From contig CACGMG010000006.1 of NCBI GenBank assembly GCA_902574045.1, positions 1-38,099 of the forward strand: a stretch of 38,099 nt of DNA, written 5' to 3'. A program made the position numbers and the translations under genes. Origin of the DNA: an uncultured Pelagibacteraceae bacterium. GTDB taxonomy: Bacteria > Pseudomonadota > Alphaproteobacteria > Pelagibacterales > Pelagibacteraceae. Positions 1-38,099 of the stretch are shown in pieces (within the stretch, counting starts at the first letter, position 1; every line of letters starts with the position of its first letter). Under the pieces are notes generated by a model. That model saw only the letters and a program-made list of their open reading frames with translations. It made no database searches and was not told the origin of the DNA.

Positions 1-669
1 ATTGTAGTTTGTGGGACTGAAATTAATTCAAATCCTGCTGCTGAAGTTACTTGGGCTTTAATTTTAGGATTGTTTAGAAATATGAAGCAAGAAGTTGACA
101 ACATGTTCCAGGGTTATTGGCAATCAACAATTGGTTTGGAATTAAAAGGAAAGTTATTAGGTCTTATTGGATTGGGAAAAATAGGCACACAAGTTGCAAA
201 AGTTGCAAAGGCATTTGGAATGGAAGTTTGTGCTTGGAGTGAAAATTTAAATTTAACCCATGCAAATGAAATAGGTGTGCTTCCAATGTCAAAGGAAGAC
301 TTATTAAAAAATTCTGATATCATTTCAATTCACGTTGTATTATCAGAAAAATATAAAAATTTAATTACTAAAAAAGAAATAGCCATGATGAAGAAATCAT
401 CTTTTCTAATTAATACTTCGCGAGGGCCTATTATTAATGAAGAAGATTTAATTAACGCTTTAAAAGAAGAGACAATAGCCGGTGTTGGACTAGATGTTTA
501 TAATAAAGAGCCATTACCCCAAGATCATAAATTAAGATTTTTTCCAAATGCTTTGCTGCTGCCACACATAGGATACGTTACTTTAGAGAACTACTCAAAA
601 TTTTATATCCAGATGATTGAAAATTTGGAGGCATGCATTGATAAAAAACCCAAAAGAGAGCTGAAATAA
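1..669 (+). CDS. D-2-hydroxyacid dehydrogenase (partial, 5' end missing)
   Basis: The reading frame is open from base 1, so the N-terminal catalytic part lies outside the window; 222 codons plus stop remain. This is the NAD-binding and C-terminal part of the D-isomer-specific 2-hydroxyacid dehydrogenase family (phosphoglycerate, glyoxylate or hydroxypyruvate reductase type). The Rossmann motif GLGKIG follows an LLGLIGL strand. The family signature LINTSRGPIINEEDL carries the catalytic Arg, EPLP follows the usual Glu, and LLPHIG has the catalytic His. A TTG at 70 could be mistaken for the start, but the upstream codons read as family sequence (CGTEINSNPAAEVTWALIL). The exact substrate cannot be told from this part. 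Confidence 0.9.
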   Translation: MVVCGTEINSNPAAEVTWALILGLFRNMKQEVDNMFQGYWQSTIGLELKGKLLGLIGLGKIGTQVAKVAKAFGMEVCAWSENLNLTHANEIGVLPMSKEDLLKNSDIISIHVVLSEKYKNLITKKEIAMMKKSSFLINTSRGPIINEEDLINALKEETIAGVGLDVYNKEPLPQDHKLRFFPNALLLPHIGYVTLENYSKFYIQMIENLEACIDKKPKRELK

Positions 670-734
670 ACCAATATTACAATTAAGAGTTGATTCTTAA
701 AAAGACGTTGATAAGCTCAAAATGAGGAAGTGAT

Positions 735-765
735 TTGTTTAAAACAAAACTAAACTAGTTATAAG
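735..765 (+). promoter_or_regulatory. possible promoter of the small lipoprotein gene
   Basis: A TATAAG box at 760-765 matches the -10 consensus at 5 of 6 bases. A weak TTGTTT at 735-740 could be the -35, but the 19-base spacing is long. The AGGGGAAG ribosome binding site just before the ATG at 780 supports a start there. Confidence 0.3.
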
Positions 766-779
766 CATTTAGGGGAAGT

Positions 780-1151
780 ATGAAAAAAACATTTGGCCTT
801 TTGGTTACATTACTAATTTTTAATGGTTGCGCCGAGTCCGTTGCATTATTAGGACCTGCATCTAGTACTGCTCTAGGTGGCGGAAACATAATGCAATCCA
901 CATTAACTTCAGTTGCAAGCTATGGAATTAAAAAACAAACTGGAAAAAGCCCTTCAGAGCACGTTGTAGCCTACGTTAAAAAGAACAATCCAGAAAATAA
1001 AAAAGAAAAATGTATTGATTTTTTAGAAACAACTAATTCAGAAATATGTTCTGCAGTTAGAAAAGACATTTTAGAAACTAAAGAAAAAATTTTTAAAAAA
1101 TCAAAAATTGAAAATCTAGCATTAAAATCTATCCAAAATCGAAGAAGATAA
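780..1151 (+). CDS. small putative lipoprotein, function unknown
   Basis: A 123-residue protein with a lipoprotein-type signal: MKKT, a hydrophobic stretch, then a lipobox-like LIFNGC at residues 12-17, with Cys17 as the likely lipidated residue. A Gly/Ala/Ser-rich segment follows, then a Lys-rich C-terminal half with two further cysteines (near residues 79 and 90). A strong ribosome binding site (AGGGGAAG) precedes the ATG by a few bases. It stands alone between the dehydrogenase and the convergent metY. I recognise no catalytic domain. A role in the periplasm or at the outer membrane is inferred only from the signal. Confidence 0.75.
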   Translation: MKKTFGLLVTLLIFNGCAESVALLGPASSTALGGGNIMQSTLTSVASYGIKKQTGKSPSEHVVAYVKKNNPENKKEKCIDFLETTNSEICSAVRKDILETKEKIFKKSKIENLALKSIQNRRR

Positions 1152-1164
1152 TATGTAAGTATAT

Positions 1165-1192
1165 TAAGCCCCACTAGAGATAGCAGGGCTTA
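1165..1192. terminator. weak hairpin between convergent genes
   Basis: AAGCCC at 1166-1171 pairs with GGGCTT at 1186-1191 (one more T-A pair outside), with a 14-base loop. It sits between the ends of the lipoprotein gene and metY. Neither side has a clear T-run, so it may be a weak bidirectional terminator. Confidence 0.35.
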
Positions 1193-1196
1193 TAAT

Positions 1197-2489
1197 TTAT
1201 GCAGCTAACGCTTGCTTAATATCCGCGATTATATCGTCCGGATGTTCTATACCGATTGACAGTCTTACATACCCAGGAGTTACTCCTGCTGCCAATAATT
1301 CTTTTTCATTTAATTGGCTATGAGTTGTTGTTGCTGGATGAATTGCTAAACTTCTAGCATCTCCAATATTAGCAACATGATAAAGCATATTTAAATTGTC
1401 TATGAATTTTGCACCATTTTCTCTAGTACCAACATCCATTCCAACTAATGATCCATAACCACCTTTCATATATCTTTTGGCTCTTTCTTTTATTTCGCCC
1501 TGGTGATTAGTAGGATAGATTACATTTGTTACTTTTTTTTGAGTTTCTAAAAATGTCACAACTTTTTCTGCATTAGAGCAGTGTTGTTTCATTCTAAGCG
1601 CAACAGTTTCTAAACCTTGTATAATTTGCCAAGCGTTGAATGGGCTTAAAGGAGCACCTAAGTCTCTAAGCAAAACAACTCTAGCTCTTATAGCGAAGGG
1701 GATGTTTGCGCCAGTTAATTGTGGCACAGCATCTGCCCATATAGCACCATTGTAACTTTGGTCTGGTTCATTCATTAATGGTTGTCTTTTTCTATCTTTT
1801 GTCCAATCAAAATTACCACCATCAACAATTATACCTCCAATAGAAGTTCCATGACCACCAATATATTTTGTCAATGAGTGCATAACAACCGCAGCACCAT
1901 GTGCCAAAGGTTTACATATAACTGGAGAAGCAGTGTTATCAATTATTAAAGGAATTCCTTTTTTTTTACCAATGTCAGCAACTTCTTTAATCGGAAAAAC
2001 TCTTAGATAAGGATTAGGACAAGACTCACCATAATATGCTCTTGTTTTCTCATCAGTTAATTTTTCAAAATTTTTTGGATCCGCGGGATCTGCAAACCTT
2101 ACTTCGATACCTTCTAATCTTAATTGATTTTTAAAAAGATTTACTGTCCCCCCGTACAAATCTGTCGAAGCAACGATATTGTCTCCTGCTTGAGCTACGT
2201 TTTTAACGCAAAACGCTGAAGCTGCTTGGCCAGAACCAACTGCTACAGCAGCCATACCACCTTCTAAAGCTGCAACTCTTTTTTCCAGCACGTCACATGT
2301 TGGATTCATTATTCTTGTATAAATATTACCGAACTCTTTTAAGCCAAATAAATTCGCCGCTGTTTCAGCATTTTTGAATTGATAAGATGTTGTCTGGTAA
2401 ATAGGTACTGCAACGGATGTTGTGGCTGGATCACTTCTATACTCCCCTCCGTGTAAGCCAATAGTTTCTGGATTTTTAAAATTTGCCAT
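1197..2489 (-). CDS. metY: O-acetylhomoserine sulfhydrylase (aminocarboxypropyltransferase)
   Basis: A 430-residue, full-length PLP enzyme of the Cys/Met metabolism family. It makes homocysteine or methionine directly from O-acetylhomoserine and sulfide or methanethiol in the cytoplasm. The N-terminus GLHGGEYRSDPATTSVAVPIYQTTSY and the PLP-lysine motif SLTKYIGGHG are typical of MetY rather than of cystathionine synthases. The insert SYNGAIWADAVPQL also fits MetY. GGAG at 2500-2497 lies 7 bases before the ATG. The 178-base leader carries a SAM-II aptamer with a terminator and then a SAM-V aptamer, so expression should fall when SAM is high. It converges on the small lipoprotein gene. Confidence 0.95.
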   Translation of the reverse strand: MANFKNPETIGLHGGEYRSDPATTSVAVPIYQTTSYQFKNAETAANLFGLKEFGNIYTRIMNPTCDVLEKRVAALEGGMAAVAVGSGQAASAFCVKNVAQAGDNIVASTDLYGGTVNLFKNQLRLEGIEVRFADPADPKNFEKLTDEKTRAYYGESCPNPYLRVFPIKEVADIGKKKGIPLIIDNTASPVICKPLAHGAAVVMHSLTKYIGGHGTSIGGIIVDGGNFDWTKDRKRQPLMNEPDQSYNGAIWADAVPQLTGANIPFAIRARVVLLRDLGAPLSPFNAWQIIQGLETVALRMKQHCSNAEKVVTFLETQKKVTNVIYPTNHQGEIKERAKRYMKGGYGSLVGMDVGTRENGAKFIDNLNMLYHVANIGDARSLAIHPATTTHSQLNEKELLAAGVTPGYVRLSIGIEHPDDIIADIKQALAA

Positions 2490-2496
2490 TTTTTTT

Positions 2497-2553
2497 CTCC
2501 TTTTTTAGTACTTCGACGATATGTCAGGCGTACAATCTAGTACAAATGCCTGG
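2497..2553 (-). ncRNA. SAM-V riboswitch (translation-control type)
   Basis: On the minus strand a pseudoknot can be drawn. P1 is CAGGC (2552-2548) with GCCTG (2529-2525). The loop segment GTAC (2533-2530) can pair with GTAC at 2511-2508. The 3' segment TACTAAAAAAGGAG (2510-2497) runs straight into the ribosome binding site GGAG of metY. Layout and conserved parts (ATTTGTA in the first loop, ACTAAA at the 3' side) fit the SAM-V class, which has a SAM-II-like core. SAM binding would fold the 3' segment and block ribosome access. The fold is drawn by eye, not computed. Confidence 0.85.
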
Positions 2554-2572
2554 TTTTTAAGTGAATCTGTTT

Positions 2573-2602
2573 CAAAAAAAAACCACCGGCTAAAGCGGTG
2601 GT
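2573..2602 (-). terminator. intrinsic terminator between the two riboswitches
   Basis: ACCACCG (2602-2596) pairs perfectly with CGGTGGT (2588-2582) around the loop CTTTAGC. It is followed by an unbroken run of T through 2574. It lies after the SAM-II aptamer and before the SAM-V aptamer. Nine bases that span its 5' stem and loop (CGCTTTAGC, 2597-2589) are complementary to the 3' strand of the SAM-II aptamer, so it can be disrupted by an antiterminator. Confidence 0.9.
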
Positions 2603-2613
2603 CATAAGACTTT

Positions 2614-2667
2614 TTCGCTTTAGCTGGATTTTTTAAGCGCTCAGCAATTTGATTTAAATCAGCGCTA
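2614..2667 (-). ncRNA. SAM-II riboswitch (transcription-control expression platform)
   Basis: Read on the minus strand, P1 is AGCGCT (2666-2661) with AGCGCT (2641-2636). Loop 1 begins GATTTAA, then ATTGC, and the 3' strand is CAGCTAAAG. All these are conserved parts of the SAM-II class. The loop segment GCTG (2645-2642) pairs with CAGC (2626-2623) to make the pseudoknot. The same 3' strand GCTAAAGCG (2624-2616) can instead pair with 2597-2589 in the terminator. SAM binding should therefore free the terminator and stop transcription before metY. Confidence 0.92.
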
Positions 2668-2673
2668 ATAGTT

Positions 2674-2701
2674 ATTATCAATCTAAAATGTCCATTGTCA
2701 A
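2674..2701 (-). promoter_or_regulatory. metY promoter (sigma-70 type)
   Basis: On the minus strand a perfect TTGACA (2701-2696) is followed after 16 bases by GATAAT (2679-2674), 5 of 6 to the -10 consensus. The expected start near 2667 falls at the first base of the SAM-II P1 stem, so the transcript would begin with the aptamer. Confidence 0.75.
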
Positions 2702-2772
2702 GTTCATTAAAATAGGCTCTATTAAAGGCTTATTACTGCATATCCTGATACTTTTTAGCCCCGGATTTCTTT

Positions 2773-2800
2773 TGTTATTTTCAGCTTATTTGCTAATTTA
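2773..2800 (+). promoter_or_regulatory. possible soxB promoter
   Basis: The rest of the gap between metY and soxB shows no clear aptamer. TTGTTA (2773-2778) and TAATTT (2795-2800), 16 bases apart, are each about 4 of 6 to consensus. If used, transcription would start at or near the GTG start codon at 2805. Confidence 0.25.
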
Positions 2801-2804
2801 GGTT

Positions 2805-4055
2805 GTGAAAAAAAAATATTCAATATTTAGCTTAATCAAAAATGCTTTTTCCAATAACGAAAATTGGCAAAAAATGTGGGAGAGTCCTGAGCCAAAAAAA
2901 GGCTATGATGTAATTATAGTTGGTGGAGGAGGCCATGGATTAGGAACAGCATATTATCTTGCTAAAGAGCATGGAATTAAAAATATAGCAGTTATTGAGA
3001 AGGGTTGGTTAGGCGGGGGTAATACTGGAAGAAATACAACAATTATTAGATCAAACTATCTTTGGAATGAAAGTGCAAATCTCTATGATCACTCTGTAAA
3101 ATTATGGGAAAATTTGTCAGAAGAATTAAATTTTAACATGATGTTCAGCCAGAGAGGTGTGATGAATTTAGCTCACAACGAGCATGATATTAAGGAAATG
3201 AAAAGAAGAATAAGTGCAAATAGATTGAACGGATTAGATACTCAGTGGGTAGACACAAAACAAATAAAAGAACTAGTTCCAATAATGAATACTGAAAACT
3301 TAAGATATCCGGTTTTAGGTGCAGCTTTTCAGCCAAGAGGTGGAGTAGCTAGGCATGACGCTGTTGCTTGGGGTTATGCATTAAGATCAAATGAAATGGG
3401 AGTTGATATTATTCAAAACTGTGAAGTAAAGGATATTAAAACAGATAATCACAAAGTTGAGGGGGTTAATACTTCAAAAGGCTTTATCAGAGCAAATAAA
3501 GTGGCTGTGGTTGCTTCAGGGCACACTAGTGTACTCGCTCAAACCGCAGGTGTTAGATTGCCATTACAAAGTAGGCCTCTGCAAGCTTTAGTTTCAGAAC
3601 CAATCAAACCCGTTATAAATACTGTTGTAATGTCTAATGCTGTTCATGCCTATGTAAGTCAGTCTGACAAAGGTGAATTAGTAATCGGAGCAGGTACTGA
3701 TGGATACAATTCTTTTACTCAAAGAGGTGGTTACGATGTAATAGAAGAAACTGTGAGAGCTATCGTAGAGCTTTATCCAATATTTGGAAAAATGAAAATG
3801 TTGCGACAGTGGGGTGGGATAGTTGACATTTGTCCTGACGCTAGTCCCATAATAAGTAAATGCGAAGTAAAAGGTTTATATTTTAATTGTGGCTGGGGAA
3901 CTGGTGGTTTTAAAGCAACGCCTGGAAGTGCAAATGTATTTGCTCACACTGTAGCGAAAGATGAACCTCATAAAATTAATGAAGCATTTAATTTAGAAAG
4001 ATTTTCTAACGGTAGATTGATCGACGAACATGGTGCTGCAGCAGTAGCACATTAA
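2805..4055 (+). CDS. soxB: sarcosine oxidase subunit beta
   Basis: A 416-residue FAD subunit of the heterotetrameric sarcosine oxidase, which demethylates sarcosine to glycine and passes the one-carbon unit to tetrahydrofolate on SoxA. The DAO-type dinucleotide fold begins [20 protein letters not shown] near residue 34. [12 protein letters not shown] contains His184, which sits where the covalent FMN histidine is known in the family (also FMN motif region GGGNTGRN at 70-77). The C-terminal [13 protein letters not shown] closes the FAD site. The start is a GTG with only a weak AGG upstream; no in-frame ATG lies before the first domain. It heads soxBDAG, with soxD 2 bases downstream. Confidence 0.95.
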
Positions 4056-4057
4056 TT

Positions 4058-4408
4058 ATGATTTTAATAAATTGTCCATATTGCGGAGAGCGAGAACAAT
4101 CTGAATTTACTAATGGGGGAGAAGCTCATGTAATAAGACCAAAAGATCCAGATGCTTTAAATGATAAAGACTGGGGCCAATATGTTTTTTATCGCTCAAA
4201 TCCAAAAGGAATTTTTTACGAGAGGTGGGTACATTCTCATGGATGTAGAAAATGGTTTAACGCTGTTCGTGACACTTCAACAGATACAATTTTAAAAATT
4301 TATAAGTTAACTGATAACAAACCAGATATAAGTGAATTTCAAAATACTCTTGAGTCACCGTCAGGTGAACCAGCAGTTGGTTCTGGAAATTTTGCTGTAA
4401 AAAAATAA
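4058..4408 (+). CDS. soxD: sarcosine oxidase subunit delta
   Basis: A 116-residue zinc subunit. CPYCG at residues 6-10 and HSHGC at 59-63 supply the zinc ligands known for SoxD (Cys6, Cys9, His59, Cys63). It contains EAHVIRPKDP and the W-V-H-S-H-G-C-R-K-W-F core typical of the family. It has no catalytic role of its own but is needed for the heterotetramer. It starts 2 bases after soxB stops and ends 3 bases before soxA starts, so the operon is translationally tight. The C-terminal 20 residues are low in complexity and probably flexible. Confidence 0.95.
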   Translation: MILINCPYCGEREQSEFTNGGEAHVIRPKDPDALNDKDWGQYVFYRSNPKGIFYERWVHSHGCRKWFNAVRDTSTDTILKIYKLTDNKPDISEFQNTLESPSGEPAVGSGNFAVKK

Positions 4409-4411
4409 GTT

Positions 4412-7399
4412 ATGCCTGCTCTAAGAAATAAAAACTGTAATTATATTTCCAAAAAAGAAATTAAAATAACTTTTGATGGAAAGTCTTACTCAGCTTATGA
4501 AGGTGATACCATAGCATCAGCTTTATTAAGAAATAATATTAGGCTGATTGGTAGAAGTTTTAAATATCATAGACCAAGAGGAATTTATACCTGCGGAATA
4601 GAAGAGCCAAATGCACTTGTTCAAATTTTAAATGAGCATAATGAACCCAATACCAGAGCAACAGTAAAGAGAGTGTATGATGGAATCAAAATCTGCAGTC
4701 AGAATCGTTGGCCATCACTATCTTTTGATATTGGGTCAATAAATAATATTTTATCTCCAATATTTTCAGCTGGATTTTATTATAAAACTTTTATGGGACC
4801 TAAAGGATTTTGGAAAAAAATCTATGAACCATTAATCAGACGAACAGCCGGTTTGGGGAAACCTCCAAAAAATTTTAGATCAAAAAGCATTCATCAAAAT
4901 CATAACATCGATATTTTGATTGTTGGGGGAGGTTTAAGCGGTCTGATCGCTGCAAGAAAATTAATTGGTACGGACTATGAAGTCCTTCTAATTGAGCAGG
5001 ATAGTTTTTTGGGAGGAATTTTAAAAAATTCTAATAAAGTTAAAAAAGTTGATGGTAAAAATGTTTTCGAGTGGGTTAAAGAAACTGAAAAATTAATTTT
5101 AGAGTCAAAGAATATTAAGATTTTAAAAAACACTCTTGTAACAACTTATAATTTTACTAATCATTTAATAGCTCTAGAAGATAAATATGCTGGAAAAAAA
5201 ATTGATATTAATAAGTCGGAACTTATTTTACATAAGATCAGAACAACTCATACTATTTTGGCAAATGGCCATATAGAGAGATTTATTTCTTTTAGAAATA
5301 ACGACTTACCTGGAGTTATGTTAGCGTCATCCTTTGAAAAATATATTGAAAGATATGGAGTAGTTGCAGATGAGAAACCTGTAATTTTTACTAATAATTC
5401 ATCAACAATAAGTTTGGTTAAGTCATTAATTAATTTAAACTGTATTCCTAGTGCATACATAGACTCAAGAAAGATAGACGATATAGAAAATGATACGAAA
5501 GAATATCTTTCAAAAAATAATATTCCATTTTATCCTGAGTCCGAGGTAGAAGGGTGTGAAGGTAATAAAAAAGTAGAAAAAGTTTACATAAGAAACAGCC
5601 ATAATAAAATTTCATTTATTAATGCTTCAATGTTATGTCCTTCAGGAGGATTTAATCCTGATATACATTTGTTCACACAATCAAAAGGGTTAGTTAAGTG
5701 GGATGATAAAATTATTTCATTTAAACCAGATACTGCTTTTCAAAACACAATTACATTAGGATCAGTAAGTGGAAACTATGAATTTAAAAATCTATGTAAA
5801 GAAATTAATAAAAAGTTATCATTTTTAAAAGCCAGTGATCTTAATTTAGAAATAGAAACAAATATTAGAGATGATTTTTCAATTAAAGAGCTATGGGAGA
5901 CAAAAATTAATAAAATGTCTAAATGGTCTAAATCTTTTATTGATCTTCATAACGATGTAACAACAAAAGACTTAAAGCAAGCAATCAATGAGGGATATGA
6001 CCGAATAGAACATTTAAAGAGATACACAACAAACAGCATGGGAACAGACCAAGGTAAAATAAGTAGCATTAATTCCTTAGGAATAGTTTCAAAAATTTTA
6101 AACAAAAAAATTTCAGAAGTTGGAACTACTACTTATAGACCTCCTTATGCTCCTTTAAGCTTTGCGGCTATAGCGGGAAGAAGCACCTATGAATATTATG
6201 ATCCAGAAAGAAAAACACCAATTCATAATTGGCACATAAAAAATAATGCAGTTTTTGAAGATGTAGGACAGTGGAAACGACCTTGGTATTTTAAAAGAAA
6301 TGAAACAGAAACTATGCATCAAGCAGTTCAAAGAGAGTCTAGACAGACTAGAAAAACTGCTGGAATCCTAGATGGTAGTACTCTTGGAAAAATAGAAATT
6401 AAAGGTAAAGACGCTTTAGAATTCATGAATTTAATGTACACAAATGCATTTTCAAAAATGAAGCCTATGACATCAAGATACGCGCTGATGCTAGGAGAGG
6501 ACGGAATGATTATGGATGATGGGATAATTTGCAAAATAAGTGACAAACATTTTATAGCAACAACAACTTCAGGTGGGGCTCCAAAAGTATTTGCGCATAT
6601 GGAAGAATTCCTTCAAACAGAATGGCCACATTTACAAGTTTATCTAAATTCAATTACAGAGCAATTCACTACTTTTAATATAAGCGGTCCTAAAGCACGA
6701 GAAATAGTCGGCAAAGTGTTTTCTGAGATCGACTTTAGTAATGAAAAATTTCCATTCATGACTTTCAAAACATTTAATTACAAAAATACCCAAGCAAGAA
6801 TAATGAGAGCAAGTTTTACAGGTGAACTAGGTTATGAGATATATATCAGCCCTCAGTATGCCTTAGAACTTTGGGAACTAATATTTAAATATGGAAAAGA
6901 TTTTGATCTAGTCCCGTACGGAACTGAAACTATGCATTTATTAAGAGCTGAAAAAGGATACGTTGTAATTGGACAAGAGACCGATGGAACAGTGACCCCA
7001 ATAGATATAAACTTTAATTGGATGATAGGTAAAAAGAAAAAAGATTTTATTGGAAAAAGATCTTTAACTAGAAGCGATACAGCTAGGGAAGATAGAAAAC
7101 AGTTGGTAGGTATTGTACCTTTAGATAAGTCTCAATTTATTGAAGAAGGGCAGCACATTGTTGAGTGTGAAAGTTTACCAAGTAAAATTAAAAAACCCAT
7201 AGAATATCTTGGACATATTTCCTCTAGCTACCACAGTCCTAACTTAAATCATTGCATCTCTATGGCCATGATTAAAAGTGGAAATAAATTAATGGGTAAG
7301 AAGTTATTTGTTTCAACTCCCAAAGGAACTAAAAATATTCCTATTGAAATAGTTAGTCCTGTGTTCATTGATCCAGAAAATAAGAGGTTAACATCATGA
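4412..7399 (+). CDS. soxA: sarcosine oxidase subunit alpha
   Basis: A 995-residue full-length subunit. Domain order: an N-terminal ferredoxin-like fold (ITFDGKSYSAYEGDTIASAL, residues 19-38, to about 90, with RSFKYHRPRGIYTCG); an NAD-binding fold starting IDILIVGGGLSGLIAARKL near residue 166; a linker with RPPYAPLSFAAIAGR near 574; and a C-terminal GCV_T folate-binding half with MTSRYALMLGEDGMIMDDG. The folate domain takes the iminium carbon from sarcosine to make methylene-tetrahydrofolate. Its stop overlaps the start of soxG (ATGA). Lys content is high, as expected for AT-rich DNA. Confidence 0.95.
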   Translation: MPALRNKNCNYISKKEIKITFDGKSYSAYEGDTIASALLRNNIRLIGRSFKYHRPRGIYTCGIEEPNALVQILNEHNEPNTRATVKRVYDGIKICSQNRWPSLSFDIGSINNILSPIFSAGFYYKTFMGPKGFWKKIYEPLIRRTAGLGKPPKNFRSKSIHQNHNIDILIVGGGLSGLIAARKLIGTDYEVLLIEQDSFLGGILKNSNKVKKVDGKNVFEWVKETEKLILESKNIKILKNTLVTTYNFTNHLIALEDKYAGKKIDINKSELILHKIRTTHTILANGHIERFISFRNNDLPGVMLASSFEKYIERYGVVADEKPVIFTNNSSTISLVKSLINLNCIPSAYIDSRKIDDIENDTKEYLSKNNIPFYPESEVEGCEGNKKVEKVYIRNSHNKISFINASMLCPSGGFNPDIHLFTQSKGLVKWDDKIISFKPDTAFQNTITLGSVSGNYEFKNLCKEINKKLSFLKASDLNLEIETNIRDDFSIKELWETKINKMSKWSKSFIDLHNDVTTKDLKQAINEGYDRIEHLKRYTTNSMGTDQGKISSINSLGIVSKILNKKISEVGTTTYRPPYAPLSFAAIAGRSTYEYYDPERKTPIHNWHIKNNAVFEDVGQWKRPWYFKRNETETMHQAVQRESRQTRKTAGILDGSTLGKIEIKGKDALEFMNLMYTNAFSKMKPMTSRYALMLGEDGMIMDDGIICKISDKHFIATTTSGGAPKVFAHMEEFLQTEWPHLQVYLNSITEQFTTFNISGPKAREIVGKVFSEIDFSNEKFPFMTFKTFNYKNTQARIMRASFTGELGYEIYISPQYALELWELIFKYGKDFDLVPYGTETMHLLRAEKGYVVIGQETDGTVTPIDINFNWMIGKKKKDFIGKRSLTRSDTAREDRKQLVGIVPLDKSQFIEEGQHIVECESLPSKIKKPIEYLGHISSSYHSPNLNHCISMAMIKSGNKLMGKKLFVSTPKGTKNIPIEIVSPVFIDPENKRLTS

Positions 7400-7917
7400 C
7401 CACACTAATTTCAACTGATACTGTAAATATTATTCAAAAAAACTTTCAGCAGATTTTAATAAGAGGTGATGGAAAAGACCAATTTAATCAAATTATTAAT
7501 AAAGAAATTTCTTTGCAGCCCCCTTCTAAAAACCTTGAAATTAAAATAAGTGATAAGTATATTTTTGCAAAAAATTCTTTTGATCAATGGACTTTAGTCT
7601 ATTTGATAGAACAGAACTATAAGGAAATTATAAAGACTATTTCTAGCTTAAACTCTAATGATGAAATTCTTGCCTCTGACTACTCATATGGTCAAGTTTA
7701 TTTTGAAGTATCAGGTGAAAATAAAGATGAGTTTTTAAACAAATTAACTCAATTTGATCTTCGTAATAAAAAGTTTCCAGATCTTTCAATGGCACAAACT
7801 TTGATAGCCAGAATAGATTGCTATATATACAAATTAAACAATAAATATATTATAACTTGCAACAAGTCATACGAGGACTATTTCAAAGAGAGATTGGTCG
7901 ATTTAATTAACTTGTAG
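7396..7917 (+). CDS. soxG: sarcosine oxidase subunit gamma
   Basis: A 173-residue, poorly conserved fourth subunit, assigned mainly by position as the last gene of soxBDAG and by family features such as GDGKDQFNQIINKEI near the N-terminus and a folate-fold-like C-terminal half. Its ATG overlaps the soxA stop by four bases (ATGA), which suggests coupled translation and equal stoichiometry. It ends only 4 bases from the convergent EamA transporter gene, with no hairpin visible between them. Confidence 0.85.
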   Translation: MTTLISTDTVNIIQKNFQQILIRGDGKDQFNQIINKEISLQPPSKNLEIKISDKYIFAKNSFDQWTLVYLIEQNYKEIIKTISSLNSNDEILASDYSYGQVYFEVSGENKDEFLNKLTQFDLRNKKFPDLSMAQTLIARIDCYIYKLNNKYIITCNKSYEDYFKERLVDLINL

Positions 7918-7921
7918 AGTA

Positions 7922-8827
7922 TTATTTTTTCACCCATACATATCTCGACGATAAAGGCCGCCTTGCATTGAAGGCATAAAATATTATTGCAGATGTAATA
8001 ATTCCACCACCAATTAAAGTTTTTACAGTTGGAACTTCGTTAATTCCAAATACAGGCAACCAAACCCAGAAAATTCCACCTAAGACCTCTGTCAACGAAA
8101 GAAGAGTTAAATCTGTAGCTGGCAAATCTTTTGATTTTATAGAAAACAATATAAGTCCAGAACAAACTAAAAATCCATGCAGTGCAGAAAGAGATGAGTT
8201 TTTAACTGAAATAAAAATATTATTATCATTAAATATAAGAACTAAGATTGCTACAGCTGCACAAAAAATTCCTGCTATAGCTACTGTTGTAAATTTTGGA
8301 GTTTTCTTTCTCCACCTTAGTGAAACTGTAAATCCTGCAAACCCTAAAGATGATAACAAACCATTAATTAAACCAAATAAAGAACCTTCTCCTTTGCTGT
8401 CTAAGGACATAAATATTATACCTCCAGCAGCAATTATTATTGATATTAATGTTGTCCTTGAAATTTTTTCTCTCAAAAAAATATATGCTAAAATTGCAGC
8501 TACAAATGGTTGAGTTGCTAACATCATCATAGTTACAGCAGCGGTAGTCGTTGTGATAGAAAGAATAAAAGATATATTAGCAATACCAAGACTCACTCCA
8601 CCTATAAGCCCAGACAAACCAATCTTGTTATAATTTTTGGTAAATTTAAGACCTTCAGCTAAAAATAAATAAATATTTAAGACTAAAAAAATTACCGAAC
8701 CTCTAAAAAAAAGATATTGCCAAGGAATTAATTGTGCATCATCTATATATCTTACAACTAAAGGTCCAAAAGACCAGAACAGTCCTGCGATTAAAACAAT
8801 TAGTATGGCTGAACTATTTTTTATCAT
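7922..8827 (-). CDS. EamA-family (DMT) transporter
   Basis: A 301-residue inner-membrane protein with about ten transmembrane segments and two EamA repeats (first starts AGLFWSFGPLVVRYI; the second starts near LFGLINGLLSSLGFAGFTV). The frame extends upstream to 8872, but the start at 8827 (MIKNSSAILIV) is better: it opens directly on the first membrane helix and overlaps the MFS gene's stop by only 14 bases. It is the last gene of the minus-strand run that includes dimethylglycine dehydrogenase. The substrate is unknown; export or import of a metabolite from methylated-amine catabolism is only a guess from position. Confidence 0.85.
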   Translation of the reverse strand: MIKNSSAILIVLIAGLFWSFGPLVVRYIDDAQLIPWQYLFFRGSVIFLVLNIYLFLAEGLKFTKNYNKIGLSGLIGGVSLGIANISFILSITTTTAAVTMMMLATQPFVAAILAYIFLREKISRTTLISIIIAAGGIIFMSLDSKGEGSLFGLINGLLSSLGFAGFTVSLRWRKKTPKFTTVAIAGIFCAAVAILVLIFNDNNIFISVKNSSLSALHGFLVCSGLILFSIKSKDLPATDLTLLSLTEVLGGIFWVWLPVFGINEVPTVKTLIGGGIITSAIIFYAFNARRPLSSRYVWVKK

Positions 8828-10136
8828 TTGAAGTGTTAGATAAATCAACTCCTGTGTCTGGATCAAGTTCAATACCTAGCGGAGTGATGTCTTTTGGCAA
8901 AGGAGTAAAAGTTGACTCGGGATTGTCCTCATATTTTCTTCTGTTCATTCTGAAGACTCCAAAAATAACAATTACCATGAAAAAAATAAGCAAATGAATA
9001 AAAAAACCATTTGGACCAAAAATACTCATTAAAACTGAGCACATGATCGGTCCAGCTATTGCTCCTAAACCAAATATCATATTTAAACCAGCTCCAGCTG
9101 CAACAAATTTTTCTTTAGGAATATAATCATTAACAAGTGCCAGATTTAAAGCAAATAATGGAAGCGTCATCCCGGACAAAAGAATTATATAAATAAATAA
9201 TTTTGTTTTATCCATGCTTGTTTCTGTTGAAAAATAATTAAATCTGAACATTTCTTCCACAAAAAGATTTTCAAAAGAAACTCCAGATGCCATAATTGAG
9301 AGAATAGCAAAAGCAGATGATGCTATACAACATCCGATAATTACAATTCTTCTATCATAATTGTCTGACAAAGAGCCTATGGGCCACTGAAAAAGTGCGC
9401 CTGCTAGTGTTACTGAAAATAACAATATTGAAATCTCCAATACGGTTAAATTCATTGTTACAGCATAAACTGACAACATAGTAAACATTGCTGAAAATAT
9501 GAAACCTGAACAAAATGTAGAAAAACTTCCAAAAGGTGAAATTTTAAAAAGCTCTTTAATCTTAATTGAACTAGTCTTTTTAAAAGTAGGAGGCTTTCTC
9601 TTTGTGAGAAGAATTGGAACTAAAGCTACAGAAAACAATAAAGAAATCAATATAAAGGGTTCATAATTTTTAGGACTACTAACGTTTAATAATAGGTTTC
9701 CCAAAGCAAAGGCAAAAAAAGTAACAAACATATATAGAGATAAAACTTTTCCTCTTGTTTTATTAGTAGCTCTATCGTTTAACCAACTTTCAACAATTAT
9801 AAGAATTCCAATCATACTAAATCCAGTTAAAAATCTAGCTAAAGTCCAGATAATTGGATCCACAAAAACTACGTGAACTAGAGAACTTAAAGATGCCATA
9901 GAAGCAAAAGCAGCGAATACTCTTATATGACCAACTTTGCTTACAAGAGTTGGAATGATATTAGCACCAATGAAATATCCAATAAAATAACCAGACATCA
10001 TTGTGCCCGTTGCAATAAAATTAAAATTTTCTAATACAGCTCTTATTCCCAAAAGGTTTCCTTGGAAACCATGAGAAATCATAATAACTGCAAAGCCAGT
10101 AAAAAGAGCCCAAGAATTTTTTATAATTTTGTACAT
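8814..10136 (-). CDS. MFS transporter
   Basis: A 440-residue major facilitator with about 12 membrane segments, of the YcaD-like group. It has the SWLNDRATNKTRGKVLSLYM loop after helix 4, the loop 8-9-type motif GSLSDNYDRR, and FVAAGAGLNMIFGLGAIAGP in the C-terminal half. The last 40 residues are a charged cytoplasmic tail. It starts 46 bases after ETF-QO stops and overlaps the EamA gene. A short hairpin (10141-10156) lies just before its start codon. The substrate cannot be read from sequence. Confidence 0.85.
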   Translation of the reverse strand: MYKIIKNSWALFTGFAVIMISHGFQGNLLGIRAVLENFNFIATGTMMSGYFIGYFIGANIIPTLVSKVGHIRVFAAFASMASLSSLVHVVFVDPIIWTLARFLTGFSMIGILIIVESWLNDRATNKTRGKVLSLYMFVTFFAFALGNLLLNVSSPKNYEPFILISLLFSVALVPILLTKRKPPTFKKTSSIKIKELFKISPFGSFSTFCSGFIFSAMFTMLSVYAVTMNLTVLEISILLFSVTLAGALFQWPIGSLSDNYDRRIVIIGCCIASSAFAILSIMASGVSFENLFVEEMFRFNYFSTETSMDKTKLFIYIILLSGMTLPLFALNLALVNDYIPKEKFVAAGAGLNMIFGLGAIAGPIMCSVLMSIFGPNGFFIHLLIFFMVIVIFGVFRMNRRKYEDNPESTFTPLPKDITPLGIELDPDTGVDLSNTSNDKK

Positions 10137-10182
10137 GGTGGAAAGCCATTATGCTTTCTCACAGACAAAAGCAATAGTCTTT

Positions 10183-11790
10183 TTACATGTTACCGTATTT
10201 AGGACCACCACCACCCTCGGGTACAACCCAAGTGATATTTTGCGAAGGTTCCTTGATATCACAGGTCTTACAGTGGATGCAATTCTGGGAGTTTATAATG
10301 AATTTTTCCTTTTGAATTTCATAAACACCTACCGGACAATATCTTACAGCTGGTTCGTCGTATTTTTTTAAAGTGTAGTTAATTGGTAAATTAGGGTCTT
10401 TTAACCTTAAATGGACAGGCTGGTTTTCAGTATGATTAGTTCCCGTTAAATAAACAGAACTAGTTTTGTCGAATGTTAGTTTGCCGTCTGGTTTTGGATA
10501 TTCAATTTTAGGCATTTGGCTAGCTGGTTTTAAAGCTTCGTGATCTGCATGCTTATGTTTTAAAGTAAATGGCATCCTTCCTCTAAATAAAATTTGGTCA
10601 ATACCTGTAAAAACTATTCCTAGTATTAAACCCCAACTAAAACTTGGCTTAACATTTCTTGCAGTATACAATTCTTTATAAGCCCAGCTTTCCTTAAATT
10701 TTTTTTCATAAATGGATAGATCTGTTTTATTTTTAATATTTTCTACGATCGTCTCTGCAGCAACTAATCCGCTTTTCATCGCTGTGTGAGAGCCTTTTAT
10801 TTTTGGCATATTCAAGGTCCCAGCATCACAACCAATTAATAAAGCTCCCGGCATATACATCTTAGGCAAACTTTGTATTCCACCTTCAATTAAAGCTCTA
10901 GCTCCAAAAGAAATTCTTTTACCACCTTCAAACATTTTTCTTATTGAGGGATGCGTTTTAAATCTTTGAAACTCATCAAAAGGTGAAAGATAAGGATTTT
11001 GATAATCTAAACCAATTACATACCCTAGATATATTTGTCTATTTTCAGCATGATAAATGAAACTTCCGCCATAAGTTTTGCTATCAAGTGGCCAACCAGC
11101 TGTATGCATAACTAAACCCTCTTGATGCTGTTCTTCACTTACTTCCCAAATTTCTTTAAGTCCAATACCATATTGTTGAGGATTTTTTCCTTCATCTAAA
11201 TTAAATTGTTTAATTAATTGTTTACCTAAATGACCTCTGCATCCTTCAGAAAAGACAGTTACCTTTGCATGTAATTCCATTCCTTCTTGGTAAGTATCTT
11301 TTTTATTTCCTTCTTTATCTAAACCCATATCTAAAGTAGCTACACCTTTTACTGACCCATCATCATTATAAAGAACTTCACTAGCAGGAAAACCAGGGAA
11401 TATTTCAACTCCTAACTTTTCTGCCTGTTCAGCTAACCAACGACAAAGATTAGCAAGGCTAATGATATAATTCTTATGATTTTTTTGTACTGAGGGTAAA
11501 AGCCAAGTAGGCCAACTTAAAGAAGAATTTTTTCCTAAAAATAAGAATTTTTCTTTTGAAACTTTTGTTTTTACTGGAGCACCTTCATTTTTCCAATTAG
11601 GTATTAATTCATCAAGCGCTTTTGTTTCAAACACATTACCACTTAAAACATGAGCTCCAACTTCAGCGCCTTTCTCAAGGATACAAACATTTAAATTAGG
11701 ATCTAGTTGTTTAAGTTTGATAGCTGTAGTTAAACCAGCTGGTCCTGCACCAACAATAACCACATCATATTCCATTGCTTCTCTAGCCAT
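10183..11790 (-). CDS. electron transfer flavoprotein-ubiquinone oxidoreductase
   Basis: A 535-residue membrane-associated enzyme that takes electrons from reduced ETF and passes them to ubiquinone. The FAD motif YDVVIVGAGPAGLTTAIKL starts near residue 8. A central region holds GCDAGTLNMPKIKGSHTAMKSG. The C-terminal ferredoxin-like part RYCPVGVYE and NCIHCKTCDI supplies four cysteines for one 4Fe-4S cluster, and GGGGPKY lies at the end. Length and order match the family. It is 21 bases downstream of etfA on the same strand, which ties it to the dehydrogenase two genes upstream. Confidence 0.95.
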   Translation of the reverse strand: MAREAMEYDVVIVGAGPAGLTTAIKLKQLDPNLNVCILEKGAEVGAHVLSGNVFETKALDELIPNWKNEGAPVKTKVSKEKFLFLGKNSSLSWPTWLLPSVQKNHKNYIISLANLCRWLAEQAEKLGVEIFPGFPASEVLYNDDGSVKGVATLDMGLDKEGNKKDTYQEGMELHAKVTVFSEGCRGHLGKQLIKQFNLDEGKNPQQYGIGLKEIWEVSEEQHQEGLVMHTAGWPLDSKTYGGSFIYHAENRQIYLGYVIGLDYQNPYLSPFDEFQRFKTHPSIRKMFEGGKRISFGARALIEGGIQSLPKMYMPGALLIGCDAGTLNMPKIKGSHTAMKSGLVAAETIVENIKNKTDLSIYEKKFKESWAYKELYTARNVKPSFSWGLILGIVFTGIDQILFRGRMPFTLKHKHADHEALKPASQMPKIEYPKPDGKLTFDKTSSVYLTGTNHTENQPVHLRLKDPNLPINYTLKKYDEPAVRYCPVGVYEIQKEKFIINSQNCIHCKTCDIKEPSQNITWVVPEGGGGPKYGNM

Positions 11791-11811
11791 GAAAAGACTA
11801 TATCAAACTAA

Positions 11812-12765
11812 TTATTTTTGGATAGTATTCAGTTTGTTAAGCTCAGATAAAAATTCTGGTAGGGCAGTAAATAAATCTGCCTCTAAACCATAATCCGCAA
11901 CACTAAAGATTGGAGCTTCGCCATCTTTATTAATTGCGACAATTATTTTACTCTCTTTCATTCCCGCTAAGTGCTGAATTGCTCCAGATATTCCGACAGC
12001 AATATATAAATCAGGCACAACTACTTTTCCTGTTTGACCAACTTGGTGGTCGTTACTTATATAGCCAGCATCAACCGCAGCTCTTGATGCACCAACTGCT
12101 GCATTAAGTTTATCAGCTATATCGTTTATAAGTTTGAAATTTTCTCCACTCTCCAATCCTCTTCCGCCTGATACAACTATTCTTGCAGTTCCTAGCTCTG
12201 GTCTCTCTGATTTAGTTTCTTCCCTTTTAATAAATTTAGAAGTACTAGGAATATCTACTGCTTCAACTTTTTCAACAGGAGCAGAGCCACCTGATTTTTC
12301 CGCAGCATCAAAAGAAGTCGGTCTTATTGTTACGCATTTTTTTTTGTCGTTACTTTTTACTGTAGCAAAAGCATTACCTGCATAAATAGGTCTTACAAAA
12401 GTATCTGGTCCATTTACTTTAATTATATCGCTTACTTGAGACACATCTAGAACAGCTGCTACTCTTGGCATAAAGTTTTTTCCAAAAGTATTAGCTGAAG
12501 CTACGATATGATCGTATTTTTCCGAAACTTTTATTACTAAAGGAGCAAGATTTTCAGGAAGATAATTTTGGTAATTTGGAGAGTCACATAATAAAACCTT
12601 TTTGACTAAAGAAATATTTGAAGCTTCTTTTGAAACATTTTCACAACTAGTTCCTGCTACTAAGACATGCACGTCAGCGTCTATTTTAGAAGCAGCAGTA
12701 ATTGCATTAAATGTAAATGGTTTTAATTTTGAATTATCATGCTCTGCTATTAACAATACTGACAT
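11812..12765 (-). CDS. etfA: electron transfer flavoprotein subunit alpha
   Basis: A 317-residue ETF alpha subunit. The C-terminal FAD domain shows RIVVSGGRGLESGENF, VGASRAAVDAGY, VGQTGKVVVPDLYIAVGISG and IVAINKDGEAPIF, all hallmarks of the family. With EtfB it carries electrons from flavin dehydrogenases to ETF-QO in the cytoplasm. Its start shares one base with the etfB stop, so the two subunits are translated together. In this window the most likely electron donor is the dimethylglycine dehydrogenase-like protein upstream. Confidence 0.97.
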   Translation of the reverse strand: MSVLLIAEHDNSKLKPFTFNAITAASKIDADVHVLVAGTSCENVSKEASNISLVKKVLLCDSPNYQNYLPENLAPLVIKVSEKYDHIVASANTFGKNFMPRVAAVLDVSQVSDIIKVNGPDTFVRPIYAGNAFATVKSNDKKKCVTIRPTSFDAAEKSGGSAPVEKVEAVDIPSTSKFIKREETKSERPELGTARIVVSGGRGLESGENFKLINDIADKLNAAVGASRAAVDAGYISNDHQVGQTGKVVVPDLYIAVGISGAIQHLAGMKESKIIVAINKDGEAPIFSVADYGLEADLFTALPEFLSELNKLNTIQK

Positions 12766-13514
12766 TATATTACCTTAGCTTCATTTTTAAGTTTACTTAC
12801 TAATTCTGCTACACTTGTAACTTTAATTCCCGCTTTTCTTTTTGGCGGCTCTTCTACTTTTAATTGTTCAATTCTATTTTTTAGATCAACACCCATATCT
12901 TTAGCGTTTAATAGTTCCATAGGTTTTTTCTTTGCTTTCATAATGTTTGGAAGTGAAGCAAACCTAGGTTCATTTAATCTTAAATCACAAGTCACAATTG
13001 CTGGTAAATTAATCTCAAGAGTTTCTAGACCTTCATCAATTTCTCTTACTACCTCTAATGATTTTTCTTTAATATTTAATTTTGAAGAAAAAGTTGCTTG
13101 AGGCCAATTAAGCATTGCTCCTAGCATTTGACCCGTCTGGTTACAGTCATCATCAATGGCTTGTTTACCTAAGAAAACCATATCAGGTTTTTCCTTTTCT
13201 ACTATTTTTTTTAAAATTTTTGCAATTCCCAAAGGCTCGATATAACTATCTGCCTTAACGTGAATTCCTTTATCAGCGCCAACTGCTAAAGCCTTTCTAA
13301 TACTTTCTTGAGCTTTATCCTCTCCAATTGAAATGGCAACTATCTCTTTAACTTTGCCAGACTCTTTAAGTTTAACAGATTCCTCCACAGCATTATCATC
13401 TGGGGGATTAGTTGACATTTTAACATTATCAGTATGGACGCCAGAGCCATCTTCTTTGACTCTGATTTGAACGTTGTAATCAATAACTCTTTTTACAGCT
13501 ACTAGAATTTTCAT
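12765..13514 (-). CDS. etfB: electron transfer flavoprotein subunit beta
   Basis: A 249-residue ETF beta subunit. It begins MKILVAVKRVIDYNVQIRVK and contains the family signature LRLNEPRFASLPNIMKAKKK, with FLGKQAIDDDCNQTGQMLG for AMP binding. It starts directly after the dehydrogenase stop codon (no spacer), which places it in one operon with that gene. The downstream etfA start overlaps its stop by one base. Confidence 0.97.
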   Translation of the reverse strand: MKILVAVKRVIDYNVQIRVKEDGSGVHTDNVKMSTNPPDDNAVEESVKLKESGKVKEIVAISIGEDKAQESIRKALAVGADKGIHVKADSYIEPLGIAKILKKIVEKEKPDMVFLGKQAIDDDCNQTGQMLGAMLNWPQATFSSKLNIKEKSLEVVREIDEGLETLEINLPAIVTCDLRLNEPRFASLPNIMKAKKKPMELLNAKDMGVDLKNRIEQLKVEEPPKRKAGIKVTSVAELVSKLKNEAKVI

Positions 13515-15947
13515 TTAAGCTCTCAATAATTTATTTTCAGAGTCATATGGAGACTCCTCTACTATAGAAGCTTCATGCATTTTGCCAAGAATATCTATTT
13601 TTAATTTTTGACCAACTTTAGCTAGTTCTGGTTTAATCATACCTAAAGCGATTGATTTATTTAATCTAAATCCAAAGTCACCACTTGTAGCTCTACCAAC
13701 AACAGAGCCGTTGTCATATATAGGATTATTTCCCAAGACATCAGCATCAGTAACTCCATGAATTTCCATTGTAACTAATTTATTTGAAAAGCCTTTCGCT
13801 CTCCATTTATCTAATGCCGCACGTCCTATAAAATCTCCTTTATTTGGGTGAACAAATCTATCTAGACCTGACTCATAAGGTGAATATTCAATTGATAATT
13901 CAGTTCCTACCAATTTATAAGATTTTTCTACTCTCAAACTATTCATGGCTCTAATACCATAAGGTTTTAATCCGAATTCTTTTCCCGCCTCCATTAATCG
14001 ATCAAAAATATGATTTTGATATTCAATTGGATGATGAAGTTCCCAACCTAATTCTCCCACAAAATTCACTCTCATCGCACTACAAGGAGCCAAGCCTATA
14101 TTAATATTTTGCGCACTTAACCATTTGAATCTTTCGTTAGAAAAGTCTGATCTAGATACTTTTTGCATAAGTTGTCTTGCTTTGGGCCCAGAGACAACTA
14201 AGACCCCCATACTGTTAGTTAAATTTTCGTATTGGACGGTTCCATCTTTTGGCATCCATTTATGGATCCAATCATGATCAAGTCTTTGGTAGGCTCCAGC
14301 TGAAACTAAGTAGAAACTATCCTCAGCTTCTCGCATGATCGTAAATTCAGAGTGTACACCACCTTTAGTATTCAAAGCATGACAAAGATTAATTCTTCCA
14401 ATTTTCTTAGGAAGTTTATTTGCAACAAGTTTATCTAAAAATTCTTCTGCTCCAGGACCCTTAATTCTACATTTTCCAAATGCAGACATATCTAACAGTC
14501 CAACATTTTCTTTTACATTTTTACATTCTTGTTCAACATTTTTAAACCATTTAGATCTTCTAAACGACCAATCATCTTCTTGTTTCTCTCCTTCTTTTGC
14601 AAAAAAGTTAGCTCTCTCCCACCCAAATTTAGCACCAAAAACTGCTCCTAATTTTTTTAAACGATCGTAACACGGAGCTTGTCTCAAAGGTCTACCTGCT
14701 TCTCTTTCTTCGTCAGGATAATGAACTGTAAATACATTTGCATATGCTTCTTCATTTTTAGCTTTTAAATAAGATTTAGTTGCGTATGAACCATATCTTC
14801 TTGGCTCAACTCCAAGCATATCAATTGTTGGTTCACCATCAATTATCCATTCAGCTAATTGCCATCCAGCACCTCCTGCTGCGGTAATTCCAAAACTATG
14901 ACCTTCATTAATCCAAAAGTTTTTTAATCCCCATGCAGGACCAACTATTGGATTACCATCTGGTGTGTAAGCAATCGCACCATTATAAACTTTTTTTACC
15001 CCAACCTCTCCAAAAGCAGGAACTCTTTTTATTGCACCTTCAATGTGGGGAGCTAATCGATCTAAGTCTTCTTGAAATAATTCATACTCACTATCTTTTG
15101 AAGGACCATCAACATAACAACACGGGGCTCCTTTTTCATAAGGTCCAAGCAATAATCCTCCAGCTTCCTCTCTCATGTACCAAGAGTTATCACTGTCTCG
15201 AAGCACTCCCATTTCAGGTTTTCCTTCTTTCCTTCTTTTTTGAATTTCTGGATGAGGCTCAGTAACAATGTATTGATGTTCAACTGGAATTACAGGAATA
15301 TCTAAACCAACCATACGTCCTGTTTGTCTTGCAAAGTTTCCACTGCAAGATACAACGTGCTCGCACTCTATTTCTCCTTTGTCAGTACTGACTACCCAGC
15401 CATCTTTAGTTTGTTTAATTCTTGTAACTGTTGTGTTTCTATAAATTTCAGCTCCGTGGTTTCTTGCACCTGTTGCTAATGCCTGAGTTAAATCTGCAGG
15501 CTGGATATAACCATCTTCGGGATGTTGAATTGCTCCAACTAAACCTTCAATATTAATTAATGGCCAAATTTCTTTTACTTGATCTGGTTTTAAAAATTTT
15601 ACATCTACCCCAATAGTTTTGGCTACACCTGCGTATTGATGGTATTCATCCATACGGTCTTGTGATTGAGCTAAACGAATATTTGATACAACACTAAATC
15701 CTACATTCTTACCTGTTTCTTTTTCTAAAGATTTGTAAAGTTGAACTGCATATCTATGAAGTTGCCCGACAGAGTAACTCATATTAAATAAAGGTAGCAA
15801 ACCAGCCGCATGCCAAGTGGATCCAGAAGTTAATTCTTTTCTTTCAACTAAAACTACATCTGACCAACCTTTTTTAGCTAAATGGTAGAGAACACTTACA
15901 CCAACTACACCTCCACCAACTACAACTACTTTTGTTTTTGATTTCAT
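13515..15947 (-). CDS. dmgdh: dimethylglycine (or sarcosine) dehydrogenase
   Basis: An 810-residue two-part enzyme. The N-terminal FAD oxidoreductase begins VVVVGGGVVGVSVLYHLA, and ELTSGSTWHAAGL carries His46, which aligns with the covalent-FAD histidine of mammalian dimethylglycine and sarcosine dehydrogenases. A linker (FAO_M type) follows, then a GCV_T folate-binding domain from about residue 430 and its C-terminal barrel to the end (FIGRAALDKW; SGDFGFRLNKSIALGMI). It would oxidatively demethylate dimethylglycine or sarcosine to methylene-THF and pass electrons to ETF, the next two genes. The sequence alone does not settle which of the two substrates is used; the sarcosine oxidase nearby makes dimethylglycine the more useful one. 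Confidence 0.88.
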   Translation of the reverse strand: MKSKTKVVVVGGGVVGVSVLYHLAKKGWSDVVLVERKELTSGSTWHAAGLLPLFNMSYSVGQLHRYAVQLYKSLEKETGKNVGFSVVSNIRLAQSQDRMDEYHQYAGVAKTIGVDVKFLKPDQVKEIWPLINIEGLVGAIQHPEDGYIQPADLTQALATGARNHGAEIYRNTTVTRIKQTKDGWVVSTDKGEIECEHVVSCSGNFARQTGRMVGLDIPVIPVEHQYIVTEPHPEIQKRRKEGKPEMGVLRDSDNSWYMREEAGGLLLGPYEKGAPCCYVDGPSKDSEYELFQEDLDRLAPHIEGAIKRVPAFGEVGVKKVYNGAIAYTPDGNPIVGPAWGLKNFWINEGHSFGITAAGGAGWQLAEWIIDGEPTIDMLGVEPRRYGSYATKSYLKAKNEEAYANVFTVHYPDEEREAGRPLRQAPCYDRLKKLGAVFGAKFGWERANFFAKEGEKQEDDWSFRRSKWFKNVEQECKNVKENVGLLDMSAFGKCRIKGPGAEEFLDKLVANKLPKKIGRINLCHALNTKGGVHSEFTIMREAEDSFYLVSAGAYQRLDHDWIHKWMPKDGTVQYENLTNSMGVLVVSGPKARQLMQKVSRSDFSNERFKWLSAQNINIGLAPCSAMRVNFVGELGWELHHPIEYQNHIFDRLMEAGKEFGLKPYGIRAMNSLRVEKSYKLVGTELSIEYSPYESGLDRFVHPNKGDFIGRAALDKWRAKGFSNKLVTMEIHGVTDADVLGNNPIYDNGSVVGRATSGDFGFRLNKSIALGMIKPELAKVGQKLKIDILGKMHEASIVEESPYDSENKLLRA

Positions 15948-15966
15948 AGATTCTTACTAATTTCTA

Positions 15967-15972
15967 ATTATA
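15967..15972 (-). promoter_or_regulatory. -10 box of the dehydrogenase-etf operon
   Basis: A perfect TATAAT on the minus strand, about 20 bases before the ATG at 15947. The -35 is poor: a TTGACG lies nearby but only 11 bases upstream of the box. The predicted leader is about a dozen bases with no good ribosome binding site. Confidence 0.45.
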
Positions 15973-16026
15973 AGAGAATGATACGTCAAGATAATCTGAA
16001 CTGTAAATAGTGTAAAAGTTGTGTTT

Positions 16027-16419
16027 TTATTCGAATGTTTTTAACTCTAGAACATTTCCATTAGGATCTTCAATAAAGAATGTATTTTGCTCAAATTTTG
16101 TGCCTTTGAACCTTGTATAAGGTTTATCAATATAGCCAATGTTCTTTGCCTTCAGATTAGATTTTATTTTCTCAAAAACTTCTTTTTTTAGATGAATTCC
16201 AAAATGAGGAACTGGAACATTTCCCATATCTACGTCATGTCTTTCTCTAGGCAATTTCATTTTTGTTTGATGAAGAGTTAGTTCGTTCCCCCAGAAATCT
16301 ATATCAACCCATTTTCCTGCTTCTCTATTCCCTGTTTTACACCCTAGAATTTCTGTATAAAATTTTTCTGTCTTTTTAATATCTCCAGCAGGTAGAGCTA
16401 AATGAAAAGAATTACTCAT
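16027..16419 (-). CDS. VOC-family protein (glyoxalase/dioxygenase fold)
   Basis: A 130-residue single vicinal-oxygen-chelate domain. It begins with the strand FHLALPAGDIKKTEKFYTEILGCKTG and ends NTFFIEDPNGNVLELKTF, the two halves of the fold. His6 in the first strand, His54 (TLHQT), and Glu126 near the C-terminus are candidates for metal ligands. The reaction is unknown; the closest-looking members are annotated as glyoxalase/bleomycin-resistance-like. It lies 79 bases upstream of the dehydrogenase on the same strand, with a separate -10 box between them. Confidence 0.85.
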   Translation of the reverse strand: MSNSFHLALPAGDIKKTEKFYTEILGCKTGNREAGKWVDIDFWGNELTLHQTKMKLPRERHDVDMGNVPVPHFGIHLKKEVFEKIKSNLKAKNIGYIDKPYTRFKGTKFEQNTFFIEDPNGNVLELKTFE

Positions 16420-16481
16420 AATGAAATGATATATTTAATTCTTTAAATTTATCAAGTAGTCATTATATATATAGATAGAAT

Positions 16482-17057
16482 ATGAATGATTTTATTAAAT
16501 CTATAAAAGAAAGAGACCCTGCGGCTAAATCAACATTAAGCATAGTTTTGACTTATCCTGGGGTAAAAGCTATTTTTTTTCATCAAATAGCAAATTTTTT
16601 CCAGATAGCTGGATTTGATTTAATCGCTAGAATAATTTCTCAAACAAGTAGATTTTTTACTGGTATTGAAATTCACCCTGGAGCAAAAATTGGTAAAAAT
16701 TTATTTATCGATCATGGTATGGGAGTTGTGATTGGAGAGACATCGGAAATAGGAAACAATGTAACTATTTATCATGCAGTCACTCTCGGGGGCATTTCTC
16801 CAAGTATAGATAGCGAAAGACAAAGACATGAAAAAAGACATCCAACTATAGGAGATGATGTAGTAATTGGATCAGGCGCGCAAATAATTGGTCCAGTTAA
16901 AGTTGGTAATGGATCTAGAATTGCTGCAAACGCAGTTGTAGTTAAGAACGTCCCAGAAAATACTACAATGGTAGGGGTGCCTGCAAAAGCAGTAAAAAGT
17001 GAAAATCAAGGAAATTTTAGACCCTATGGAGTTGATCAACAAGTAAAAGATGAGTAA
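16482..17057 (+). CDS. cysE: serine O-acetyltransferase
   Basis: A 191-residue acetyltransferase that makes O-acetylserine for cysteine synthesis. After a short helical N-terminus, the left-handed beta-helix has hexapeptide repeats ([35 protein letters not shown]). HG-MG-VVIGE and [19 protein letters not shown] are the usual CysE motifs with the catalytic His. It is shorter than the E. coli enzyme because most of the N-terminal trimer-dimerising domain is absent, as in many small SATs. The last 8 bases overlap msrB. Confidence 0.93.
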
Positions 17058-17427
17058 AAAAAATTGGGATCCTAATTTAACTCCAGAGCAAAATTATATT
17101 TTGAAACAAGAGGGAACTGAACCTCCAGGCTCAAGTATTCTTAATAATGAAAAAAGAGAAGGCAGTTATCATTGTGTAGGCTGTGGGACAAAACTTTTTG
17201 AATCAACTACTAAATATGAAAGTGGTTCAGGTTGGCCATCGTTTTTTGAATCTATTCCAAATGTCTTCGAGAAAAAAACAGATATGCACATTGGTTATAA
17301 AAGAACAGAATATCATTGCAAAAAATGTGGTGGGCACCATGGTCACATTTTTGATGATGGTCCAAAACCCACAGGAAAACGATACTGCAATAATGGAGCG
17401 TGTTTAGTATTTAAACCTAAAAGTTGA
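17050..17427 (+). CDS. msrB: peptide-methionine (R)-S-oxide reductase, cytoplasmic
   Basis: A 125-residue MsrB that reduces methionine-R-sulfoxide in proteins. Zinc cysteines are CVGC (42, 45) and CKKC (90, 93). The active-site motif RYCNNGACL places the catalytic Cys at 113. SGSGWPSF and the [10 protein letters not shown] motif hold the substrate site. There is no signal peptide. Its start overlaps cysE by 8 bases, linking the two in one operon. A second, exported MsrB is encoded 2.7 kb downstream. Confidence 0.95.
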
Positions 17428-17493
17428 AAAGTTATACACGCACCTTATAAGTGTTTTGAATACAACCAAGCAAAATAATAGAATTTATTTGCC

Positions 17494-17550
17494 ATGTCCA
17501 CTAGACCTAGGCAACATAAATTTGTTAAACTTTCTTTTCATCCACCATGA
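17494..17550 (+). CDS. possible 18-residue leader peptide
   Basis: A short frame, MSTRPRQHKFVKLSFHPP, starts at 17494 and its TGA overlaps the ATG of the phosphatase gene in the form ATGA. The peptide is basic. There is no strong ribosome binding site before it, so it may be chance. If translated, it would couple or gate translation of the next gene. Confidence 0.25.
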   Translation: MSTRPRQHKFVKLSFHPP

Positions 17551-18107
17551 TAAGAAATAATGTTCCCCACATCTTTTTTCTAACATTTCTATTTTTAATT
17601 TTAAATATTTCTTATGCTCTAGCTGACTGGCAACCGGCAAAAGAAGGTAATAAAATTATTCTAATTAGACACTCAATAGCCCCAGGGAGTGGAGATCCTC
17701 CTGGCTTTCAGGTCAAAGATTGCAAGACTCAAAGAAATCTTAGTAAGGAAGGAATAGATCAATCAAAAAAAATTGGAAAATTATTTAAAATAAACCAAAT
17801 TAAAATTGATCAAGTCTTAAGCAGTCAATGGTGCAGATGTAAAGACACTGCTAAATATGCATTTAGAAATTATAAAGAATTTTCAGCACTCAATTCTACT
17901 TTCCAGCCTCCCCATGATAAAAACGCAAAGAAACAAATTAAAGTATTGAGAGATTACATCCAAAAATGGAATGGGAGCGGGGGCAACTTAGTATTAGTAA
18001 CTCATTATGTAATAATAACCTCAATAACAGACGTAGTGCCAAGATCTGGTGAAATTATAATCATAGATAAAAATTTTAATACTCTTTCAACTATTTTAAC
18101 TAATTAG
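17547..18107 (+). CDS. secreted histidine phosphatase-family protein
   Basis: A 186-residue protein with an N-terminal hydrophobic signal (residues 8-24, likely cut after SYALA). The histidine phosphatase motif is IILIRHSIAP, with Ser where Gly or Ala is usual after the catalytic RH. It then has LSKEGIDQSKKIG, VLSSQWCRCKDTA and the second His in LVLVTHYVIIT. The expected place is the periplasm; the substrate is unknown. Its ATG overlaps an 18-residue upstream frame. Its stop overlaps the stop of the convergent membrane protein by two bases. Confidence 0.85.
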   Translation: MIRNNVPHIFFLTFLFLILNISYALADWQPAKEGNKIILIRHSIAPGSGDPPGFQVKDCKTQRNLSKEGIDQSKKIGKLFKINQIKIDQVLSSQWCRCKDTAKYAFRNYKEFSALNSTFQPPHDKNAKKQIKVLRDYIQKWNGSGGNLVLVTHYVIITSITDVVPRSGEIIIIDKNFNTLSTILTN

Positions 18108-18448
18108 AAAAAAAAATAGTATACAAAAATTGCAATAATTAAATATTCAACAGATGTTTTAATTATCATTAAATATTTTTTGTCACTAAATTTTGAATTT
18201 ATATAAAGACTAATTCTTGCAAATGCTAAGTGAACTAGAATTATACTCACTATAATTCCAAGCAATGTTTGATAAAATGAGAAATTCTTGACCCCATAAT
18301 AACATGCAGCAATAAATGTAAACCAAGAGATGTTAGAAACAAATAATGTAATTAATAAACCCGATCCTTTTTTAAAAATATTTTGGGATTTAATAAAGCT
18401 ATAAGACCACAAAAGAGTAAATAAAAAACCAATATATTTAATTATCAT
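18104..18448 (-). CDS. small membrane protein, function unknown
   Basis: A 114-residue protein with about four hydrophobic segments (near residues 3-19, 30-48, 58-78 and 95-113) and short polar loops. I do not recognise the family. It is divergent from ccdA (50 bases between starts) and convergent with the phosphatase gene. Hydrophobicity across the whole frame and codon use like its neighbours argue that it is real. Confidence 0.6.
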   Translation of the reverse strand: MIIKYIGFLFTLLWSYSFIKSQNIFKKGSGLLITLFVSNISWFTFIAACYYGVKNFSFYQTLLGIIVSIILVHLAFARISLYINSKFSDKKYLMIIKTSVEYLIIAIFVYYFFF

Positions 18449-18498
18449 GAGCCAATATTGTAATTGCGAGAGATATCAAAGGCAAATATAAAGAGTGT

Positions 18499-19212
18499 AT
18501 GATTATTAAGCTAGCTTTTGCTTTTGGCGCTGGGTTTATAAGTTTTTTGACACCTTGTGTATTACCAATTATCCCAGGTTATATATCTTATATAACTGGT
18601 AAAAATTTAACTGAAATAGATCAGGATAAAAAAATTGTCTTGTACAAAACAATTTTATTTTCTTTAGGTTTTTCTTTAGTGTTCATAACTCTTGGTGCTA
18701 CGGCATCTGCAGTAGGGAATATATTATTATTTTTATCCAATGAATTAAGAATTGCAGCTGGAATAATAATTATTTTATTTTCTTTACAAATGTTAGGTTT
18801 TATTAATTTCCAATTTTTAAATCAAGAAAAGCGTATCGATACAAAAGGATATAAAGATAATTATATATTTCCTTTTGTTGTGGGAGCAGCTTTTGCTTTT
18901 GGTTGGACTCCATGTATTGGTCCAATTTTAGGATCTATTTTAGCTTTATCAGCCACTGACGCATCAATAAGCAAAGGAATTCTTTTACTTTCTTTTTATT
19001 CTTTAGGATTAGCAATTCCTTTTATTTTATCTGGTTATTATATGAATAGTTTTTTAATTTCTAAAAAGGGATTTGGTAAATACTACAATAGAATTACTAA
19101 AACAGGTGGGGTAATTCTATTATTCACAGGAATTTTAATCACCACTAATCAAATTCAAGTTATCAGTTATTATATTTTGACAACGTTTCCTTTCCTTACT
19201 AGTCTGGGTTAA
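18499..19212 (+). CDS. ccdA: CcdA-type thiol-disulfide membrane protein
   Basis: A 237-residue inner-membrane protein with about six helices. It moves reducing power from cytoplasmic thioredoxin to the periplasm. The paired redox cysteines are Cys20 in LTPCVLPIIPGY and Cys139 in WTPCIGPILGS, the classic inverted-repeat motif. It lacks the N- and C-terminal domains of DsbD, so it fits CcdA. Its stop and the next start share one base (TAATG). Nearby thiol genes (a Tat-exported MsrB and grxC) make a periplasmic repair role plausible. Confidence 0.93.
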   Translation: MIIKLAFAFGAGFISFLTPCVLPIIPGYISYITGKNLTEIDQDKKIVLYKTILFSLGFSLVFITLGATASAVGNILLFLSNELRIAAGIIIILFSLQMLGFINFQFLNQEKRIDTKGYKDNYIFPFVVGAAFAFGWTPCIGPILGSILALSATDASISKGILLLSFYSLGLAIPFILSGYYMNSFLISKKGFGKYYNRITKTGGVILLFTGILITTNQIQVISYYILTTFPFLTSLG

Positions 19213-20117
19213 TGAGCGATATAACTGTTCTCGGAATATTTGTAGCAGATATAAGTTTTTCAGGAAATAAACTTCCAAGCATGGGAGAAACAATACTTGG
19301 TGATAGTTACAATGTAGGACCGGGTGGAAAAGGATGTAATCAAGCTATAGCAATCTCAAGGTTAGGTGGAAAAGTAAAATTTATTTCTAAGTTAGGCGAT
19401 GATGATTATGGAAAACTTGCAATTAATAAACTTAAAAAAGATAATATTGATACATCAAATATTATCATTTCTAATAAGCACAAAACTGGAGTTGCGGGTA
19501 TTCATGTAGATAGAAATACTGGTAAAAATGCAATTACAGTTGTAAGAGGTGCCCCCTCAAGCTTAACCACAAAGGAAGTTGACACCAGTTTATTTAAACA
19601 GTCAAAAATATTCTTAACCCAATTAGAAATTCCAATAGAAGTTACTTTGCACTGCTTAAAAGCTGCAAAAAAATATGGCTTGATAAATATATTAAATCCT
19701 GCTCCAGCATGTGAACTAAGTAATGATTTTTTTAAGTTGGTTGACTATTTTACACCTAATGAAACTGAAGCGGAGTTTTATACTGGGGTTAAGATTAATA
19801 ATGAAAATGATGCTAAAGTTAGTGCAAAAAAACTAATAGAGATGGGAATTAAAAAGGTAATAATTACTTTAGGTGAAAAAGGATTGCTTTACTCAGATGG
19901 CAAGGAGGAAATTTACATGAAAGCTACTGCAGATAAAGCAGTTGATACTACGGGCGCAGGAGATGCTTTTAATGGAGGATTCTCCTTTGCATTATTAAAA
20001 GGAAAAAAAATAAAAGAATGTTTGGAAATAGCAAATAAAGTAGCCGGCCTTTCAACTACAAAATTAGGAGCAGGTGACTCAATGCCAATTCTTAAAGATA
20101 TTAATTTGACGGTTTAA
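19212..20117 (+). CDS. rbsK: ribokinase-family (PfkB) carbohydrate kinase
   Basis: A 301-residue kinase. The N-terminal motif GPGGKGCNQAIAISRLGG and the C-terminal DTTGAGDAFNGGF (catalytic Asp251) mark the PfkB family. VGPGGKG and the length fit ribokinase best, acting on D-ribose or a related sugar, but no ribose transporter is next to it. It is coupled to ccdA by TAATG. Its 3' end overlaps the convergent exported msrB by 17 bases. Confidence 0.88.
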   Translation: MSDITVLGIFVADISFSGNKLPSMGETILGDSYNVGPGGKGCNQAIAISRLGGKVKFISKLGDDDYGKLAINKLKKDNIDTSNIIISNKHKTGVAGIHVDRNTGKNAITVVRGAPSSLTTKEVDTSLFKQSKIFLTQLEIPIEVTLHCLKAAKKYGLINILNPAPACELSNDFFKLVDYFTPNETEAEFYTGVKINNENDAKVSAKKLIEMGIKKVIITLGEKGLLYSDGKEEIYMKATADKAVDTTGAGDAFNGGFSFALLKGKKIKECLEIANKVAGLSTTKLGAGDSMPILKDINLTV

Positions 20118-20556
20118 AAATTAAGCAAAGGCCATTGTTGCAAAATCTTTTTCCGGTCGTTTTTGGCCCATCATTAAAAACATGACCATGATGAACTCCA
20201 CACTTAGCGCAATGATATTCAGTTCTTACCATTCCAAATTTACGATCAACTTTTGTTTTAAAAGCTCCCGGTAAAGCTTCAGAAAATGAGGGCCAACCAG
20301 TTCCACTATCAAATTTTGAAGTTGAAGCAAAAAGTTTTGCCCCGCAATTAGCACAATGATAAAAGCCTTTTCTTTTCTCATTATTAAGTTCACTTGAAAA
20401 AGGTCTTTCTGTCCCTTCATTGAACATTATGTTTTTTTGTTCGTCAGTTAAGGCTTCATTAAAAAGTTTTTTCGTTGCTGCTTTAATAAGGTTATAGGGT
20501 AAAAATAAAGTTGAAATTAATGACAATCCTAAGATCTTTAAAAAACTTCTTCGCAT
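20101..20556 (-). CDS. msrB: exported peptide-methionine (R)-S-oxide reductase
   Basis: A 151-residue MsrB with an N-terminal extension. MRRSFLKILG matches the twin-arginine signal core (RRxFLK), then comes a hydrophobic stretch and a likely cut near IKAA. The mature enzyme has zinc cysteines at 68, 71, 116 and 119, GTGWPSF, HHGHVFNDGP, and the catalytic Cys139 in RFCNNGLCL. It would repair oxidised methionine in the periplasm, with electrons perhaps supplied through CcdA. Its start shares one base with the grxC stop, so both are in one minus-strand operon. Confidence 0.9.
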   Translation of the reverse strand: MRRSFLKILGLSLISTLFLPYNLIKAATKKLFNEALTDEQKNIMFNEGTERPFSSELNNEKRKGFYHCANCGAKLFASTSKFDSGTGWPSFSEALPGAFKTKVDRKFGMVRTEYHCAKCGVHHGHVFNDGPKTTGKRFCNNGLCLIFKPSN

Positions 20557-20813
20557 TATGAGTTTAAAATTTTATCTAATTCACCAGTTCTATTAGCCTC
20601 TTGGAGTTTATCGTTACCTCCAATGTAACGATCACCAACAAATATTTGAGGAATAGTTCTTGCTCCATTAGTTCTTTGTAGCATTTCTTTTGCTTTAGCT
20701 GGATCTTTCCAAATATCTAATTCTTCAACCTCAATATTTTTTGATTTCAATAAAGCTTTTGCAGCTTCACAAAATGAGCAAGGATTTCCAGTGTACATTG
20801 TGACTTTTTTCAT
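20556..20813 (-). CDS. grxC: glutaredoxin 3
   Basis: An 85-residue glutaredoxin fold: MKKVTMYTGNPCSFCEAAKALL with the active site CSFC at residues 12-15 (CPYC is the common form), cis-proline in TIPQIFVGD, and IGGNDKLQEANRTGEL for glutathione binding. It uses glutathione to reduce disulfides in the cytoplasm. It starts 2 bases after the DUF2805 gene ends and overlaps the exported msrB by one base. Confidence 0.93.
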   Translation of the reverse strand: MKKVTMYTGNPCSFCEAAKALLKSKNIEVEELDIWKDPAKAKEMLQRTNGARTIPQIFVGDRYIGGNDKLQEANRTGELDKILNS

Positions 20814-20815
20814 AA

Positions 20816-21112
20816 TTAATATATATCAGTAATTTTAATTTTTTCCCTGAGTTTTTTTCGCCCAAGTTTAAATTTTTTTCTATGTTTAATACTTGTGTTA
20901 TGAACTCTTTTTCTCCAAAGCCTAAAAGAACCTGGTCTTAACGTCTTTCTCATTAATTTTATTACATCTGACTCCGTCTTTCCAGTTTTTTCTCTTATCT
21001 CTTCAAACGTAATACGATCAGCCCAAGCTGCCCATATAACCCAATTATCATCTTTTTCTTTTGGTTCTGGATTTTTAACTTTTGTTTGAGGAATTAAACT
21101 TCTTTTTTTCAT
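20816..21112 (-). CDS. DUF2805 (TIGR03643) family protein
   Basis: A 98-residue basic protein. The core WVIWAAWADRITFEEIREKTGKTESDVIKLMRKTLRPGSFRLWRKRV matches the DUF2805 family in order: a helix-turn-helix-like region, then the invariant LMR-L-P-SFRLWRKRV. The C-terminus is Lys/Arg-rich. The function is unknown; the fold suggests nucleic acid binding, which is inference. It is the first gene of the minus-strand run with grxC and msrB and is divergent from a LysE gene with only 25 bases between start codons. Confidence 0.85.
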   Translation of the reverse strand: MKKRSLIPQTKVKNPEPKEKDDNWVIWAAWADRITFEEIREKTGKTESDVIKLMRKTLRPGSFRLWRKRVHNTSIKHRKKFKLGRKKLREKIKITDIY

Positions 21113-21137
21113 CAGTTTCTATATAATCGCTTTTATT

Positions 21138-21752
21138 ATGTTTCCAACTGATTTTTTTATTTTTTTACAAATAATTTTATTTTTGTTCATTACTCCAGGT
21201 CCACCGCGTGTTGTAATTGTCTCTCATACTTTAAACTATGGAATTAACAAGTCTATTTGGACAGCATTTGGAGATATATCAGCAAATTTATGCCAAGGAA
21301 TTCTTGTAGTTTTTTTTATTGGAACCTTTTTAAGCGACAATCCAGATATTCTACAAGCGTTAAAATGGGCTGGAATTTTATACATTGTTTACTTAGCTTA
21401 TGACACTTACACCTCAAGGATTAAAATAATTAATTCAAAAAATAAAAATTTAAAGTCAAATTTTTCTTTTTACAGAGACGGGTTTTTGGTTGCTGGATTA
21501 AGTCCAAAATCAATAATATTTTTTGGAACCATTTTTACTTCTTTTATAGATTTTACCTCTAATTACACTGTTCAATTTTTTATATTAATAATTACATATA
21601 TATCTTTAGATTTTTTAACTTTAATGATTTATGCTTTTGCAGCGGATAGAGTTTCCATATGGCTTAAAGATAACCCAAAGGTTTTAAATACAATCTCTGC
21701 GTGTGTATTGATACTTATTGCAATATATGTCGCGGCCTCTCAAAACTATTAA
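21138..21752 (+). CDS. LysE/RhtB-family exporter
   Basis: A 204-residue inner-membrane amino-acid exporter with about six helices. The family motif near the N-terminus is FITPGPPRVVIVSH, where most members have PGPN, so the binding motif is unusual. GYALSPKS-type loop is present as GLSPKSIIFFGT. The substrate is unknown. A TATAAT at 21122-21127 lies so close to the ATG (21138) that the mRNA may be nearly leaderless; no ribosome binding site is visible. Confidence 0.87.
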   Translation: MFPTDFFIFLQIILFLFITPGPPRVVIVSHTLNYGINKSIWTAFGDISANLCQGILVVFFIGTFLSDNPDILQALKWAGILYIVYLAYDTYTSRIKIINSKNKNLKSNFSFYRDGFLVAGLSPKSIIFFGTIFTSFIDFTSNYTVQFFILIITYISLDFLTLMIYAFAADRVSIWLKDNPKVLNTISACVLILIAIYVAASQNY

Positions 21753-21765
21753 TTAATTCTTAAGG

Positions 21766-21794
21766 TTGTCTTCGTCGGCATTTCTTGCTTAAAT
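21766..21794 (+). promoter_or_regulatory. possible livJ promoter
   Basis: TTGTCT (21766-21771) and TTAAAT (21789-21794) with 17 bases between, each 4 of 6 to consensus. Transcription would begin near 21801, at the TTAA repeat. Confidence 0.4.
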
Positions 21795-21802
21795 ATTTAA
21801 AA

Positions 21803-21820
21803 TTAATTAATTAATTAACA
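21803..21820 (+). repeat. TTAA-repeat leader, copy 1
   Basis: TTAATTAATTAATTAACA, ending 11 bases before the ATG of the ABC binding protein and followed by the ribosome binding site AAGGGGAAC. The same 18 bases precede tctC at 28568-28585. Confidence 0.8.
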
Positions 21821-21831
21821 AAGGGGAACTA

Positions 21832-23073
21832 ATGAATAAACTAGTAAAACTATTTACTATATTTATTTCAGCTATAACTTTAACAATAGCATCTATCTCA
21901 TCTTCTTTTGCAAAAGTTGAAGGTGAATATATTGTTTTAGGTTCTGCAATATCTCTTACGGGAAAATACTCTTCTAATGGAGTACACACTCAAAACGGTT
22001 ACAACATGGCCGTTGAAAGAATCAACAAAATGGGTGGTGTAAACGTTGGTGGAAAATCATATAAATTTGAAATCATTTATTATGATGATGAGTCAAATCC
22101 TAAAAGAGCTGCTCAGTTAGCTGAAAGATTAATCAAACAAGACGGCGTTCATTACATGCTTGGACCATACAGTTCAGGTTTAACGAAAGCCATTGCACCA
22201 GTAACCGAGAAATATAAAATTCCTATGGTTGAAGCGAACGGTGCATCAAGATCTTTATTTACAAAAGGATACAAATATTTGTTTGCGGTGTTATCACCGG
22301 CTAACCAATACCTTGAAGTAGCTATTGATCTAGCGGTAGAAAAAAATGGTGGAAAGCCAGTACGAATTGCACAAGCATTTGAACAAGATGCTTTCTCACA
22401 AGACGTGAGATTAGGTATCTTAGATGCTGCAAAAAGAACTGGATCTGAAATCATTATCGATGACAAACTACCTAAAGAATTAAATGATATGGCGGCAACA
22501 TTGGCAAAAGTTAAAGCAACTAAGCCGGATGTTCTTGTTGTATCAGGTCACACAAAAGGCGCATTAACTGCAATCAGACAAATATCTGAGATGAAAGTTG
22601 ATGTCCCTATGTTAGCGATGACACATTGTGATGCTGCAAAACTTTCTAAACAACATGGAAAGAATTCAGAATATGCACTATGTGCTTCTCAGTGGCACAA
22701 AAACTTAAGCTACAAAGATAAGTTTTTTGGTGGTGGAAAAAAGTATGACAGAGACTTTAAAAAAGAATTTGGTTATGCTCCGCCTTACCAATCAGCTGAA
22801 TCATCTGCAGCTTTGCTAGTATTTAAAGATGCGTTCGAAAGAGCAAATTCTTTTGATAGAGATAAAGTAAGAGATGCTTTGAAAACTACTGACATGCAAA
22901 CTTTCTATGGAAATATTAAATTTGGTCCCGGCGGTCAAAACGTTGCTAAACCAATGATCTTGTTCCAAGTTAGATGTAAAGGTGATACGTGTGAGAATAA
23001 AGTTGTTGCTCCAACAAAATGGGCTTCAGACAAGTTCTACCATCCAATACCTAAGTGGTCAGAAAGAAGTTAA
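21832..23073 (+). CDS. livJ: branched-chain-type ABC transporter, substrate-binding protein
   Basis: A 413-residue periplasmic binding protein of the Leu/Ile/Val receptor family. The signal peptide (residues 1 to about 27) is likely cut after SSSFA. The mature start YIVLGSAISLTGKYSSNG, then GYNMAVERINKMGGVNVGG and MLGPYSSGLTKAIAPV are typical of LivJ-like receptors. The real ligand may be other than branched-chain amino acids. It has the strongest ribosome binding site in the block. An attenuator hairpin follows it before livH, which would keep the binding protein in excess over the membrane parts. Confidence 0.9.
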   Translation: MNKLVKLFTIFISAITLTIASISSSFAKVEGEYIVLGSAISLTGKYSSNGVHTQNGYNMAVERINKMGGVNVGGKSYKFEIIYYDDESNPKRAAQLAERLIKQDGVHYMLGPYSSGLTKAIAPVTEKYKIPMVEANGASRSLFTKGYKYLFAVLSPANQYLEVAIDLAVEKNGGKPVRIAQAFEQDAFSQDVRLGILDAAKRTGSEIIIDDKLPKELNDMAATLAKVKATKPDVLVVSGHTKGALTAIRQISEMKVDVPMLAMTHCDAAKLSKQHGKNSEYALCASQWHKNLSYKDKFFGGGKKYDRDFKKEFGYAPPYQSAESSAALLVFKDAFERANSFDRDKVRDALKTTDMQTFYGNIKFGPGGQNVAKPMILFQVRCKGDTCENKVVAPTKWASDKFYHPIPKWSERS

Positions 23074-23094
23074 TAACTTCTGAATAATTTGATT

Positions 23095-23124
23095 AGCCCC
23101 TGGTTTTCCAGGGGCTTTTCTTTT
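23095..23124 (+). terminator. attenuator hairpin after livJ
   Basis: AGCCCCTGG (23095-23103) pairs perfectly with CCAGGGGCT (23108-23116) around a TTTT loop, then TTTTCTTTT. A 9-bp GC-rich stem with a T-run is a good intrinsic terminator. With livH only 26 bases farther on and no clear promoter between, it probably lets a fraction of transcripts through. Confidence 0.88.
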
Positions 23125-23141
23125 ATAAATAATTCTCTTTT

Positions 23142-24035
23142 ATGGATTTATTAATATTTCAGGCACCAATCTTAATGGTCCAAGCTTCCTTGGATGGAAT
23201 TCTTCTTGGAATTTTATTTGCTTTAATAGCTTACGGTATGGCTCTTCAGTGGGGAGTGATGAACATAATTAATATTGCACAGGGTGATTTAGTAATTCTT
23301 GGTGGTTATATTGCATACACCATGTATCTTGTTGGAATTCATCCAGCTTGGGGAGTGATTGTTTCTCCAATTATAATGTATTTTGTTGGCTGGGCACTTT
23401 ATAAGTTAGTAATTAATAAAGTTGTAGATCGAGATTTATTTATTTCAATTTTAGCAACTTTTGGCATCGCAATTGTATTTCAACAGTTAATGAATTTTGT
23501 TTTTGGAGCAGACGTTGTTGTTGCTCAGTCAGAGTATGGAACAACAATGTTATTTGATAATTCAGTAACTCTTCCAAATTCTAAAATATTCGCTGCTTTT
23601 ATAAGTGTTATATATGCAATTGGTTTAGTTATATATATGAGAAGATCTAGGCTCGGACGAGCAATAAGAGCTACTGCTCAAAACGCAAGAGCAGCAAAAA
23701 TTTTAGGCGTAGATACTGAAAAAGTTTATGCTGCAACTTTTGGTATTAACGCTGCATTATGTGGTATTGCAGGAGCTTTAATTTCAATTACTCTTACCCT
23801 TCATCCTTACGTAGGGCTTCCTTATACAGTAAGATCTTTCATGATAGTTATTGTTGCAGGTCTTGGAAATTTACCAGCGGTAGCATTGTCGGGAATGGGA
23901 TTAGGACTTTTTGAAGAATTTGCAGATTATATTTTAGGAACAGAATTCAGAATTGGTGCAGTATTTATGCTGCTTGTTTTCATATTAGTTTATAGAAGAT
24001 TTAAACTTTCTAAGAAAAGGGAGTATTTAAAATAA
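23142..24035 (+). CDS. livH: branched-chain-type ABC transporter permease (LivH type)
   Basis: A 297-residue permease with about eight membrane segments. The motif GVMNIINIAQGDLVILGGYIAY is the LivH hallmark (usual form N-AHG), and YAATFGINAALCGIAGAL plus VIVAGLGNLPAVALSGMGLG is the cytoplasmic coupling region. With LivM it forms the membrane channel. It lies 68 bases after livJ across the attenuator, and its stop abuts the livM ATG with no spacer. Confidence 0.93.
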   Translation: MDLLIFQAPILMVQASLDGILLGILFALIAYGMALQWGVMNIINIAQGDLVILGGYIAYTMYLVGIHPAWGVIVSPIIMYFVGWALYKLVINKVVDRDLFISILATFGIAIVFQQLMNFVFGADVVVAQSEYGTTMLFDNSVTLPNSKIFAAFISVIYAIGLVIYMRRSRLGRAIRATAQNARAAKILGVDTEKVYAATFGINAALCGIAGALISITLTLHPYVGLPYTVRSFMIVIVAGLGNLPAVALSGMGLGLFEEFADYILGTEFRIGAVFMLLVFILVYRRFKLSKKREYLK

Positions 24036-25100
24036 ATGAATACTGTAAAACAGAAAGATTTAATTTTATATTCAGGCCTAATAATTTTAGGTTTAGCAGC
24101 GCCTTTTTTATTCTCCGCTTTTAAAGTTCAGCTTACATATCTTTGTGTCTTGATCGTTCTAGCGATGACTTGGAATTTACAAGGTGGAGAGATGGGCTAT
24201 AATTCTTTTGGAAATATTCTTTTCTATGGTCTTGGAATGTACTTAACTGCATCAGTTCAAGTGGGTATGTTTTTTCCATTAGCAGAATGGACAGAAAGTG
24301 GTGGAGAAAAAACGTTTGTACATACTACAGCGCAATATTTTCAAGGAATAGGCGTTGGGTTATTAGTTGCAGCTATAGTTCCTACCATTGTTGCTGGGGC
24401 AATTGGTTATGCTATTTTAGGTTTAAGAGGCCATTACTTTGCGATTTGTACTTTAGGTTTAGGAATTGCAGCAGGTGAAATCGCCGGAGGGATAGAAATT
24501 ATCGGGGCAGGTCAAGGATTCACAACACCACCTTTTCCATCAGAAATAGTTGATCCTGAAGCAAGAGGACAATTTTTCTACTTCTTAAGTTTTTTAGTAT
24601 TAGTTTTAGCATTTGTTTTTGTTAAATATATTTATGGCTCTAGATTTAGATTAATTCTAAATGCAATAAGAGATAATGAAGATAAAGCAGAAGCAATGGG
24701 TATTCAAACGATGAAATATAAAATTGTTGGTTGGATGTGCTCTGCATTTTTCTGTGGTCTTGCTGGAGGAATTATGGGTGGACTAATTGGATATATAGAC
24801 TCAACAGATGTTGCATTTGATGGAAGAGAGATGGGAGTATTCATGGTTCTAATGGCAATACTTGGTGGAAAAGGAACTTTGTGGGGACCAATTATTGGTG
24901 CAACTCTATTCCATTTCTTCAAAGAGGGTCTTTGGACTTTTATATTGGGTTGGCAATATGTTGCGTTAGGAGTTTTAATTGTTGTGATCGTAGTTTATTT
25001 CCCAGAAGGATTGATGGGTTGGTTAAGAGAAAAATACCCTGATAGATTTGGTGAAGTAATTGATGAAAAAGATCGTAAAGCACAGGTGGAAATAAAATGA
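24036..25100 (+). CDS. livM: branched-chain-type ABC transporter permease (LivM type)
   Basis: A 354-residue permease. TWNLQGGEMGYNSFGNILFYGLGMY is the LivM counterpart of NLxGGxxGxxSxGH. FAICTLGLGIAAGEI and GRGEMGVFMVLMAILGGKGTLWGPIIGA-type coupling region (here DGREMGVFMVLM) are present. The C-terminus is a polar tail. It starts right at the livH stop and overlaps livG by four bases (ATGA). Confidence 0.93.
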   Translation: MNTVKQKDLILYSGLIILGLAAPFLFSAFKVQLTYLCVLIVLAMTWNLQGGEMGYNSFGNILFYGLGMYLTASVQVGMFFPLAEWTESGGEKTFVHTTAQYFQGIGVGLLVAAIVPTIVAGAIGYAILGLRGHYFAICTLGLGIAAGEIAGGIEIIGAGQGFTTPPFPSEIVDPEARGQFFYFLSFLVLVLAFVFVKYIYGSRFRLILNAIRDNEDKAEAMGIQTMKYKIVGWMCSAFFCGLAGGIMGGLIGYIDSTDVAFDGREMGVFMVLMAILGGKGTLWGPIIGATLFHFFKEGLWTFILGWQYVALGVLIVVIVVYFPEGLMGWLREKYPDRFGEVIDEKDRKAQVEIK

Positions 25101-25831
25101 GTATTTTAGAAGTTAAAAGCGTAAGTAAATCTTTCGGCGGTGTGCAAGCCAATGTAGACATTTCTGTTGCGGTAGAGCAAGGGTCAATTGTTGGTCTAAT
25201 AGGACCTAATGGTTCAGGTAAGACTACTTTATTTAATTCTATTGTAGGAACACATCCAATAGACAAAGGATCTATAGTTTTCAATAACACAGAGGTATCA
25301 GAAATGCCTGTACCAGCAGTAGCCAAACTTGGTTTGTTAAGAACTTTTCAACAAACAAGAATTTATTCAAAACTTAATTGTGTAGAAAACATGCTTATAA
25401 GTCATAAGGCTAGTGACTCCGGATTTATTTTCGCAAAAGTACCTGCTGAACTTACGGAGAAAGCAGAAACTCTTTTAAACTTTGTAGGTCTTTATCAAAA
25501 AAGAAATTTGAGAGCAGGAGACCTATCATTTGGACAACAAAAATTACTTGAATTAGCAATGGCCTTAATGAATGAACCTAAAATGCTTTTATTAGACGAG
25601 CCCACAGCTGGAATTAACCCAACTTTAATTAATGGGATAATAGATAGGTTAATCACAATAAATAAAGATTATGGAATAACTTTATTAGTTATAGAGCATA
25701 ATATGAAAGTGATTATGAGTTTAGCGCAAAGAATATTCTGTTTAGCTCATGGAAAAATGTTAGCAGAGGGATCACCTGATCAAATTAAAAATGATAAGCG
25801 AGTAGTTGATGCTTATTTAGGAGCTCAATAA
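25097..25831 (+). CDS. livG: branched-chain-type ABC transporter ATP-binding protein (LivG type)
   Basis: A 244-residue ATPase. Walker A is GPNGSGKTT, the signature is LSFGQQKLLELAMAL, Walker B is MLLLDEP, and the switch His is in VIEHNM. RTFQQTRIYSKLNCVENML is the usual LivG Q-loop region (FQ-TR-F). It starts in an ATGA overlap with livM and its stop shares a base with the livF start (TAATG). Confidence 0.95.
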   Translation: MSILEVKSVSKSFGGVQANVDISVAVEQGSIVGLIGPNGSGKTTLFNSIVGTHPIDKGSIVFNNTEVSEMPVPAVAKLGLLRTFQQTRIYSKLNCVENMLISHKASDSGFIFAKVPAELTEKAETLLNFVGLYQKRNLRAGDLSFGQQKLLELAMALMNEPKMLLLDEPTAGINPTLINGIIDRLITINKDYGITLLVIEHNMKVIMSLAQRIFCLAHGKMLAEGSPDQIKNDKRVVDAYLGAQ

Positions 25832-26616
25832 TGGCAAATCAATATGATGTTTTAGGTAAAGCGCCTGGTTTAGAAGACCTTAATAAACTTTCACCAAACG
25901 ATGTTCATCTAACTATCAGAGGTTTAAACGCTGGTTATGGAAAAATGGAAATCCTTCACAACTTTGATTTAACCGTCAGTAAAGCCCAGTCATTATGTTT
26001 AATAGGACCGAATGGAGCAGGGAAATCTACAATACTTCACTCTATTTATGGCTTTACAAATATTTTTGATGGAAAAATTGAATTAGAAGGCGATGAAATT
26101 ACAAAATTAACTCCTGCACAAAAATTAAGCAAAGTTGGTATAGCTTACATCTTGCAAGACAATTCAGTATTTCCTGATATGACAGTTGAGGAAAATCTTT
26201 TAATGGGCGGTTATATTAAAGATAAACAGGACGAAGCTTATGAGGAAGCTGAAAGAATTTTTCAAAAATATGAAAGATTAAGAAATAGAAGAAATCAACC
26301 TGCAAAAGTTTTATCAGGGGGCGAGAGAAGATTGTTAGAAATCTCTAGAGCTTTAGTTATGAAACCTTCAGTATTATTAGTAGACGAGCCGTCAATCGGA
26401 TTGGAACCTAAATACATTAATATGGTTTTTGAAATTTTAGATGACCTTCAAAAAGCTGAGAAGAAAACAATTATACTTGTAGAGCAGAACGCAAAAAAAG
26501 GTTTAGAATTTGCTGATATTGGATACGTTTTAGTTTCAGGTCAAACTGCCATTGCAGGAAAAGGTGACGATTTACTAAAGAATCCAGACGTAGGAAGATT
26601 ATTCCTTGGTGGATGA
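25831..26616 (+). CDS. livF: branched-chain-type ABC transporter ATP-binding protein (LivF type)
   Basis: A 261-residue ATPase with an N-terminal extension of about 27 residues before the usual LTIRGLNAGYGKMEILH start. Walker A is GPNGAGKST, the signature LSGGERRLLEISRAL, Walker B VLLVDEP, and the switch is LVEQNAKKG in place of the common EQN. VAYILQD-type Q-loop region is present as IAYILQDNSVFPDMTVEENL. It overlaps livG by one base and azlC by four. Confidence 0.93.
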   Translation: MANQYDVLGKAPGLEDLNKLSPNDVHLTIRGLNAGYGKMEILHNFDLTVSKAQSLCLIGPNGAGKSTILHSIYGFTNIFDGKIELEGDEITKLTPAQKLSKVGIAYILQDNSVFPDMTVEENLLMGGYIKDKQDEAYEEAERIFQKYERLRNRRNQPAKVLSGGERRLLEISRALVMKPSVLLVDEPSIGLEPKYINMVFEILDDLQKAEKKTIILVEQNAKKGLEFADIGYVLVSGQTAIAGKGDDLLKNPDVGRLFLGG

Positions 26617-27317
26617 TAAATTTAAAAATATTTCTAAAAGGTTTAAAATCATTACAAGGTTCTAAAAGTCCAGCTATTCCATTGGCGGCATGTTTTGTTG
26701 CATTAGGTGCTTTATTAAAAGATGCTGGTTTTAATTTACAACAAAGTGCTGCCTCAAGTTTATTTACTTATGCATTACCTGGTCAATTAGTAATGGCGGA
26801 GTCCTTACTAGTTGGTGCCTCAATAGTGAATATATTTATAGCGGTGTGGTTAGTAAACTTTAGACTTTATCCAATGACAGTTTCTTTATTTCCATTACTA
26901 GAACACAAAACCCAACCGAAATGGAAATATTATTTATCATGTCATTTCTTAGCAGTGACATCTTGGTTGATTGCTAAAGATGGTTATAAAAAGATCGATA
27001 AAAAACACAGAATAGATTTTTGGATTGGAATAGGTATTGGAACTTGGTCAACTGCAATTTTAATGACAGTATTAGGTTATCTTTCGGCTGATTATTTAAA
27101 TAAGGATATGCTGATTGGTTTAGCAATTGTTAACCCAGTTTATTTCTTTTGTATGATGATTGGTGCAATGAAAAACTTGAGCATATCCATTGCAGTTATT
27201 GGAGGAACAATATTGGGTCCTCTAATTTATTTGGCTTCAACAGAGTGGGCCTTATTGTTTGCAGGCTTAATTGGCGGAACAGTCGCTTTTTTATTTGGAG
27301 AAAAAAATGGCAAGTAG
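26613..27317 (+). CDS. azlC: AzlC-family membrane protein
   Basis: A 234-residue inner-membrane protein of the AzlC family, which works with AzlD in branched-chain amino-acid export. It has about seven helices. VWLVNFRLYPMTVSLFPLL matches the family's N-x-R-x-x-M core. It starts in an ATGA overlap with livF and its end overlaps azlD by 11 bases, so an exporter-type pair is part of an uptake operon. The substrate may match that of the ABC transporter. Confidence 0.85.
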   Translation: MINLKIFLKGLKSLQGSKSPAIPLAACFVALGALLKDAGFNLQQSAASSLFTYALPGQLVMAESLLVGASIVNIFIAVWLVNFRLYPMTVSLFPLLEHKTQPKWKYYLSCHFLAVTSWLIAKDGYKKIDKKHRIDFWIGIGIGTWSTAILMTVLGYLSADYLNKDMLIGLAIVNPVYFFCMMIGAMKNLSISIAVIGGTILGPLIYLASTEWALLFAGLIGGTVAFLFGEKNGK

Positions 27318-27633
27318 TCAAATAATAATTCTAGCAATTATAGCCACTTCGCTTGCAACATTTATCTCTCGTTTTATGGGTGCTCTAACTTCAGAAAAAG
27401 TAAGTGTTAAATCTAAAATATTTGGGTGGTTTAATTGTGTTGCCTATTCAACTTTAGCAGCATTATTAGGAAGAATGATTATATTTCCCGCAGGAGTGCT
27501 TGCCGAGTCATATCTTTTTATAAGAGTAGCGGTATTAGTAATTTGTATCATTATTTTTATCGTAACTAAAAAAAATCTAGTAGTTCCAACAATAGTTTCT
27601 GCTATACTTTTATCTGTTTTAACAAGTGTATGA
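27307..27633 (+). CDS. azlD: AzlD-family membrane protein
   Basis: A 108-residue protein with about four helices, the small partner of AzlC. The frame is open from 27271, but the start at 27307 (MASSQIIILAIIATSLATFISRFMGAL) opens on the first helix and gives only an 11-base overlap with azlC; the longer form would add 12 residues that lie fully inside azlC. The helix motif WFNCVAYSTLAALLGRMI fits the family. Its TGA overlaps the csiD ATG. Confidence 0.82.
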   Translation: MASSQIIILAIIATSLATFISRFMGALTSEKVSVKSKIFGWFNCVAYSTLAALLGRMIIFPAGVLAESYLFIRVAVLVICIIIFIVTKKNLVVPTIVSAILLSVLTSV

Positions 27634-28526
27634 GTTTAGATATTAAAGATCACAATAAGTCCAAAAGAGTAAAAGTTATAGGACTAAAAGAAAGTAGCTT
27701 AGATAAGCTTATATTCCCTTTTAAAAAACATACTATTACTTCATTAGAGTACAAACCTTTTTCAAGATTTACTTTAGCTAAAAGTTTAGACGAGGTTTTC
27801 GAAGGTAAACTTAGCAAATCTTTAATTAAGATATTGAATGATAGAGATTCCGGCACAGCTATAATTGAGCCTGAAATCAATAATAAAAAATTTGATAAAG
27901 ATTTCCTAGTAAAACTTTCAACAGGACTAGCATACTTAGTTGGCAATCCTAATTTTGACTCAATGACAGGTAAATATTATGCAAGATTTTATGTAAAGCA
28001 TCAAGATAGTAGCGACTCCTATTTGAGAAAAGCTTATACCAATTTAGATCTACATACTGACGGCACATATGTGAAAGAAAAAACAGATTGGTTAATTATG
28101 ACTAAAATGGAAGAACAAGGAGTTTCTGGCGGTGAAAGTGTTATTCTCCATTTAGATGATTGGGAGCATTTAGAAGAATTGAGCAATCATCCTGTAGGAC
28201 AGCAAAATTTTACTTGGGGATCACCTAAAAGTAAAAATATAGATTATAAAGTAGAACACCCTGTATTTATAAAAGACAAAAACGGCAAACCTACAATATC
28301 TTACATAGACCAATTTCCAGAGCCAAAGAATATGGAGCAAGGATTATTTTTACAGAGACTCTCAGATTGCTTAGAAGAAAGTAAAAACAAGGTGGAATTT
28401 CCATTACCAGTTGGATCTACAATATTTTCTAACAATTATTTTTGGCTTCATGGAAGAAAGTCATTTAAAGAAAACACCAATTTAAGCAGAGAATTGCTTA
28501 GAATAAGAGGAACTTTTTTCAATTAA
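27630..28526 (+). CDS. csiD: CsiD/GlaH-type Fe(II)/2-oxoglutarate dioxygenase
   Basis: A 298-residue member of the CsiD family; the characterised E. coli enzyme is glutarate 2-hydroxylase, which turns glutarate (from lysine) into L-2-hydroxyglutarate with oxygen and 2-oxoglutarate. The iron site is LDLHTDGTYV (His142, Asp144) and YFWLHGRKSF (His274). TDWLIMTKMEEQGVSGGES, LHLDDWE, SYIDQFPEPKNMEQGLF and SRELLRIRGTFF are family-specific blocks, and the length is near normal. Its ATG overlaps azlD's TGA, so it is part of the ABC/azlCD transcript and not of the tct genes. No L-2-hydroxyglutarate oxidase gene is in this window. Confidence 0.92.
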   Translation: MSLDIKDHNKSKRVKVIGLKESSLDKLIFPFKKHTITSLEYKPFSRFTLAKSLDEVFEGKLSKSLIKILNDRDSGTAIIEPEINNKKFDKDFLVKLSTGLAYLVGNPNFDSMTGKYYARFYVKHQDSSDSYLRKAYTNLDLHTDGTYVKEKTDWLIMTKMEEQGVSGGESVILHLDDWEHLEELSNHPVGQQNFTWGSPKSKNIDYKVEHPVFIKDKNGKPTISYIDQFPEPKNMEQGLFLQRLSDCLEESKNKVEFPLPVGSTIFSNNYFWLHGRKSFKENTNLSRELLRIRGTFFN

Positions 28527-28532
28527 GAATAG

Positions 28533-28561
28533 TTGACTCTAGCTAATCATTCATTTTTAAT
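28533..28561 (+). promoter_or_regulatory. tctC promoter
   Basis: TTGACT (28533-28538), 17 bases, then TTTAAT (28556-28561): each is 5 of 6 to the sigma-70 consensus. The expected start near 28568 is the first base of the TTAA-repeat leader, so the tct genes have their own transcript. Confidence 0.65.
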
Positions 28562-28567
28562 AAGACT

Positions 28568-28585
28568 TTAATTAATTAATTAACA
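28568..28585 (+). repeat. TTAA-repeat leader, copy 2
   Basis: The same 18 bases as at 21803-21820, ending 10 bases before the tctC ATG and followed by GGAGAG. A shorter TTAATTAAC lies again just before tctB. Confidence 0.8.
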
Positions 28586-28595
28586 GGAGAGAAAA

Positions 28596-29576
28596 ATGTT
28601 TAATAATTTGAAAAAATTAATTAGCTTAGTTTTTGCTACTGTTCTTTTAACTTCAATCTCATCAACTAGTTTTGCAATCGATAAGTTACACTTCATTATC
28701 GGTGGTGGTGCTGGTGGTGGTTGGGATGGAACTGCTAGAGGAACTGGTGAAGCTTTAACTAAAGCTGGTTTTCTAAAAAGTGCTTCATTTGAAAATATGT
28801 CAGGTGGTGGTGGAGGAAAAGCTCTATCTTACATAATTAATTCTAAGCCCGAGGGAACTGTATTGGTGCAATCAACACCTTTAGTATTAAGATCAATCAC
28901 TAGACACAAAGGTTACGTCAAAGGATCTGGTGTATTATCTTACAAAGATGTTAAACCAATAGCAGGTGTAATAGGTGACTACGGTGCAATCGCAGTTGCT
29001 AAAAACTCACCATATAAAAACTTTAAAGATGTAGTGGATGCTTACAAAAAAGATCCTAAGTCAATTAAAATGGCTGGTGGATCAGTAAGAGGAAGCATGG
29101 ACCATTTAATTGGTGCACTTGCATTTCAAGAAGCTGGCGCAAACCCTAACAACGTAGTGTACATACCTTACGATGCTGGTGGTAAAGCTTTAGCAGGACT
29201 TTTATCTGGAGAAACTCAAATTCTTTCAACTGGTTTGGGAGAAGTAATGGGTGCTAGAGACCAAGTAAGAATAATTGGTATTACTGCCCCTGAAAGAGTT
29301 GGTGATGCTCCAGAAGTTCCAACTTTGAAGGAACAAGGTTACGATGTTCAGTTTGTTAACTGGAGAGGTTTCTTTGCTCCTAAGAGTATGTCGAGTGGAG
29401 ATGTAAAGAAGATCGCTAAAATGTTAGGCGATGTTCAAAAAACTCCAGAATGGGAAACAGTTAGAAAAAGAAATGCTTGGGTTAATATTTACAATCCAGG
29501 TAGAAAATTTGACAGTTTCTTAAAAAGTCAAACAAAAGAAATGACAAAGTTAATGAAAAAACTAGGTGTTATCTAG
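28596..29576 (+). CDS. tctC: tripartite tricarboxylate transporter, substrate-binding protein
   Basis: A 326-residue periplasmic receptor of the TctC (Bug) family. The signal peptide runs to about residue 27 (STSFA). The family's N-terminal loop is FIIGGGAGGGWDGTARG, and ENMSGGGGGKAL, YKNFKDVVDAYKKDPKSIKMAGG, VPYDAGGKALAGLLSGE-type (here IPYDAGGKALAGLL) and EVPTLKEQGYDV follow. These receptors bind small carboxylates; the ligand is not readable here. The CsiD gene just upstream makes a dicarboxylate such as glutarate worth testing. tctB starts 23 bases on. Confidence 0.93.
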   Translation: MFNNLKKLISLVFATVLLTSISSTSFAIDKLHFIIGGGAGGGWDGTARGTGEALTKAGFLKSASFENMSGGGGGKALSYIINSKPEGTVLVQSTPLVLRSITRHKGYVKGSGVLSYKDVKPIAGVIGDYGAIAVAKNSPYKNFKDVVDAYKKDPKSIKMAGGSVRGSMDHLIGALAFQEAGANPNNVVYIPYDAGGKALAGLLSGETQILSTGLGEVMGARDQVRIIGITAPERVGDAPEVPTLKEQGYDVQFVNWRGFFAPKSMSSGDVKKIAKMLGDVQKTPEWETVRKRNAWVNIYNPGRKFDSFLKSQTKEMTKLMKKLGVI

Positions 29577-29599
29577 TTAATTAACTTATTGGAAGAGCA

Positions 29600-30070
29600 G
29601 TGAAAATAAATTCAGTAAAAATTATTTCGCTGCTCTTCTTTGTTTTATCAGCATTTTATTTATATACGGCGTATCAAATACAAGTTTTCGCTTTTGATGA
29701 AAACTCCGCTTTTAATGCGAAAACTTTTCCAATTTATTTAGGTTATGCAGGAATGTTTTTCGCTGGTTTAAAAATAGTTTTACCAGATCGTAAACCCATA
29801 GAAGTTGACCCAACACATTTAGAATTTAAAAAGACAATTTTATTAGTAACAACTATGATTATTTATGGAGCAACTATACTCAAAGTAGGTTTCTTTTTAT
29901 CAACTTCGTTATTTTTAGTTTTCTCATATTATTTTTTAGGAGAGAGAAGATGGAAATATATTCTAATTTTTTCTTTTCCATTTGTCGCAATTTTTATGTA
30001 CCTATTGCATGGTCTACTGGCTGTTTACCTTAGAGATCCCTTATTAAAATATATAGGAATAATGGGATGA
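29600..30070 (+). CDS. tctB: tripartite tricarboxylate transporter, small membrane protein
   Basis: A 156-residue protein with four membrane segments, the poorly conserved small partner of TctA. It starts with GTG, preceded by GGAAGAG. Segments lie near residues 7-24, 48-62, 76-96 and 112-137. Position between tctC and tctA and the helix pattern give the call. Its TGA overlaps the tctA ATG (ATGA). Confidence 0.88.
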   Translation: MKINSVKIISLLFFVLSAFYLYTAYQIQVFAFDENSAFNAKTFPIYLGYAGMFFAGLKIVLPDRKPIEVDPTHLEFKKTILLVTTMIIYGATILKVGFFLSTSLFLVFSYYFLGERRWKYILIFSFPFVAIFMYLLHGLLAVYLRDPLLKYIGIMG

Positions 30071-31563
30071 TCGAAGGAATTTTAATTGGATTAAAAACTG
30101 CTTTATCTTTTCAAAACCTTTTAATGGTAATGATAGGATGTTTTGCAGGAACTATTATTGGAATGCTTCCAGGCTTAGGTCCAATGACTGCGATCGCTTT
30201 AATGATCCCAATTACTTATGGTTTTGATCCTGCCACAGGTTTAATTTTGATGGCTGGAGTTTATTATGGAGCAGTATTTGGAGGCTCAACTTCTTCAATC
30301 TTAATTAATGCACCAGGTGTTCCAGGTACAGTAGCAACATCATTTGATGGCTATCCTATGGCACAACAAGGTAAAGCAGGTAAAGCATTAGCAATAGCCG
30401 CTTATAGTTCTTTTGCAGGAGGAACAATAGCTGCAATTTTTTTATTAATTGCTGCACCAAGCTTATCAAAGGTGAGCCTATCATTTAGATCACCAGATTA
30501 TTTCGGATTAATGATTCTTGGTTTAACCGCTGTATCTGCATTTTCATCTAAAGGAAATTTTTTAAAAGCAATGATGATGTGTGTTTTTGGATTAATGCTA
30601 GCATCAGTAGGTCAAGATACCTTATCGGACATTCCAAGATTTACATTTAATACCATGAATTTATCTGATGGAATTAGTTTCGTTTTAGTCGTTATGGCTA
30701 CTTTTGCTATGAGTGAAGCGCTGACTATTATAATTAAAGGCAGCGATCCGACTAAAGCTGCTAAACAAATATCTTTGACTGATTTAGGCTCTATCAAAAT
30801 AAATAAAGAAGAAACAAAACAAATGGCCAAAACTATTCCTAGATCATCTGTTTTAGGATTTATAGTTGGAGTTCTACCTGGAGCAGGGGCAACTATTGCT
30901 TCTTTTTTAGCTTATGGAATGGAAAGAAATTTTGTAAATAAAGAAGAAAAGGAAAAGTTTGGCAAAGGAAGTGTACAAGGCTTGTCCGCTCCTGAAACAG
31001 CAAATAATGCTGCTTGCTCAGGAGCTTTTGTACCTTTATTAACTTTGGGCATCCCTGGAAGTGGAACCACAGCTGTAATGTTGGGAGCCTTGTTAGGTTT
31101 TGGTATACAGCCAGGTCCAAGACTTTACGAAACAAACCCGGAAATTTTTTGGTCAGTTATTATGTCAATGTACATCGGGATGGTAGTTTTGCTAATACTT
31201 AACCTTCCTTTAATTCCTTACATAGCAAGAATTTTAGCTGTTCCTAGAACATTTTTGATTCCAATGATTCTATTTTTCTCAGTTACAGGCATTTATTTAA
31301 TGTCATTTAATAATTTTGATATCTTCTTAATGATCGGAATAGCGGTAATTGCTACCATTCTAAGATTATATGATTTCCCCATGCCCCCATTAATACTTGC
31401 TTTTGTTTTGGGAGGTTTAATGGAGGAAAATTTGAGAAGATCGCTTTTGATAAGCGATGGATCTTGGTCATTTTTATGGGATAGACCTCTAACACTATGT
31501 ATTATGATTGTGATTTTTGGTATTATTAGCTGGCAGGGGTATCAAAGCGTAGTAAAAAAGTAG
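30067..31563 (+). CDS. tctA: tripartite tricarboxylate transporter, large membrane protein
   Basis: A 498-residue membrane protein with about twelve helices. Both inverted family motifs are present: GMLPGLGPMTAIALMIPITYG near residue 33 and GVLPGAGATIASFLAYGMERN near 268, along with APETANNAACSGAFVPLLTLGIPGSGTTAVMLG. The small loop YGAVFGGSTSSILINAPGVPG is also typical. It uses an ion gradient to import the carboxylate delivered by TctC. It is the last gene of the block. Confidence 0.96.
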   Translation: MIEGILIGLKTALSFQNLLMVMIGCFAGTIIGMLPGLGPMTAIALMIPITYGFDPATGLILMAGVYYGAVFGGSTSSILINAPGVPGTVATSFDGYPMAQQGKAGKALAIAAYSSFAGGTIAAIFLLIAAPSLSKVSLSFRSPDYFGLMILGLTAVSAFSSKGNFLKAMMMCVFGLMLASVGQDTLSDIPRFTFNTMNLSDGISFVLVVMATFAMSEALTIIIKGSDPTKAAKQISLTDLGSIKINKEETKQMAKTIPRSSVLGFIVGVLPGAGATIASFLAYGMERNFVNKEEKEKFGKGSVQGLSAPETANNAACSGAFVPLLTLGIPGSGTTAVMLGALLGFGIQPGPRLYETNPEIFWSVIMSMYIGMVVLLILNLPLIPYIARILAVPRTFLIPMILFFSVTGIYLMSFNNFDIFLMIGIAVIATILRLYDFPMPPLILAFVLGGLMEENLRRSLLISDGSWSFLWDRPLTLCIMIVIFGIISWQGYQSVVKK

Positions 31564-31708
31564 TAGGTGTTGCATTTTTTCAACATAAAAATCCATGTTT
31601 TTAGCCATTTTTTAGCCTACAGGTTGAAATTGAAATTAATTACCTCGCTTTTTCTATTTTTTTTATTTATTACAGACTCATTATTAATAATACTAAAAGC
31701 ATAATATT

Positions 31709-32338
31709 ATGAAAAACTTTATAAAAATAATCACAGGATCAGTATTTTTACTTTGGTCTACTGCTCAAGCCGATATCCAAATTGGGGTTGGTTTGATTGC
31801 TGGTCAGACTGATGTATCAGGTACTGAGACAGAGGGAACAGCCGCGGATACTTCTGATAGATCTAAAACTCTAAAAGAAGCTTTTGTTGGTGCTGACGTG
31901 TTCGCAGAATACGTTACAGATAGTGGAATGACTTACGGAGTAAGTTTTGTTCCAGTAGATGTTGAGCTAGGAGAAGGTTCAAGAACTGACGTTGCAGCAG
32001 TATCAGAAAACGATGCAGGAACTAGAACAGCTTCTGCTGAAGTGACTGATTTAATCACTCTGTACACAAACGTTCCAATGGGATCGAATGGTTGGTACGC
32101 TCTATTAGGTTACATGCATACAACAGTAACTACTCAAGAGACACTTAAATCGTCTTCTTACGAGGATGCTACTATTAATGGTTACCAAATAGGTTTAGGC
32201 CAAAGAGCTGGAAACTTTAAGTATGAATTAGCATATTCAGACTTTGAAAATATTAAGATAAACGCTACAGGTGGAAACACTAATTCAATATCTGCTGATG
32301 CTGATGCATTAACATTAAGAATGTCTTACGGTTTCTAA
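31709..32338 (+). CDS. outer-membrane beta-barrel protein
   Basis: A 209-residue protein with a signal peptide (cut likely after AQA at residue 21) and alternating short beta-strand-like segments (IQIGVGLIAG, GADVFAEYV, MTYGVSFVPVDV, GWYALLGYMHTTV, YQIGLGQRAG, FKYELAYSDF). It ends in Phe (LTLRMSYGF), the mark used by the BAM machinery. It is low in cysteine and rich in Thr, Ser, Ala and Asp, with acidic loops. A small porin or surface barrel; the exact function is unknown. The 145-base gap before it is AT-rich with T-runs and no clear promoter. A strong terminator follows it. Confidence 0.8.
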   Translation: MKNFIKIITGSVFLLWSTAQADIQIGVGLIAGQTDVSGTETEGTAADTSDRSKTLKEAFVGADVFAEYVTDSGMTYGVSFVPVDVELGEGSRTDVAAVSENDAGTRTASAEVTDLITLYTNVPMGSNGWYALLGYMHTTVTTQETLKSSSYEDATINGYQIGLGQRAGNFKYELAYSDFENIKINATGGNTNSISADADALTLRMSYGF

Positions 32339-32360
32339 TATAAATATTTATATTAAATTA

Positions 32361-32393
32361 AAAAAACCCATCTTCAAAGGTGGGTTTTTTTTT
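32361..32393. terminator. bidirectional intrinsic terminator
   Basis: ACCCATC (32366-32372) pairs with GGTGGGT (32379-32385) around TTCAAA, including one G-T pair. A-run before and T-run after extend the stem, so it can end both the barrel gene and the convergent DoxX gene. Confidence 0.9.
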
Positions 32394-32401
32394 GTTCTAA
32401 A

Positions 32402-32788
32402 TTAAAGTCTAACGTATTTTTTCTTTTTATCTAAAGCCCATTCTTTTGTGCCATGAATAGCAATGAAGATAAATCCTCCGGCCAAACCTAGATTTTTAAG
32501 AAAAGCTATAACTTGCATTTGGTTAGTGAAATCTGAGTGAAATATAATTGCAGTAGCCAGAGTAAAAACAGCTAAAGTAATTGCAGATACTTTGGTTTGA
32601 TAACCAATTATTATAAAAAGTGGCAAAAGTATTTCTAGTACTATCGTTGGAAATAGAAGAAATCCAGGGACGCCAAAACCCTCCATCCAATTAACAGTGC
32701 TATCGAAATTGAAAATTTTATTATAACTAGACAATAAAAAAACTGAGGAGATAAATATTCTTCCAATTAAATCAAAAAAATTAGTCAT
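32402..32788 (-). CDS. DoxX-family membrane protein
   Basis: A 128-residue protein with four helices. It begins LIGRIFISSVFLLSSYNKIFNF, then GFGVPGFLLFPTIVLEILLPLFIIIGYQTK, which is the DoxX pattern (G-x-P....E.....L..G). A conserved FHSDFTNQMQVIAFLKNLGLAGG follows. The role in the cell is unclear; some relatives work in thiosulfate or redox defence. It lies 45 bases after the AbrB-family gene on the same strand. Confidence 0.88.
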   Translation of the reverse strand: MTNFFDLIGRIFISSVFLLSSYNKIFNFDSTVNWMEGFGVPGFLLFPTIVLEILLPLFIIIGYQTKVSAITLAVFTLATAIIFHSDFTNQMQVIAFLKNLGLAGGFIFIAIHGTKEWALDKKKKYVRL

Positions 32789-32833
32789 ATAATATTTAAT
32801 CTTATACGAAAGATAGAGTCAAAAAAAAAATAT

Positions 32834-33913
32834 CTAATTTTGTCTTTTTTCCATTAATTTCAAAATTAAAGGAACTATAAACAATATCAACAATAATCGT
32901 ATAATGTGATGAAAAGAAACAAATTCTGGATCGAGATCAAAAAAGATAGCAATAACTGCAACTTCATAAATTCCTCCAGGACAGTATGAGAGTAGTAAAG
33001 TAAAAAAATTTTTATCAATAAATAATCCAGCTACAAAAGCTGCAATAAGACCCAAGATGACGAGTAAAAGAGTTGCAACAAAGCTATGTAAGGCATTACG
33101 CGCTATTTCTCCAAAAGTCTTATCGGCAAATCTACATCCAACGGAAGCACCAAGTATTAGCAAACAATAGTCGATTATATCTGGGGGTAATTTATATGTA
33201 GCCAATTCAGATATTTGAAAAAATCCACTCGCAAACAAAGTTCCAGCAAGCAAAGCTGCAGGTATTTTAAGTTTATCAAAAAAAAGAATTAAAATTACTG
33301 AAGACATAATCAATATTATTAAATGATAGATATTTTGATCATCTACCATTTCATTGACAATCTTGAAATTATCCACCTCATAAAAACTATTAACTATGAA
33401 AGGAAAAACAGTAATAATAATTATTAATCTTATTAAATGAGAAGTAGCAACTTGGCTTAGATCAGACTTCTCGTCTTCCGCCAAAATCATCAAAGGACCT
33501 AAAGCTCCAGGAGCAGCAGAAAAAATTGAAGTTTTTCTGTCATAATTTGAAAACTTTTGAAGATATTTTGAAACTATTAATACACTTAAAATAATATAAA
33601 TTAGCATTATTAAGGAAGTCCATGCCCATTGATGAATTTGAGAAAACAGACTTTTATCGATGTAATTGCCAATATAAAGACCCAATAATATTAAAGTAGA
33701 TGATAAAATTAATCTTGGCATTTTAGTTTTAAAACCAGTTAAAGATGCTAAAGATGTAATTAACATTGGACCTAAAAACCAAGCCAGAGGCACATTAAAA
33801 AATTCGGCAACTATCGCGCTTGGAACAGATAAAGCCAAAACTAATGCAAATTCTCTAGAGAATATTAGTTTAAAATTTTCTTTATTAAAGGGTATAGCTT
33901 GGTTATTCTGCAT
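32834..33913 (-). CDS. AbrB-family membrane protein (PF05145 type)
   Basis: A 359-residue membrane protein with a duplicated domain: the first repeat includes PLAWFLGPMLITSLASLTG, SAAPGALGPLMILAEDE and SHLIRLIIIITVFPF, and the second includes IPAALLAGTLFASG, SYCPGGIYEVAVIAIFFDLDPEFVSFHHIIR. These are the repeats often labelled as putative ammonia monooxygenase or AbrB; the function is really unknown, probably transport. Its start codon is only 5 bases from the divergent proC-like start, so its promoter must lie inside that gene. Confidence 0.85.
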   Translation of the reverse strand: MQNNQAIPFNKENFKLIFSREFALVLALSVPSAIVAEFFNVPLAWFLGPMLITSLASLTGFKTKMPRLILSSTLILLGLYIGNYIDKSLFSQIHQWAWTSLIMLIYIILSVLIVSKYLQKFSNYDRKTSIFSAAPGALGPLMILAEDEKSDLSQVATSHLIRLIIIITVFPFIVNSFYEVDNFKIVNEMVDDQNIYHLIILIMSSVILILFFDKLKIPAALLAGTLFASGFFQISELATYKLPPDIIDYCLLILGASVGCRFADKTFGEIARNALHSFVATLLLVILGLIAAFVAGLFIDKNFFTLLLSYCPGGIYEVAVIAIFFDLDPEFVSFHHIIRLLLILFIVPLILKLMEKRQN

Positions 33914-33918
33914 AATTC

Positions 33919-34677
33919 ATGAATTTAGGTTTTTTAGGAACTGGCCATATTGCATCTTCAGTTGTTGAAGGTATCTTTAAATCAAAATTAAAAATTAAAA
34001 AAATTTACCTTTCTCCTCGTAATAAAATAATAGCAAAAAAATTGACTAAAAGGTTTAAAAAAATATCTATTTCAAAGAATAATCAACAATTAATAGACAA
34101 TTCAAATTGGATTTTTTTGTCGATAACACCAAAAGTTGGACATAAAATATTAAAAAAACTAAAATTTAAAAAAGATAAAAAAATAATAAGTTTTGTTTCA
34201 ACGATTAACTATAAAGATTTAAAAAGATACACAAAAAATAAAAATATTTCACGGGTAATACCCCTTCCATTTATTGGAATAAAAAAAGGACCTATAGTAA
34301 TTTTTAGTTCAGATAAAAAATTAAAAAATTTTTTCAAACATTTAGGTAAAGTTTTTGAAGTAAAAAATGAAAAAGTATCAAAAGCCTTTTGGTCGACTTC
34401 TTCATTTATGGCTCCATATTATAATCTATTATTTACAACTAGTAACTGGCTAACTGCCAAGGGAGTAAAAAGACAAGAAGCAGAAAATTATACAAGAGAA
34501 CTATTTTTAGCTTTATCAGAAGACTCTATTAATAAAAAAAGATTACCTTTAAATAAACTTGTTTCTAATTCTCAAACACCAGGCGGGACTAATGCATTTG
34601 TGCTTGGGAAACTTAAAAAAGATAAATTTTATAAAATTCAAATGAAAGCATTAAATAGTATATTTAAAAAATTTTAA
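33919..34677 (+). CDS. pyrroline-5-carboxylate reductase-like protein
   Basis: A 252-residue NAD(P)-binding protein of the ProC family. It begins with the Rossmann motif LGFLGTGHIASSVV. SNWIFLSITPKVGHKIL and VIPLPFIGIKKGPIVIF match the central region of ProC (R-MPN usual; here R-IPLP), and the C-terminus has SNSQTPGGTNAFVL, the family signature. It is somewhat short and very lysine-rich, and the central PNTP motif is altered, so it may be a paralog with another substrate, not the proline enzyme. It overlaps no other gene; csaA follows after 14 bases. Confidence 0.8.
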   Translation: MNLGFLGTGHIASSVVEGIFKSKLKIKKIYLSPRNKIIAKKLTKRFKKISISKNNQQLIDNSNWIFLSITPKVGHKILKKLKFKKDKKIISFVSTINYKDLKRYTKNKNISRVIPLPFIGIKKGPIVIFSSDKKLKNFFKHLGKVFEVKNEKVSKAFWSTSSFMAPYYNLLFTTSNWLTAKGVKRQEAENYTRELFLALSEDSINKKRLPLNKLVSNSQTPGGTNAFVLGKLKKDKFYKIQMKALNSIFKKF

Positions 34678-34691
34678 AAAAAGGAAAATAA

Positions 34692-35027
34692 ATGGAAATT
34701 TCGTATGAAGATTTTAAAAAAATTATAATAAAAGTTGGCAAGGTTATAGAGGTTAAAAAAAACGAAAAAGCTAGAAAGCCATCATTAGTCGTTAAGGTAG
34801 ATTTTGGAAAAAATATTGGTATAAAACAATCCTCTGCCCAAATTACTGATTATTACAACGCAGAAAATCTAGTTGGTAAACAAGTTATTGGTGTTTGTAA
34901 TTTTCCAATTAAAAATATCGCAGGAATTAATTCCGAAGTGTTAATTTTAGGTGCTATAGAAAAAGATGGAAAAGTTGTTCTGGTTCATCCTTCTAAGGAA
35001 ACAGAAAATGGATTAGATATCGCTTAA
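34692..35027 (+). CDS. csaA: CsaA-type tRNA-binding protein
   Basis: A 111-residue OB-fold protein. It begins with the usual ISYEDFKKIIIKVGKVIEV and has KPSLVVKVDFG, KQSSAQIT, VGKQVIGVCNFPIKNIAGINSEVLILG, all typical of the tRNA-binding-domain protein CsaA, described as having chaperone-like and tRNA-binding activity. A clear AAGGAAAA ribosome binding site precedes the ATG. It starts 14 bases after the proC-like gene and ends 1 base before the LysE gene. Confidence 0.93.
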   Translation: MEISYEDFKKIIIKVGKVIEVKKNEKARKPSLVVKVDFGKNIGIKQSSAQITDYYNAENLVGKQVIGVCNFPIKNIAGINSEVLILGAIEKDGKVVLVHPSKETENGLDIA

Positions 35028-35028
35028 A

Positions 35029-35619
35029 ATGTCATCTCAATTAATTTCATTATTGCTGTTTGGCATAGCTGCATCTCTTTCTCCAGGTCCAAATAATATA
35101 ATGACCTCATATACAGCATTTAATTTTGGAATTAGAAAAACTCTACCTACAATGTTGGGAGTTATTATTGGTTGGACTTTGCTTGTAATATTTTTACAAA
35201 TCGGTTCTGCTATCATTTTTCAAAAATTTGAAATTATTCAAAAAATGATAAGATTTTTTGGATCTATTTATTTGTTATATATGGCCTATAAAATCTCATA
35301 CTTGTCAATTAGATCAGAAAATATGAGTCCAAAACCGGTAACTTTTCTAAATACCTTCTTTTTTCAATTTATAAATCCAAAAAGTATTATTATCGCTCTT
35401 GCAGCAATTTCGATGTTTATTAACCCTAATGAAAATTTTATAAAAGACTCTATTGTTTTGACCATAGTTTTTTTCTTTATGGCTGTCGGAAGTCAAGCTG
35501 CCTGGTGTTTAATGGGAAAATATTTGAGAAAATTTGCCACAAGTGATCGTTTTATTCAAAATTTTAACTATACTATGTCTTTTTTACTTATAGTTTGTGT
35601 TATTATGTTTTATGTATAG
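35029..35619 (+). CDS. LysE/RhtB-family exporter
   Basis: A 196-residue exporter with about six helices and the standard motif SLSPGPNNIMTSYTAFNFG. FINPKSIIIALAAISMF is the second conserved loop. The substrate is unknown. It follows csaA by one base and ends 3 bases before acnA, so all four genes from the proC-like gene to acnA may share a transcript. The other LysE gene in the window (21138-21752) has a different core motif. Confidence 0.92.
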   Translation: MSSQLISLLLFGIAASLSPGPNNIMTSYTAFNFGIRKTLPTMLGVIIGWTLLVIFLQIGSAIIFQKFEIIQKMIRFFGSIYLLYMAYKISYLSIRSENMSPKPVTFLNTFFFQFINPKSIIIALAAISMFINPNENFIKDSIVLTIVFFFMAVGSQAAWCLMGKYLRKFATSDRFIQNFNYTMSFLLIVCVIMFYV

Positions 35620-35622
35620 CGC

Positions 35623-38099
35623 ATGAAATTTAACAGTAAAAATTCCTTTAATTCCTTAGATACAATTAATTCATCTGGCAGAGAATATAAAATTTTTAAT
35701 TTAAAAACTGCAGAAAAAAATGGTTTAGAAGGAATATCCAAACTACCAAAATCACTTAAAGTTTTACTAGAAAACCTTCTAAGATACGAAGATGACACTA
35801 CCGTTGATAAGAAACAAATTTTTGCTTTAAAAGAATGGCTTAAAAATAAAAAATCGAATACCGAAATAGCCTATAGGCCTGCAAGAACTTTATTACAAGA
35901 TTATACAGGTATTCCTGCTATTGCAGACCTAGCCGCGATGAGAGATGCTGTAAAAGAAAAAAATAAGGATCCAAATAAAATTAATCCATTATCTACAGTT
36001 GATTTAGTAATTGATCACTCAGTTATGGTAGATGAATATGCATCAGGTAAATCATTTAATCAAAACGTTGAAAAAGAATTTTCTAGGAATGGAGAGAGAT
36101 ATGCATTTCTTAAATGGGGTCAAAAAGCTTTTGATAATTTTAGAGTTGTTCCTCCAGGAACAGGGATTTGTCATCAAGTAAATCTTGAATATTTAGCCAA
36201 AGTAGTTTGGTCATCAAAAAGTGGAGAAGATCTTTATGCTTATCCAGACACATTAGTTGGAACAGACAGTCACACGACAATGGTTAATGGATTATCAGTT
36301 TTAGGGTGGGGTGTTGGCGGAATAGAAGCAGAAGCAGCTATGCTAGGTCAACCTATTTCAATGTTAATTCCAGAAGTTATTGGAGTGGAGCTCAAAGGAA
36401 AATTGCTTGAAGGATTAACAGCTACAGACTTAGTGTTAGCAATTGTTGAGATGCTTAGAAAAAAAGGTGTTGTAGGAAAATTTGTAGAATTTTATGGAGA
36501 AGGTTTAAAAAATCTTACATTAGCTGATAGAGCTACCATAGCAAACATGGCACCTGAGTACGGTGCAACGTGTGGTTTTTTTCCTGTAGATGAAGAAACT
36601 TTGAAATATTTAAAACTTTCTGGCAGAGATAAGGAAACAATAGAACTTGTAGAGAAATATTCAAAGGCACAAGGACTTTGGGCAAGCGAAGGCATAGAGT
36701 TCACTGATACTTTGTCTTTAGATATTAGTACCGTAGTTCCAAGTATTTCTGGCCCTAAACGACCACAAGATAAAGTTTTATTAACTGAATCTTCTAACAG
36801 TTTTGCCAAAGCTTATAAAGAAAACACAAAGAGAGAAAAACCCATTCAAGCAGATGTTGCTGGTGCTGATTACAAAGTCTCCGATGGAGATATTGTAATA
36901 GCAGCTATAACTTCTTGCACTAACACATCAAATCCAAGCGTAATGATTGGTGCGGGATTACTTGCAAAAAAAGCTATTGAAAGAGGTTTAAAAATTAAAC
37001 CGTGGGTAAAAACTTCCTTGGCTCCTGGTTCTAAAGTAGTTACAGACTATTTAGAAAAAGCAGGTCTAAATACATATTTAGATGAACTTGGATTTAATTT
37101 AGTAGGTTACGGTTGCACAACATGTATTGGAAATTCTGGTCCTCTAAATCAGAATATTTCTGATGCGATACATAAAGAAAATTTATATGCAGTTTCTGTT
37201 TTATCGGGAAATAGAAATTTTGAAGGAAGAATAAGCCCAGATGTAAAAGCTAATTATCTTGCTTCGCCTCCACTAGTAGTTGCTTTCGCTTTAGCTGGTA
37301 ACATGAATTTTGATATGTACAAAAATTCTCTTGGTACTGACAAGGAAGGCAAAGAAGTATTTTTAAAAGATATTTGGCCGAGCAATAAAGAAATTGAAGA
37401 CATTATGTTAAAGTCAATTAATGCAAAAATGTTTATTGATCGCTATTCAAATATTTCAGAAGGACCTAAAGAATGGAGTGCTATTAAAACAGTTGATAGC
37501 AGTATTTATAATTGGGAAGATAACTCCACATACGTTAAAAGACCTCCTTTCTTTGATAATTTACCAGATCAACCAGAGGGCTTTAAGCCAATCAAAGACG
37601 CAAGATTATTACTTTTACTAGCAGACTCAGTTACCACAGACCATATCTCTCCAGCGGGTAATATAAAAAAAGATAGTCCCACAGGTGATTATTTTATGAA
37701 AAACCAAGTTCAACAAAAAGACTTTAATTCTTATGGTGCTAGGCGTGGTAATCACGAAGTTATGATGAGGGGTACATTTGGAAATATTAAAATTAGAAAT
37801 GAAATGGCACCAGGAACTGAAGGTGGATTTACAACTTTACAGCCAGATGGAAAAGTAATGAGTGTTTATGATGCTGCAATTGAATACAAAAAAAGAGTAA
37901 ATGATTTAGTTGTTATGGCTGGAAAAGAATATGGCACTGGTTCTTCAAGAGACTGGGCCGCTAAAGGCACAAAACTTTTAGGAATAAAAGCTGTTATAGC
38001 AGAGAGCTTTGAGAGAATTCATAGATCAAATCTAATCGGTATGGGTGTCTTACCCCTTCAATTTAAAGATGGTTTTGACAGAAAAAAATTAAAAATCAC
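35623..38099 (+). CDS. acnA: aconitate hydratase A (3' end cut by the window)
   Basis: Open from the ATG at 35623 to the last base, 825 codons of about 890. It converts citrate to isocitrate in the TCA cycle. The 4Fe-4S cysteines are Cys432 in ITSCTNTSNP and Cys498 and Cys501 in GYGCTTCIGNSGP. Other AcnA motifs are VIDHSVMVD, TDSHTTMVNGLSVLGWGVGGIEAEAAMLGQP and, in the C-terminal domain, SPAGNI, SYGARRGNHEVMMRGTF and EYGTGSSRDWAAKG. The call AcnA over AcnB comes from domain order. Only the last part of the swivel domain is missing because the window ends. Confidence 0.96.
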   Translation, partial: MKFNSKNSFNSLDTINSSGREYKIFNLKTAEKNGLEGISKLPKSLKVLLENLLRYEDDTTVDKKQIFALKEWLKNKKSNTEIAYRPARTLLQDYTGIPAIADLAAMRDAVKEKNKDPNKINPLSTVDLVIDHSVMVDEYASGKSFNQNVEKEFSRNGERYAFLKWGQKAFDNFRVVPPGTGICHQVNLEYLAKVVWSSKSGEDLYAYPDTLVGTDSHTTMVNGLSVLGWGVGGIEAEAAMLGQPISMLIPEVIGVELKGKLLEGLTATDLVLAIVEMLRKKGVVGKFVEFYGEGLKNLTLADRATIANMAPEYGATCGFFPVDEETLKYLKLSGRDKETIELVEKYSKAQGLWASEGIEFTDTLSLDISTVVPSISGPKRPQDKVLLTESSNSFAKAYKENTKREKPIQADVAGADYKVSDGDIVIAAITSCTNTSNPSVMIGAGLLAKKAIERGLKIKPWVKTSLAPGSKVVTDYLEKAGLNTYLDELGFNLVGYGCTTCIGNSGPLNQNISDAIHKENLYAVSVLSGNRNFEGRISPDVKANYLASPPLVVAFALAGNMNFDMYKNSLGTDKEGKEVFLKDIWPSNKEIEDIMLKSINAKMFIDRYSNISEGPKEWSAIKTVDSSIYNWEDNSTYVKRPPFFDNLPDQPEGFKPIKDARLLLLLADSVTTDHISPAGNIKKDSPTGDYFMKNQVQQKDFNSYGARRGNHEVMMRGTFGNIKIRNEMAPGTEGGFTTLQPDGKVMSVYDAAIEYKKRVNDLVVMAGKEYGTGSSRDWAAKGTKLLGIKAVIAESFERIHRSNLIGMGVLPLQFKDGFDRKKLKI

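Follow-up and report, generated by a model that had tools for sequence, protein, structure and literature searches.

The tandem of SAM-II and SAM-V riboswitches ahead of bhmT in Pelagibacter ubique is reportedly credited to Poiata et al. in 2009. In strain HTCC1062, such a tandem precedes bhmT (PMC2704228, PMC5069961), and the mRNAs of bhmT, metY and mmuM increase under sulfur limitation (PMC5069961); HTCC1062-like cells, which account for about 20% of marine metagenome reads (PMC2704228), are dependent on reduced organic sulfur (PMC5069961). SAM-II/SAM-V tandems have been compiled in 120 and then 149 cases, and in the original 120 SAM-II always lay ahead of a terminator stem (PMC9481103). They prevail in 'Ca. 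P. ubique' (PMC11508383) and are comparatively rare in a set of ocean metagenomes (PMC5069961). Dissociation constants have been quoted as 1.2 uM for bhmT SAM-II, 120 uM for bhmT SAM-V and 15 uM for metY SAM-V (PMC5069961), and calorimetry gave 0.5 uM for bhmT SAM-V and 4.4 uM for metY SAM-V (PMC6061858); the SAM-V affinities of known copies vary with the method used. In vitro, SAM-II inside the full-length bhmT tandem RNA showed no response to SAM, a truncated bhmT SAM-II did respond, and the authors called the silence of SAM-II puzzling (PMC11508383). Among SAM-II leaders of Sinorhizobium meliloti, that of metZ resembles the leader studied here in that a terminator is predicted to form on SAM binding, and that of metA governs translation at a distance; as described, neither contains a SAM-V, unlike the present leader (PMC9373788).

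The DNA analyzed here (the window, a stretch of 38,099 nt in all) contains a leader of this kind upstream of metY, the features of which lie on the minus strand. An initial annotation had pointed to a SAM-II/SAM-V precedent from Pelagibacter, rightly so (PMC9481103, PMC5069961, PMC2704228, PMC11508383), and because such tandems are already in print, the window's tandem is one more case of a known class. SAM-II, the terminator and SAM-V were confirmed to be present before metY in the order and on the strand that had been annotated, and the coordinates given for them, 2667-2614, 2602-2573 and 2553-2497, agree with the present ones to within a few bases. The features of the leader are:

2701-2674, minus strand: sigma-70-like promoter, TTGACA-16-GATAAT, 7 bases 5' of SAM-II P1
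2669-2611, minus strand: SAM-II aptamer, an H-type pseudoknot (R1 78.4 bits; RF00521 21.0 bits, sub-gathering)
2666-2661 with 2641-2636, minus strand: SAM-II P1, AGCGCU/AGCGCU
2652-2651 and 2647-2644 with 2624-2623, 2621-2620 and 2616-2615, minus strand: SAM-II P2 pseudoknot
2624-2616 (GCUAAAGCG) with 2597-2589 (CGCUUUAGC), minus strand: antiterminator, 9 bp
2610-2601, minus strand: small hairpin inside the antiterminator loop
2603-2573, minus strand: intrinsic terminator, 2602-2596 with 2588-2582, loop CUUUAGC, then a U run
2560-2494, minus strand: SAM-V aptamer (RF01826 58.7 bits), P1 5' strand at 2550-2548
2542 (A to U) and 2537 (U to G), minus strand: SAM-V core substitutions, each unique among 81 leaders
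2501-2497, minus strand: Shine-Dalgarno sequence AGGAG at the SAM-V 3' end
2489-1197, minus strand: metY, O-acetylhomoserine aminocarboxypropyltransferase (TIGR01326 559 bits, cut-off 495)

This layout shares with P. ubique bhmT the order of the aptamers, a terminator-like hairpin with a U run between them and the placement of SAM-V at the Shine-Dalgarno sequence. For comparison, genome G011 was used, which belongs to the same family as the window's genome and whose SAM-V places match those published for bhmT, metY and mmuM of HTCC1062 (PMC2704228); on this basis the window is regarded as SAR11-like. Its bhmT tandem (L144) also shares the antiterminator complementarity, with 8 bp. The two leaders differ in that the bhmT start of G011 lies 66 bases after SAM-V, whereas the metY ATG of the window (2489-2487) follows SAM-V directly, the 3' end of which overlaps the AGGAG at 2501-2497; metY of G011, for its part, is preceded by a terminatorless form of the tandem, and metY of the window by the terminator type. 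The published bi-mechanism tandems, in which the first aptamer acts on transcription and the second on translation in response to the same ligand, are like the window as it is read here, and their description holds no difference of principle (PMC9481103). Promoter-like pairs occur in the region at chance level (2 found, 2.3 expected), and a looser rule finds one in 72 of 81 leaders of the genus, with its end 5-9 bases upstream of P1 in 71 of the 72. A promoter at 2701-2674 would put the transcript start near the first base of SAM-II.

A search with the Rfam covariance models, which the initial annotation had proposed as a check, bore out SAM-V (RF01826, 58.7 bits, gathering score 41, E 3.4e-7), the sole gathering-level Rfam match in the window, and did not bear out SAM-II (RF00521, 21.0 bits, gathering score 36, E 0.014 in a 401-base search). 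RF00521 gave no match at E<=0.001 in the window's genome, none over its cut-off in the 101 genomes of the genus, among the matches listed, and nothing at E<=1 on the bhmT tandem leader of G011 (L144). Because the published bhmT SAM-II was also missed, the low score was attributed to the model, and a covariance model (R1) was therefore built from 18 terminator-type SAM-II elements, including L144 of G011 and none from the window's genus. R1 placed the window's SAM-II at 2669-2611 on the minus strand with 78.4 bits (E 8.5e-19), the best match in its own genome, the next best place in the window scoring 13.9 bits. As a control, it found with 47.9 bits a SAM-II at a distance of 32 bases upstream of the G011 metX (NF001209, 506 bits, cut-off 331), where one is in print (PMC2704228). 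P1, the P2 pseudoknot and the core GAUUU...UUGC...GCUAAA, as it occurs in these leaders, are all present, and by its R1 match the window's SAM-II is a homologue of the bhmT truncate that responds to SAM (PMC11508383).

Among the matches listed for RF00521 at E<=5, 98 of the 101 genomes had at least one, as did 12 of 14 control genomes, and this listing therefore served as a lead only. Sub-threshold matches to other families at the same positions, such as Phe_leader, freshwater-2 and RefA1, fell far below the respective gathering scores and were rejected. Elsewhere, at L248, L255 and L257, a gene whose start looks like that of metF is preceded by SAM-II and then a terminator-like hairpin, and no SAM-V motif lies within 110 bases, which suggests that the SAM-II-terminator module also occurs alone. 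A weak SAM-II-like match (L258, E 0.09), likewise with no SAM-V motif within 110 bases, was obtained ahead of a metY-like gene from a different family in this order.

At least 81 of 101 genomes of the genus have SAM-V in a survey that may have missed weak matches, and SAM-II with a terminator lies directly upstream at 81 of the 83 SAM-V sites listed. Such tandems, which had been called rare, are thus the rule in this genus; our literature search found no published figure for their frequency across a genus. The two missed loci, L107 and L125 (G440, 7% contaminated), have no U run. These 81 loci form alignment A1, obtained with patterns that require GCGC in P1 and GCUUUAG in the terminator; when a SAM-II core and a U run alone were required, 81 loci of the genus were recovered again, all with the loop CUUUAG before the U run, a loop also present in 11 of 22 loci outside the genus.

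Pairing was nearly complete in the 81 leaders: the five SAM-II P1 pairs counted were formed in 99.5% of cells (the picking pattern holds GCGC), the terminator stem in 99.8% and the three SAM-V helices (P1, P2 and a small inner stem) in 100%, with three SAM-V pairs changed on both sides within the genus. At the outermost pair of the P2 pseudoknot, GC was found in 29 leaders, AU in 25, UA in 16 and GU in 7, while 4 were unpaired; the other five P2 pairs were invariant. Compared with shuffles, a statistic that ignores the relatedness of the leaders, the bound structure had 76 cells changed on both sides versus 19.2 and a covariation score of 0.093 versus 0.040, neither value being equaled in 500 shuffles; two of five measures were unremarkable, namely the pairs changed on both sides (4 versus 3.0; 18/500) and further pair types (458/500). 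Outside the genus, 18 of 22 terminator-type loci were aligned (A3; L156 and the near-duplicates L163-L165 were left out). Here, 99.5% of SAM-II cells were paired and three pairs were changed on both sides, with 9 cells changed on both sides versus 2.8 in shuffles (0/500 as high), and the innermost P1 pair was UA in 10 leaders, CG in 5 and UG in 3.

The terminator hairpin has an 8-pair stem at 2603-2581 on the minus strand, including 5 G-C pairs, and a U run behind it; it was represented by two overlapping listings versus 0.4 expected in shuffles. GCUAAAGCG, which supplies the 3' strand of P2, is complementary at every base to CGCUUUAGC, which consists of the last two bases of the terminator 5' arm and the loop; the pseudoknot with the terminator on the one hand and the antiterminator on the other are mutually exclusive pairings. 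In the 81 leaders, the antiterminator was paired in 99.7% of cells and seven of its nine pairs never vary, which within the genus amounts to conservation and not covariation, shuffles doing equally well. Outside the genus, both strands were changed in one lineage, that of L160 and L162 (UAAAUAG/CUAUUUA in L162, AAAUAG/CUAUUU in L160). When each P2 strand was matched with its terminator arm, 29 distinct combinations resulted; with G-U counted, 9 bases are paired in 18 of them and 5-8 or 10 in a further 10, L175 having only 5 bp, and complementarity is absent in one, L156. The loop reads CUUCAG in L175, L197 and L198, a mismatch to the antiterminator. For the nascent leader, transcribed as far as the U run and free of ligand, folding predicts a minimum-energy structure that includes the antiterminator; P1, antiterminator and inner hairpin together give -22.8 kcal/mol versus -18.1 for P1 and terminator.

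The two checkpoints proposed in the initial annotation, one on transcription and one on translation, fit the anatomy of the leader and are supported, with an antiterminator switch now added from the modeled pairings. Very probably, metY is under two-stage control, in which SAM-II and the terminator act together with the antiterminator and SAM-V then acts on metY translation; this would make the window a metY example of two-level control by one ligand. Transcription would begin near the first SAM-II base. If SAM were bound while the polymerase was within the next few dozen bases, GCUAAAGCG would be held in the pseudoknot, the terminator hairpin would form and transcription would end before SAM-V was made. 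When SAM was scarce, GCUAAAGCG would pair with CGCUUUAGC, breaking the terminator and letting the polymerase pass. On the read-through mRNA, SAM-V may bind SAM later, throughout the life of the message, covering the metY Shine-Dalgarno sequence.

Because the antiterminator is favored without ligand, the default should be read-through. It follows that SAM must act before the terminator loop exists, and that slowly folded full-length RNA should be antiterminated, with SAM-II silent. In this model, a read-through RNA that, on refolding, is caught in the antiterminated state would give the silence seen with the full-length bhmT tandem RNA, and the antiterminator provides a testable reason for it. 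However, the oligonucleotides that best restored SAM-II bind the poly-U tract and further downstream and not the antiterminator strand (PMC11508383), positions that the antiterminator model does not predict and that count against it. Neither 'terminator' nor 'antiterminator' occurs in the main text of that study (PMC11508383).

Among the alternatives, the one that survives best is that the first checkpoint alone works in this strain, SAM-V having lost its affinity through substitutions, and that both work elsewhere in the genus. Two bases of the window's SAM-V, U in place of A at 2542 and G in place of U at 2537, are shared with none of the other 80 aligned leaders, and with 58.7 bits this copy ranks lowest of the 83 listed matches in the genus, the other 82 scoring 65.5-77.2; 'complete and easy to read', as this instance had been described, is too strong. 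The two substitutions may reflect a lower affinity or an assembly error, the latter being possible because the genome assembly is 67% complete. Yet the SAM-V score is well over gathering and the SAM-V pairs counted are formed in every row, the window's included, and we consider this alternative unlikely.

Less probable still is that SAM-V alone works and that SAM-II with its terminator is a relic or a constitutive attenuator. The sequence of an ordinary terminator loop is free to vary, yet GCUAAAG and the loop CUUUAG are invariant in 81 of 81 leaders of the genus, and the pseudoknot pairs are kept in these leaders, one pair with compensatory changes. This improbable reading draws on the in vitro silence of SAM-II in the full-length bhmT tandem RNA (PMC11508383) and on the SAM-II score under the Rfam gathering score. 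Finally, that the hairpin is the ordinary terminator of an upstream gene, with antiterminator complementarity arising by chance, would suit its strong GC stem and U run but is scarcely credible, as the upstream ORF (2805-4055, plus strand) runs the opposite way, the hairpin follows SAM-II at 81 of 83 listed SAM-V sites of the genus and 28 of 29 P2/arm combinations have complementarity of at least 5 bp, G-U counted.

An analysis of relatives of the window's leader covered 203 SAM-V loci, a non-random set made up of the 83 listed sites of the genus and 120 from other genera picked by score, copy number or genus. A SAM-II core with a U run was found upstream in 103, a core without a U run in 90 and no core in 10. 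This core pattern occurred in 193 of the 203 upstream stretches versus 4 of 10150 shuffles, and none of 4744 windows taken elsewhere in these loci contained it; it requires TTGC and GCTAAA, the constancy of which in alignments A2 and A4 is partly built in. The 90 terminatorless cores lie 13-23 bases before SAM-V (L145:640-769, L146:601-724, L002-L031 and others) in a compact form, GCC-GAUUUG(A/U)UCC-UAUUGC-GGC...GCUAAA..GG, in contrast to the terminator stem that always followed SAM-II in the published compilation (PMC9481103). In g3, a genus of the same family, metY and mmuM have the compact form ahead of them, and this includes both G011 loci (metY and mmuM) that were listed as SAM-V only (PMC2704228). 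Our literature search turned up no description of the compact form. Reference metY and mmuM SAM-V RNAs have therefore perhaps been studied without their 5' half.

Removal of near-duplicates reduced the 90 compact loci to 63, of which 40 form A2, and A4 consists of the A2 rows with L156 added. In the 40 distinct compact leaders, 99.0% of cells were paired, SAM-V counted in. Two pairs of the SAM-II-like part were changed on both sides, in just 1 and 2 leaders, and covariation in this part is therefore thin. RNAalifold, by which pseudoknots cannot be drawn, recovered from the compact leaders no more than P1 in the SAM-II-like part and a portion of SAM-V, and RF00521 at E<=1 gave nothing for the compact loci examined (L145, L146, L199 and L231). 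A candidate pairing of the compact 5' strand CCGAUU with an AAUCGG before SAM-V had 87.5% of cells paired, no covariation and equal values in shuffles, and is not claimed.

With a model of the compact element (R2), the training rows of which include two G011 loci, 20 genomes gave nine matches at E<=1.2e-9, and each of them lies immediately upstream of SAM-V; eight were placed by motif and the ninth (G024) by coordinates, about 10 bases from SAM-V. Two of these nine strong matches are training rows and seven are not. In six g3 genomes without a SAM-V match, R2 found none at E<=1. At E<=1e-4, at least 123 of 397 genomes of the order had R2 matches among those listed, and 119 of the 123 are among the 190 genomes listed with SAM-V, a comparison made by genome and not by place; the other four, among the matches listed, are weaker, with E values of 3.8e-7 to 6.2e-5, and belong to genera g2, g5 and g8. 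The compact element, having no terminator, could act via SAM-V, mRNA stability or the ribosome. At L156:1501-1666, a SAM-II with a short P1 is followed by a terminator, with no antiterminator complementarity found, and is perhaps intermediate between the two tandem designs. Low-scoring SAM-V matches (33-62 bits) lie before metY-like genes at L158, L161, L166-L169 and L171-L173, with no SAM-II core in the 160 bases upstream; these are perhaps divergent SAM-V copies that stand alone.

A second variant among the relatives concerns the distance from SAM-V to the gene. In 63 of the 203 loci, the start of the regulated gene is more than 14 bases away from SAM-V, 53-104 bases downstream, and 5 loci have no assigned gene; the window's leader has no such distal platform. 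Pairing was assessed in 52 distinct leaders of the 63 by folding isolated stretches and not the whole leader with SAM-V, all of them from leaders with a distal gene. In such folds, the GGAG of SAM-V pairs with a downstream CUCC-like strand in 52 of 52 leaders (z -4.4 to -5.4, as means of three gene groups), and the same strand pairs alternatively with a second Shine-Dalgarno sequence in 51 of 52 (group mean z -2.4 to -3.6). Between the bhmT, metY and metE-like leaders compared, the sequences of the flanking stems vary, with complementarity kept. Hairpins that exclude each other at a second, distal Shine-Dalgarno sequence were thus predicted at L040, L041, L135, L144, L154, L194, L205 and other loci, where the next reading frame is that of bhmT, of a metE-like gene or of a small ORF preceding metY.

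By analogy with the Mycobacterium tuberculosis metE B12 riboswitch, which has a start region, an anti-start and an anti-anti-start (PMC11260477), it is possible that SAM-V of these relatives acts at a distance through an anti-Shine-Dalgarno strand. The M. tuberculosis switch has another ligand and aptamer, and the likeness is not to the window's leader (PMC11260477). No case of a distal anti-Shine-Dalgarno platform for SAM-V was found in our literature search. Small ORFs after SAM-V were considered as leader peptides, but the reading frame of the first ORF is not conserved (4 codons in L038, 2 in L050), and RNA pairing is therefore preferred as the basis of the distal platform. Coupled translation at the distal leaders is also possible. 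At L041, L046, L128 and other loci of the genus with distal metY, an ORF of about 15 codons (e.g. MNETIRETIRGKINE) begins at the second Shine-Dalgarno sequence, overlaps the start codon of metY and may be translationally coupled to that gene.

For the SAR11 relatives as a whole, we lean towards a joint reading in which SAM-V hardly ever stands alone. The metY and mmuM leaders published as SAM-V alone, including that of the crystallized metY aptamer, would start with a compact SAM-II-like pseudoknot that has a 3-bp P1 and no terminator and is missed by the Rfam SAM-II model. There would then be two tandem designs, transcriptional-then-translational, as in the window, and terminatorless. To these the distal platform would be added, in which the Shine-Dalgarno-like strand of SAM-V itself is either held by SAM-V or paired with an anti-Shine-Dalgarno strand that otherwise hides the second Shine-Dalgarno sequence of bhmT, of the metE-like gene or of the small ORF overlapping metY. 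The two variants in the relatives are of higher interest than the window itself and are testable.

Several other genes of the window were observed in passing. Divergent genes of the sarcosine oxidase type adjoin metY (2805-7399), with soxB and soxD over their cut-offs and a soxA-like gene just under its own, and a further oxidase/GcvT-like fusion lies at 13515-15947 on the minus strand. Near the contig edge, positions 70-669 hold a partial 2-hydroxyacid dehydrogenase, the best profiles being matched only from about position 110-140 on.
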